Positions 1 to 42,754 of a stretch of DNA of 42,754 nucleotides are shown here, piece after piece. The translations under genes and the position numbers were made by a program. Each line of letters begins with the position of its first letter. The stretch's first letter is position 1. The notes beneath the pieces were generated by a model, which was not told where the DNA came from, ran no database searches, and saw nothing but the letters and a program-made list of their open reading frames with translations. The stretch is from a virus. Where the stretch lies: positions 1 to 42,754 of the IMG/VR virus record IMGVR_UViG_3300027742_000016. One strand, written 5' to 3'.

Positions 1-936
1 GTCAATGTTTTGGATGGATGGGCAGCAGTAAGAAATCTTATTGCAAGAACGAAACTAAAAACCCCGACAATCGAAGAATATACCGCAGATGCGGGTGTTC
101 GCATACAGCTAAAAGATCAGACATTCACAAAGAACTTTACATTTGCGACAACGGACGCAGGAGCAGGTAAGGCGGACACGATAGCTTCATTCCCGTACAA
201 TTGCGTAATAAGAAAAATCAAATTTAGAGCGAACATGACCACGGGACAGCAGACGACAGTAGATGCGCTCGTAAATGACGGAACAGGTCTGTCTCCAACA
301 GACACGAGTTTAGCTTTTGATGGCAAGACGGGAGATTTCGTAAATGGTAACTATTATATGTTCGTAGGTAGCGGAGAGGTATTCAAGATCAATGATGCGG
401 ATCCGAACACATCACCGATAGTAATAGTAAGAGGTCAGAAAGGCACGACCGCGACATACGTAGACGACAACGAGCAGATAATCGCCTTGAATCACGGCTG
501 GACGCTGGACATATTCAAAGACAGTAACAAGAAACATAAGGACAAGATACTCAGCTTAGACGTATTGATGACCGCAAAAGGGACTACCGATGCGGCTATC
601 ACGGCAGGCGACAAGGATATAGACCTCTCGGCAGACCTTAAAAGTGTAAGCAAAGGTGATTGGGTACGGATAACGGACACTACACCTGAAGAGGCATTGG
701 TGCAGTACAACACGGGTGACGTAGCGAACGCAGCGAACGATTTCCAGTTATGGGTATGTGATGCACTTGCTGCACACGACACGGCGAAAGTCGTCGAGAA
801 ACTGTGCGTATATGACATTCCAGTGGACTATCGCAGTTCAGGCACCACGCTCTACTTCACGTTGCAGTGCATGGAAACGAATTTAGCTGCGAATGCCGAT
901 ATTGATATAGAGATGGAGGTGGATAAGATATATTAA
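1..936 (+). CDS. Tail fibre / structural protein, C-terminal part (open at left edge)
   Basis: The frame is open from base 1 with no start codon of its own beyond an internal TTG at 10, so the true start is outside the left edge. It is rich in Thr, Asp, Ala and Gly with alternating beta-type stretches and no catalytic motif, as expected of a virion fibre. The first residues (VNVLDGWAAVRNLIARTK) continue in phase from the frame that leaves the right edge at 42754; joined, the protein would be about 451 aa. It is followed after 1 nt by a small zinc-ribbon gene. A virion fibre role is inferred from composition and position; receptor binding is not shown. Confidence 0.75.
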   Translation, partial: VNVLDGWAAVRNLIARTKLKTPTIEEYTADAGVRIQLKDQTFTKNFTFATTDAGAGKADTIASFPYNCVIRKIKFRANMTTGQQTTVDALVNDGTGLSPTDTSLAFDGKTGDFVNGNYYMFVGSGEVFKINDADPNTSPIVIVRGQKGTTATYVDDNEQIIALNHGWTLDIFKDSNKKHKDKILSLDVLMTAKGTTDAAITAGDKDIDLSADLKSVSKGDWVRITDTTPEEALVQYNTGDVANAANDFQLWVCDALAAHDTAKVVEKLCVYDIPVDYRSSGTTLYFTLQCMETNLAANADIDIEMEVDKIY

Positions 937-937
937 A

Positions 938-1105
938 ATGAATAAAAAATGCCAACATGAATGGGTATATTCACCTGTAGTAATTACAACCAATCCGCCA
1001 ATATATACAAAAATATGCAGATTGTGTGGTAAGAAAGAAGAAGAAAGAGGCATATTTCGCGATCTAAGCGAATACTCTCAAATAGAGGATAGAGTTAAAA
1101 AATAA
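938..1105 (+). CDS. Small zinc-ribbon protein (55 aa)
   Basis: A 55-aa protein with a Cys-x-His pair near the N terminus (KCQHEW) and a CRLCGK knuckle about 25 residues later, a plausible single zinc site. The ATG lies 1 nt after the preceding stop and the TAA is 1 nt before the next ATG, so it is part of a tightly packed operon with the fibre and the adhesin. Function unknown; such miniproteins are common in viruses of archaea and bacteria. Confidence 0.6.
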   Translation: MNKKCQHEWVYSPVVITTNPPIYTKICRLCGKKEEERGIFRDLSEYSQIEDRVKK

Positions 1106-1106
1106 A

Positions 1107-2012
1107 ATGCTGGTAAATATGCAGGCTTTCGAGGACGCACGCAGAGCAGGACAGGTAACTGAATATGAGGTATACCCGCGACAGAGTTCTGATGTGGATG
1201 AGTATCAAGTGAAGGCTGAAAGCGTGCCTTCAGTATTCCCGGGAGACGTGCGGATATTGCATGGCCGCAAGCTGATAGATTTCTGGACAGAATCAAAAGG
1301 CATCGTGTGGAGTAAGCTGCCTAAGCTCTTAACAAAAACGCCGCAGAAGTTGTTTGCACTGATAGCTGGGATTCCGAGTTCTGCGAGCAATGGAGCGGAT
1401 ACCTTTGAGTTCTTTGATGATTTTCTTGGAAGTAGCGTAAACACATCAAAATGGTCAGTTACTGGAAACGGAATTAGCGTTTCTGGAAGTATTGTTACTC
1501 TAACTACATCCAGTACAGATACCCAAAATCGCTTAACTTCGCTTACAAACTGGTCAAAAAATAATGGTACAATTCTCCGAGCGCGTTTAAAAACTCAATA
1601 TCTCGGAGCAACAAATCGGGGCGAACAATCTTTTGGTGCATATATCAATAAGTTTATAATGGCGAATTATAATCACGGACATTCTGCCAATAGTAGTAAA
1701 TATTCTAATAACGATGGTACTGAGGATGCAACAAATATAGTTGGCTGGACAGCAGACACATGGAAAATTCAAGAGCTCAAACGGCCTGGTTTAACTCGAT
1801 GGACAGTCAATGATGCTAATAAAGTAGATCACTCAATCCACTATCCAACAGATGACTTCCCTATTTGGATAAGAGCTGATTATTATGATAATCCTGCAAC
1901 CATGTGGGTTGATTGGGTTCTCATCCGCAAATACGCCTCAACTGAGCCTTTAATATTGAAGAAATCAGTACTCGGTAAAGCAGCAATGATAAGAGCAGTT
2001 ATAGCAGGTTGA
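1107..2012 (+). CDS. DUF2341/concanavalin-lectin-like adhesin, copy 1
   Basis: A 301-aa protein. The N-terminal ~90 residues have the layout of DUF2341 surface proteins (DEYQVK, then WSKLP). From SSASNG (about residue 91) to TEPL it has the beta-rich FFDDF...SKWSV lectin/glucanase-like domain found in archaeal cell-surface and viral adhesion proteins. A paralogue lies at 27949-28839, nearly identical in DNA over about 575 bp except for a variable centre. No signal peptide is visible, which fits a virion component rather than a secreted protein. Likely role: glycan or receptor binding at the fibre; this is inference. Confidence 0.7.
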   Translation: MLVNMQAFEDARRAGQVTEYEVYPRQSSDVDEYQVKAESVPSVFPGDVRILHGRKLIDFWTESKGIVWSKLPKLLTKTPQKLFALIAGIPSSASNGADTFEFFDDFLGSSVNTSKWSVTGNGISVSGSIVTLTTSSTDTQNRLTSLTNWSKNNGTILRARLKTQYLGATNRGEQSFGAYINKFIMANYNHGHSANSSKYSNNDGTEDATNIVGWTADTWKIQELKRPGLTRWTVNDANKVDHSIHYPTDDFPIWIRADYYDNPATMWVDWVLIRKYASTEPLILKKSVLGKAAMIRAVIAG

Positions 2013-2030
2013 AATTATATTCATATAAGT

Positions 2031-2068
2031 AAAAATAGAAAGCTATATATATCAACGTGCCAATAGGT
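2031..2068 (+). promoter_or_regulatory. Archaeal promoter, ACGTGCC type, for the caspase-like gene
   Basis: AAAATAGAAAGCT (2032-2044) runs into a TATA box (about 2045-2052), then ACGTGCCAATAGGT (2055-2068). The same two blocks with the same 23-nt offset occur at 3403 and 3426. GGTGA at 2066-2070 can also act as ribosome-binding site for the ATG at 2077. Confidence 0.7.
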
Positions 2069-2076
2069 GATTAGAA

Positions 2077-3294
2077 ATGATAAGAAGTGTTGTAAAGGAA
2101 GCACAAATAGGCCGATACAAATCAACGCTATGGTGGTACAAAACAGCCGATGGAGTTTGGATTGACAATTCATACTTCGTCCGTGTAGAAGACTTAGAAG
2201 GCAACCTTATAGAAGAGATAGACAAGAAACGGACCGATATTCCAGAAGTGGCAATGCCACCTGTACGCGCTTTAATATCAGCGCCCCGAAACACTATATC
2301 CAAAGCTCCTGTTCTTATCGATCCCAATAATGATTTCTGGATATTCACAAAGAAGCCAGATAGACCTATAACGGTCTGGATAACTTTAGATAAAGAACTC
2401 GGAGAACGCAAAATAATAGATGTTGTTACTGGCGAGACCATTGGTTATGGAACGCCACCGCCTTCTGTCGAAGGCTATTCGTGGTCGGGTCGTCATTACG
2501 ACCATGAAGCTTGGATTCCTTGGCGGAAAAGCGCAGATCAGTGGTTTAAAAAATGGGGTGCAGAGACCATGACAAAAGGATTGGCAACTGTAGGCGAAAT
2601 TAAATCTTGGGTTCAAAATCCTAATGTTGCATATTATTACGCAATTGCCCATGGAGGACCCACGTCAGCACTTGCCATGGACGGGAATATCCGCTCATCT
2701 CACATTAAGAATTGCATGGAATACAGAGAGCCCATGTGGTTCGCATTTCTCGGACATTGTGACGCTATGGAGTATACGACACTCGGCTCATTCTCAGATG
2801 CCTTCAGGAAGAGCTCCCTTAAAAATACCGTCACAATCGGCTATTATAAAATGGGCTCATGTGGTGGATTTGGAGATTCCGTGAGATGGCAAAACAAACT
2901 CTTTAGTCTGGTTGATGAAGGGAGTAGTTTTAAAGACGCATTCGATTTAGCGACTGCTCTGTACCCGCGCATAGAAAGCGGGGTAAGATTCCTAGGTGAT
3001 GGAAAAATAGGAAAGGAGGTGAAAAAAATGGAGATGAAGAACGTAAACATATGGTTGAAGAAAATAAGCGACAAAGAGTGGACTGTTAGCGTATTATTGA
3101 AAGACTGCGACACAGAAGCACCCATCAATGCAGCTCAAGTAAGACTGGACGAAAATGCACTGATAACAAACTCAGAGGGGCATGTGTATTGGGATCACGT
3201 ACCTGCGGGAAATCATATGCTAAAGGCAACGCGGAGCGGATACGAAGATACAGGAGACCCTGAGAAACCATCCAGTGTTACCTTTACGCTATAA
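2077..3294 (+). CDS. Caspase-like (clan CD) cysteine peptidase with C-terminal Ig-like domain
   Basis: A 405-aa protein. Residues ~185-232 show the clan CD signature: a beta strand ending in AHGG (His192) and, after a second hydrophobic strand, FLGHCDAM (Cys228), the expected His/Cys dyad of gingipain- and caspase-like folds. Residues ~1-120 look beta-rich. Residues ~322-405 form a carboxypeptidase-regulatory/Ig-like domain (PINAAQVRL ... AGNHMLKATRSGYEDTG). There is no signal peptide or membrane segment. It has its own promoter and sits between fibre genes and the early region. Possible roles are virion maturation, host-protein cleavage or interference with host signalling; none is proven. 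An in-frame internal start at 3028 is reported separately. Confidence 0.65.
   Translation: MIRSVVKEAQIGRYKSTLWWYKTADGVWIDNSYFVRVEDLEGNLIEEIDKKRTDIPEVAMPPVRALISAPRNTISKAPVLIDPNNDFWIFTKKPDRPITVWITLDKELGERKIIDVVTGETIGYGTPPPSVEGYSWSGRHYDHEAWIPWRKSADQWFKKWGAETMTKGLATVGEIKSWVQNPNVAYYYAIAHGGPTSALAMDGNIRSSHIKNCMEYREPMWFAFLGHCDAMEYTTLGSFSDAFRKSSLKNTVTIGYYKMGSCGGFGDSVRWQNKLFSLVDEGSSFKDAFDLATALYPRIESGVRFLGDGKIGKEVKKMEMKNVNIWLKKISDKEWTVSVLLKDCDTEAPINAAQVRLDENALITNSEGHVYWDHVPAGNHMLKATRSGYEDTGDPEKPSSVTFTL
3015..3030 (+). promoter_or_regulatory. Internal Shine-Dalgarno and ATG inside the caspase-like gene
   Basis: GGAGGTGA at 3015-3022 lies 5 nt before an in-frame ATG at 3028 (Met318). Initiation here would yield the C-terminal Ig-like domain alone (88 aa, ending at 3294). 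This match to the 16S rRNA tail is much stronger than at most gene starts in the window. Confidence 0.5.
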
Positions 3295-3401
3295 GACACA
3301 AAGGAAAAAGACAACTGGGAGATAGAAAACGAATGTGTGCAGTTTCTCCAGCGGCAGTTTTTGACAACTGTTAAGTTTTAGAGTAAAGTATTTATAAAAG
3401 T

Positions 3402-3440
3402 GAAAATAGAAAGCTTTATATACCCACGTGCCAATAGGTA
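3402..3440 (+). promoter_or_regulatory. Archaeal promoter, ACGTGCC type, for the AbrB gene
   Basis: AAAATAGAAAGCT (3403-3415) and ACGTGCCAATAGGT (3426-3439) flank TTTATATA, matching the promoter at 2031. The ATG at 3447 lies about 27 nt after the TATA box, so the transcript is nearly leaderless. The preceding 3295-3400 holds no convincing gene; it has a second weak TATA-like stretch near 3390. Confidence 0.7.
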
Positions 3441-3446
3441 TATGGG

Positions 3447-3584
3447 ATGAAAAAAATAGCTGTAAAGGTGGGGACACATGGTCGTATCGTTATTCCCTCG
3501 CAAACACTTAAAGAGAAGGAAATCGAAGAGGGGGATATTGTATTGTTGGAAATTACGAAGGCAGATATACGGGAGGCAAGGTGA
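3447..3584 (+). CDS. AbrB/SpoVT-type DNA-binding protein (45 aa)
   Basis: A 45-aa protein reading VGTHGRIVIPSQTLKEKEIEEGD, which is the swapped-hairpin AbrB fold: a G-R-IVIP strand, then a linker and EGDIVLLEI. It probably binds DNA as a dimer, as a transition-state-type regulator or antitoxin. It is first in its operon, 3 nt before the next ORF. No partner toxin is recognisable next door, so a regulator of early genes is the simpler reading. Confidence 0.75.
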   Translation: MKKIAVKVGTHGRIVIPSQTLKEKEIEEGDIVLLEITKADIREAR

Positions 3585-3586
3585 TA

Positions 3587-3703
3587 ATGAGTACTGAAAA
3601 GGAGGATTTGTTTTTGAGATGGTTTCGCCAACAGGGATATACTTGGCGCCAAGCGATTGAAAAAGTAGATAATGTAAAGCTAAAAGAAGAAGGATTAAGC
3701 TAA
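3587..3703 (+). CDS. Hypothetical 38-aa protein
   Basis: A short acidic/basic peptide with an aromatic core (DLFLRWFRQQGYTW). It is packed 2 nt after the AbrB stop and 2 nt before the nuclease-like gene. A similar W-F pattern occurs in the 55-aa protein at 6552 (WVRWFERTWW), so both may belong to one small family. Function unknown. Confidence 0.45.
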   Translation: MSTEKEDLFLRWFRQQGYTWRQAIEKVDNVKLKEEGLS

Positions 3704-3705
3704 AA

Positions 3706-4104
3706 ATGCAAACCGATAAAACAACGTGGAAGAAGCTGGAACAGCGAGTATGCCAAAAATTTTCTGGTGTACGTACTCCGCTATCTGGAAGCAACAGCCA
3801 GCACGGGACCTCTGCGGATTGTATAGGAACCGCATTCCCGGACCTATATATTGAAATCAAACTCCGGGCTTCTTTTTTGCATCATAGCTTGTTTAAAGAC
3901 GCCGCTAAGATGGCGAAGGCAGAAGGCAAGATTCCTTTGCTGGTTACGCATGTTAAGAATGAGGAAAGCGAACTGGTTACGCTGAGAATAGAAGATTTCT
4001 TAGAAATCTCAAACTCCGGCATTGCATCGCAATCTAACCGAGTAACGAAAAAACTATTTCTGATGGATAATGCGATGATTGGTGATTTAGACTTCCGAAG
4101 ATGA
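3706..4104 (+). CDS. PD-(D/E)XK nuclease-like protein (132 aa)
   Basis: The N terminus has WKKLEQRV (Glu12), then RTPLSGSNSQHG, then an acidic residue in SADCIG (Asp38) and the core YIEIKLR (Glu50-x-Lys52). This E-D-ExK order is that of Holliday-junction-resolvase and restriction-type PD-(D/E)XK folds. It overlaps the next gene by 4 nt (ATGA), so the two are translationally coupled. Possible roles are junction or branch resolution before packaging, or host DNA degradation. The fold is fairly likely, the substrate unknown. Confidence 0.6.
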   Translation: MQTDKTTWKKLEQRVCQKFSGVRTPLSGSNSQHGTSADCIGTAFPDLYIEIKLRASFLHHSLFKDAAKMAKAEGKIPLLVTHVKNEESELVTLRIEDFLEISNSGIASQSNRVTKKLFLMDNAMIGDLDFRR

Positions 4105-4388
4105 AAAAACCATCTGCTTATGCTTTCAAGCATAAAGTTCAGCGAAAACTCGAAAATGAGCACTTCATAGTTGCTCCGATAGCTGATTCTACATTCCCGA
4201 TCGATCTACTTGCGTTTCGGGAGGACGGAACTCGTGGCTATCGCATCAAAGCACATGGTAAGATATATGATGCTGAACTCCAAACTTTACGCAAGCTTGC
4301 CAGAGAACTCAAGATAAAAGTATTCACTGCGAAGGAGAATGCAGCCAGGGAAATCATTATTTGGGATGTCAATTCCAGACCTCACTAA
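4101..4388 (+). CDS. Resolvase-fold-like protein, degenerate active site (95 aa)
   Basis: Residues 1-50 (FKHKVQRKLE ... FPIDLLAFREDGTRGYRIK) follow the layout of archaeal Hjc-like resolvases: a helix, a beta strand with Asp, then a strand where E-x-K is expected. Here the strand reads RIK, so the catalytic acid appears lost. It is coupled by ATGA to the intact nuclease-like gene upstream, which suggests a heteromeric or regulatory partner. This is inference; it could be an unrelated small protein. Confidence 0.5.
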   Translation: MKKPSAYAFKHKVQRKLENEHFIVAPIADSTFPIDLLAFREDGTRGYRIKAHGKIYDAELQTLRKLARELKIKVFTAKENAAREIIIWDVNSRPH

Positions 4389-4417
4389 GCCAAATCGATA
4401 AAATAGGTGAAGAAAAA

Positions 4418-4690
4418 ATGAGAATGGGTATAACATCCTTCTCGGTTGGAAGTAGAAGGTTTACATTCAAAGAGCCGTTAATGTTCGATAACGAGATGAT
4501 AGACGGTCAACTATACATGAGTTACGAAGAACTGAATCTCTTTGTCTGTGGGTCTTCATGGACGGAATGCGATGATGAAATACGAGAGGAATTAGCAATG
4601 CTGTGGGAAGAATATGTGATCTCACCGGACGAAGAATTATCTAAAGATGCTATCGCACTGAAAGAAACGCTATTAAGGATGGTGGAGTAA
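4418..4690 (+). CDS. Hypothetical acidic protein (90 aa)
   Basis: I prefer the ATG at 4418 because AGGTGA lies 8 nt upstream; an upstream start at 4361 would overlap the preceding gene by 28 nt. The product has a beta-rich N-terminal half (SFSVGSRRFTF) and an acidic helical C-terminal half. No family recognised. Confidence 0.55.
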   Translation: MRMGITSFSVGSRRFTFKEPLMFDNEMIDGQLYMSYEELNLFVCGSSWTECDDEIREELAMLWEEYVISPDEELSKDAIALKETLLRMVE

Positions 4691-4700
4691 AAACGAAAGA

Positions 4701-4868
4701 GTGAAAGCAGAAGGATTATGTTGGAAATGTGGGAAAAAAGAAGCAACGCATACAAAATATGGATACCCAATATGCGATGATTGTGACAATAAAGATTTCG
4801 ATCCTGAAGAGATGGAAATGGTCGTAATCGAATCATTGAAAGAAGGAATGCTGAAGCCTTTAGATTAG
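4701..4868 (+). CDS. Zinc-ribbon protein (55 aa), GTG start
   Basis: Two CxxC knuckles (CWKCGKK and CDDCD) 17 residues apart form a treble-clef or ribbon zinc site, followed by an acidic helix. It starts at GTG and its TAG directly abuts the ATG of the HTH gene at 4869. Probable nucleic-acid or protein adaptor; function unknown. Confidence 0.55.
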   Translation: MKAEGLCWKCGKKEATHTKYGYPICDDCDNKDFDPEEMEMVVIESLKEGMLKPLD

Positions 4869-5270
4869 ATGAGAAAAGGAAGGATACCTATACCAAAAGC
4901 AAAACAGGAGCAGATAAAAGCTCTGCGCAGAAAAGGACTTCCGTATAAAGAGATAGCGGCACGATGCAGAGTCAATCTCGCAACAGTAATAAAGTATAGC
5001 ATCGGTGTGCAAACCCCTCCCTTCTCCCGGGGTTATTCCCAGGATGGTCGGTCAAAAGATAAGCAGTACCAAATCGAATGGAGGAAAATAAGGGAGGATA
5101 TAACGGATTCTTTGCTTTTTGAGTTTCACGATTCTTTTGGATTAAGTGAAGTTAATGAAAACGATGTTAAGAAGTTTTTATCTCTGCTCAGAACTCGCAG
5201 TACAGGCGAACGGGAGATATCGTATTTCCTCAGTGCAATTGAAAAACATAGCCATAGGGAGAAGGATTAG
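4869..5270 (+). CDS. HTH DNA-binding protein (133 aa)
   Basis: Residues ~12-45 (QIKALRRKGLPYKEIAARC, then VNLATVIKY) form a resolvase/Trp-repressor-like helix-turn-helix. The C-terminal ~60 residues are helical and charged with no second domain. It starts immediately after the zinc-ribbon stop and precedes the HNH gene by 5 nt. Probably a transcription regulator of the early region, or a terminase-small-like recogniser; the first is more likely because a terminase small subunit is present at 13831. Confidence 0.6.
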   Translation: MRKGRIPIPKAKQEQIKALRRKGLPYKEIAARCRVNLATVIKYSIGVQTPPFSRGYSQDGRSKDKQYQIEWRKIREDITDSLLFEFHDSFGLSEVNENDVKKFLSLLRTRSTGEREISYFLSAIEKHSHREKD

Positions 5271-5275
5271 CGAAC

Positions 5276-5896
5276 ATGACAAATAAGGAGAAAGTAGCAG
5301 AATATCAGCGAAAATATCGGCGGATCCATAAGAAGAAAGTAGCGGAACGCAGCCGAAAATACTACCAAATGCACAAGGAAGAAAGAATTAAATATCGGCA
5401 AACGCATAAAGAAGCACACGCAGAAAACAGCCAAAAATATTACCAACGCCATAAAGCAGCAGCAGCAGAAAACCGCCGAGAATATAACCAGCGCAATAAA
5501 GGAGAAATAGCAGAAAAAAAGCGAAAATATTACCAGCGCAATAAAGGAGAAATATTAGAAAAAAAGCGGAAATATCATTCGAGCCCTGAAGGGCATTGCA
5601 CGCTTAACCGTGCCAATCATAAACGGCGAGCACGTGCAAAGAACACAGAAGCGACACTTACAGCGGAGCAATGGGAGACCATTTTAAAGATTCAAGGCAA
5701 TTGCTGTAACGTATGTGGAAAAAGATTTACAAAGAAGAGACCACCTACGATAGATCATATAATCCCCCTTTCGGAGGGAGGAGGATTAACATTTGAAAAC
5801 GTCCAAGCGCTATGCAAATCGTGTAATTCTCGGAAGCATGCGAAAATAGATCCTCAATTCATACAATCGTGGGGCTATATTAAAGCTGAGGCATAA
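5276..5896 (+). CDS. HNH endonuclease with basic N-terminal repeats (206 aa)
   Basis: Residues ~1-105 are five to six imperfect repeats of a Tyr/Lys/Arg/His-rich unit (KYYQRHK / EYNQRNK / KYYQRNK), a DNA-binding arm typical of phage and archaeal homing-type HNH proteins. The HNH domain follows: NVCGKRF, then DHIIPLSEGG, ENVQAL and CKSCNSRKH, all key residues present. It is a free-standing nuclease, possibly a homing endonuclease or an aid to genome packaging. Repeat units near the middle are close in DNA, suggesting recent expansion. Confidence 0.8.
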   Translation: MTNKEKVAEYQRKYRRIHKKKVAERSRKYYQMHKEERIKYRQTHKEAHAENSQKYYQRHKAAAAENRREYNQRNKGEIAEKKRKYYQRNKGEILEKKRKYHSSPEGHCTLNRANHKRRARAKNTEATLTAEQWETILKIQGNCCNVCGKRFTKKRPPTIDHIIPLSEGGGLTFENVQALCKSCNSRKHAKIDPQFIQSWGYIKAEA

Positions 5897-5945
5897 TAGG
5901 ATATCTTTAAGAATATTGTTTTTATGATAAACAAAAATCCTTACT

Positions 5946-5975
5946 ACTCTACTCTACTCTACTCTACTCTACTCT
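5946..5975 (+). repeat. (ACTCT)6 pentanucleotide tandem repeat
   Basis: Six perfect ACTCT units in the non-coding stretch 5897-6031, immediately upstream of an AT tract and TATA box. A simple repeat of this kind can change length by slippage and could alter the spacing of upstream elements from the promoter. Confidence 0.9.
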
Positions 5976-5980
5976 AGAAT

Positions 5981-5999
5981 ACATATATATATATATAAC
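5981..5999 (+). promoter_or_regulatory. AT-tract promoter for the RHH gene at 6032
   Basis: ACATATATATATATATAAC forms an extended TATA element 33-50 nt before the ATG at 6032. AGAGGG at 6020-6025 is a weak ribosome-binding site. Confidence 0.5.
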
Positions 6000-6031
6000 A
6001 AATATTAAGTAAAGTATAAGAGGGAAAAGAA

Positions 6032-6457
6032 ATGAAAAAAATAATGGAGGACCGGACATCAGTTCTGATTGTGTTGGAGCGAAAACAAGTAGAGAAAATC
6101 GATAAGATAGCAGGGAAAGGGCGTAGAAGCGCGTATATACGAGGGCTGATAGATATATCGGATGAACAACAAGTTGAAAAGGAAATCAAGCTAAAAGAGA
6201 AAAATAAGGGGTTAGAGCGGACGGTTGTAGAATTAAAACAACGACTGGGAACGAATACTGCCATAGCAGCATCCATTGCAGAGCAGACTTTTTCCGAGTA
6301 TCAACGGTGGAAAGCGGGAGTGGAGAATAGTGGTGGAGCAATTAATCTAAAAAACGAATTAAACTGGATTACAATGAGAGCACGAAGCATAAACGTAAAA
6401 CCCATTGATTTCTTAGGAACGCTGCATGGCATGGCGGAAGAGACGGGGAAGAAATAA
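6032..6457 (+). CDS. RHH regulator with coiled coil (141 aa)
   Basis: The N terminus (TSVLIVLERKQVEKIDKIA, then RRSAYIRGLIDI) matches a ribbon-helix-helix DNA-binding domain. Residues ~55-85 (EKEIKLKEKNKGLERTVVEL) form a coiled coil, and a helical tail follows. It probably acts as a dimeric repressor, possibly of its own AT-rich promoter. Monocistronic: own promoter upstream and another at 6487 downstream. Confidence 0.65.
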   Translation: MKKIMEDRTSVLIVLERKQVEKIDKIAGKGRRSAYIRGLIDISDEQQVEKEIKLKEKNKGLERTVVELKQRLGTNTAIAASIAEQTFSEYQRWKAGVENSGGAINLKNELNWITMRARSINVKPIDFLGTLHGMAEETGKK

Positions 6458-6486
6458 CTTTAGCATATAGAAACCCAAAGACAAAA

Positions 6487-6510
6487 CCGAAACATTTATA
6501 TACCCACTTG
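6487..6510 (+). promoter_or_regulatory. Archaeal promoter upstream of 6552
   Basis: AAACATTTATATACCCACTTGCC: TTTATATA followed by CCCACTTGCC, resembling the ACGTGCC element at 2055 and 3426 with one change. It probably drives the operon from 6552 through the following small genes. Confidence 0.65.
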
Positions 6511-6551
6511 CCTTATTATAATTATAATTAAAAAACAAAAGGCGAAAAAAG

Positions 6552-6719
6552 ATGGAAGAAAAAAGCGAGATACGCGTTTGGGTAAGATGGTTTGAAAGAA
6601 CTTGGTGGAGTTACCGACCAGAATTTTTGAAGTATCTGAAAGGACCCGGAGTAGCGGATATAAAAGATGCAGAAGTTTGGGTGAAAGGAAGGAAGATAAA
6701 TATAAGATTAGAGGGGTAA
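6552..6719 (+). CDS. Hypothetical Trp-rich protein (55 aa)
   Basis: First gene after the promoter at 6487. The product is aromatic-rich (WVRWFERTWWSYR) and ends in a beta hairpin-like basic stretch. The TAA is 4 nt before the lipoprotein gene. Function unknown; see the similar core in the 38-aa protein at 3587. Confidence 0.5.
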   Translation: MEEKSEIRVWVRWFERTWWSYRPEFLKYLKGPGVADIKDAEVWVKGRKINIRLEG

Positions 6720-6723
6720 AAAA

Positions 6724-7200
6724 ATGAAAAGAAAAAACATAGCGGGATTAATAGCTATTGCAGCGATTGCAGCAATGGCGATGTTTTCGGGATGCATTGA
6801 GGAGGAAGCAACTACATCAACGGATATTTATGCCAGCGATGAAATAGTCATATCCACAATGAAATCCGTGTTGGCAGATAACGGGATTCAGGGTGTTGAT
6901 ATAGAGGTCGTAGATACCAGAAATAAAGGCGGAGTGAAATCTTTAATATTGAGTTATGAATCAACAGCCGTAACAGGAGACGATATGGCGGGGGAAATAG
7001 GTACTATCCTTGGCACCTATTTAGGAGCAAAAGAAGGGGGCTGGAACGTTGATGAACTTAATGTAGTTGTGGGAGATAGAAAAGGCGCTGCTGTTGGAAT
7101 GTGGTCCTGTTCCAAAAAATGGACTGACGACTATATAAATGGAAAACTATCAGATACGGAACTTCTGTCAAACGTTTTTAGTTCCATAAGGATACTGTAA
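6724..7200 (+). CDS. Secreted archaeal lipoprotein (158 aa)
   Basis: The N terminus is a signal peptide: MKRK, a hydrophobic stretch of about 17 residues, and the lipobox FSGC (Cys24) followed by acidic EEE. The mature part, about 135 residues, looks alpha/beta with no enzyme motif. It should be anchored on the outside of the host membrane. Virus-encoded lipoproteins often alter the cell surface, for example in superinfection exclusion; that is inference here. It lies in the early operon between small cytosolic genes. Confidence 0.75.
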   Translation: MKRKNIAGLIAIAAIAAMAMFSGCIEEEATTSTDIYASDEIVISTMKSVLADNGIQGVDIEVVDTRNKGGVKSLILSYESTAVTGDDMAGEIGTILGTYLGAKEGGWNVDELNVVVGDRKGAAVGMWSCSKKWTDDYINGKLSDTELLSNVFSSIRIL

Positions 7201-7212
7201 AAGGTGAAAAAG

Positions 7213-7341
7213 ATGGAAGAAAAAGAGAGAAAAGCGTTTGTAGAACGTCAATTAATAGATCTAACCGAAGCAGAAGAGGCTGAAGAGGCTGAACGAGAAG
7301 CACGAGATGAAGAGAGGCGGATAATGGAGGTGAGCGAATGA
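7213..7341 (+). CDS. Hypothetical acidic helical peptide (42 aa)
   Basis: A Glu/Arg-rich helix with a short duplicated EEA unit. Starts after GGTGA at 7203 and overlaps the next gene by 4 nt (ATGA). No family recognised. Confidence 0.45.
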   Translation: MEEKERKAFVERQLIDLTEAEEAEEAEREARDEERRIMEVSE

Positions 7342-7472
7342 GAAAATTACTTATCGTAATTTCGGATGAAGCGGGGCAGCTACTTGACGATTACAAGCGG
7401 AAAGGGAAACATGGCAATCTGGACACGGCATTAAATTCGTTAATAATGAGCAATTTAAGAAAGGAAAAATAA
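7338..7472 (+). CDS. Small RHH-like protein (44 aa)
   Basis: The pattern LLIVISDEAGQLLDDYK then NLDTALNSLI is a minimal ribbon-helix-helix: a beta strand, helix A, helix B. ATGA-coupled to the gene upstream, with GGAGGTGAG just before the start. Probably a mini-repressor; no partner toxin is visible. Confidence 0.5.
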   Translation: MRKLLIVISDEAGQLLDDYKRKGKHGNLDTALNSLIMSNLRKEK

Positions 7473-7475
7473 AAG

Positions 7476-7586
7476 ATGGAAAAAGCAAAAGGAAAAACAT
7501 GGAAGGAAGAGGCGGAATTTTGGAGAGAACTATCTATTGTATTGACGGAGAAAATCAAGAGACTGGAAGAGGAGAAGAAAAAATGA
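7476..7586 (+). CDS. Hypothetical helical peptide (36 aa)
   Basis: A charged amphipathic helix (FWRELSIVLTEKIKRLEEEK). Starts 3 nt after the previous stop and overlaps the next start by ATGA. Support is mainly its place in the coupled operon. Confidence 0.4.
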   Translation: MEKAKGKTWKEEAEFWRELSIVLTEKIKRLEEEKKK

Positions 7587-7777
7587 AAAAAGGGCAGCCG
7601 GACAGACTACCCGCTAATATATTGAGCGGGAGAGTATATAAAGTAATTCAAGAGTGCAGCGAACTCTTGAAACGCTTGCAGCAAAAAGCAAGCAGAGAAG
7701 AGAGCTGGAGTATCGTATTGTTTGTAACGGGAGAAGCATTTGAACTGAAGAATGGGAGGCTGAGACGATGCAGGTAA
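7583..7777 (+). CDS. Hypothetical protein (64 aa)
   Basis: I chose the ATG at 7583, which overlaps the preceding TGA and follows GAGGAG; starting at 7499 would bury the neighbouring 36-aa ORF. The product is basic with a central helix. It overlaps the next gene by 10 nt. No family recognised. Confidence 0.5.
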   Translation: MKKGQPDRLPANILSGRVYKVIQECSELLKRLQQKASREESWSIVLFVTGEAFELKNGRLRRCR

Positions 7778-7926
7778 ACGCAAAAGGCAAGATAATAATA
7801 ACAGTCTCACATCCAGCGGCGTTTACAGTGGCGCGAATAATGGACGATTTGAAGGAAGAGATAACCAGATACGCATGGGAGGAAGGGATAGAAAAAGAGA
7901 TCGAAATCACAGAGGTGAACGGATAA
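7768..7926 (+). CDS. Hypothetical protein (52 aa)
   Basis: A beta strand (KGKIIITVSHP) followed by an acidic helix and a final strand. GGGAGG lies 7-12 nt before the ATG. It overlaps the next start by 1 nt (TAATG). Function unknown. Confidence 0.5.
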   Translation: MQVNAKGKIIITVSHPAAFTVARIMDDLKEEITRYAWEEGIEKEIEITEVNG

Positions 7927-8126
7927 TGAGTGAAGAGAAATACGAAAAACTGAAGCAGAGATTGTCACTAAGGGCAAAAGCAGTCAGAGAGCTTGAGCGG
8001 GAAGCGCAAGTGGTTGTTAATGCGTCTGTTCAAGGCGGATTCTTACATTCGTATTACAGCGGGCAAATATCTTGCTATGGATCTGAAGCTGCCTTTTTAG
8101 AGCGATTAATGGAGGAGGAAAAATAA
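7926..8126 (+). CDS. Hypothetical protein (66 aa)
   Basis: The start at 7926 overlaps the upstream stop and follows AGAGGTGA at 7910-7917, better than an alternative start at 7875. Helical N-terminal half, Gly/Tyr/Ser-rich centre (GGFLHSYYSGQISCYG). The N terminus MSEEK is shared with the next gene. No family recognised. Confidence 0.5.
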   Translation: MSEEKYEKLKQRLSLRAKAVRELEREAQVVVNASVQGGFLHSYYSGQISCYGSEAAFLERLMEEEK

Positions 8127-8127
8127 G

Positions 8128-8613
8128 ATGAGTGAAGAAAAACAAGATTGGAAAGAAGAAAGAATAAGATTATACGCCAAATATGCGAAAGAGGAAGCAA
8201 GAATAGTACAGGATATGGAAACTAATCCTAAGCTAAAAGAGATAAGAGAAGCGATCGCTGCATGGAACAAAACACTCAATGCAAGCGAAGAAGGATATAA
8301 AGAGAAGATAACGTGGTTACAAAACGAACAAGCAAGAATTAAAGAGGAATTTATAGAAAAGTGGGATATTACGGATAAGACCGTTACATGCGATGCCGGA
8401 TCTGCAACACTAAGAACGACCAAATCCTTACATGTAAGAAGCAAAGAAAAGCTTGTAAAATTCCTTATATCAATCGAGAAACTCCCAGACTTCATCAAGA
8501 GCTTTGAGACGGCGAAACTACGCAAAATAAAGGAAGCGGGACTATTGGATAACGAGATAGCAACCTGGGATGAGAAGCAGAGTATATCAATAAAACTTAC
8601 GGAGGAAGAATAA
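8128..8613 (+). CDS. Gam/Gp157-like candidate DNA-end or recombination protein (161 aa)
   Basis: The N-terminal ~75 residues are a charged coiled coil. A beta-rich segment follows (TVTCDAGSATLRTTKSLHV), then helices (FLISIEKLPDFIKSF). This architecture resembles Mu Gam-like or siphovirus Gp157-like proteins, which protect DNA ends or accompany recombination functions; the resemblance is weak and unverified. It is adjacent to the large acidic protein at 8615, with 1 nt between them, suggesting a joint role in DNA metabolism. Confidence 0.5.
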   Translation: MSEEKQDWKEERIRLYAKYAKEEARIVQDMETNPKLKEIREAIAAWNKTLNASEEGYKEKITWLQNEQARIKEEFIEKWDITDKTVTCDAGSATLRTTKSLHVRSKEKLVKFLISIEKLPDFIKSFETAKLRKIKEAGLLDNEIATWDEKQSISIKLTEEE

Positions 8614-8614
8614 G

Positions 8615-9610
8615 ATGTCAGACTTAGAGCTTACAGCAGAAGAAGAAGTCGAAATCGAAAAGGTATTCGGCGAACTTGAAGAATATGAAAACCTTCCCGA
8701 GGCAGAGACAGAAGAGAAAGAGGAGCAGAAAACCCTTGAAGGCAAAGAGGCAGATCCCGCACTCGTAAATCAGAGCGATGAAAAGACCGCAGAGAGATAC
8801 CAAGACATCTTAGTAGGCGTAGGTTTCAGGATATTTGACAACAAGGAGAAAGGAATAGCCTGCAAACTCAAGACAAAAGAAATGCTGATAGGGCGGACCT
8901 TCACAAAGCAGCAGCCGACTGGCAAGTTCTGGGCGAAGTGCTTAGAGGATTGCGATTATGGAAAGAAAAGCGAGTTTGTCGCAACGGATCGACTAAAAGA
9001 ACTTCAGGTAATAGCGTTATTCTACCGCATCCGAGACGGAGAACTTGAAATACCGGAAACAGAGATAACTGGAAAGATAGTCGGGAAAACCGAGAAGGCA
9101 ATACAGGTGCAATTTATGGAGTTCGAGCAGATAAGAACGGAATGGTGGGGACTTGGTGCATTGAAGAAGAACGATAAGGGAGACACATTCATACCGGCAG
9201 GCTTCTCGAAACAGACAGAGAAATACGAGGCAAAGATGCAAATACCGAGAGACATAATCCTTTCAGATTATGAAGAGGAACTGGAGAAAGCGCCACAACA
9301 GACAACGGCTAATGGACATCAGACAGAATCAGAAGAAGGATACATACCGGAGGATGTAGAAGCAGCACGACACGAAAAAGAGGAAACCAATCGTACGAAA
9401 GAAGTAGAAGAAGCGAAAGCAAAAGTTACCGAAGAAGTAAAGAACGGCGGCAAGCAAATACGCAGTGCGATTGAGGAAGGCTTAGCAATCGTAATAGACG
9501 TGTTTAGCGAACTAAAATTAACCGACTATGAAAAAGCCGATCTCGCAACGAGAATCGGACAAGGCATAAACATAGACGTCGGGAAGAACAGAAGAACGCC
9601 GAAGTATTGA
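8615..9610 (+). CDS. Acidic protein of unknown function, possible DNA-metabolism factor (331 aa)
   Basis: Largest gene of the small-gene region. Residues ~1-60 are very acidic and probably disordered. Residues ~62-215 form a folded core including TGKIVGKTEKAIQVQF, a beta pattern seen in phage DNA-metabolism proteins (GK-x-TEKA strand). A charged linker precedes a C-terminal helical segment. No polymerase, helicase or nuclease motif. The position after the Gam-like gene suggests a role in replication or recombination; this is inference. Confidence 0.55.
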   Translation: MSDLELTAEEEVEIEKVFGELEEYENLPEAETEEKEEQKTLEGKEADPALVNQSDEKTAERYQDILVGVGFRIFDNKEKGIACKLKTKEMLIGRTFTKQQPTGKFWAKCLEDCDYGKKSEFVATDRLKELQVIALFYRIRDGELEIPETEITGKIVGKTEKAIQVQFMEFEQIRTEWWGLGALKKNDKGDTFIPAGFSKQTEKYEAKMQIPRDIILSDYEEELEKAPQQTTANGHQTESEEGYIPEDVEAARHEKEETNRTKEVEEAKAKVTEEVKNGGKQIRSAIEEGLAIVIDVFSELKLTDYEKADLATRIGQGINIDVGKNRRTPKY

Positions 9611-9690
9611 TGAAAAGGAGATAATGAGTTCTTGTGTAGCGAGTGTAGAGAGGAATTACGAAACTGTAAGAAGAACATGAGGGAAGCGAA

Positions 9691-9861
9691 ATGATAAAAA
9701 TAAGATGTATGGGCTGGGTAGAAGGAAAGCCTTTTTTCGTAACGAAAATAGACTTCAAGAACGGTAAAGTATATGGAGAAGACGAGGAAGGAGAGTTTGA
9801 GTATGAGGAAGAAGATGTTGATATTTACATGGCAAATAGAGAAAAGGGAAGAAGAACATGA
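9691..9861 (+). CDS. Hypothetical acidic beta protein (56 aa)
   Basis: Strands IRCMGWV, KPFFVTKIDF and KVYGED followed by a run of acidic residues. ATGA overlap with the next gene. The stretch 9611-9690 before it has only a very short possible peptide (CSEC knuckle, about 9632-9694) that I do not call. Confidence 0.5.
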   Translation: MIKIRCMGWVEGKPFFVTKIDFKNGKVYGEDEEGEFEYEEEDVDIYMANREKGRRT

Positions 9862-9938
9862 GTGAAGAAGAGAGCGATAGTAAAGCAGTAAAGAAGGTAT
9901 TAGAGGGAATAATCTGTGATGTGTATGTGGGGGATTAA
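9858..9938 (+). CDS. Hypothetical peptide (26 aa)
   Basis: A very short acidic peptide ATGA-coupled to the gene upstream. Weak support; it may only keep ribosomes moving to the next gene. Confidence 0.3.
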   Translation: MSEEESDSKAVKKVLEGIICDVYVGD

Positions 9939-9957
9939 AGAAGTCCGAGGGGGACAA

Positions 9958-10086
9958 ATGACAAAGATAGAATGGCATAGAACTATATGCGAAGTATGTT
10001 ACAAACAGAAGAAGTGTATTCTGCTGGGGGGTGTTGCATGGATATGCTGGCATTGTTTACGAAAGGTTGAGGAGGACAAACGATGA
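9958..10086 (+). CDS. Zinc-ribbon protein (42 aa)
   Basis: CEVCYKQKKC and CWHC give two Cys pairs 17 residues apart, with a hydrophobic hairpin between. GAGGGGG precedes the start and the stop overlaps the next start (ATGA). One of the cluster of zinc miniproteins in 9958-10855. Confidence 0.55.
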   Translation: MTKIEWHRTICEVCYKQKKCILLGGVAWICWHCLRKVEEDKR

Positions 10087-10211
10087 GCGAATTTAAATAC
10101 AGAAACGTAAGGACAAAAACAGAATATATGAATCTCGGTCGCGCCCTGGACGAAGCCGACGACCAAAATGATGTGGAAGTGATAAGAAAGGGTGGAGAAG
10201 AAGATGAGTAA
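10083..10211 (+). CDS. Hypothetical acidic peptide (42 aa)
   Basis: Mostly helical and polar with no motif. Coupled to both neighbours by overlap; the next ATG at 10204 is inside it. Confidence 0.4.
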   Translation: MSEFKYRNVRTKTEYMNLGRALDEADDQNDVEVIRKGGEEDE

Positions 10212-10380
10212 AGAAATATGCGAAATATGTGGAAAGGCGATAGATACAGAGAAAGAGGCATATGTACCACGGCGAGTAGTAGATAGATATGGTCAGCTAT
10301 TAGAACCAGTCGAATACTATTGCGAAAATTGTTACGACTTTGAGAAGGGGGAAATAAAACTACCCAAAGAGAAGCACTAA
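10204..10380 (+). CDS. Zinc-ribbon protein (58 aa)
   Basis: CEICGKAID ... YYCENCYDF is a textbook zinc ribbon with two CxxC knuckles 30 residues apart and beta strands between (YVPRRVVDRYGQLLEPVEYY). The ATG at 10204 is chosen over GTG 10192 because GGTGGAG lies just upstream. Function unknown; it may bind DNA or a host transcription subunit. Confidence 0.65.
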   Translation: MSKEICEICGKAIDTEKEAYVPRRVVDRYGQLLEPVEYYCENCYDFEKGEIKLPKEKH

Positions 10381-10386
10381 GAAAGC

Positions 10387-10530
10387 ATGGAAGCGAAAAA
10401 CGATAAAATGACCGGGATAGATTTCTGGATTCAAGAAGGACGGTCTGGATTTGCATTTGTATTGATAAGGGAGAAGAGGAGACGAGAAGCGGAAGAATAT
10501 GAACGCAAGCGGAGAAATCAAAAGAAATGA
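10387..10530 (+). CDS. Hypothetical basic helical protein (47 aa)
   Basis: The N-terminal half is mildly hydrophobic; the C-terminal half is a strongly basic helix (KRRREAEEYERKRRNQKK) that could bind nucleic acid. ATGA overlap with the next gene. Confidence 0.45.
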   Translation: MEAKNDKMTGIDFWIQEGRSGFAFVLIREKRRREAEEYERKRRNQKK

Positions 10531-10628
10531 TAGAACCAGCGCTCTTTCTTTTCTGTCTCGGTTCGGTGATCTTCGCGTTCTGGACTGCGGGAGTGTGTTG
10601 GCTAGCTAAACTGTGGAAGAGAAGATGA
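10527..10628 (+). CDS. Single-span membrane peptide (33 aa)
   Basis: Residues 4-29 are a continuous hydrophobic span and the C terminus is KLWKRR, so the expected topology is C-terminus inside. Overlaps the following zinc gene by ATGA. A holin-like or membrane-perturbing role is possible but unproven. Confidence 0.5.
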   Translation: MIEPALFLFCLGSVIFAFWTAGVCWLAKLWKRR

Positions 10629-10855
10629 AATCATGTGAAACGTGCGTAAAGAGGAAAGAATGCGAGATATGCACTAAGTATAACGGCGAAACGTTGCCGG
10701 TTACACTCGCAAGAACATGCAATGAATATGAAACGACAGCAGAAGATGCAGACGTTATCTGTGCATTCTGCGGAAAGCCAAGGTCATCATGTACATGCAG
10801 ACTCTCTTCTACTTCTGACTTGAAATTTTATTTGTACGAAGAAGATTGGGGTTAG
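10625..10855 (+). CDS. Double zinc-knuckle protein (76 aa)
   Basis: CETCVKRKECEIC at the N terminus and CAFCGKPRSSCTC near residue 47 give two Cys clusters, enough for two zinc sites. The ATG at 10625 overlaps the upstream TGA and is preferred over GTG 10613. Function unknown. Confidence 0.55.
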   Translation: MKSCETCVKRKECEICTKYNGETLPVTLARTCNEYETTAEDADVICAFCGKPRSSCTCRLSSTSDLKFYLYEEDWG

Positions 10856-10861
10856 TAGAAG

Positions 10862-11860
10862 ATGACCATTAAAAAAGAGTTCAATCGCAGAATAAAGACG
10901 CTCAAATTAACTGAAGAAGAGAAAGAGGAACTATACGCTAAATTTACCGAAAGCTTAGAAAATGGGTTTCTATGTGCGTACTGCGGTGATAAAATGAGTT
11001 TGAAATGGGGCACAAAGTTGAGCTTTTCAATAGATCATACAATCCCCCGCAAATCCGGTGGTAAAGATTCCATAGAAAATCTCGAATTTATTTGTGCTCA
11101 GTGCAATGAAATGAAATCTAATAAATCACCGGACTGGTTTTTTCGTAACGTCAAAAGATTAAAAGAACGGAAATTACATCAAGAACAATTCAAGGCGCAG
11201 AGATCTTCTAAGGACGATAGAGAACGAGAAGCATTTAAGCAGATATTTCAGATGAGGGGGGCGTTAATGCAAAAAGAAGAAACATATCCAATCCCAAAAG
11301 GGATAATAGAAAAAGCCGAGAAGAATCTAAAGGCAGGGAACACAGGAGCTGCACTGAAGCAGATTATAGAGATAGTAAACTTGGTGAAGAACAATCATTC
11401 AAAAATATGCTATCAAAAATCTAAAGTGTATTGTTGGGAAACCCCGCAGGATTTCTTTGACGAACTAAATAAAGAATTCGGCTTTACTCTTGATGTTTGT
11501 GCTAATGAAGAAAATCACAAATGCAATATGTACTTTACCGAAGAAGAAGATGGATTAAGTAAAGATTGGGGTAAAAATGTTTGTTGGATGAATCCACCTT
11601 ATGGATCTAAGATATCTAAATGGGTTAAGAAGGCATTTGAAGAAAGTGAAAAAGAGGCGACTATCGTTTGTCTATTGCCGGCAAGGACAGATACAAGATG
11701 GTGGTGGAACTATTGCATGAAAGGCGAAATACGATTTATTAAAGGAAGATTGAAATTTAAAGGTAAGAATTTAAAAGGTGAACTTGTAAACTATCCTGCC
11801 ACATTTCCCTCGGTTGTCGTAATATTTAAAAACAAATGGACAAAAGAGAAACAGCATTAG
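10862..11860 (+). CDS. HNH nuclease fused to Dam-type DNA adenine methyltransferase (332 aa)
   Basis: Residues ~36-92 are an HNH domain: CAYC (Cys38, Cys41), SIDHTIPRKSGG (Asp58-His59), IENLEF and CAQCN (Cys78, Cys81). A helical linker spans ~95-185. Residues ~188-326 are a phage-type DNA N6-adenine methyltransferase: WETPQDFFDELNKEFGFTLD, then WMNPPYGSKISKWVKKA with the catalytic NPPY (244-247), and a closing substrate strand. Both active sites look complete. The fused layout could pair cleavage and protection in one polypeptide, or target a nuclease to modified DNA; neither is shown. A separate start for the methylase part is not evident. Confidence 0.85.
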   Translation: MTIKKEFNRRIKTLKLTEEEKEELYAKFTESLENGFLCAYCGDKMSLKWGTKLSFSIDHTIPRKSGGKDSIENLEFICAQCNEMKSNKSPDWFFRNVKRLKERKLHQEQFKAQRSSKDDREREAFKQIFQMRGALMQKEETYPIPKGIIEKAEKNLKAGNTGAALKQIIEIVNLVKNNHSKICYQKSKVYCWETPQDFFDELNKEFGFTLDVCANEENHKCNMYFTEEEDGLSKDWGKNVCWMNPPYGSKISKWVKKAFEESEKEATIVCLLPARTDTRWWWNYCMKGEIRFIKGRLKFKGKNLKGELVNYPATFPSVVVIFKNKWTKEKQH

Positions 11861-12003
11861 AAATCATAGAAACGGAATACGCTAAATACGGCAAAGAAAC
11901 AAGGGAAAGCATGAGAGCTTATGTAGAGAACAATATAAGCGCGGAAATGAGACGTGAGGCGGCGCAGAAAGGATTTAGGATATATGAGAGGAGAAACAAA
12001 TGA
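11836..12003 (+). CDS. Hypothetical helical protein (55 aa)
   Basis: Charged, fully helical prediction (ETALEIIETEYAKYGKETRE). Overlaps the methylase gene by 25 nt and the next gene by ATGA. No family recognised. Confidence 0.45.
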   Translation: MDKRETALEIIETEYAKYGKETRESMRAYVENNISAEMRREAAQKGFRIYERRNK

Positions 12004-12389
12004 AAAAAATAATAATATCGCTTTTAATATCGATACTGTTAATATCCACATGTAGTGCCGAAAGCGAAATAGAGAACTTTCTTAAAGAGGATAATACAGA
12101 TGCATACACATATACTTATCCTTCATTCACGTGCATAAACTTCAGCAAGATGCTCATTTCAAATTTACAAGATGCCGGATTCGATGCCCGGAAGTTTGGG
12201 GTACGCTCTCCAAAAAAGAAAGGACACATAATGGTATTTGTGTATTCCGATTCTGGAAATGTATTGATCGAACCGCAGACAGATCAGATATGGCGTACTG
12301 GAGATGACGCAGATGGATACATTTACGACTTGCTGGGTTACAATCCGACAATCATACAGGTATCAAATGCGGATGGCATGTTTACATGA
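12000..12389 (+). CDS. Secreted Cys-His-Glu (transglutaminase/papain-fold-like) protein (129 aa)
   Basis: A classical signal peptide (MKKIIISLLISILLISTCSA) with cleavage expected after Ala20. The mature domain has Cys45 at the start of a helix (FTCINFSKMLISNL), His76 on a strand (KGHIMVFVY) and Glu91 on the next (VLIEPQTD), the order of a papain/transglutaminase-like triad. It probably acts outside the membrane, perhaps on cell-surface protein; the enzymatic claim is inference. The final codons are also duplicated downstream at about 12582-12607. Confidence 0.6.
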   Translation: MKKIIISLLISILLISTCSAESEIENFLKEDNTDAYTYTYPSFTCINFSKMLISNLQDAGFDARKFGVRSPKKKGHIMVFVYSDSGNVLIEPQTDQIWRTGDDADGYIYDLLGYNPTIIQVSNADGMFT

Positions 12390-12490
12390 ATGAACTCGAA
12401 CAAGCAGCTTTTTCGGTATTCTAAGAAACCACAGAGGATATTATGCGCCGAATGCCTGTTAAAAAAGATACAGAGACAGATGCCGAAACA
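12386..12490 (+). pseudogene. Truncated copy of the zinc-ribbon gene at 12605
   Basis: It begins with ATGAATGAACTCGAA, which matches ATGACTGACCTCGAA at 12605, and its later part (AGAAACCACAGAGGATATTA...) matches the 3' half of that gene. About 100 nt including the first CxxC knuckle are missing and the frame is broken (stop at 12422). The sequence just upstream (AAATGCGGATGGCATGTTTAC) is duplicated too, so this is the remnant of a tandem duplication. Confidence 0.75.
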
Positions 12491-12494
12491 GTCC

Positions 12495-12585
12495 TTCTTA
12501 TATCATTCTATTATTTGATAATAGCAAGATATAGTAATAGCTCAGTGTAATATTCTTATATCCTTCTATTATTTGATAATAGCAA
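12495..12585 (+). repeat. Pair of 33-bp direct repeats, each containing a 7-bp hairpin
   Basis: Copies at 12495-12527 and 12553-12585 differ at one base. Each contains CTATTATTTGATAATAG (12508-12524 and 12566-12582), a perfect 7-bp inverted repeat with a TTG loop. They lie directly upstream of the intact zinc-ribbon gene at 12605 and could be operators or RNA hairpins. Confidence 0.85.
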
Positions 12586-12604
12586 ATGTGGATGGCACGT
12601 TCAG

Positions 12605-12802
12605 ATGACTGACCTCGAAGAAATCGTAAGCATAATGTACGATCGCATAACACAAAGAGAGTATATTCTAAACGACCAGAGGACATGTAACTACTGCGGC
12701 GAGAGCAAGATGCTTTTTATTTACTCGAAGAAGCCACCGAGAATACTGTGCGCTGAATGCATCATAAGAGAAATCAGGAGGAAGACGCCGAAAGCTTTAT
12801 AA
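12605..12802 (+). CDS. Zinc-ribbon protein (65 aa), intact copy
   Basis: CNYCGES and CAECIIREIR are 21 residues apart around a basic beta stretch (KMLFIYSKKPPRIL). It is the complete version of the decayed copy at 12386. Probably an adaptor or DNA-binding protein; function unknown. Confidence 0.6.
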   Translation: MTDLEEIVSIMYDRITQREYILNDQRTCNYCGESKMLFIYSKKPPRILCAECIIREIRRKTPKAL

Positions 12803-12822
12803 GTACAGAGAGAAGAAATAAA

Positions 12823-12960
12823 ATGATGAAAAAAATATGTCCTGACTATGGAAAACCAACAAAAGGCAGAAACGAATTAGGGCTATGCAGAGTTTGTGCT
12901 TTAAAACGTTTTTATCTATCTCAAAACCCCATACTAAATTCACAGAAGGCGATCCAGTAA
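12823..12960 (+). CDS. Zinc-finger-like protein (45 aa)
   Basis: CPDYGKPTKGRN ... CRVCALKRF: the first knuckle has Tyr where the second Cys is expected (C-P-D-Y), so the site looks degenerate. The ATG at 12823 follows AGAGAGAAG and is preferred to an upstream start within the previous gene. The next 160 nt (12961-13120) have no convincing gene but include AT-rich sequence that may be the promoter of 13121. Confidence 0.45.
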   Translation: MMKKICPDYGKPTKGRNELGLCRVCALKRFYLSQNPILNSQKAIQ

Positions 12961-13120
12961 GAGAAGACGGCGTAAAATGGAGCGAACTAAAAAGTAGTAA
13001 AGTAGTTTAGTGGTAAGCATAACAAACAAATAGAAAATATTAAATATTAATAACATTTAAGAAAAATGAAAGGCGGAGAAACGAGAAAGCCGCATTTGTT
13101 ATTAAAACGGTAAAAGAAAA

Positions 13121-13819
13121 ATGGACTTCCCAGACTTGAATAGCATCCAGGATAAGCATTATATTGAACAGATATACATAGTTGCGATAACATATCCGCA
13201 CTTCTCACAAAAATATCGCCAGTCTGTCACATGCTTAGCAGGACTCACAGAAGAGAATGAATGGCGACGGATATATCCCGTATCTGCAAAGTGGATCACA
13301 GAAGCGGGAATAAAGAAGGGAGACGAAATAGAATACCGTATCAGAAACGAGCAGCCGGAGCATCGTTACGAAAGCAGGAAGATATATCCAGAAACACTCA
13401 AACTCACTGGAGAACATAAAAGCATAAAGAACATGAATTTCAAGACAAATTCGCTTTCCTATGCAACAGAACAGGGTATGTCATTAGTGGTTATCGAACC
13501 CACAATCATAGCGGTTAGTATGAATAAACGTGGGATACCAAAAAATATACGTTCAAAGCATGATTTCTTTTCCATGAAACTGCCTTTATATTACCCCAAA
13601 TACAAATTCGGAGACAGAAACGACATGTTACAGATACATAATTGTTCGTGCGAGGATATGGAATACGTGCGGAAATGTGATAGATTGCAAGAGCAAGGAT
13701 ATGATGCGATATATAAAGAATTGCTTTTACCATTCAAGGATTCTGGTGTTCTATTTGTCATGGGCACGCATTATGTCTTTAATACATGGCTAATTATATC
13801 AATAATTAATTCAACATAA
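13121..13819 (+). CDS. Conserved protein of unknown function, YPxxSxKY family (232 aa)
   Basis: The N-terminal part (AITYPHFSQKYRQSVTCLAG, then EWRRIYPV) and the ES-KIYPE motif near residue 86 resemble a widespread family of uncharacterised proteins seen in viruses and near DNA-modification genes. The C-terminal part has HNCSCEDMEYVRK and a closing VLFVMGTHYVFNTWLI strand. I do not know the activity. It is the last gene before the terminase pair and has its own AT-rich upstream region. Confidence 0.6.
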   Translation: MDFPDLNSIQDKHYIEQIYIVAITYPHFSQKYRQSVTCLAGLTEENEWRRIYPVSAKWITEAGIKKGDEIEYRIRNEQPEHRYESRKIYPETLKLTGEHKSIKNMNFKTNSLSYATEQGMSLVVIEPTIIAVSMNKRGIPKNIRSKHDFFSMKLPLYYPKYKFGDRNDMLQIHNCSCEDMEYVRKCDRLQEQGYDAIYKELLLPFKDSGVLFVMGTHYVFNTWLIISIINST

Positions 13820-13830
13820 TTCGACACAAA

Positions 13831-14241
13831 ATGGTACAAAAGAAGCGAAAACGGGGACAACCGGAAAAGGCATCGGTGAAGAAGATAGTGAGTGCCATAA
13901 AGGGCACGGGGGGGCTCAAGACTGCCATCGCTGCTAAGCTCGGCGTACATCGTGAGACTGTACTCAATTATGAAAAGAAATACGAAAGAGTAAGACAAGC
14001 GATAGAGGAAGAAAAAGATAAGATACTTGATAAGGCGGAAAGTAATCTCTTTACGAGAATCCAGGAGGGCGATGAAGACACAAGTAAATGGTTCTTAGCG
14101 CGAAAAGGGAAAAATAGGGGATATTCTGAGAAGATAGATACAGAGCAGAAGATAGAACATAAGGGTGAGATAAAACTATCTAATATTAAAGACACAATTA
14201 ATAAATACAAACATGCACTTGACGAAATCGAAGAAGACTAA
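13831..14241 (+). CDS. terS: Terminase small subunit (136 aa)
   Basis: HTH near residues 25-50 (GGLKTAIAAKLGVHRETVLN), then a coiled-coil oligomerisation helix and the common TerS tail pattern (GDEDTSKWFLARKGKNRGYSEK). It should recognise the packaging site and hand DNA to the large subunit, whose gene overlaps it by 29 nt. A short basic N terminus fits DNA binding. Confidence 0.8.
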   Translation: MVQKKRKRGQPEKASVKKIVSAIKGTGGLKTAIAAKLGVHRETVLNYEKKYERVRQAIEEEKDKILDKAESNLFTRIQEGDEDTSKWFLARKGKNRGYSEKIDTEQKIEHKGEIKLSNIKDTINKYKHALDEIEED

Positions 14242-15553
14242 GCTTTTAGAGTTTCAAGTAACCGTAATAGACAATCCGTACATACCGCATGAACCAACCG
14301 AGAAACAGGCAAAGTTCCTGTTTCAATCCGATTACTTAGAAGGCTTCTACGGTGGGGCTGCTCGTGGAGGAAAAACGGATGCCTTACTTATGGCGGCGCT
14401 ACAATACGTTACAATACCGAATTATGCAGCATTATTACTACGCAGGACATATACTGATCTATCTCTCCCAGATGCCTTGATGGACAGGGCAGAACGATGG
14501 TTTCTCACGAGTGATGCATCATGGCATGAGAAAACAAAGACATGGACTTTTCCCTCTGGTGCTACTTTGACATTTGGATTTCTTGAAAGTGAGCGTGATA
14601 AATACCGTTATCAGGGTGCCGCATTACAATATGTCGGATTTGACGAGCTTTCGCAGTTCACAGAATCGCAATATTCATATCTCTTTTCACGATTGACACG
14701 GCTCGAAGGCGTCAACATCCCTTTAAGAATGCGTACTGCAAGTAACCCTGGCGGAATCGGGCATGAGTGGGTAAAACGGCGATTCATAACTCCGCCTATC
14801 GAGGATATGCAAAAGCAGAACAGGTTTTTCATTCCCGCGTTTCTTGAGGACAATCCTTATGTTGATCAGGAAGCTTATGAAAAATCACTTAACCGCCTTG
14901 ATCCAGTTACCCGTGAACAACTTAGGCACGGTAACTGGGACATAGCAATTGCAGGTAATATGTTCAAACGTGAATGGTTTGAAATTATTGATGCAATACC
15001 GCAAGGTAGTCGGCAAGTCAGGTTTTGGGACATGGCGGCAACTGAGCAAAAAGAAAACAAAGACCCTGACTGGACGGTTGGTTGTCTGCTCGCAGAAAAG
15101 AATGGAATATTTTATGTGGGAAATATCACCCGGTTTCAGAAAACCCCTGCGGATACCGAAATGATTATCAAGCAGACTGCGCAGATGGACGGCATCAGGA
15201 CAAGGATATACGCAGAACAGGAGCCCGGAGCCAGTGGTAAAATTGCAATTGCCCATTACGCTCGCGATGTACTAAAGGGCTATTCGTTTGTGGGCATTCC
15301 AAGCACTGGCTCAAAAGTAACAAGGGCACAGCCATTATCCGCGGCAGCGCAAAACGGCAACGTAAAGATAGTCAATGGAACATGGATAGGTGATATGCTA
15401 TCAGAACTTGTATTATTTCCAACTAAAGGCGTGCATGATGACATAGTGGATGCGATGAGTGGTGCATTCAACGAACTCAACCAAGTTAAGCCAGCTCCCT
15501 CCTCTCACATATCCCCCTTTTTCAATCCCACTGGAGCAGCAAACAGAATATAA
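14213..15553 (+). CDS. terL: Terminase large subunit (446 aa)
   Basis: Packaging motor ATPase and nuclease. Walker A GGAARGGKT (47-55), Walker B LQYVGFDE (138-145) with catalytic Glu, and the motor coupling motif TASNPGG. The C-terminal RNase H-like nuclease has FWDMA (Asp273), YAEQEPGASG (Glu335/337) and HDDIVDA (Asp409/410). Length is normal. No intein or frameshift. The ATG at 14213 overlaps the small-subunit gene. Confidence 0.97.
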   Translation: MHLTKSKKTKLLEFQVTVIDNPYIPHEPTEKQAKFLFQSDYLEGFYGGAARGGKTDALLMAALQYVTIPNYAALLLRRTYTDLSLPDALMDRAERWFLTSDASWHEKTKTWTFPSGATLTFGFLESERDKYRYQGAALQYVGFDELSQFTESQYSYLFSRLTRLEGVNIPLRMRTASNPGGIGHEWVKRRFITPPIEDMQKQNRFFIPAFLEDNPYVDQEAYEKSLNRLDPVTREQLRHGNWDIAIAGNMFKREWFEIIDAIPQGSRQVRFWDMAATEQKENKDPDWTVGCLLAEKNGIFYVGNITRFQKTPADTEMIIKQTAQMDGIRTRIYAEQEPGASGKIAIAHYARDVLKGYSFVGIPSTGSKVTRAQPLSAAAQNGNVKIVNGTWIGDMLSELVLFPTKGVHDDIVDAMSGAFNELNQVKPAPSSHISPFFNPTGAANRI

Positions 15554-15560
15554 AATATAC

Positions 15561-15631
15561 AGCAACCTTACAGCAATCTTATAGCAACTTTGCAGCAACA
15601 TAAAAGCTTATATACAGCAATCTTATAGCAA
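15561..15631 (+). repeat. 11-bp iteron array (AGCAA + YYTTAY) straddling the TATA box of an RHH gene
   Basis: AGCAA starts at 15561, 15572, 15583, 15594, 15616 and 15627, exactly one 11-bp step apart except for the slot at 15605, which holds a degenerate AGCTT. That slot merges with the TATA box (CTTATATA, 15607-15614). The units therefore lie on one face of the DNA helix, on both sides of the promoter of the gene at 15637. Confidence 0.95.
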
Positions 15632-15636
15632 TACTT

Positions 15637-15963
15637 ATGAACAGACAAGGATATAAGGTTGTCAGCCTTAAAGGGGAAGTAATAGAAGAGATAAGGAAAA
15701 GAGCAAAGGAAGAAGATAAGACGCTTTCGGCATTTCTAAAAGATGTATTAAAGCAAGTTTACAGTAATAAAAAGGATAAGGAGTACAGCAATGTTATAGC
15801 AATAGAGTTAAAAGAACAAATCGAAGCGTTAAAAAAGGCGACTTGCAGCATAAATACAGCAACTCAGAAAAGAGAAGAAATAACGTTATCGCTAAAAGAC
15901 AAAGAAGACATAGACACCAGAATCTTGGAGGCTGTCCGGACAGCTTTCAAAGAAATGAGATAA
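15637..15963 (+). CDS. RHH protein, ParR/repressor-like (108 aa)
   Basis: The N terminus (YKVVSLKGEVIEEIRKRAK, then TLSAFLKDVLKQVY) is a ribbon-helix-helix domain. The C-terminal ~60 residues are helical and charged. It starts 6 nt after the last iteron, so it almost certainly binds the array and controls its own promoter. Size, RHH fold and 11-bp iterons flanking the promoter recall plasmid ParR-parC partition systems, but no ParM- or ParA-like NTPase is in the window. More AGCAA pairs at 11-bp spacing lie inside the coding sequence. Confidence 0.75.
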   Translation: MNRQGYKVVSLKGEVIEEIRKRAKEEDKTLSAFLKDVLKQVYSNKKDKEYSNVIAIELKEQIEALKKATCSINTATQKREEITLSLKDKEDIDTRILEAVRTAFKEMR

Positions 15964-15981
15964 GACTACCAGCAAACATTT

Positions 15982-16015
15982 AACCTTTATAAGTTTATGG
16001 TATCTATATAGATAC
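15982..16015 (+). promoter_or_regulatory. Promoter with a 16-bp palindromic operator before 16019
   Basis: CTTTATAAG (15985-15993) is the TATA box. GTATCTATATAGATAC (16000-16015) is a perfect 16-bp palindrome ending 3 nt before the ATG, so a bound dimer would sit over the transcription start of an essentially leaderless mRNA. Confidence 0.65.
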
Positions 16016-16018
16016 ATC

Positions 16019-16279
16019 ATGGAGGATATAAAACGAGAAATGCATAGGATAAGGCAGAGTGATAGAGAATTCTTTAATAGGAAATTAGGCATACGATATA
16101 TGGAGGATAAACAGGTAGATCATGATTGGGAAAACGGATGCACATGTAGAATCCTCTCTCGTAAAGACCATTTTTGGATGGGGATAGAAAGAGGCGAGTG
16201 GAATAGAAAAGGAAGGATGAACGACTTGGAACTTCTTACACGACTTAAGAATATCAAAACTTCTTCGATAATTCTATAA
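16019..16279 (+). CDS. Hypothetical basic protein (86 aa)
   Basis: Starts directly after a palindromic operator. The sequence is basic with DHDWENGCTCRIL and WMGIERGEWNRKG segments, and a helical N terminus (EMHRIRQSDREFFNRKL). No family recognised. Confidence 0.55.
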   Translation: MEDIKREMHRIRQSDREFFNRKLGIRYMEDKQVDHDWENGCTCRILSRKDHFWMGIERGEWNRKGRMNDLELLTRLKNIKTSSIIL

Positions 16280-16283
16280 TCTT

Positions 16284-16312
16284 ATATATACTTTCTATAT
16301 TATCTATATATT
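16284..16312 (+). promoter_or_regulatory. TATA promoter before 16314
   Basis: Two TATA-like stretches (TATATATAC near 16284 and CTATATATTT near 16304) separated by pyrimidine-rich sequence. The first is 25-30 nt before the ATG, fitting a leaderless transcript. Confidence 0.45.
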
Positions 16313-16313
16313 T

Positions 16314-16484
16314 ATGTGGCTGCGATGTCATGCTTGCGGAAGGAAGTATCCAGTTAGGGCTTACGGCATAATCATTCCAGCTTGCCCTTTCTGTGGTGCA
16401 TCTGCGGGTATAATGCTTGTGCGTGAGCTTGGGCACATACATGGCGGCGGATTGCAGACCAGCTTGCCACTGCTTAGCTTTTGA
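16314..16484 (+). CDS. Zinc-ribbon protein (56 aa), GC-richer than neighbours
   Basis: CHACGRKY and CPFCGASAG are 17 residues apart with an aliphatic hairpin between (YGIIIPA), a rubredoxin-like zinc ribbon. The DNA is visibly GC-richer than flanking genes, possibly a recent acquisition. Ends in a His/Gly-rich tail. Confidence 0.6.
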   Translation: MWLRCHACGRKYPVRAYGIIIPACPFCGASAGIMLVRELGHIHGGGLQTSLPLLSF

Positions 16485-16492
16485 TTCTATAA

Positions 16493-16507
16493 CATTTATA
16501 TACTCAT
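16493..16507 (+). promoter_or_regulatory. TATA promoter before 16543
   Basis: ACATTTATATACTC, the strong TATA form also seen at 6490, 20268, 22941 and 31832. It lies 40-50 nt before the ATG at 16543. Confidence 0.6.
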
Positions 16508-16542
16508 ACTCTCTATGAAATTATAGATTAAGGAAAAGAAAA

Positions 16543-16989
16543 ATGGACAAAATAGAAAGAATGACCTATGAAGACGGTCGTGTAAATACGGCATTTGTGG
16601 ATAAGATAAACGAGATAATTGAAGTGCTTAACGAGCGTGGTGCACAGAACGAGGAGGAACGTATATTATGGGTAAATGAAAACTGTAAGGTAGTTGAGTT
16701 CTGCTGTGATGATTTAGAAGAGGACTTTGCAGATTATTATGATATTGTAAAATACAATCATTATATTTTCGGGGTGAGCATAGCACCGTATTATATTGGG
16801 CAACTGCGCGTACATAGTGAACGAAAGCTGGCTCAAAATTCTTTATATCTCGTAAAGTGTCCGTACTGTGGGGCTTCTATCAAATGTCGGTGCAATAGGG
16901 ACTTAATTGTAGATGCGATAAGAAATAGTGGAGTCGAGTACAGCAAAGAGGATCTTAAAGATGCGGTGGAGATATTAAAAAGAAAATAA
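16543..16989 (+). CDS. Zinc-knuckle-containing protein of unknown function (148 aa)
   Basis: Acidic protein with a helical N-terminal half and KCPYCGASIKCRC near residue 106, a Cys cluster that could bind zinc. A final helix (EDLKDAVEILKRK) follows. Own promoter. No enzyme motif. It is the last gene before the head operon; a hairpin follows its stop. Confidence 0.55.
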   Translation: MDKIERMTYEDGRVNTAFVDKINEIIEVLNERGAQNEEERILWVNENCKVVEFCCDDLEEDFADYYDIVKYNHYIFGVSIAPYYIGQLRVHSERKLAQNSLYLVKCPYCGASIKCRCNRDLIVDAIRNSGVEYSKEDLKDAVEILKRK

Positions 16990-16994
16990 CATAC

Positions 16995-17048
16995 GGCAGA
17001 GCCTTTGCGGTGCAGGCGCGGTGCTCTGCCAATTAGAGCTACCAGCCC
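16995..17048 (-). other. tRNA 5'-half-like sequence / 8-bp hairpin
   Basis: On the minus strand 17048-17042 reads GGGCTGG, then TA, then a canonical D-arm (GCTC, TAATTGGCA, GAGC), then a loop containing TGC. The anticodon stem pairs only partly and no T-arm or 3' acceptor follows. On the plus strand GGCAGAGC (16995-17002) and GCTCTGCC (17023-17030) form a perfect 8-bp inverted repeat after the stop at 16989, so a terminator hairpin is the alternative reading. Confidence 0.5.
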
Positions 17049-17058
17049 ATAAGTTCAC

Positions 17059-17080
17059 TTTGTAAACGTTCCTTTTATAA
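17059..17080 (+). promoter_or_regulatory. Late-type promoter 1 (portal operon)
   Basis: TTGTAAACGT (17060-17069) then TTTTATAA (17073-17080). The motif start is 44 nt before the ATG at 17104. The same motif and spacing recur at 23351, 34062 and 42290. Confidence 0.75.
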
Positions 17081-17103
17081 TACTGTGCCCTTCTTTTTTA
17101 GAT

Positions 17104-18675
17104 ATGATGCCCCATTATCCACATTTCATAGGCGCTCAAAATATTATACCGCAAGCCAGAGGGATAACCGAAGGCACAGACGACAGCGCAATCACAGAAA
17201 AAAAAGTTTGGAAAGACGCAGAAGCCAGAGCCATTGAAGACAATCGTGAGAACAGAGAGCTTGGATATTCCCTTGATGCACTTACATTGATAATCACGAA
17301 AGTCCAGACTTATTCTATCCTTGGCTCATTTCAGGTGCATAGTGCAGATGACGAAAAGTATTCCGAACTGGTCAAGGAAGTATCAGACTGGGTTACGGAT
17401 ACGAAAATTCTAAAAACGTTCCGTAAATGGTTTCCAGACATTGTAAAACACGGCTATGTGGCTTCTCAGAAACTATATGAAAACAACACGAGAATGCAAG
17501 GCGAGCCGAAAGGACTCACCGCATTACAGCAACTCGTGGGTGTGATAGAGAAAAAAAACCCTTTCAATTCAGAAGACCGTTATCTATACCAAAAACTGAA
17601 GATATTAGAAGATTGGAAAGACCCGGAAAACGAAGCGGATAAAGATAAGAAAGTATGGTATATTAAAGGCGGCATGGAGAATGTAAGTAACTATAAAGCG
17701 ATTAAACCAGCTAATATCGGGGAAGACCCTAACAGAACAACTGGCGATATAGTTGTCGATCTTGATGATATTATAGAAATCAAAAACAACGAATCAGGCG
17801 ACATCCCAATAAGCGCATGCCTAAACGAAATATACATCAAAAACCTTATCATGCTAAATCTACCTAATCTCGTATATCTCATAGTGGCGCCTGGAATAGA
17901 ACTGACTACTAAATCATTCATTGAATCAAAAGATGGCGTCATATGGAAAGCGCCGCAATATCCTGATAGTGCCCTTCAAGAAACCAACAAGGAGGAATAC
18001 GACCGTCAGAAAACCGATTACGATACATATCAATCTAACATGCAGACAATAGTGAACACTCTATGGGATAACTGGCTCAAAAAAGGCATTATGAGCCACA
18101 GCGATCAAATGTCCAGTAACGTCATGGAATCCAACAAGGCAATGAACCCAGAAATGCTGAATGTAATAGTTCATTTGTTGAATACCGAAATCGCTTTTGC
18201 GCTCGGTTTCCCGCTTTCCCTTTTGGATGCGAAAGGCGCGGAATTAGCAACTGCGCGTAACATCTTTACGACTATCTCCACTATGCTAAAAGGTATTCAA
18301 GATCAGTATCAGTCAATCGCTTTAGACTTAATCTATGAACAATTCCCGAAGGCTCAAGAAGCAGGCATAACGTTCACGCTGTCAGAACTCAATCCAAAGG
18401 ACGCAAAAGACCTGGCGGAAGTAGGGAAAGTGCATGCGGCAATACTGAAAATATACAAGGAAATCGGTGCAAGCGATAATGATCTGAAAGCGTTATCCCG
18501 GAAATATAATCTGCTTGACGAGCCGGAACTGGGCGGGGAGGGATTAGTTAAAGGCATGGGTGAGGCGAGTATGGACGTGTATCCGGAAAGCGATATGGAA
18601 GCGGCGATGAAAATCGTTCATAGGATCGCAGAAGACAAGAAGACGATAGGAATAGTAATGGAGGAATTAGAATAA
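17104..18675 (+). CDS. Portal protein (523 aa)
   Basis: Right position (after terminase, before the Mu F-like protein) and right size. Features of the portal fold include SLDALTLIITKVQTYSILGS near the N terminus, a wing/stem region with IKNLIMLNLPNLVYLI, and the C-terminal crown helices (LNTEIAFALGFPLSLLDAKG, then ATARNIFTTISTMLKGIQDQ) common to SPP1/DUF935-type portals. It forms the dodecameric ring for DNA entry and docks terminase. It starts with two tandem ATGs (17104, 17107); the first fits the leaderless distance. Confidence 0.85.
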   Translation: MMPHYPHFIGAQNIIPQARGITEGTDDSAITEKKVWKDAEARAIEDNRENRELGYSLDALTLIITKVQTYSILGSFQVHSADDEKYSELVKEVSDWVTDTKILKTFRKWFPDIVKHGYVASQKLYENNTRMQGEPKGLTALQQLVGVIEKKNPFNSEDRYLYQKLKILEDWKDPENEADKDKKVWYIKGGMENVSNYKAIKPANIGEDPNRTTGDIVVDLDDIIEIKNNESGDIPISACLNEIYIKNLIMLNLPNLVYLIVAPGIELTTKSFIESKDGVIWKAPQYPDSALQETNKEEYDRQKTDYDTYQSNMQTIVNTLWDNWLKKGIMSHSDQMSSNVMESNKAMNPEMLNVIVHLLNTEIAFALGFPLSLLDAKGAELATARNIFTTISTMLKGIQDQYQSIALDLIYEQFPKAQEAGITFTLSELNPKDAKDLAEVGKVHAAILKIYKEIGASDNDLKALSRKYNLLDEPELGGEGLVKGMGEASMDVYPESDMEAAMKIVHRIAEDKKTIGIVMEELE

Positions 18676-18677
18676 AA

Positions 18678-18821
18678 ATGAAAGTAAAAGTATCAATCAT
18701 TACTCAGGATAATGTAGAGGTGGCTAACTTCTTTGAGATCACACCAAGTAACTGGGAACGCGAAACAAAGTGGACGCTCATTAATTTTGTTAAGACGCAA
18801 CTTGACGGGGAAATCGGATGA
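18678..18821 (+). CDS. Hypothetical protein (47 aa)
   Basis: Beta strand, helix and strand pattern (KVKVSIITQDNVEVANFFEI). Starts 2 nt after the portal stop and overlaps the next gene by ATGA. Function unknown. Confidence 0.45.
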   Translation: MKVKVSIITQDNVEVANFFEITPSNWERETKWTLINFVKTQLDGEIG

Positions 18822-19114
18822 CTGGCAAAAGCATGTTCTGGAAACTCGAAGGTGATGATTCAGTGCACTATTACAAAAAATTGGCTTCCGGAGCGTTGAT
18901 CGTTTGTGGCTCTTTCCTGCTCCTTGAACATCTTTTTCAATTCGGTGGATATGACCTGGAAATTATTGGGCATGATTTTTATGGTTTAGTATTAATAACA
19001 ATAGGGTTCTTAGTTTCTATTAAGTGGAAACAATTACCAACATTAATGAGAGCGATAAAAGCAAGAGATTGGACAGCAATATTAGATGAAGGGGAGAGAA
19101 AGAAATATAAGTAA
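18818..19114 (+). CDS. Two-span membrane protein (98 aa)
   Basis: Two hydrophobic spans (LASGALIVCGSFLLLEHLF, about 22-41; FYGLVLITIGFLVSI, about 54-68) with a short polar loop between and a basic C-terminal tail. Small two-span proteins in this position can act as holins, so this is one of two lysis candidates with the protein at 26930. The assignment rests on topology only. Confidence 0.55.
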   Translation: MTGKSMFWKLEGDDSVHYYKKLASGALIVCGSFLLLEHLFQFGGYDLEIIGHDFYGLVLITIGFLVSIKWKQLPTLMRAIKARDWTAILDEGERKKYK

Positions 19115-19180
19115 GTAAATCAATACTTAAATATGGCATTCAAAGATATAGAAAAGAAGCGGGCTTAGGTGAGAATAAAA

Positions 19181-19810
19181 ATGAGTGGTAAAACATACTG
19201 CGTTAAATGTGGAAAAGAAATCTGGAAACCCGCGCAAAGATGTAGAAGCTGCTCACATAAAGGTAAGAAATTAAGTATCCAACACAGAGAAGCAATCCGT
19301 CTCGGGAGTCGAGGCAAGCATAATAATAAAGGAAAAAGCAATCCCATGTATGGAAAACATCATAGCGATGCTGCAAAAAGAAAAATATCAGAAGCGGTTT
19401 ACAGATGTGGTCAAAAACAAATAAAAAGTATATCAATGTACATAGATTTTATAAATCCGCTTCAAGTATTATGGCGTCAAAAGATAGATGAGAATGGCCG
19501 ATTACAAGGCTTAGGGTTCTTTCAAATATCACATGTTGGGAAAATGACATTAGAAAAGAGAAGAGAATGCAGTAGAAAATGGGGGCCTATCATGGAAGCA
19601 AAAAGAAAAGGGTTTGGTTATATCGAACTAAATGAAAGATTTGAAGGTAGCGAAGGGCATCATTTGGATAAAGAGCATGTCTTATATATCCCTAAAGAAT
19701 TACATCATACCATTTGGCATAGCGTAATCACGGGGAAGAACATGGATGAAATAAATGATAAAGCTATGGAATGGGCGTTCGGTATTCAAATGGGAGAGAA
19801 TAGGAAATGA
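19181..19810 (+). CDS. Homing endonuclease, NUMOD3 plus HNH-like (209 aa)
   Basis: N-terminal zinc ribbon (CVKCGKE ... CRSCSHKG), then a NUMOD3 DNA-binding motif (NPMYGKHHSDAAKRKISEA, about 48-67) and a C-terminal nuclease core (GHHLDKEHVLYIPKELHHTI). GGTGAG at 19168-19173 supports the ATG at 19181. Just upstream a mini-ORF (19133-19168, MAFKDIEKKRA) looks like the start of another endonuclease N terminus, suggesting an older rearrangement. It interrupts the head operon; no intron boundaries are visible, so it is free-standing. Confidence 0.75.
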   Translation: MSGKTYCVKCGKEIWKPAQRCRSCSHKGKKLSIQHREAIRLGSRGKHNNKGKSNPMYGKHHSDAAKRKISEAVYRCGQKQIKSISMYIDFINPLQVLWRQKIDENGRLQGLGFFQISHVGKMTLEKRRECSRKWGPIMEAKRKGFGYIELNERFEGSEGHHLDKEHVLYIPKELHHTIWHSVITGKNMDEINDKAMEWAFGIQMGENRK

Positions 19811-19995
19811 ATGGAAATACCGCGGTCAAACGCGAATCGGATGAGGAAATAGAACGTGAAGCATTGGAGTTTTTCCTCGATTCCGTGCAGAAAGAACTTA
19901 ATGACCGTTTCCCTTTGTTCTCCTCTTTCGTCTCTCATTCTCGTTCTCTTCCTCAACTTATTATTTCTCTCTCGAAAGAACGCGAAAAAAAATGA
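19807..19995 (+). CDS. Hypothetical protein (62 aa), paralogue of 31522
   Basis: KRESDEEIEREALEFFLDS and FPLFSSFVSHSRSLPQL parallel KKRSDKEIEIDRLTYHLE and FPSFHAFITKSGEIPQL in the 53-aa protein at 31522. Overlaps both neighbours by ATGA. Function unknown; the duplicated state suggests a real role. Confidence 0.55.
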   Translation: MNGNTAVKRESDEEIEREALEFFLDSVQKELNDRFPLFSSFVSHSRSLPQLIISLSKEREKK

Positions 19996-20114
19996 CAAAC
20001 AAAAGCGGATCTTATGGGCGAAAAGATGGCTCACAACGCGGTCTAAAAAAAGGCGGTCAAGGACGTAACCAAACGAATACATGCAGGCATCCGGCAACTA
20101 AAAAGAAAAGATAA
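19992..20114 (+). CDS. Gly/Arg/Lys-rich basic peptide (40 aa)
   Basis: SYGRKDGSQRGLKKGGQG and TCRHPATKKKR: unstructured and highly basic, probably binding nucleic acid or packaged with DNA. ATGA overlap upstream. Confidence 0.45.
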   Translation: MTNKSGSYGRKDGSQRGLKKGGQGRNQTNTCRHPATKKKR

Positions 20115-20115
20115 G

Positions 20116-20250
20116 ATGAAGTGGTCGGTTATTTATGCAATCGAAAGAGAGACAGAAATAGAAGCAGACAATCTGAACGTCCTCTTTGAGAAGGCGGACC
20201 GAGAAAGAAAAGGAGAAGAAAAGATTGTTAGTGTAAAACTGAAAAGGTAA
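20116..20250 (+). CDS. Hypothetical protein (44 aa)
   Basis: Strand-helix-strand pattern (WSVIYAIERETEI ... EKIVSVKLKR) with a charged helix between. Starts 1 nt after the previous stop. The DNA after it (20251-20340) is a promoter and leader for the endonuclease. Confidence 0.45.
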   Translation: MKWSVIYAIERETEIEADNLNVLFEKADRERKGEEKIVSVKLKR

Positions 20251-20263
20251 AGATGACAACCCA

Positions 20264-20330
20264 ACCTTTATATACTCTAAAAACCAATATATAATAGGGA
20301 GCGCCCTAACCGTTCCCCATCCGTTAGGGG
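20264..20330 (+). promoter_or_regulatory. Promoter and structured leader of the endonuclease at 20341
   Basis: AACCTTTATATACTCT (20265-20280) is identical to the core of the tnpB promoter near 31829. The leader holds an inverted repeat CCCTAAC (20304-20310) / GTTAGGG (20323-20329) with a 12-nt loop, followed closely by GGGGGATA before the ATG. Confidence 0.6.
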
Positions 20331-20340
20331 GATAAAAGAT

Positions 20341-21129
20341 ATGGCAATACTGGAAGAAGAGACCTTTAAGAAGTTCGGATATTATCCGAGCGATTTGAAA
20401 CCACAATCATACAAGCGAATTTTAGCTAAATGCGATGAATGTGGAAAGATAAGGGAAATACGGAAAGATGCTTATCGTTCTCTTTGTATATCATGCGCAA
20501 AAAGTAGCAGACATCTTTCTGAAGGAACAAAAAGAAGAATGAGCGAAGCACATAAAGGTATACATCCTTCAGAAAAAACAAAGAAGAAACAGAGTGATGT
20601 GCAAAGCGGAGAAAAAAATCCCATGTTTGGGAAAAAAGGTAAAAATCACCCAGCTTGGAAAGGCGGTAAAGTAAAACGAAAATGCCTTATTTGCGGTAAA
20701 GAATTTGAAGTATCACCCTGTACAATAAAAAGAGGAAATGGAAAATTTGATTCATATTCATGTGCCAGAAAAGCTAAAAGAATCCCACAACATCATACTA
20801 AACCAGAATTAATCTTTGAACAGATATGTAAAAAGAACAACTTACCTTTTAAATACACCGGCGATGGTTCTTTCTGGATGGGCAAGAATCCTGCCGTCAA
20901 TCCCGACTTTGTAAATTGCAATGGCAAGAAAATGGCGGTAGAAATATTCAGCTATTGGCATGATCCTCTAAGGCGGCATTGTAAAGTGCCTTATTCTCAA
21001 ACTTATAAAGGCAGAAAAGAGATATTAAAGAAATACGGTTGGAAATTAGTTGTTTTCTGGCAAGAGGATTTAGAGTGCGAAGATGCGGAACAATTTGTTT
21101 TAAATAGTTTAAAAAAGAATGGAGTATAA
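20341..21129 (+). CDS. Homing endonuclease, NUMOD3 plus Vsr-like nuclease, copy 1 (262 aa)
   Basis: N-terminal zinc ribbon (CDECGK ... CISCAKSS), NUMOD3-like repeats (NPMFGKKG), a second zinc site (CLICGKEF) absent from its paralogue, then a Vsr/EDxHD-type PD-(D/E)XK domain: QHHTKPELIFEQICKKNNLP, GDGSFWMG, NPDFV and MAVEIF. Closely related to 38680-39354 in both end domains, including EDAEQFVLNSLKK. Own promoter; inserted between the head genes. Likely cuts and spreads into uninterrupted relatives. Confidence 0.8.
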   Translation: MAILEEETFKKFGYYPSDLKPQSYKRILAKCDECGKIREIRKDAYRSLCISCAKSSRHLSEGTKRRMSEAHKGIHPSEKTKKKQSDVQSGEKNPMFGKKGKNHPAWKGGKVKRKCLICGKEFEVSPCTIKRGNGKFDSYSCARKAKRIPQHHTKPELIFEQICKKNNLPFKYTGDGSFWMGKNPAVNPDFVNCNGKKMAVEIFSYWHDPLRRHCKVPYSQTYKGRKEILKKYGWKLVVFWQEDLECEDAEQFVLNSLKKNGV

Positions 21130-21131
21130 AG

Positions 21132-22271
21132 ATGACACCTACGAAGCAATATGAAAAGAAACTCATTACAGAATATAACCGGGCAAAAGAGACGCTCGTA
21201 TCCAGATTCTCTATGCCGTTGGAGAAAAAGGAAGCAAGAGAAACCCTAGACGCTACGCTTTTGTTGTGCAGTACCGAACAAGCAAAGATAATCTTAAAAG
21301 AACTCCCGGCGGAATTTCAAGCAGGGTTATACATAGAAAGCGATTATCTCTCTCGTAAAGTCCCTATGTATGTAACCACGGATTTTTCTCGCATTTCAAA
21401 GACACATCTTAACAGGATAACAAAAAATACGATAGGGGATATAGGTGGCTTTAACGATGAGTTGGCAAATAATCTTAAATGGAAATATGATGGACTGGTG
21501 ATGGATAACGAGCTTGTCAATTCACTAGAAAAGCATGGCTGGTCTAAGAACGCCGAGAAGCGGATGCTTAAAGCGGGATTTGATAAGGAAGTTATTGGGC
21601 TCGTGAAACATCAGACAACTTCACATAAAATGATACAGATACTTGAAACGCAAGGAATCAAAGGCGGAATGCACCCTAACGATGTAGCTAAGCTGTTACA
21701 GCCGCATATTCGTAATGTCTTCGGAAAAGAAGGAGTGGAAATAAGCAACATCGGGAAATTACGAAGGGAATTAATGGTAAATGCAAAGGGAGAATATTGG
21801 TGGCGAGAGATCAAAGTAACCCGCCCGTATCATTCAACAGTGCAGAATTATGCAGATGTTATTTCTCGGTCGTCCATGTTAGAAACACATAATGCTGGGA
21901 GGCTGGAAAGTTTACGAGAATCGGGGTTAGTGGAAAAATACAGATTTATTTGTAACCAAACAGCCAACTCATGTAGCACCTGTCTGGGTATGCACGGATT
22001 GATTGTCGATCCTTCAGATGTAACGCCACCGATTCATCCACGGTGTAGTTGTCGTCTTGCTCCTGTTTGGAAGAAAAGCACAGGACTTAAAAATCATTCT
22101 GAAAAATTCTATTCCAATCAACGAGATACTGCATTATTTAAACGCTACAAACTACAAGAATACAACAAAACGCATGAAACGAAATTGATAAACGAGAACT
22201 TCTTACCGCCTGTTGGAGAAGTCCCTAAAGGCAGTGAGATGGCAGCGATTAGAGAAGCGATATTAGGATGA
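21132..22271 (+). CDS. Mu F-like minor head / head morphogenesis protein (379 aa)
   Basis: Helical N-terminal two thirds and the diagnostic C-terminal Mu F motif: ISRSSMLETHNAGRLESLRE, then CSTCLGMHG (about 281-289) and PPIHPRCSCRLAP (about 297-309), giving a zinc-binding Cys/His set. It follows the portal gene after the inserted endonucleases, as usual for phage heads. Acts in capsid assembly or DNA ejection on the inside of the portal vertex. Confidence 0.9.
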   Translation: MTPTKQYEKKLITEYNRAKETLVSRFSMPLEKKEARETLDATLLLCSTEQAKIILKELPAEFQAGLYIESDYLSRKVPMYVTTDFSRISKTHLNRITKNTIGDIGGFNDELANNLKWKYDGLVMDNELVNSLEKHGWSKNAEKRMLKAGFDKEVIGLVKHQTTSHKMIQILETQGIKGGMHPNDVAKLLQPHIRNVFGKEGVEISNIGKLRRELMVNAKGEYWWREIKVTRPYHSTVQNYADVISRSSMLETHNAGRLESLRESGLVEKYRFICNQTANSCSTCLGMHGLIVDPSDVTPPIHPRCSCRLAPVWKKSTGLKNHSEKFYSNQRDTALFKRYKLQEYNKTHETKLINENFLPPVGEVPKGSEMAAIREAILG

Positions 22272-22308
22272 AGCTTTATATTGTCTAAGTTAAAAGGATA
22301 TTTATAGC

Positions 22309-22728
22309 ATGCCACAAACGACCATCCGAGTGGAAGATTGCACGAATATTCCAGGGAAGATGCGTGATATTATAGAAGGCGCTAAAAAAGGTGTGCGTGA
22401 AGCGACTGAATCCGGAATCGAATTTATAAAATCAGATATTTTTGAAAATCAGAAGTTTGTAGGAAGCGAATACTATCCTGATGTGAAAGAAACCACAAAA
22501 CGAATAAAAGCAATAAAAGGTAAGGAACTTGTTGGTGTGGACACCGGCAACTTAAAATCCTCTTTTGACAGCGAATATGAACACGGTGGATTAACGGGAA
22601 TCATAACCGGCGGCGGTCCCGGATACGGAAAATTCTTAGAACGCTGGCAAATTGACGCGCTATTTCTGAAGGAGCGCGGCGAGGAGACAAGACGAATCAT
22701 AAAAAGAGAAATAAAGAAAAACATATAG
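22309..22728 (+). CDS. Neck / tail-completion protein, HK97 gp10-like (139 aa)
   Basis: The pattern of a helical N terminus, GVDTGNLKSSFDSEY, then a Gly-rich GIITGGGPGYGKFLERW, and a final basic helix is that of the gp10/virion-morphogenesis family which joins heads and tails. A weak promoter (GGATATTTATAG near 22292) precedes it. Confidence 0.7.
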   Translation: MPQTTIRVEDCTNIPGKMRDIIEGAKKGVREATESGIEFIKSDIFENQKFVGSEYYPDVKETTKRIKAIKGKELVGVDTGNLKSSFDSEYEHGGLTGIITGGGPGYGKFLERWQIDALFLKERGEETRRIIKREIKKNI

Positions 22729-22750
22729 AGAAAGAATATTAAGAAAAATT

Positions 22751-22939
22751 ATGATAGAAGAAGAAGACTTCAAAGGAAGCTGGCACGTAAAATGGCGAGA
22801 GCACAACCCAGTAAGCTGGTTCTTATGCTGGCTGTTTGAACAGAACTATGCTCGGATGCCTACGTTTTTCTTTTATGTGCATGACTGGTTCTGCCCAGGA
22901 TACCGAGAAGTAAAAGAGATGGCGAATAAAGAAAAGTAA
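22751..22939 (+). CDS. Hypothetical aromatic-rich protein (62 aa)
   Basis: Trp/Phe/Tyr-rich (NPVSWFLCWLFEQNYARMP, FFFYVHDWFC), perhaps membrane-peripheral. No recognised family. The stop overlaps the start of the next TATA region. Confidence 0.5.
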   Translation: MIEEEDFKGSWHVKWREHNPVSWFLCWLFEQNYARMPTFFFYVHDWFCPGYREVKEMANKEK

Positions 22940-23008
22940 ACATTTATATACTTTCCGCATCCTATAAACAAATCATTATGCCAAACCGTTTAAGGAGGCT
23001 GAATTAAT
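22939..23008 (+). promoter_or_regulatory. Promoter and short upstream ORF for the RHH gene at 23009
   Basis: AAACATTTATATAC (22938-22951) is the TATA element. An ATG at 22978 opens a nine-residue ORF (MPNRLRRLN) that contains the AGGAGG (22993-22998) serving the TTG start at 23009, so translation of the mini-ORF and of the RHH gene may be linked. Confidence 0.5.
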
Positions 23009-23356
23009 TTGAGACCCCGGAGCGATAACAGGCAAGGGCGCAATAATTGCATCTCAGGAAGAATCCCTGATAATATTGACGAGCTCATTGACATGTTGGT
23101 GGAGAAGGAAGGCATTTCACGCAGTCAAATTGTCTACGAGGCACTTAGCGAATACGTAGAAAAGAAAACACAGGGCAACTTTATCATAGATGATTACACA
23201 AGAGAAATCTTGGAAACCAACGAATTCTTTATTATCAAACGCGATGAAGATGAAGACGGTATGCTGGTCGGTTCAGTACGCGGTCATTGTGCGAAGGGCA
23301 AGATGATAAGCGAACTGATAGTGAATTTAAAAGAGGAGATAGAGAAAGAGTTGTAA
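23009..23356 (+). CDS. RHH (CopG-like) regulator (115 aa), TTG start
   Basis: Residues ~13-52 (NCISGRIPDNIDELIDMLV, then ISRSQIVYEALSEYVEKK) form a CopG-type ribbon-helix-helix. The C-terminal part is alpha/beta and acidic. TTG start supported by AGGAGG 10 nt upstream. It lies directly before late promoter 2, making it a candidate controller of capsid gene expression; this is inference. Confidence 0.7.
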   Translation: MRPRSDNRQGRNNCISGRIPDNIDELIDMLVEKEGISRSQIVYEALSEYVEKKTQGNFIIDDYTREILETNEFFIIKRDEDEDGMLVGSVRGHCAKGKMISELIVNLKEEIEKEL

Positions 23357-23372
23357 ACGTCCTTTATATATA
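23351..23372 (+). promoter_or_regulatory. Late-type promoter 2 (protease/capsid operon)
   Basis: TTGTAAACGT (23351-23360) then TTTATATA (23363-23370); the motif starts 44 nt before the ATG at 23395, the same distance as at the portal gene. It overlaps the stop codon of the RHH gene. Confidence 0.75.
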
Positions 23373-23394
23373 GTTCCCTCACCGACTTTAAATT

Positions 23395-25125
23395 ATGCCT
23401 TACAAATCTATAGAAGCAGCGAAGAAAGGAAACTTCTCGACAATCGCAGATAAGATACCTTTGACACTTTCACAAGTGAATCATTTAGCTCGAATTTACG
23501 ATGCGATAAAGAAAGCAGGCAGTGCGGACAATCCAATGGCAGTTGCATGGACGCAGTGGAAAGAGCTATACAAGAAAGAAAAGGATAAGTGGGTATTGAA
23601 AGAAGGTAAGAAGGCAGTATCTGATGCCATCACACCACAGCCAAATGAAAATGGTTGGATCCCTGTGGCGAGAGTTGGGCAGGTAGTGAAGGTGACAGAT
23701 GCTAAAAACAATCCGGACATTCCCGATGTTGTCTATCCCACTGCAGAAGGGTTTAAGAAGGCAGTAGAACTGTTTAAAGGATTGGGAGAAAAGGGATATG
23801 TTGGCAAAAATCATTCAGAGATTCTAAAGGGATTAGAAGTAATCGATCAAAAGTTTGAATATCCTTTCCTATATGCGAAATTCAATGCAGAAGGAGCAGA
23901 GACAATAAAAAATCCGAACTCAACAGGTAGAAGTATAGACGGCACGATTTTTGGTGTCGAAGGTCATCTGCTTACAGATTTCTACGTTCCAGGTGTTTCG
24001 GTATTGTACGAACCGCATACCCCGGCATGCACACCACAGATGGGTTGTGCCAGCGTCATCCAAGAAAACGCCGATAATTCAAAAAGTGATTTTGATATTG
24101 TAGTGCTAAACAACAGAGGAGAACTCATAAAAATTCGTGATGTTAATCTACGTTTAGATAAAGACGAGATGAAAAATGAGAACATTCTTAAAAAGCAATT
24201 ACTTGCGGAAGTGGCTTATTTAGAACCACAAACAACTTACAGCTTCTATAAACACGATCCGAAATTAAGGATGGGGGACATTATACCAGAAGGAATAAAA
24301 CCACTTCACACTATCCAAGTTGCTATATCAGCAAAACCCAAAACCGCTTCGATTGACGCTGCATGGGATTTCAAGGCTAAGGACTACACGCAAGAACAGT
24401 TAGAAAACGCGTGTGCCTATGTAGATACGAGCAACCCAAAAGGCGAACATGTGAAGAGTGACTGCAAACTGCCATACAAGACGGCAGATGGCACGATTGT
24501 CTGGAATGGGGTTCATACAGCAATGGCAGCACTATTAGGGGCAAGAGGCGGAGTTAATATTCCAACTAAAGACCGAAAGATGGTCTATAACAAATTGGTG
24601 GCGGCATACAAACTATTCGATAAGGAGCCGCCGGAATACCATGGAGGTGGTATAAAGAGTATGGGAGAAACAGAAGAGCCTGTCACCTATACGGGTGAGC
24701 AGACAAAGGAGATGATTGCTTCCGCAGTTGCAGAAATCACTGAAAAACTTGATAATGCACATGCGGTAGAAATCACGAATTTAGAGAAGGCAAACGAAAC
24801 GAAGATACAGGAACTGGGAACAGAGAACGAGAAGACAGTAAAGGAAGCAGAAGAGGCAGCGTTTAAGCGAGCGCAGGCACGAGCAACGTTCATGCAGAAG
24901 TTCGGATTGAAAGACGACAGCGAGGTACTGAAGAAATACGATGAGGTGAAGACGGTGGAAGACATGCAGAACCTGGTAAACTCAATGGAAATACCGATGG
25001 CGGCAAACGCGGCAGCGGGTATAAGTTCGACGAGTGGTGGATCGACAAACGAAGAAAACGAGATAGTAGAACGACTGGCTAAATTACACATACCCAGTAT
25101 AGAGTTCTTAGGAGGTAAGGAATAA
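23395..25125 (+). CDS. Capsid maturation protease/scaffold-type protein (576 aa)
   Basis: Multi-domain. Residues ~1-60 resemble small phage [19 protein letters not shown] modules with an [11 protein letters not shown] tail. Residues ~80-250 form a beta-rich protease-like core ([33 protein letters not shown]). Residues ~330-415 carry the DCKLPY ... [14 protein letters not shown] module found in phage head-maturation proteins. Residues ~430-520 form a coiled-coil scaffold. First gene of the capsid operon, 1 nt before the decoration gene. The catalytic triad is not certain; a scaffold with fused protease is the best reading. Confidence 0.7.
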
Positions 25126-25126
25126 A

Positions 25127-25498
25127 ATGGCAGTAGGAGACATAAAAGACGAAAGAGCAATAGTAGTTGTAGTGACACTCGGCGATACGGTAACAAAGGG
25201 GCAGGTAATACATAAAGAATCAGATAGCAAGTGGGATCCTGGAACACTTGCCGCTACGGGTAATAAAGCAGTAGCATTGGAAAGCGGTATTTTAGATGAC
25301 GAGATAAGAGCGGTCATTTGGGGTGCCGTAGAAGTGACAAACGACGATACCACAGCATTGATAATAGGCGATACCGTAGGTGCGGGGACGGCAGGCGATG
25401 TCAGTGCGAACATAACGGCAGGGCAGGCTTTCGCAACGGCAATGGAAGCAATGGCTGCAGATGGAATTGGCACAGTATGGGTAGGGTTAGTAAGATAA
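25127..25498 (+). CDS. Capsid decoration protein, DUF2190-like (123 aa)
   Basis: All-beta, Gly/Ala/Thr-rich with GDTVTKGQVIHKESD, ATGNKAVALESG and DTVGAGTAGDVSANI, the pattern of DUF2190/decoration proteins that stabilise HK97-type shells. Lies between the protease/scaffold and the major capsid gene as expected. Confidence 0.75.
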   Translation: MAVGDIKDERAIVVVVTLGDTVTKGQVIHKESDSKWDPGTLAATGNKAVALESGILDDEIRAVIWGAVEVTNDDTTALIIGDTVGAGTAGDVSANITAGQAFATAMEAMAADGIGTVWVGLVR

Positions 25499-25520
25499 AA
25501 GGAGGTGAAAAGAATACAAA

Positions 25521-26366
25521 ATGCCAGGATTAATAACGGCTCTGGATATAAGTGGCTCATTAGACGCGAAGAATATCGTAATGGGCGTGCTGGAGAAAGG
25601 AGTGGAATTAAGCAATCTCATTTCAATAACGACACAGTGCCAGGCGCCCGAGCTAACAGGTACAATCACAATAGCATCCGGAGGGGCAGTAATAGAAGAC
25701 CTTGATGAATTAGAGTATAGCGATATTGAAAGTGGAGAGTTCACAAACGTTGATTTCTCACTGAAAAAGGATCGTGTAAAGCTTGTAGTATCTGATGAAT
25801 CAGGATACAAAAGCAAAGCAGGCGACCCATTAACGATACAGAAAACCGCAGCGGGCGCACAGCTTGGGAACGTTTTAGATAAGAAGATAATCAAAGCGCT
25901 GGAGACGACACCGCAAACGCACACAACGGCAGGGAAATGGGACACAATAACAAACAATCCACTTGCAGATATAGGATTGGCAGTAGACAATATCTTGCCT
26001 TATAAAGCGGACTTTGTGATTATGACGCCGGCGGTACATGCCAAATACCTCGCAAATAACTTCGTTAAAGACGTGGGACAGGGAAATCCCGCAGCGATGA
26101 AAGGTGCAGTGGCAAAAGTTCCGGGCGTGGACTTAGACATATTCATAAACTCGCAACTGACAGCGGCATCAATCATGGTCGGCAGTTCAACGGGTGTATG
26201 CGCTGCATTAGGTAATGGACCGGTAAGAGTACGCAACTGGGATGATGGTAGCATTGGTGCAAAAGTGTATCAGATGGATGTCTTCAGACAGGCAAAAGCG
26301 CCGATATTCCTAACGTCGGGAAACAAGAATATGTCAGCATACCAGATAACGGGAGTGATTACATAA
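25521..26366 (+). CDS. Major capsid protein, HK97 fold (281 aa)
   Basis: Preceded by a strong AGGAGGTGA (25500-25508). Length and order are those of a short HK97-type shell protein: an N-terminal helical arm (DAKNIVMGVLEKGVEL), E-loop strands, a long spine helix (AGAQLGNVLDKKIIKALE), a P-domain with VIMTPAVHAKYLANN and a C-terminal strand with AALGNGPVRVRNWDD. Likely the most abundant virion protein. Confidence 0.85.
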   Translation: MPGLITALDISGSLDAKNIVMGVLEKGVELSNLISITTQCQAPELTGTITIASGGAVIEDLDELEYSDIESGEFTNVDFSLKKDRVKLVVSDESGYKSKAGDPLTIQKTAAGAQLGNVLDKKIIKALETTPQTHTTAGKWDTITNNPLADIGLAVDNILPYKADFVIMTPAVHAKYLANNFVKDVGQGNPAAMKGAVAKVPGVDLDIFINSQLTAASIMVGSSTGVCAALGNGPVRVRNWDDGSIGAKVYQMDVFRQAKAPIFLTSGNKNMSAYQITGVIT

Positions 26367-26376
26367 AGGAAGGAAA

Positions 26377-26928
26377 GTGCCCGAAGCGAAAGTAACATTG
26401 GGAAGCGCAATAGCAAAGTATAATGCTGGCGAGCTTTCCTTTGAGAACTTTCAAAAGATAGTCGCGGAAAACGGCAATAAACTTGCCTTTTATGCTATAA
26501 ACAAAGAACGCAATCCACAATATCCGGAAGGCGACAACAGGTCACGAGTGGGATTCACATATAATCCCTCCGAGCATCCCAAAGGCAGATTCTTCCAGAG
26601 CATAACGAAGAAAGCGATTTTAGCAGCCATTCACTTTGCGCATAATGCGATGTGCGACAAATATGACAAAGACATCTTCATTTATGACGACAGCAGGTTA
26701 AATGAGATAGACGAGTTCATGCGAACGTATATCAGCGAAAAATTCAAACATGCATATCCCTACAAGCACGACTTCATGCTGCAAATTCTTGACATAGTGT
26801 TAGGACTGGCAAAGGAAGACATCTATTATCGGGCACGCCTATTCGACGTGATAAACGAATTCCGAGAAGAGTATCCGAAGAAAATCATATTGACAGAAAC
26901 GGAGAAAGAGAATATAGATAAAAACTAA
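26377..26928 (+). CDS. Hypothetical virion-region protein (183 aa), GTG start
   Basis: GTG start at 26377 behind AAGGAAGG. Mostly helical, with ERNPQYPEGDNRSRVGF and a helical C-terminal domain rich in Tyr and Asp. No motif recognised. Right after the capsid gene; possibly a head-closure or structural accessory protein. Confidence 0.6.
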   Translation: MPEAKVTLGSAIAKYNAGELSFENFQKIVAENGNKLAFYAINKERNPQYPEGDNRSRVGFTYNPSEHPKGRFFQSITKKAILAAIHFAHNAMCDKYDKDIFIYDDSRLNEIDEFMRTYISEKFKHAYPYKHDFMLQILDIVLGLAKEDIYYRARLFDVINEFREEYPKKIILTETEKENIDKN

Positions 26929-26929
26929 A

Positions 26930-27196
26930 ATGCCCTTATCCGAAGAACAACTTGAAGATATGTATAAAAAGACATTAGAATCATCTGCCATCCTTACTCT
27001 TGTACGAGAGCAATTAGAGAGCGGGAATAAAAACTTGGGAGAACAGGAAAAAAGGATTAATAAGATAGAAAAAGAGCAATCACTGCTGAAAGGCAAAATA
27101 GGCGCTTTCATCATTTTTCTTACGCTTTGCGGGACTATAATAATTCAAGGGTTCGGATGGATATTAGCACATCTTTGGACTTCTAAAGGGACATAA
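26930..27196 (+). CDS. Holin-like protein, XhlA-like topology (88 aa)
   Basis: Residues ~5-60 form a coiled coil (LESGNKNLGEQEKRINKIEK) and residues ~62-82 one membrane span (IGAFIIFLTLCGTIIIQGFG). This is the layout of hemolysin XhlA-type lysis accessory proteins. Alternative: a membrane anchor for virion assembly. No endolysin gene is recognisable nearby. Confidence 0.6.
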   Translation: MPLSEEQLEDMYKKTLESSAILTLVREQLESGNKNLGEQEKRINKIEKEQSLLKGKIGAFIIFLTLCGTIIIQGFGWILAHLWTSKGT

Positions 27197-27199
27197 AAG

Positions 27200-27937
27200 A
27201 TGACCGATACGGAAATCAGAGTTTTGGATCAGGCATCAGGTGAATTTGTACGCACGATAGAACGTACTGTGAATAGTGTCGCGGTGAATATGCAGGGTTT
27301 AGTGAAGTTCCGAGGCGCGATACAGCAGTGGCTCACGCTCTACGCACAGCATATTGGCGACGATACAATTACCTTGCCTTATCAAGCGAAATCGGACGAA
27401 TCAGAAGCCTCATCAACTACACAGAAACAGGTGCTAACGCGCAGACCTATGCCTTCTGATTTGGAGGGCGTTGTTAATTCTATTGAGAAGACCACGCAAG
27501 CCACAACCGATAATACGGTTGTCATCAGCGGGATGCGATTTTTCCTTGATGAGAAGCTGCTTGAAACTTTACAACTGAATGGCACTGTCAGATTTAGAGT
27601 CACTCTCGCAGTTAAGACAAATAATGCGGCAGCAACGGCATATCTTCAAAAGGTCGTGTTTTCAGTTCGGAAGCTTACGGGAAATGATACTTACACTACA
27701 TTGGGCACGAAAACGGTCACGGTGAACATTTCAAATGCAACCACGACTTATGTAGAGAAGAGCGTTATCGGTATCGTTGATTTGTCAGGACAGACACTTT
27801 TGACTGGTGAGAAGCTGGTCTTAGAGATTACCACCAATGGCAAGATAACCAATGCCACTTATATCTGCACACATCGCCTTTCCTATGATGCTAGCACATC
27901 GAAAACATTTGTTGAAATATCAGTGGAGGAAGATTAA
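27200..27937 (+). CDS. Beta-rich virion/fibre protein (245 aa), related to 39357
   Basis: Long beta-sandwich C-terminal domain: TAYLQKVVFSVRKL ... GEKLVLEITTNGKI ... FVEISVEED. The protein at 39357 has the same order (TAYLEKIMATLKAI ... NERILLEIALYGKV ... IYIDIPVV), so they share a fold and probably a baseplate or fibre role. No catalytic motif. Confidence 0.6.
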   Translation: MTDTEIRVLDQASGEFVRTIERTVNSVAVNMQGLVKFRGAIQQWLTLYAQHIGDDTITLPYQAKSDESEASSTTQKQVLTRRPMPSDLEGVVNSIEKTTQATTDNTVVISGMRFFLDEKLLETLQLNGTVRFRVTLAVKTNNAAATAYLQKVVFSVRKLTGNDTYTTLGTKTVTVNISNATTTYVEKSVIGIVDLSGQTLLTGEKLVLEITTNGKITNATYICTHRLSYDASTSKTFVEISVEED

Positions 27938-27948
27938 ACATAGGAAAA

Positions 27949-28839
27949 ATGAGCTTCGCTATCCAAGATCATTTCGCCGATCCTATCCTGGATGATATGC
28001 TTAGCCGAGAGGTTATTGTTGATAACCGCAGCAATAGCAACGAACTTGAGGATTATCAGGTCAGCCTTGAAATAGATGAGAAGCAACTGTTTTTCGAGGT
28101 GCAGGATGGCTTGCGGTTCGTTGATGAGAATTTACAAATCATAGATCACTGGAATGAATCCTTTCCTGATAAGGAATGGATTGAAGTGCCAAAGATACCT
28201 TCTTCTGCAATCTGCGCTTTAAGAATGCTCGACGGTGATGCGAGTTCTGCGAGCAATGGAACGAATACGTTTTTGTTCTTTGATGATTTTCCAGGAAGCA
28301 GCATAGACACATCAAAATGGTCAGTTACTGGAAACGGAATTAGTGTTTCTGGAAGTATTGTTACTCTAACTACATCCAGTACAAACACCCAAAATCGCTT
28401 AACTTCGCTTACAGACTGGTCAAAAAATAATAGTTCAAGTCTCCGAGCGCGTTTAAAAACTCAATATTCCGGAGCAACAAATCGAGGTGAACAAACTTTT
28501 GGTGCAAGTGATAATACTTACTATATAACAGCAGAATATAATCACAGACACTCTCAATACAGTGGTAAATATTATAGTAATTATAATGGTGATGGTTTCT
28601 CAAATATAGTTGGCTGGGCAGCAGACACATGGAAAATTCAAGAACTCAAACGACCTGGTTTAGCTCGATGGACAGTCAACGATGCTAACCAAGTAAATCA
28701 CTCAAGCTACTATCCAACAAATGACTATCCTATTTGGATAAGAGCTGATTATAATACTAATCCTGCAACCATGTGGGTTGATTGGATTCTCATCCGCAAA
28801 TACGCCTCAACTGAGCCTCTTACATATATAGGTATGTGA
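27949..28839 (+). CDS. DUF2341/concanavalin-lectin-like adhesin, copy 2 (296 aa)
   Basis: Full DUF2341 start (VIVDNRSNSNELEDYQVSLE ... FVDENLQIIDHW ... WIEVPKIP) followed by SSASNG and the lectin-like FFDDF...SKWSV domain. DNA from 28243 to 28818 matches 1376-1950 closely on both flanks but not in the centre (protein around SDNTYYITAEYNH), which points to a variable ligand-binding face. It lies next to other fibre genes and probably binds host surface glycans. Confidence 0.7.
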   Translation: MSFAIQDHFADPILDDMLSREVIVDNRSNSNELEDYQVSLEIDEKQLFFEVQDGLRFVDENLQIIDHWNESFPDKEWIEVPKIPSSAICALRMLDGDASSASNGTNTFLFFDDFPGSSIDTSKWSVTGNGISVSGSIVTLTTSSTNTQNRLTSLTDWSKNNSSSLRARLKTQYSGATNRGEQTFGASDNTYYITAEYNHRHSQYSGKYYSNYNGDGFSNIVGWAADTWKIQELKRPGLARWTVNDANQVNHSSYYPTNDYPIWIRADYNTNPATMWVDWILIRKYASTEPLTYIGM

Positions 28840-28848
28840 AGAAAGAGA

Positions 28849-28968
28849 ATGACACTAACACTTCTGTTCAATCAGGAAGAAGCCGTTGCAGAATATATCC
28901 CATATCCGCATTTCTCGGATACAGAGGGCGGCATTTCGCAGGATAAAAAGGGAGGCATAGCACGTTAA
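28849..28968 (+). CDS. Hypothetical peptide (39 aa)
   Basis: Short, with PYPHFSDTEGGISQDKKGG; starts 9 nt after the adhesin stop and ends 1 nt before the fibre gene. Weak coding support beyond spacing. Confidence 0.4.
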   Translation: MTLTLLFNQEEAVAEYIPYPHFSDTEGGISQDKKGGIAR

Positions 28969-28969
28969 A

Positions 28970-30199
28970 ATGCAAGTGAAAATAGGAAGCACAGATCAGA
29001 CAGTATACTTCCACTTAAGAGCTTCAGCAGACGGCACATCAAAGACTGGCTTAGCTTATAATTCCGCAGGCGCAATCGCATCTTACATCCGCACTCGTGG
29101 TACTCGTACCGCAATAGCACTCGTGACTTTAGTCGCTGCAGATTCCGACCATTCTGACGGTGGCTTTATAGAGGTCGACGGCACAAATGCAAAAGGGCTT
29201 TACCGGCTGGACATACCAGACGCCGCATTCGCTTCTGGCGTAGATGAAGTTATTATTCATATCGGATTCACAGATGTATTTGAGGAATCGCTTGCTGTCG
29301 AACTCGTAGATGAACGCCCAGGCAATCTCAAGGACGATGCAATTACCGCCGCGAAGATAGCCGCAGATGCCATTGGGGCTTCTGAATTTACTCAGGCAGC
29401 CGCAGATAAGGTATGGGGAACGACAGCAAGAATACTCACAGCGAATACTAATTTGAACGATCCAACAGCCGCGGTTATTTCCGATGCGGTCTGGAACGAA
29501 TTAATTGCTGATCATGTAGGCGCGGGATCATTTGGTGCAAAGAATCAAAAAGGCATCCCTTCTGAGACTATAGGCGATTATAAAGCAACCGGATTCTCGA
29601 CACATACAGCCGCAGATATATGGGGTGTTGAAACAAGAGCACTCACAGACAAAGCAGGGTTCGCACTATCCGCAGCAGCAATCACGGCAATATGGGATAA
29701 AGACATAAGCGCATATGCTGGAGCGGGCTATGCAGGCACATATCTCAAGACATTATATGACGACTGGCTCAATGGTGGTAGATTAGATCTTCTCTTAGAT
29801 GCTATTCCAACAACGGCGATGCGTGGCACGGATAACGCAGCCTTAGCGAGTGTTTGCACAGAAGCGCGACTTGTAGAATTAGCGGCGCCAAACTTGCCAA
29901 CAGACATAGATGCTATCCTCGCAGATACCGGAACAGATGGCGTGGTAATCGCAAGCGGAAGTAAAACCGGGTATGCACTATCGGCGGCAGGTATAGATTC
30001 AATATTAGATGAAGTAGTAGAAGGTACATTAACATTCAGACAGATACAGAGAATAGTATTAGCAACGCTCAGCGGCAAGTCCGCAGGCGGCGGTACGGCA
30101 ACCATAACCTTCCGAGATAATGCCGATAGTAAAAACAGAATAAGCGCGACCGTAGATGCAAACGGAAACAGGACAGCTATAACATTGGATGGAGCATAA
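28970..30199 (+). CDS. Tail-fibre/virion structural protein (409 aa)
   Basis: Begins with a beta domain (QVKIGSTDQTVYFHLR ... GLYRLDIPDAAFASG) widespread in phage structural proteins. An Ala-rich helical middle with repeated AAxxVW/IW units follows (AAADKVWGT, ADIWGVETRAL, AITAIWDKDIS), then a beta C terminus. Such layouts occur in long fibres with several stalk repeats. Adjacent to adhesin copy 2. Confidence 0.65.
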   Translation: MQVKIGSTDQTVYFHLRASADGTSKTGLAYNSAGAIASYIRTRGTRTAIALVTLVAADSDHSDGGFIEVDGTNAKGLYRLDIPDAAFASGVDEVIIHIGFTDVFEESLAVELVDERPGNLKDDAITAAKIAADAIGASEFTQAAADKVWGTTARILTANTNLNDPTAAVISDAVWNELIADHVGAGSFGAKNQKGIPSETIGDYKATGFSTHTAADIWGVETRALTDKAGFALSAAAITAIWDKDISAYAGAGYAGTYLKTLYDDWLNGGRLDLLLDAIPTTAMRGTDNAALASVCTEARLVELAAPNLPTDIDAILADTGTDGVVIASGSKTGYALSAAGIDSILDEVVEGTLTFRQIQRIVLATLSGKSAGGGTATITFRDNADSKNRISATVDANGNRTAITLDGA

Positions 30200-30201
30200 A
30201 A

Positions 30202-30396
30202 ATGACACTACTAACTGCAGGATACTGGCCAACAACATATTGGTCAGAGAACTATTGGAATGATGACTACTGGCAAGAATACGTAGAAGTACCGGCGGAG
30301 TTTTTACTCATAACGCTATCACACGGCAATCCGATTAACGTGACGCTATCACACGGCAATCCGATTAACGTGACGCTATCGCAGGAGGTGGCGTAA
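30202..30396 (+). CDS. Aromatic small structural protein with tandem repeat (64 aa)
   Basis: The N-terminal half is Trp/Tyr-rich (GYWPTTYWSENYWNDDYW); the C-terminal half repeats TLSHGNPINV twice plus a partial third unit. It overlaps the next gene by 1 nt (TAATG). Probably a minor fibre or sheath component. Confidence 0.5.
   Translation: MTLLTAGYWPTTYWSENYWNDDYWQEYVEVPAEFLLITLSHGNPINVTLSHGNPINVTLSQEVA
30313..30380 (+). repeat. 30-bp perfect tandem repeat inside 30202-30396
   Basis: Two identical 30-bp units (30313-30342, 30343-30372) and the first 8 bases of a third. They encode TLSHGNPINV. Exact identity means recent duplication or active length change. Confidence 0.95.
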
Positions 30397-30689
30397 TGGA
30401 AGATATAGAAAAATACTATCAAGGCGAAACGTTTCGACAGAAAGCACATGTCACGGACGCCGATGGTGCAGATGCAGATCCAAACACAATTAAGATAACG
30501 ATAGAAGACAGTGCGGGCACTAAGAAAGTTACTGCCACGGTAATGATGAAAGATACAAATAGTTATTATCATTACGATTATGGTATTCCGAGCGATGCAG
30601 AAATAGGCGAATGGACCACAGAAGTAAATGCAGAGAAGACACAGATAGCTATTGAGCATGACCGATTTATTGTTTTGGAGGCATTATAA
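30396..30689 (+). CDS. Small Ig-like virion protein (97 aa)
   Basis: Beta-sandwich pattern with FRQKAHVTDADGADADPNTI, SAGTKKVTATVMMK and EIGEWTTEVNA, a module often found next to connector genes in tailed viruses. Overlaps the next gene by 1 nt (TAATG). Likely structural. Confidence 0.55.
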   Translation: MEDIEKYYQGETFRQKAHVTDADGADADPNTIKITIEDSAGTKKVTATVMMKDTNSYYHYDYGIPSDAEIGEWTTEVNAEKTQIAIEHDRFIVLEAL

Positions 30690-31108
30690 TGGCGATAATA
30701 AATGGGACATATACAGATGAAACGGTAACAAAGTCATATCTGGTTAGAGAATTGTATAATGCGGATTTTTTTTCTGCAAATATCGTAATACAGGCAAAGA
30801 ACGCAAAAAAATGGGTAAACACATATATAGGCAAGGAAGTGGACTTCACAATTGCGGAACTCGCGGAAATCAAGAATGAGGGCATTATTCTTGCTGCTTC
30901 TCAAAGGACCGCCTGTTTAATGGAATTAAAAAGACAAGAACGGAGTGATAAAATATCTGAAGAAACGAAAATAGATTGTGATGCTGCAGAAGCGACATTA
31001 ATCGCATGGTGCCATAATAACGGGATTATACCCGCAAAAGAAAAGAAGGCAGCACTAACAGGAATAAAGATACCATTCGCATATACTGAAGAGGAGTATG
31101 TAATTTGA
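30689..31108 (+). CDS. Head-tail connector-like protein (139 aa)
   Basis: Helical with DETVTKSYLVREL, NAKKWVNTYIGK, a long helix (EGIILAASQRTACLMELKRQ) and a short beta tail, the layout of HK97 gp6/SPP1 gp15-type adaptor proteins. Coupled by overlap with the following tail-terminator-like gene. Confidence 0.6.
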   Translation: MAIINGTYTDETVTKSYLVRELYNADFFSANIVIQAKNAKKWVNTYIGKEVDFTIAELAEIKNEGIILAASQRTACLMELKRQERSDKISEETKIDCDAAEATLIAWCHNNGIIPAKEKKAALTGIKIPFAYTEEEYVI

Positions 31109-31521
31109 AATTCACAGCAATACTTGATGGAATAGAAACTATCCTAAAAGCTGACAACGACACTAAGGATGTCATAAAAGAATATCGAAGATTCATAGTT
31201 GAACATGGCATAAGAGCGACTCCATTTTGTCTTATTAGAAAAGTACATACAGTTTATCGAGAAAGGAATTCAAAAGGAACAATATGGGATGGCGAAATAT
31301 TCGTTGACTTCTTAGGGCAGGCATACGAAATCCAATCCCGGTATCTTGAGATGATTGAGACACTTGATAAGCTCCAGGACAATGCGTATGATGCCTTTAT
31401 GGCTAATCCTTTGTTAGCTGATTCCGTCCGCACAAGCAAAGTCAGTATGTCTGAAAACATTAACATTGATGAGTATTTCGGATTTGAAATTAAGATAGCG
31501 TTTACGGTGATGACAACCTAA
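31105..31521 (+). CDS. Tail-terminator-like protein (138 aa), TTG start
   Basis: Alpha/beta protein of typical tail-terminator size (FTAILDGIETILKAD, TPFCLIRKVHTVY, IWDGEIFVDFLG, FEIKIAFTVM). The TTG at 31105 overlaps the previous stop. It would cap the tail tube at the neck. The fold assignment rests on order and secondary-structure pattern only. Confidence 0.55.
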   Translation: MKFTAILDGIETILKADNDTKDVIKEYRRFIVEHGIRATPFCLIRKVHTVYRERNSKGTIWDGEIFVDFLGQAYEIQSRYLEMIETLDKLQDNAYDAFMANPLLADSVRTSKVSMSENINIDEYFGFEIKIAFTVMTT

Positions 31522-31683
31522 ATGATACCAATAAAGAAGCGCTCGGACAAGGAAATCGAAATAGATCGTCTGACATATCATTTAGAGTTTTCCATGGAGA
31601 TGATAAACGAGAACTTTCCTTCTTTTCATGCGTTTATTACTAAATCCGGAGAAATCCCACAACTACGTATCAAAGAAAAATAA
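31522..31683 (+). CDS. Hypothetical protein (53 aa), paralogue of 19807
   Basis: Shares the KxxSDxEIE and FPxFxxFxxxxxxxPQL pattern with the 62-aa protein at 19807. Starts right after the tail-terminator stop. The TnpB element begins downstream. Function unknown. Confidence 0.55.
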   Translation: MIPIKKRSDKEIEIDRLTYHLEFSMEMINENFPSFHAFITKSGEIPQLRIKEK

Positions 31684-31722
31684 TATTTGATATTTGCTTG
31701 CTTTCTCGGTGGACGTTTTTTA

Positions 31723-31828
31723 CAATTAACAGGCTTTGCTCCAAAAGCCAGTTTTTTCCATGACTTTAGGAGCAAACATCATACTTTAGGAGCAAAAGCT
31801 ACTTTTGGAGCAAAGCCCAATTAACAGG
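31723..31828 (+). mobile_element. MITE-like inverted-repeat element (~95 bp)
   Basis: GGCTTTGCTCCAAAAG (31732-31747) and CTTTTGGAGCAAAGCC (31802-31817) are perfect 16-bp inverted repeats. The block is bordered by an 11-bp direct repeat CAATTAACAGG (31723-31733 and 31818-31828), like a target duplication. Inside, ACTTTAGGAGCAAA occurs at 31763 and 31783, with a related unit at 31801. It could be a non-autonomous element, or the structured left end of the adjacent TnpB element. Confidence 0.55.
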
Positions 31829-31841
31829 AACCTTTATATAC
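31829..31841 (+). promoter_or_regulatory. TATA promoter of tnpB
   Basis: AACCTTTATATACTCT spans about 31829-31844, identical to the promoter of the endonuclease at 20341. The TTG start at 31875 follows GGTGAG at 31863. Confidence 0.65.
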
Positions 31842-31874
31842 TCTGAATACATATATAGTATTGGTGAGAAAACC

Positions 31875-33116
31875 TTGAGAAAAACCATCTTGCTTAATTG
31901 CTTACCGCTTACGGCGAAGAAGAAAGGCATACTTGATAGCTTCTTCTCCGAATTTCTGCACGTACTCAATCTCACTTTTGAGCAACTTCCGAATGCTAAA
32001 TCGTCTAACGAGCTGCATCATCTTACATATTCAAACATCCGCTCCACCTCCTTCCTGTCTTCTGATATTGTGCAAGAAGCCCGTAAAGATGTCTGGGCAA
32101 AAAGGAAGACTGTTAAGAACGGCTTTAAGCGATGCGATATTCGGTTGAATACAAGATGGTTCAAGTTCTTTACGACTAAAAGGGGGACACCATGTTTTAA
32201 GGTTACTTACTCTCCACGCAAGACGTTTGTTATTCCCATTAAGGCAGATAACGGGTTTACACGGTTCAACACATTTATCAAAGATGGATGGATGATTAAA
32301 GCCATATCGCTTCTTGACAATAAGATTGCGGTCTCTATTGAAAAGGCATATCTCGAACCTACTAATAATCGGAGATATGTTGTTGGTGTTGATGTCGGTT
32401 CCGCTACGCTCGCTGCGGTAACGGTTTTTGATACCGAAACTGGGAAGACTGTCAAACAACTTTATCTTGGTAGGGACGTAGCTATTAGACAGAGGGACTA
32501 TCTTAAGAGAAAACAGGTACTTCAAAGCCATGCTGATAGTGGTTCGGAAAACGCTAAGAAGTATCTTAGAAAGCTTAAACGCAAACAGGCGAACTTCGTT
32601 AAGACCAGAAGCGGACAGGTTGCAAAAGACATTATTAACCTTGCTCGCTCTTTTAATGCTTCTATTGCTATTGAGAAACTTAGTATCCAAGGACGACGAC
32701 ATAAGTTCAACAGGAAGACGAACCAGAAGATCAACCATATCCCGTATGCTCAGTTGCGTGAATTCCTTATGTCTAATTGTAACGAGTTTGAAATACCTCT
32801 TGACCAGAAAGACGCTTACCACACTTCCAAATGGTGTCCATATTGTGGTTCGGTGAATCCAGGGCATAGTTCGGTGAATTACGCCCTGTATGTGTGTAAG
32901 AATTGTGGTAAGGTGGTGAATAGCGATAGAAAAGCATCACTTGCTATTGCTATCAAATCGGCACTGGAGCGGGAATATTCTCAAGGTCTCACCACCCTTT
33001 TTACCCAGTTTTCCAGTGCTGGAGTTGTTGTAGACCAGCTTTGGCGTCCAGATGACGAGTTTTGTGTTTTCGCTGTGCGACATATCACTTCTCCGATGGA
33101 AAGCAAACGGCTTTAG
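31875..33116 (+). CDS. tnpB: TnpB RNA-guided nuclease (413 aa)
   Basis: Full-length TnpB/Fanzor-type protein. RuvC-I GVDVG (Asp173), RuvC-II IAIEKLSI (Glu267), zinc finger CPYC ... CKNC (Cys321, 324, 341, 344) and RuvC-III NSDRKASLAIA (Asp351) are all present, so the nuclease is predicted active. N-terminal WED/REC region is normal. It should use an RNA from the element's right end to cut DNA next to a short motif, favouring retention of the element. TTG start. Inserted between the connector and tail genes. Confidence 0.93.
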   Translation: MRKTILLNCLPLTAKKKGILDSFFSEFLHVLNLTFEQLPNAKSSNELHHLTYSNIRSTSFLSSDIVQEARKDVWAKRKTVKNGFKRCDIRLNTRWFKFFTTKRGTPCFKVTYSPRKTFVIPIKADNGFTRFNTFIKDGWMIKAISLLDNKIAVSIEKAYLEPTNNRRYVVGVDVGSATLAAVTVFDTETGKTVKQLYLGRDVAIRQRDYLKRKQVLQSHADSGSENAKKYLRKLKRKQANFVKTRSGQVAKDIINLARSFNASIAIEKLSIQGRRHKFNRKTNQKINHIPYAQLREFLMSNCNEFEIPLDQKDAYHTSKWCPYCGSVNPGHSSVNYALYVCKNCGKVVNSDRKASLAIAIKSALEREYSQGLTTLFTQFSSAGVVVDQLWRPDDEFCVFAVRHITSPMESKRL

Positions 33117-33132
33117 CCGTTGGTAGTTTACA

Positions 33133-33282
33133 TTAGAATGTAAGCGATGCGGACATAAATGGGCGCCGCGCAAAGCGGAAAGACCATTGACATGTCCGAA
33201 CTGCAAATCGCCATATTGGGATAAGGACAAAATAAGGAGGTCTGGTAAATGTTTTTATTATATCTCGGAGAAAAAAGAATAG
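33133..33282 (+). pseudogene. Zinc-ribbon gene decapitated by the TnpB element
   Basis: The frame reads LECKRCGHKWAPRKAERP, then CPNCKSPYWDKDKIR: a complete two-knuckle zinc ribbon whose first residues would normally follow an ATG. No start codon exists between the upstream stop (33124) and the first Cys, and the frame enters straight from the element's right end. It also overlaps the next gene by 34 nt. Probably broken by insertion. Confidence 0.6.
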
Positions 33283-33824
33283 AAGAACATATTGTAACCA
33301 AAGCCGAAGTAGGGAGAGGGTGCTTTTCTTTAAACGAAAAAGCGGAATACGGAAGCGTCTTAGGATTAGCGGATATAGAATATCTGACAATATCAGAATA
33401 TGGGACACAAAAAAGGGAAGATGCCACTAATGAAAACGGAACGGACTATGTTAGTTATGATACGATGGTAACAGGGGATAAGATACAACTGCAGTATGTA
33501 AAATTATTAGAAAAAGAAGAAAGCATAGGGCGGAATGCGGGGTTTGATTTTAAAACGTATTCCCGGGATAATAAATATTTTTCGGCAAGAATGATTATTA
33601 ATTTCAATCAAATGTCACTACTGAATGAACGTTTTGTAGAGATGCTTAAAACAAATAAGAAAATCGAAGTAATAATAGCGGAATCCTTAGAGAAGAAGAC
33701 CAAATATTTTATTTTTGGTTTCGGAAAGTCATATGACGGTCCTGACTTTCTCAATCCAGAAGAACCTTTTGATGAAGTTTATGGTTCTGCGGATTTGGTG
33801 GTGGGTGTAACATGGGGTAAATAG
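33249..33824 (+). CDS. Tail-tube-related protein (191 aa)
   Basis: The segment AEYGSVLGLADIEYL ... NENGTDYVSYDTMVTGDKIQLQYVKL lines up with AEFGSVFVLKED ... NGTEKVQTSAVGTDKMYAYYVDI in the major tail protein at 34135, so the two are distant relatives. AATAAGGAGG precedes the ATG. It could be a second tube, spike or tail-terminator-associated subunit. Confidence 0.6.
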   Translation: MFLLYLGEKRIEEHIVTKAEVGRGCFSLNEKAEYGSVLGLADIEYLTISEYGTQKREDATNENGTDYVSYDTMVTGDKIQLQYVKLLEKEESIGRNAGFDFKTYSRDNKYFSARMIINFNQMSLLNERFVEMLKTNKKIEVIIAESLEKKTKYFIFGFGKSYDGPDFLNPEEPFDEVYGSADLVVGVTWGK

Positions 33825-33973
33825 GAAATACTAAGAAGACGAAGAAAAAGAAAAAGAAATATAAAGAATCGTTTATCGAATGCGTGATAATATCACTATT
33901 ATTTGCTCTAATTCCGTTAATTTTATTTTATTTTATTTTTGTCTCTTCTCCAAAAAATCAATGCGTCCTTTGA
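33821..33973 (+). pseudogene. Possible membrane protein with non-standard start; frame continues after a shift (33939-34067)
   Basis: This region (33825-34134) has no ordinary gene. From ATA at 33821 the frame reads GNTKKTKKKKKKYKESF and then a strong membrane span (IISLLFALIPLILFYFIF), ending at 33973. A second frame (TTG 33939 to TAA 34067) encodes FETYENEIKKWRDND and more. The frames overlap at an A6 run (33952-33957). Either a frameshifted gene, two tiny genes, or decay. The late promoter at 34062 follows. Confidence 0.4.
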
Positions 33974-34061
33974 AACGTATGAGAACGAGATAAAAAAGTG
34001 GCGTGACAATGATCTGGTAAGTTATTGGGTTTTTATGAACGAAATGCAAATGAGAGAAATT

Positions 34062-34081
34062 TTGTAAACGTTCTTTTTATA
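34062..34081 (+). promoter_or_regulatory. Late-type promoter 3 (tail tube operon)
   Basis: TTGTAAACGT (34062-34071) then TTTTTATA (34074-34081). Here the leader is longer (73 nt from motif to ATG) and contains AGAGGAGG at 34111-34118, so this mRNA has a normal ribosome-binding site. Confidence 0.7.
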
Positions 34082-34134
34082 TGTCTTCCTTTCCGAAATT
34101 AGAATTAAAGAGAGGAGGCAAATAAAAAGAAAAA

Positions 34135-34845
34135 ATGTCAGATATAGTAGGAACGGACATTCCCACGGGGGATGAAGTTAAATGGTATCATGGTGGCGTG
34201 CAGATAACGAACGAAGAACTCACGGAAATTGCAGGTGTAATAGAACTCAGCAAGACGGCAGAGTTCGGCAGCGTATTCGTATTGAAGGAAGACGGCACGA
34301 AATCAGACCAGATGCTGGAATTAGCGGCGAACGGAACGGACCCAGCGACAGAAGCAAATGGCACTGAGAAGGTACAGACTTCAGCAGTAGGCACGGACAA
34401 GATGTACGCATATTACGTAGATATAGAAACTTCTGCACTGGTACAGGTAGGCGCATGCAAAGACGTAAAGACATCAATGTCAGTAGATACGAAAGAAGAG
34501 GCAGTGCACGGGCAGGTAACAAAGCTAAAGAAAGTAGGTGCGACATCAAGAACCGCGGATCTGGAGGAACTGGATTACAATGATGATTTCATATCAGCAA
34601 TATTCGGCGACCAAGCAGCAGATACACCAGCATTAGGAGATAAGAAATGGACGGACAACTTCACTGGCGTCAAGAAGATTGCCGTGTTAGTTGGTAAGCA
34701 ATTGCAGAACGCAGTGCTAAAGAAAAAGTATTTCTTGATTGGATGCCAGGCAACAAAGTTAGACCAGGACTTTCCGACGGAGGATTACTATGCGAAATCG
34801 TTCAGCTTCTTAGTGGACTACATGATGTCCGTGGAAATAAAATAG
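34135..34845 (+). CDS. Major tail (tube) protein (236 aa)
   Basis: Beta-rich, with the tube-protein pattern KDVKTSMSVDTKEEAVHGQV then DLEELDYNDDFISAIFGD and a C-terminal FLVDYMMSVEI strand. Own late promoter and strong ribosome-binding site as expected for an abundant virion protein. Located immediately before the chaperones and tape measure. Confidence 0.75.
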   Translation: MSDIVGTDIPTGDEVKWYHGGVQITNEELTEIAGVIELSKTAEFGSVFVLKEDGTKSDQMLELAANGTDPATEANGTEKVQTSAVGTDKMYAYYVDIETSALVQVGACKDVKTSMSVDTKEEAVHGQVTKLKKVGATSRTADLEELDYNDDFISAIFGDQAADTPALGDKKWTDNFTGVKKIAVLVGKQLQNAVLKKKYFLIGCQATKLDQDFPTEDYYAKSFSFLVDYMMSVEIK

Positions 34846-34858
34846 CATAAACAGGAAA

Positions 34859-35209
34859 ATGATATCTAAAGAAGCTTTACGGGGCGCGATAATAGGCTCA
34901 AAGCTATTCGATGAGACAGAAGGTTGCATAGAACTGGACAAAACGCAGCCAAACGATTCGGACATAGGGATAAAAACCATTGTCTTTCTGGATGGCGAAC
35001 GTCAGCCCACATTTATTTATGCGAACGCAAAAGAGGGGTATGTCGAGAGATTAAAGCAAAAGCGCAAATCCGCACAAGGAGATGAATTAGAGACTATTCC
35101 AGACACAAAAGAACCAATCAAAGAAACCGTAAAGGGCGATGTGCTGATATTATTCTGCTCGGTCAAGCTTCTGGAACTGTTGAAACATGACCACAAAAGA
35201 GGATATTAA
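34859..35209 (+). CDS. Hypothetical tail-region protein (116 aa)
   Basis: N-terminal alpha/beta (SKEALRGAIIGSKLFDETEG ... KTIVFLDGERQPTFIYA), basic linker and a hydrophobic C-terminal strand-helix (DVLILFCSVKLLELL). It overlaps the chaperone gene by 23 nt. Perhaps a minor tail or assembly protein. Confidence 0.6.
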   Translation: MISKEALRGAIIGSKLFDETEGCIELDKTQPNDSDIGIKTIVFLDGERQPTFIYANAKEGYVERLKQKRKSAQGDELETIPDTKEPIKETVKGDVLILFCSVKLLELLKHDHKRGY

Positions 35210-35618
35210 CTTAGAAAAGAGGCGGGAAGCACGTCTAAGAAAACTCGCACGGAAGCAAAAAAGCGAGCTTACCATAGCGGAACGGCTCACGTTGAGTGCG
35301 CTGGAACGGATCTGTGATGTTCCATTTAAAGATAGACATGGTGAATTTGTAGTGAAGATGCACACACCACTCAGAAGCGAATACGATGAAATAGTGAGAC
35401 TACAAGGAGAGCTAAAAAGCGGCGCCCCAGAACGAATAGAAAAGGCAAGTAATACTTTTTTCAGGATGTTTGATGCGCTTTGTGTGGATGACAGCTTGGA
35501 TTATGAGTTCTGGAAAACCGGAGCTTACGACCCTATGGACATGATACGACTCATGGACGCATTAACTTCTGAAATGACAGAGAAGGTGCAAGAAGCACAA
35601 TCCTTTCGCAAAAAGTAA
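35187..35618 (+). CDS. Tail assembly chaperone, gpG-like (143 aa)
   Basis: A helical, charged protein immediately upstream of the tape measure, the standard position of gpG. It ends in SFRKK then TAA at a CGCAAAAAG run. An overlapping frame continues without a normal start (35608-35757), as expected for the G/GT frameshift pair that helps load tube subunits on the tape measure. Confidence 0.75.
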   Translation: MTTKEDINLEKRREARLRKLARKQKSELTIAERLTLSALERICDVPFKDRHGEFVVKMHTPLRSEYDEIVRLQGELKSGAPERIEKASNTFFRMFDALCVDDSLDYEFWKTGAYDPMDMIRLMDALTSEMTEKVQEAQSFRKK

Positions 35619-35757
35619 TGCAGGGCAGGCATTATATGATTTGGTCGTACAAACAGGTAAGCTCCCACATGAGTTCGCAGAATGCACACCAGACGAATGG
35701 GAATTTTTAAAGTCGGCATACATGGAACGCCAAATAAGGTTCCGAGGTAAAAGATAA
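35608..35757 (+). CDS. Tail assembly chaperone T-domain, made by +1 or -2 frameshifting
   Basis: The frame reads SNAGQALYDLVVQTGKLPHE and goes on with FAECTPDEWEFLKSAYMERQ, the typical second chaperone part (tG-LP-EF---tP-EW). It lacks an ATG and overlaps the end of gpG. The run AAAAAG at 35610-35615 next to the gpG stop is the likely slip site. Relative to gpG the frame is +1 (equivalently -2), not the -1 used by lambda. A TTG at 35641 is a weaker alternative start. Confidence 0.75.
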   Translation, partial: AKSNAGQALYDLVVQTGKLPHEFAECTPDEWEFLKSAYMERQIRFRGKR

Positions 35758-35758
35758 T

Positions 35759-38647
35759 ATGGCTGTCGGTGGTGGAGTCGGGAAACTACTCATATCAATA
35801 GGGCTTAAGTCTACTGTTAAGGCGGATGGAAAGAGAGTAGAGAAAGAGACCGGAGCGATAGCCAAAGGCATCGAAAAGAAAGGGTTAATGATAGGTGCCG
35901 GGATGACCGCGGTAGGTGTCGGCGCGAAGGTAATGGCAGACAATATCAACAAAAGCTATCTTACGTTTGATTCTGCAATGGCAGAGGTCAAATCCCTCGG
36001 CGGTGTTACAGAAGAGCAGATGGAAATCATGCGCAACAGCGCGATAGGCATTTCAAAGGAACTGCCACTTTCCGCTCAAAATGTCGCCGGTGGTTTCTAC
36101 ATGATGCGTTCTGCGGGCTTTGATGCGGCACGTGTGATAGAAGAGTTACCAGCAATCGCAGAGATGGCAGTCGCAGGTAATCTTGAGATGGCCGATGCAG
36201 TAAACGCAACGACAATGGTATTAGACGTTTACGGCGAAGCGGCTGGCAGCGCGGCGGATATAACGAACGTGCTTATGGGTACGGTGCAAGCGTTCAAAAC
36301 CACCTTGCCAGAACTTCAGGTTCAGCTATCAAAGAACATAGGTGTTGCTGCAAATCTTGGCATATCGTTCGGTGAGCTTGCCGCGATGTCCGGGTTACTG
36401 AAGAAAGATTTTGTGAGTGCAGAAGAGGGAGGCACGGCACTGAAAACCACGCTTCTTCGACTGGTGGATCCTACGGTGTTAGCACAGATGGAAGACATGG
36501 GTGTAAAAGTAACAGACGCAAACGGCGATTTTGTCGGTATGACGTCTTTATTAGAAGGGCTCTCGACAAAACTTGACGAAGCGGGTGGAGACGTGGAACA
36601 GATGGCGATGTTGCAGAAACTATTCGGTGCAGAAGGAGTCAGAGCGGCAATGTCACTGATACGCCAGAAAGACAATTTAAAAGGATATACGGATGCGGTA
36701 AGTTCCGGCACGTCAGTTCAAGAAGCCTTAAACGCGATACTCGGAACTACACAGAGCAAACTCGATATAGCGAATAACAAAATGGAAGCCGCAAAGATAA
36801 CGATGGGCGAGGCGATGGCACCCGCAACGATAGTAACCGCAGAAGCACTGGCAGGTTTCGCAGGTGTTCTTGAAGATATCCCGGGACCGCTTCAGACGGT
36901 CATAGGAGGGGGTCTGCAATTCTCAAAGGCGTTTATAGGTATTGGTCCCTTACTGATGGGAATAAGTGCGGTATACCCGGTGTATACGGCAGCACAGCTT
37001 ACAGCAGCAGCAGCGGGGATGACATTAACGGCAAGTATATGGCATACGACAATCGCGATGCTGGCAAATCCAATCTTCTGGATACCAGCAGTTATAATGG
37101 TTGTGGTCGGTGCTTTATACGTCTTAGAAAAGAAATTCGGTGTCGTAACAAAAGCAGTGGACTTCATGTCAAAAGGTATCAAGAAACTTGTCGGATGGCT
37201 TAAACCCAAACTTGCTCCAGCGATAAATATCGTTCAGAGGGCAGTGGCAATATTCGGTGATAAACTCCTTCTCCTTCTCGGTCCAATCGGCGTAGTGATT
37301 CTCGGTATAAAAAGACTTATAGGATGGTGGAAAAAGAACAGAGACGAGGCGAAAGAGAGCGCAGAAGCGACAGTCGAAGCAGGCGAAGTGATGACCGATG
37401 CAATGAAAGATGTCGAAGAACAAGCTCGGTCAGTAGAAAAGGCGCAATATGATGTAAAAGATGCACAGGAAGAATGGAATGAAGCGATAATAGAATACGG
37501 TGAAGATTCCGATGAGGCAGGGCGGGCGAGTCTGCGATTTAAAGATACGCAGGACGAATTAACCGATGCACAGGATAAGCTAAACGAATCAATCGAAAAA
37601 GGTGGCGATGAAGTTGCCGAGTTTGCAGATGAAGCCGTCAGTAGCTTAGAGCAGATAGCAACAGCCACGGTAATTCCGGAGTTTTCTGATTTATTAGCAC
37701 AGTTTGATGAAGTTGGGAAAAAGCAGAAACTAATAGACGAAACAGTCGCAGATATGGCGAATCTGAGCGAACCAATTAAAGATTATGAACTCGCTTTAAA
37801 GGATGCGGAAAACGCAGAGAAAGACCTTAACGATGCGATAAAGGCAACAGGCGACTTGAAATCCGAAGTGGACACACTCACCGGTGCTTATGAAGACCTT
37901 GAACGTGCAATGAAAAGCATCACTGATTTGAATGAAGACATTGAAGACCAGGGCAGAACGATAGAACATGCGCAGTTCAGATTGGCGGATGCTGAAGAAG
38001 CGTATAGTGAGGCAGTTGAGGAATACGGTGCGGATTCACGCGAAGCTGCGGAAGCCGATTTAGACTTGCGAGATGCAAAAGACAGGCTTGACGATGCGCA
38101 GAAACGACAAAAGAAGATGGAGGGAGAGCTGGGCGAAGCAACTGAAACAAAGGGCGAGATAGAAAAAGAATACAATGTAGATAGCTTAACCGAACTGGGA
38201 AAGCTACTGGAATCTAAACAAACCGAATATAATGCGGCATTATTAGTAGAGGAAACCGCACGAAACGCACATAAACTAGTCATGGATAGAATAGCAGAAC
38301 TGGAAGCAGATGAGCAAATAGCACAATGGAAAAGGGCAAAGGAGTATATAGAAGCTAATCCGGCAAAGGCGAGTGTTGAAATAACAAAATACATCAGAAC
38401 CGTTTCAACGGCAGGTGTAGAAGGGAGCAAACAGTATGGAGGGGTTATAGCGAAAACTGGATTATACATGCTACATAAAGATGAAGTCGTAGTTCCGGCA
38501 TCGGCATCTCCGTCTCCTGCGACATCGGGAATTCCAACCGTTCATCAGGAATTTACAATTTATAATTACAGCGACATAGAAAACTTAGAAAGAAATATCG
38601 CAGAAGCGGTGAATAGAGGGATACATGGAAAATATTCATTACGATAA
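35759..38647 (+). CDS. Tail tape measure protein (962 aa)
   Basis: Longest gene. The N-terminal ~370 residues match the phage TMP domain (MAEVKSLGGVTEEQMEIMR ... ITNVLMGTVQAFKTTLPEL). A hydrophobic zone (~395-460) and further membrane-like spans follow, then a long coiled coil containing two copies of a ~60-aa unit (starting near 551 and 727: VEKAQYDVKDAQEEWNEA and IEHAQFRLADAEEAYSEA). At about 0.15 nm per residue the tail would be near 140 nm, so a siphovirus-like shape is likely. The C terminus carries MLHKDEVVVPA, common in TMPs. Confidence 0.95.
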   Translation: MAVGGGVGKLLISIGLKSTVKADGKRVEKETGAIAKGIEKKGLMIGAGMTAVGVGAKVMADNINKSYLTFDSAMAEVKSLGGVTEEQMEIMRNSAIGISKELPLSAQNVAGGFYMMRSAGFDAARVIEELPAIAEMAVAGNLEMADAVNATTMVLDVYGEAAGSAADITNVLMGTVQAFKTTLPELQVQLSKNIGVAANLGISFGELAAMSGLLKKDFVSAEEGGTALKTTLLRLVDPTVLAQMEDMGVKVTDANGDFVGMTSLLEGLSTKLDEAGGDVEQMAMLQKLFGAEGVRAAMSLIRQKDNLKGYTDAVSSGTSVQEALNAILGTTQSKLDIANNKMEAAKITMGEAMAPATIVTAEALAGFAGVLEDIPGPLQTVIGGGLQFSKAFIGIGPLLMGISAVYPVYTAAQLTAAAAGMTLTASIWHTTIAMLANPIFWIPAVIMVVVGALYVLEKKFGVVTKAVDFMSKGIKKLVGWLKPKLAPAINIVQRAVAIFGDKLLLLLGPIGVVILGIKRLIGWWKKNRDEAKESAEATVEAGEVMTDAMKDVEEQARSVEKAQYDVKDAQEEWNEAIIEYGEDSDEAGRASLRFKDTQDELTDAQDKLNESIEKGGDEVAEFADEAVSSLEQIATATVIPEFSDLLAQFDEVGKKQKLIDETVADMANLSEPIKDYELALKDAENAEKDLNDAIKATGDLKSEVDTLTGAYEDLERAMKSITDLNEDIEDQGRTIEHAQFRLADAEEAYSEAVEEYGADSREAAEADLDLRDAKDRLDDAQKRQKKMEGELGEATETKGEIEKEYNVDSLTELGKLLESKQTEYNAALLVEETARNAHKLVMDRIAELEADEQIAQWKRAKEYIEANPAKASVEITKYIRTVSTAGVEGSKQYGGVIAKTGLYMLHKDEVVVPASASPSPATSGIPTVHQEFTIYNYSDIENLERNIAEAVNRGIHGKYSLR

Positions 38648-38679
38648 CGTTATATAATCTAAAAAATATATTAAATAAA

Positions 38680-39354
38680 ATGATAGACGAAGAAGAAACC
38701 TTTAGGAGGTTTGGATATAGAAGTATAGATTTAAAACCGAAATCAGGTAAAAGGATAGTTGCTATCTGTGATGATTGTGGTAAAGTTCGAGAAATACAAC
38801 AATCCAAATACCGCTCTTTTTGTCATTCTTGTGCAATAAAAGGAGAAAGGCATCCTCTTTATGGAAAACACCACAGTGAAGAAGCAAAAGAAAAAATGCG
38901 GAAGAATCGTGCCAATATCTTTGGTAGGAACAACCCTTTTTGGGGCAAACATCACACAAAAGAAGCAAAAAATAAAATTCGAGAGAAATTAAAAAAGCGT
39001 AAATTTCCGCAACATCATACAAAACCAGAACTAATCTTTGAAGAGATATGCAAACGCAACCATCTGGATTTTCATTATGTCGGCGATGGGCAATTATGGA
39101 TAGGAAAGAAAGGGAAAAAACAATTAAATCCAGATTTCATAGAAGCCAATGGCAAGAAAATCTGCGTAGAGGTAATGGGTGCATACTGGCATAGTCCTTT
39201 ATTAAATCAAAACATTAAGTTGGCAAGAACGCTTGACTACCGAAAGAATTTTTATCAGAAATATAAATGGACACCCATATTCATTTGGGATACCGATTTA
39301 CTGCGTAAAGATGCTGAACAATTTGTCTTATATCAATTGAAGGAGGTTGTTTGA
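38680..39354 (+). CDS. Homing endonuclease, NUMOD3 plus Vsr-like nuclease, copy 2 (224 aa)
   Basis: Zinc ribbon (CDDCGK ... CHSCAIKG), two NUMOD3 motifs (HPLYGKHHSEEAKEKM, NPFWGKHHTKEAKNKI), then the Vsr-like domain (QHHTKPELIFEEICKRNHLD, GDGQLWIGKKG, NPDFIEANGKK, CVEVMGAYWH). Paralogue of 20341-21129. It sits between the tape measure and the next tail gene behind an AT-rich stretch (38646-38679) that may be its promoter. Probably free-standing and invasive. Confidence 0.8.
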   Translation: MIDEEETFRRFGYRSIDLKPKSGKRIVAICDDCGKVREIQQSKYRSFCHSCAIKGERHPLYGKHHSEEAKEKMRKNRANIFGRNNPFWGKHHTKEAKNKIREKLKKRKFPQHHTKPELIFEEICKRNHLDFHYVGDGQLWIGKKGKKQLNPDFIEANGKKICVEVMGAYWHSPLLNQNIKLARTLDYRKNFYQKYKWTPIFIWDTDLLRKDAEQFVLYQLKEVV

Positions 39355-39356
39355 GA

Positions 39357-39953
39357 ATGCAACGAATGAGGATTAAATGCAAAGCACTGTTCAGCGACAA
39401 GTTCGTAACGTATATCTTCGGAGGTCTGAACTGGAATCACTTCCTTTATGATTACACACTTGATGCTAATTTCACTCCTTACACACAAGACATAGAAATA
39501 AACGTAGCAGTAAGCAGCACGACAACAGTAAAAATAGGCAGTTGTGAATTTATTTACCCCTTGCCGATTAAGCACACAACAATAATAGATGGCGTGTTAA
39601 GGGGGTTTGTAAAGGTCAAATTTGAATGCGCTTCGGGTACTGCATATCTGGAAAAGATTATGGCAACACTGAAAGCGATAGATAATGATGGAAACAAACG
39701 AGCGATAGAAAAGTACGGTATCGCAACGGATTTAAATGCAACGGCATCAGTAACAAAATCCATACCATTCTTCTTTGATATATCTTCAGAAAAGAAAGAT
39801 GCTGAAGGTAACGTAATAAGCGAACTGAAATACAACGAACGAATACTACTTGAAATAGCTCTTTATGGTAAGGTAAGCGCGGGCACAGGCAAATATTATT
39901 TAAGCTGCGAGATAGATAAGGATGACATTTATATAGATATCCCGGTGGTGTGA
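39357..39953 (+). CDS. Beta-rich tail protein (about 198 aa), related to 27200
   Basis: The ATG at 39357 follows AAGGAGG (39341-39347); TTG 39351 is an alternative. Beta-sandwich pattern shared with the protein at 27200 (TAYLEKI ... LLEIALYGKV ... YIDIPVV). Follows the tape measure (after the inserted endonuclease), the usual place of distal tail or baseplate proteins. Confidence 0.6.
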   Translation: MQRMRIKCKALFSDKFVTYIFGGLNWNHFLYDYTLDANFTPYTQDIEINVAVSSTTTVKIGSCEFIYPLPIKHTTIIDGVLRGFVKVKFECASGTAYLEKIMATLKAIDNDGNKRAIEKYGIATDLNATASVTKSIPFFFDISSEKKDAEGNVISELKYNERILLEIALYGKVSAGTGKYYLSCEIDKDDIYIDIPVV

Positions 39954-39963
39954 AAAAGAAAAA

Positions 39964-42276
39964 ATGACAAATTACGGAGGTTTCCCATATTCATTTCCAT
40001 TATATTTCGGGGCAGGCAGCGGAGGAGTGGGAGAAGCAGCAGAAGTAGGCGATATGTTCCTTTCAGACTTTGATGAAGAGTTGATATTCAATCTGATTAA
40101 AGAGAATCCCAGATCAAGAACGCGAACGATACGGAACTATTATACGCCGCAATCGGATTATCCAAGCACAATAAAGGAAGAAATAGGCACTAAGGAACTA
40201 TCCTTTTTCGGTTTTTTCGATTATAGTCTCGTAGAATCGAAGCATATAAGAGAACGGAAACTGGACTATTTTCTTAGGAGTAACAACAAACTTCTACTGA
40301 TAAGTATCCCGCGTGATTACGCTACGTTTTTCAATCTCAAAAATATCGGTGACGTGGATGACGCTTCGTTCAGGGATATTGATACTTTTAATATGGATGG
40401 GAGTGCAGAAAAACATCCGTTAGGGCAGATGCGGCTGGCGGTAGATAGCAGATGCAGCACGGACGGTGCGAAGAAAGGAGATAATGGAGCTATGCAGAAC
40501 CGAGCGGTACAATTAGATGCTTTAAATGAATATGTTAGTTTTAATCTGACACAAAGCAATCTCAAACTGCCAGTTGGCAACTATGAATACATAATACGCG
40601 CAAAAGCAGAACAAGCAGATACGGTAAAGATAGAAGTGCTGAATCTTGATGACACAGACGAATGGGCTTCCATTTATACGCCCGGAGCGGTAAATATCAC
40701 ATGCCTAAAAGCGTTTAAAGAGAAATTATATGCGGGCACTTCAGACGGCAAAATATACGTAACAGAAGACGGCGAGAACTTCTCTCTTGCATTTAATACC
40801 GGTGAAGCGGAAGTGCATTGCTTAGAGGAATATGAGGACTGTTTATATGCGGGTACGGGCAACAATGGTAAGATATTTAAGTATGACGAGGCAGCATGGA
40901 TACTTGATAAAAATACGGGTGAGACGGATGTGTTTTATCTTAAGGGATTTCATGATACACTCTATGCAGGTACTGGTGCAAACGGGAAAATATTTGGATT
41001 GAAAATAGGATGTTGGATGGAAAAATATAATTTAAACGAATCATCAGTTTTTAGTTTGGAAAAGCATAACAATACACTCTATGCAGGTACTGGTGCAAAT
41101 GGAAAAATATATAGATTAGATTATTATGATCCTTCTGATTTCCCGTACAGCGCTCATTATTCCACTCCTGGAAGTCAACCATCGGGCTTAGCATGGGACG
41201 GCACAAATATTTGGAGTTGCGATAAGTCAACAGGGAAGATATACAAACATAACGGAGATATGACTGTACACACCGAATATACGCCTTCCGGAGTCGTAGC
41301 GGGATATAAACCATCGGGCTTAGCATGGGACGGCACAAATATTTGGAGTTGCGATCCAATAAATGATAAAATATATAAACATGATGTTGGCGATCCCAAT
41401 TTAGCAGTTCTTAATACATATAATTCGCCTGATACACAACCATCGGGCTTAGCATGGGACGGCACAAATATTTGGAGTTGCGATCGAAGCACATATAAGA
41501 TATATAAACACGATACGGATATTATAAATTTGCTTGCCACTTATGATGCCATCGGGTCTGCTCCAACTGGTTTAGCATGGGACGGATATAGAATATGGAG
41601 TTGTGATAAGAATACAGATAAAATATACAAACACAATACGGATATAACAGTGGATTATTCCTATTCGGAAGTGAATATAACAGGATTGGCGTTTGATGGT
41701 TCCTATATGTGGTTTTGTAGAGACACTATTGTTGATTGGTTCTTTAAAGGGGCTATTCATTTTTACGAGGTATCCGATACCGCGGATACTAATATTTATA
41801 CGTTAAAATCCTTTGAAGATACCCTCTATGCAGGTGGTGATGGCGGGAATGTTTATAAAACGTCAGATGGCGATAGTTGGAGTACCGATTATGCAACGGG
41901 TGAAACAGAAATACGAAGTTTTTTAGATTTGGGAGGTAAGTTATATGCAGGTACAGGCAATAATGGCAAATTATATGTATTAAATGGAGTTTGGTCTCTG
42001 AGTAAAGATTTAGATGACAATGGGATTTATGCTGGCGTATCGTGGGGAAATCATAATTTTATCGGCACTGGCGCAAACGGTAACATATATACATACCGGA
42101 ACGGCATACTGGCAGGCGAGCAGAAGATACTTACGACTTCTTATGCCTTATACAAACTCCCGTTCCGCATAACGAACCTTGATATAGCGGACTCAATACA
42201 GTTTAAGGTAACGAAAGACGGTTCGGTTGCTGCATGGGCAAACATAGATTTTCTTTGTTTCGTGGCGACCCGATAA
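39964..42276 (+). CDS. Large tail/receptor-binding protein with nested propeller repeats (770 aa)
   Basis: The N-terminal ~230 residues form a tail-attachment part. From ~240 on there are LYAGTGxNGKIY blades (AGTSDGKIYV, AGTGNNGKIFK, AGTGANGKIFG, AGTGANGKIYR). In the middle (~405-560) a different set of four blades is inserted: PSGLAWDGTNIWSCD...KIYKH. Then LYAG blades resume (AGGDGGNVYK, AGTGNNGKLYV). The C-terminal ~60 residues form another beta domain. This suggests a beta-propeller with a second propeller-like insert. Likely receptor binding; DNA repeats allow recombination. Confidence 0.75.
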   Translation: MTNYGGFPYSFPLYFGAGSGGVGEAAEVGDMFLSDFDEELIFNLIKENPRSRTRTIRNYYTPQSDYPSTIKEEIGTKELSFFGFFDYSLVESKHIRERKLDYFLRSNNKLLLISIPRDYATFFNLKNIGDVDDASFRDIDTFNMDGSAEKHPLGQMRLAVDSRCSTDGAKKGDNGAMQNRAVQLDALNEYVSFNLTQSNLKLPVGNYEYIIRAKAEQADTVKIEVLNLDDTDEWASIYTPGAVNITCLKAFKEKLYAGTSDGKIYVTEDGENFSLAFNTGEAEVHCLEEYEDCLYAGTGNNGKIFKYDEAAWILDKNTGETDVFYLKGFHDTLYAGTGANGKIFGLKIGCWMEKYNLNESSVFSLEKHNNTLYAGTGANGKIYRLDYYDPSDFPYSAHYSTPGSQPSGLAWDGTNIWSCDKSTGKIYKHNGDMTVHTEYTPSGVVAGYKPSGLAWDGTNIWSCDPINDKIYKHDVGDPNLAVLNTYNSPDTQPSGLAWDGTNIWSCDRSTYKIYKHDTDIINLLATYDAIGSAPTGLAWDGYRIWSCDKNTDKIYKHNTDITVDYSYSEVNITGLAFDGSYMWFCRDTIVDWFFKGAIHFYEVSDTADTNIYTLKSFEDTLYAGGDGGNVYKTSDGDSWSTDYATGETEIRSFLDLGGKLYAGTGNNGKLYVLNGVWSLSKDLDDNGIYAGVSWGNHNFIGTGANGNIYTYRNGILAGEQKILTTSYALYKLPFRITNLDIADSIQFKVTKDGSVAAWANIDFLCFVATR
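41179..41484 (+). repeat. Three perfect 45-bp direct repeats in the propeller gene
   Basis: Identical 45-bp copies at 41179-41223, 41311-41355 and 41440-41484 encode PSGLAWDGTNIWSCD. Spacers of 87 and 84 nt are unrelated or weakly related. A diverged fourth copy is at 41566-41607. Such identity inside one gene supports gain or loss of blades by recombination. Confidence 0.95.
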
Positions 42277-42289
42277 TATTTTAAGAAAG

Positions 42290-42309
42290 TTGTAAACGTT
42301 CTATTTAAA
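42290..42309 (+). promoter_or_regulatory. Late-type promoter 4 (tail fibre operon)
   Basis: TTGTAAACGT (42290-42299) then TATTTAAA (42302-42309); the motif is 45 nt before the ATG at 42335. Same geometry as late promoters 1 and 2. Confidence 0.7.
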
Positions 42310-42334
42310 AAGAAAAAAGGAGAAAAAAGAAAAC

Positions 42335-42754
42335 ATGGTTTGGTATGATGTGCATTCGGAATGCCCGGATCCTCCGAACTGCGAAGAAAATCAGAAAATT
42401 GATCATACAGAATGGAATGCAATGGTGGCGTATATAAAGGACAAGATACGCGGGATGGCATTTACCGCACCGACAGCAGAGGATAACGGTAAATATCTAA
42501 AATATGTTCATGCTACACCTGGGTTCATACTCGATATACCTGCTGATGGTGGCTCAACATTCCTCGGATTGACGGATACACCCGCGGCATATACGGGGCA
42601 GGCAGGTAAATATCCCAAAGTAAATACAGGGGAGACGGCACTCGAATTCGGAACGCCATCTGGTGCTGGTGATTTCATGGCAGACGGTTCCGTGCCGATG
42701 ACAGGCGATTTAGATGCGGGAGATCAGGATGTCAAAAACGCATCTATGTTTGCG
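42335..42754 (+). CDS. Tail fibre protein, N-terminal part (open at right edge)
   Basis: Starts MVWYDVHSECPDPPNCEEN with AAAAGGAGAAAA upstream. Contains segments typical of fibres (DNGKYLKYVHATPGFILDIP, LGLTDTPAAYTGQAGKYPKV, GSVPMTGDLDAGDQDVKNAS) which mediate trimerisation in phage fibres. It leaves the window after exactly 140 codons and in frame with the protein open at base 1, so both pieces are probably one gene of a circular or permuted genome. Confidence 0.8.
   Translation, partial: MVWYDVHSECPDPPNCEENQKIDHTEWNAMVAYIKDKIRGMAFTAPTAEDNGKYLKYVHATPGFILDIPADGGSTFLGLTDTPAAYTGQAGKYPKVNTGETALEFGTPSGAGDFMADGSVPMTGDLDAGDQDVKNASMFA

Follow-up and report, generated by a model that had tools for sequence, protein, structure and literature searches.

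An array of 11-bp repeats across the promoter of an RHH gene, a candidate autorepressor operator in an archaeal tailed virus

The RHH proteins F55, SvtR and AvtR are archaeal-virus regulators that act on viral promoters, F55 and SvtR also on their own, and regulators of the RHH type are able to form oligomers that run along DNA towards the BRE and TATA box (PMC5569661). F55 of SSV1 binds tandem repeats with an 11-letter consensus (ATAGATAGAGT) that overlap the BRE and transcription start site, its own promoter included, and SvtR of SIRV1 represses its own promoter and has been proposed to polymerise into the BRE/TATA region (PMC5569661). A different use of an RHH protein is known from plasmid R1, where the parC site of ParR consists of 11-bp direct repeats grouped on both sides of a promoter in two sets of five and works with the actin-like motor ParM; a pair of iterons is enough for ParR to bind (PMC4949242; PMC9426499).

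We analysed a 42.7-kb stretch of viral DNA (IMG/VR record IMGVR_UViG_3300027742_000016, positions 1 to 42,754; the window) in which 11-bp direct repeats lie across the promoter of a gene for a 108-aa protein. The locus shares with F55 an RHH protein of an archaeal virus and tandem direct repeats at that protein's own promoter, but the repeat sequence is different, F55 (~6.3 kDa, compared to 108 aa here) has only one or two repeat pairs per promoter, and the array in the window has seven slots and is followed by further pairs inside the gene. AvtR of Acidianus filamentous virus 6, likewise an archaeal-virus RHH regulator, is the best RHH-fold match in the PDB, but it carries two RHH motifs per chain and recognises a partly inverted-repeat consensus, whereas the protein examined here has one RHH motif followed by a long helix and is associated with direct repeats. 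SvtR is an own-promoter repressor, as we propose for the protein here, but has an imperfect inverted repeat as its consensus. The locus resembles ParR/parC in the combination of an RHH protein with 11-bp direct repeats grouped on both sides of a promoter; in contrast to R1, the array precedes the RHH gene and a motor was not found. The elements of the promoter region are as follows.

14213-15553: TerL.
15557-15600, plus strand: upstream iteron group of four 11-bp units, ATACAGCAACC, TTACAGCAATC, TTATAGCAACT and TTGCAGCAACA, with cores at 15561, 15572, 15583 and 15594 (direct reading, period scan).
15601-15616, plus strand: putative core promoter in the fifth slot, a BRE-like TAAAAG and the TATA box CTTATATA (sequence).
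15612-15633, plus strand: downstream iteron group of two 11-bp units, ATACAGCAATC and TTATAGCAATA, with cores at 15616 and 15627 (reading, period scan, unit matrix).
15637-15963, plus strand: RHH protein (108 aa; long helix at the C-terminus), putative iteron binder (ORF, profile, PDB and structure matches, homologue).

The seven slots start at 15561, 15572, 15583, 15594, 15605, 15616 and 15627, and all but the fifth carry the core AGCAA in one 11-bp register; the fifth (15605) has AGCTT instead, within AAAAGCTTATATA. This is the array described in the initial annotation, six AGCAA slots plus an AGCTT fused to the TATA box, and direct reading, a period scan and shuffling all confirm it. No other 5-mer in the window has at least four copies at one fixed period (6 to 30 bp), none of 100 dinucleotide-preserving shuffles of the window reached that number, and the array (15561-15631) was also detected by Tandem Repeats Finder. 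The units of the upstream group score 14.2-16.9 bits against the unit matrix described below. The downstream group keeps the register of the upstream one and occupies the interval from the TATA box to the start codon. The TATA box begins ~27-30 bp 5' of the ATG at 15637, and this distance suggests that the mRNA of the RHH gene is probably leaderless or nearly so. The repeats thus occupy and flank the BRE and TATA box and fill the space up to the apparently leaderless start: as in regulators of the F55, SvtR and AvtR type, a repeated motif overlaps the BRE, TATA box and start of the regulator's own gene. The asymmetric 11-bp unit, approximately WTAYAGCAAYN, is a candidate recognition site of RHH dimers.

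The 108-aa protein was matched by the Pfam families RHH_1 and CopG_antitoxin, both below the cut-off, and its best PDB sequence match was AvtR (E = 0.012; profile E = 0.018). In the predicted structure, a single-sequence monomer model (mean pLDDT 64.8) that cannot show the dimeric ribbon, helices at residues 13-25 and 30-43 (pLDDT 71-80) are followed by a long helix at 48-107. Foldseek returned mostly CopG, Arc, CdbA, MatP and AvtR structures, no match being individually significant. Weak one by one but concordant, the Pfam, PDB, model and Foldseek matches bear out the identification of this ORF as an RHH protein that had been made from the sequence alone, and the weakness of each match counts against the autorepressor reading proposed below.

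Two other ORFs in the window are, or may be, of a related kind. A second RHH gene (23009-23353; RHH_1, E = 5.9e-7) has a possible TTG start and is preceded by AACATTTATATAC. The ORF at 6032-6457 (TSVLIVLERKQVEKIDKIAGKGRRSAYIRGLI) resembles an RHH domain plus coiled coil by eye and had no Pfam or PDB family match; upstream of it are a perfect 5-bp tandem array (CTACT x6.6, 5944-5976) and, after the array, a TATA-like (AT)n stretch, and this might be a second RHH gene with a repeat operator.

That the DNA comes from an archaeal virus, as the initial annotation had it, is borne out by TerL, which is 50% identical to that of psiM2, by a capsid-like protein that shares 50% identity with vir524 of Methanomicrobiales, and by TATA-like boxes, which precede 9 of the 47 listed starts in the window at a distance of 15-60 bp, where 1.7 were expected. 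Together these features support a tailed virus of methanogen type. In the packaging/head region, the RHH gene has terL on one side and the portal gene on the other, and its array lies ~8 bp from the end of terL. The two ORFs that follow it (86 and 148 aa) matched no Pfam family. A contig that shares TerS (70% identity) and TerL (79%) with the window (L016) had no detectable match to the window's portal, and therefore the RHH gene and these two ORFs appear to sit at a module border. The presence of NUMOD3 homing-endonuclease-like genes nearby is in keeping with insertion of a mobile gene that carries a promoter of its own.

Mobile-type genes are numerous in the window and include two NUMOD3 ORFs, an ORF resembling an HNH-Dam methylase fusion and an OrfB/TnpB-like ORF whose TNB domain is Cas12f1-like.

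19169-19810, 20341-21129, 10862-11860 and 31875-33116: mobile-type genes.

A 592-bp stretch is duplicated at 87.5% identity 27 kb apart (1375-1956 and 28241-28827). A perfect 14-bp palindrome, TATCTATATAGATA (16001-16014), separates a TATA-like box from the 86-aa ORF, which starts at 16019, and is possibly the operator of another regulator. A simple scan found no intrinsic terminators.

Using a weight matrix built from the six promoter units only, we scored all 11-bp-spaced pairs on both strands of the whole window. The three best pairs outside the array (15752, 15787 and 15847) all fall within the 327-bp RHH gene and on the same strand, at 17.0-22.6 bits, compared to 10.3 bits for the next best pair anywhere.

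15748-15769, plus strand: intragenic pair 1, TTAAAGCAAGT TTACAGTAATA (17.0 bits, third best outside the array).
15783-15804, plus strand: intragenic pair 2, GTACAGCAATG TTATAGCAATA (22.6 bits, best outside the array).
15843-15864, plus strand: intragenic pair 3, TTGCAGCATAA ATACAGCAACT (20.0 bits, second best outside the array).

The last of these is in register with the promoter array (15847 is 26 x 11 bp from 15561) and the others are not. When synonymous codons were resampled with the codon usage of the window (20,000 trials), P was 0.014 for the best-scoring pair (pair 2), 0.0006 for the second best and 0.00015 for the third best, and the summed score of the three was reached in none of the trials. 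Because of these values, the protein sequence alone does not explain the pairs, which are mainly a nucleotide-level feature. Permuting the gene's own codons gave, in the same order of rank, P = 0.095, 0.0135 and 0.00125, and 0.001 for the summed score; that the best pair is less extreme under this synonymous permutation within the gene (P = 0.095) speaks against the autorepressor reading. The putative operator is larger than the initial annotation saw, since its repeats run on into the RHH gene.

A search of 393 genomes of the phylum with the RHH protein found one clear homologue, a 72-aa ORF on a 6.1-kb contig (L135/L140) with 50% identity over residues 2-47 (E = 2.6e-8), an aligned region that includes VSLKGEV. 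The portal and Mu F-like proteins of this contig are 54% and 49% identical to those of the window, and on these identities it is a related archaeal virus or provirus, in which the RHH gene lies between the portal and Mu F genes. An exact unit, TTACAGCAACT, stands directly 5' of the TATA box of the homologue. It is the best matrix match in the whole contig (15.5 bits, P ~2e-6 per position), a score found once among 210,544 background positions, and the second-best match is found further upstream, at a distance of 77 bp (7 x 11). The contig has one good unit only and no array. Thus the 11-bp phasing that the initial annotation had expected relatives to conserve is absent from the only relative found, though the unit itself is kept. 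This single comparison suggests that the 11-bp unit accompanies the RHH protein and that the multi-copy array is so far confined to the virus of the window; for the autorepressor reading it also means that cooperative binding to an array would not be conserved.

No homologues of the RHH protein were found in IMG/VR, phage records or plasmids, the phage records having been queried also with the relative's protein, and a portal-based search for relatives found none in IMG/VR and one in the order searched. Conservation of the array beside terL is ruled out by L016 and a second TerL relative (L017, 70% identity), neither of which has the array or an RHH gene after terL, and psiM2 keeps terL without the array. 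A more distant gene of the RHH-coiled-coil type (E = 6.7e-4) occurs in an archaeal genome (L146, 1300-1450). The DNA upstream of it contains TTGCAGC several times, in either orientation, and this agrees, although weakly, with the association of the unit and this RHH protein.

We propose, with a probability of about 0.7, that the locus is a cooperative autorepressor operator of the RHH gene that has been expanded in this virus, and thus that it probably serves ordinary self-regulation rather than a plasmid-type DNA-sorting machine. RHH dimers would recognise the unit WTAYAGCAAYN, and the 11-bp register suggests that neighbouring dimers bind cooperatively along one face of the helix. The four upstream units might seed a filament that crosses the BRE/TATA slot, reaches the two units preceding the start codon and excludes TBP, TFB and RNA polymerase, such that the protein would shut off its own transcription as it accumulates. 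The three intragenic pairs would extend the bound region, perhaps as extra nucleation sites or as a roadblock, and the array may have grown in this virus from a simpler operator like that of L140. Of the roles first suggested for the array (autoregulation, or a partition, origin or packaging site), autoregulation gains from the repeats at the BRE and TATA box, their continuation into the gene and the unit at the homologue's TATA box; the others are without positive support.

It is unlikely that the array is instead a neutral minisatellite, spread by slippage, whose overlap with the promoter and gene is due to chance. Comparable 11-bp AGCAA arrays do occur in the intergenic DNA of many bacteria. 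The array pattern was matched in 36 genome stretches and 29 viral stretches, mostly unrelated phages and bacterial intergenic repeats, and a control with the motif reversed matched 25 viral stretches, almost as many. AGCAA arrays are not notably enriched in viruses, and because the reversed control showed no clear excess for the real motif, recurrence elsewhere was not used as evidence. Against a minisatellite, the units in the window have a constant core but vary at the free positions, the intragenic pairs are in a different register and inside a translated ORF, and L140, which has no array, carries an exact unit at the homologue's TATA box. Against the autorepressor reading, many tandem AGCAA arrays adjoin genes that are not of RHH type, and therefore an array alone is no proof of an RHH partner.

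Several of these other arrays are described here in their own right. In a Nitrospira genome (L049, ~3600-4100, reverse strand) a long 11-bp AGCAA array lies upstream of an RHH_6 gene (E = 7e-26) that is followed by a PIN-like start. In phage L010 (6607-6640, reverse strand), AGCAACGTTAC repeats extend to the start codon of an ORF whose beginning looks RHH-like by eye but has no Pfam support. Bacterial phage genes of DUF1376 type (L080, L084, L086, L093 and L095; the type is confirmed for the L086/L093 family only) contain 11-bp AGCAA repeats inside the ORF, and in another ORF family (L082) they stand immediately 5' of the ORF; both sets are possibly replication iterons. In L012, AGCAA iterons precede an ORF resembling a terminase small subunit. 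An array in Methanimicrococcus (L053) was rejected as a counterpart: its neighbour, which we read as a chromosomal ORF between CYTH/CHAD-like and polyphosphate-kinase-like genes, has no detectable similarity to the RHH protein of the window.

The promoter array and the three intragenic pairs (~300 bp, 15557-15864) might also form one extended RHH complex that goes beyond repression, a motor-less site of centromere or compaction type on a tailed archaeal virus genome, but we give this only an outside chance.

We consider it still less probable that RHH protein and iterons are a centromere-like complex (parC or ParG type), with which a host or unsampled motor segregates a plasmid-like viral genome and of which autoregulation is a by-product. 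The direct repeats flanking the promoter and the RHH domain with its C-terminal helical part do resemble ParR/parC, and each intragenic pair has the two iterons that are enough for binding of R1 ParR. In known ParMRC systems parC is usually upstream of the motor gene. Here the repeats precede the RHH gene instead, and that gene lies in the packaging/head region beside mosaic borders. Phage B83 does combine ParM, an RHH protein and iterons (PMC6669507). In agreement with the initial annotation, no ParM- or ParA-like motor was found in the window: ~55 scanned ORFs gave no Pfam match to ParA, ParM or TubZ, in a record that is without terminal repeats and may be incomplete. With no match for the motor, repeats before the RHH gene and a geometry absent from the relative L140, membership of parC or of ParMRC type II is not supported, and the parC-like role first suggested for the array is left without positive support.

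Least probable of all is a replication origin (initiator iterons) or packaging site beside terminase, for which the AGCAA iterons inside DUF1376-type phage genes and before the terminase-like ORF of L012 and the short distance to terL may be cited, but GC skew, proposed earlier as a means to map an origin, keeps one sign throughout the window with no switch near 15.5 kb, L016, L017 and psiM2 keep terL without the array, and the motif goes with the RHH gene rather than with terL, sitting in L140 between the portal and Mu F genes. Pfam gave no initiator-like match next to the array.

As a cooperative autorepressor operator, the locus would extend the small set of known archaeal-virus RHH regulators by one from a tailed virus of methane-cycling archaea, with a multi-site operator that can be clearly read. 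The two related viruses, one with an array and the other with a single site, make it possible to test directly if cooperativity is tuned by the number of iterons. The locus would also indicate that a parC-like appearance can arise from the expansion of an autoregulatory operator.
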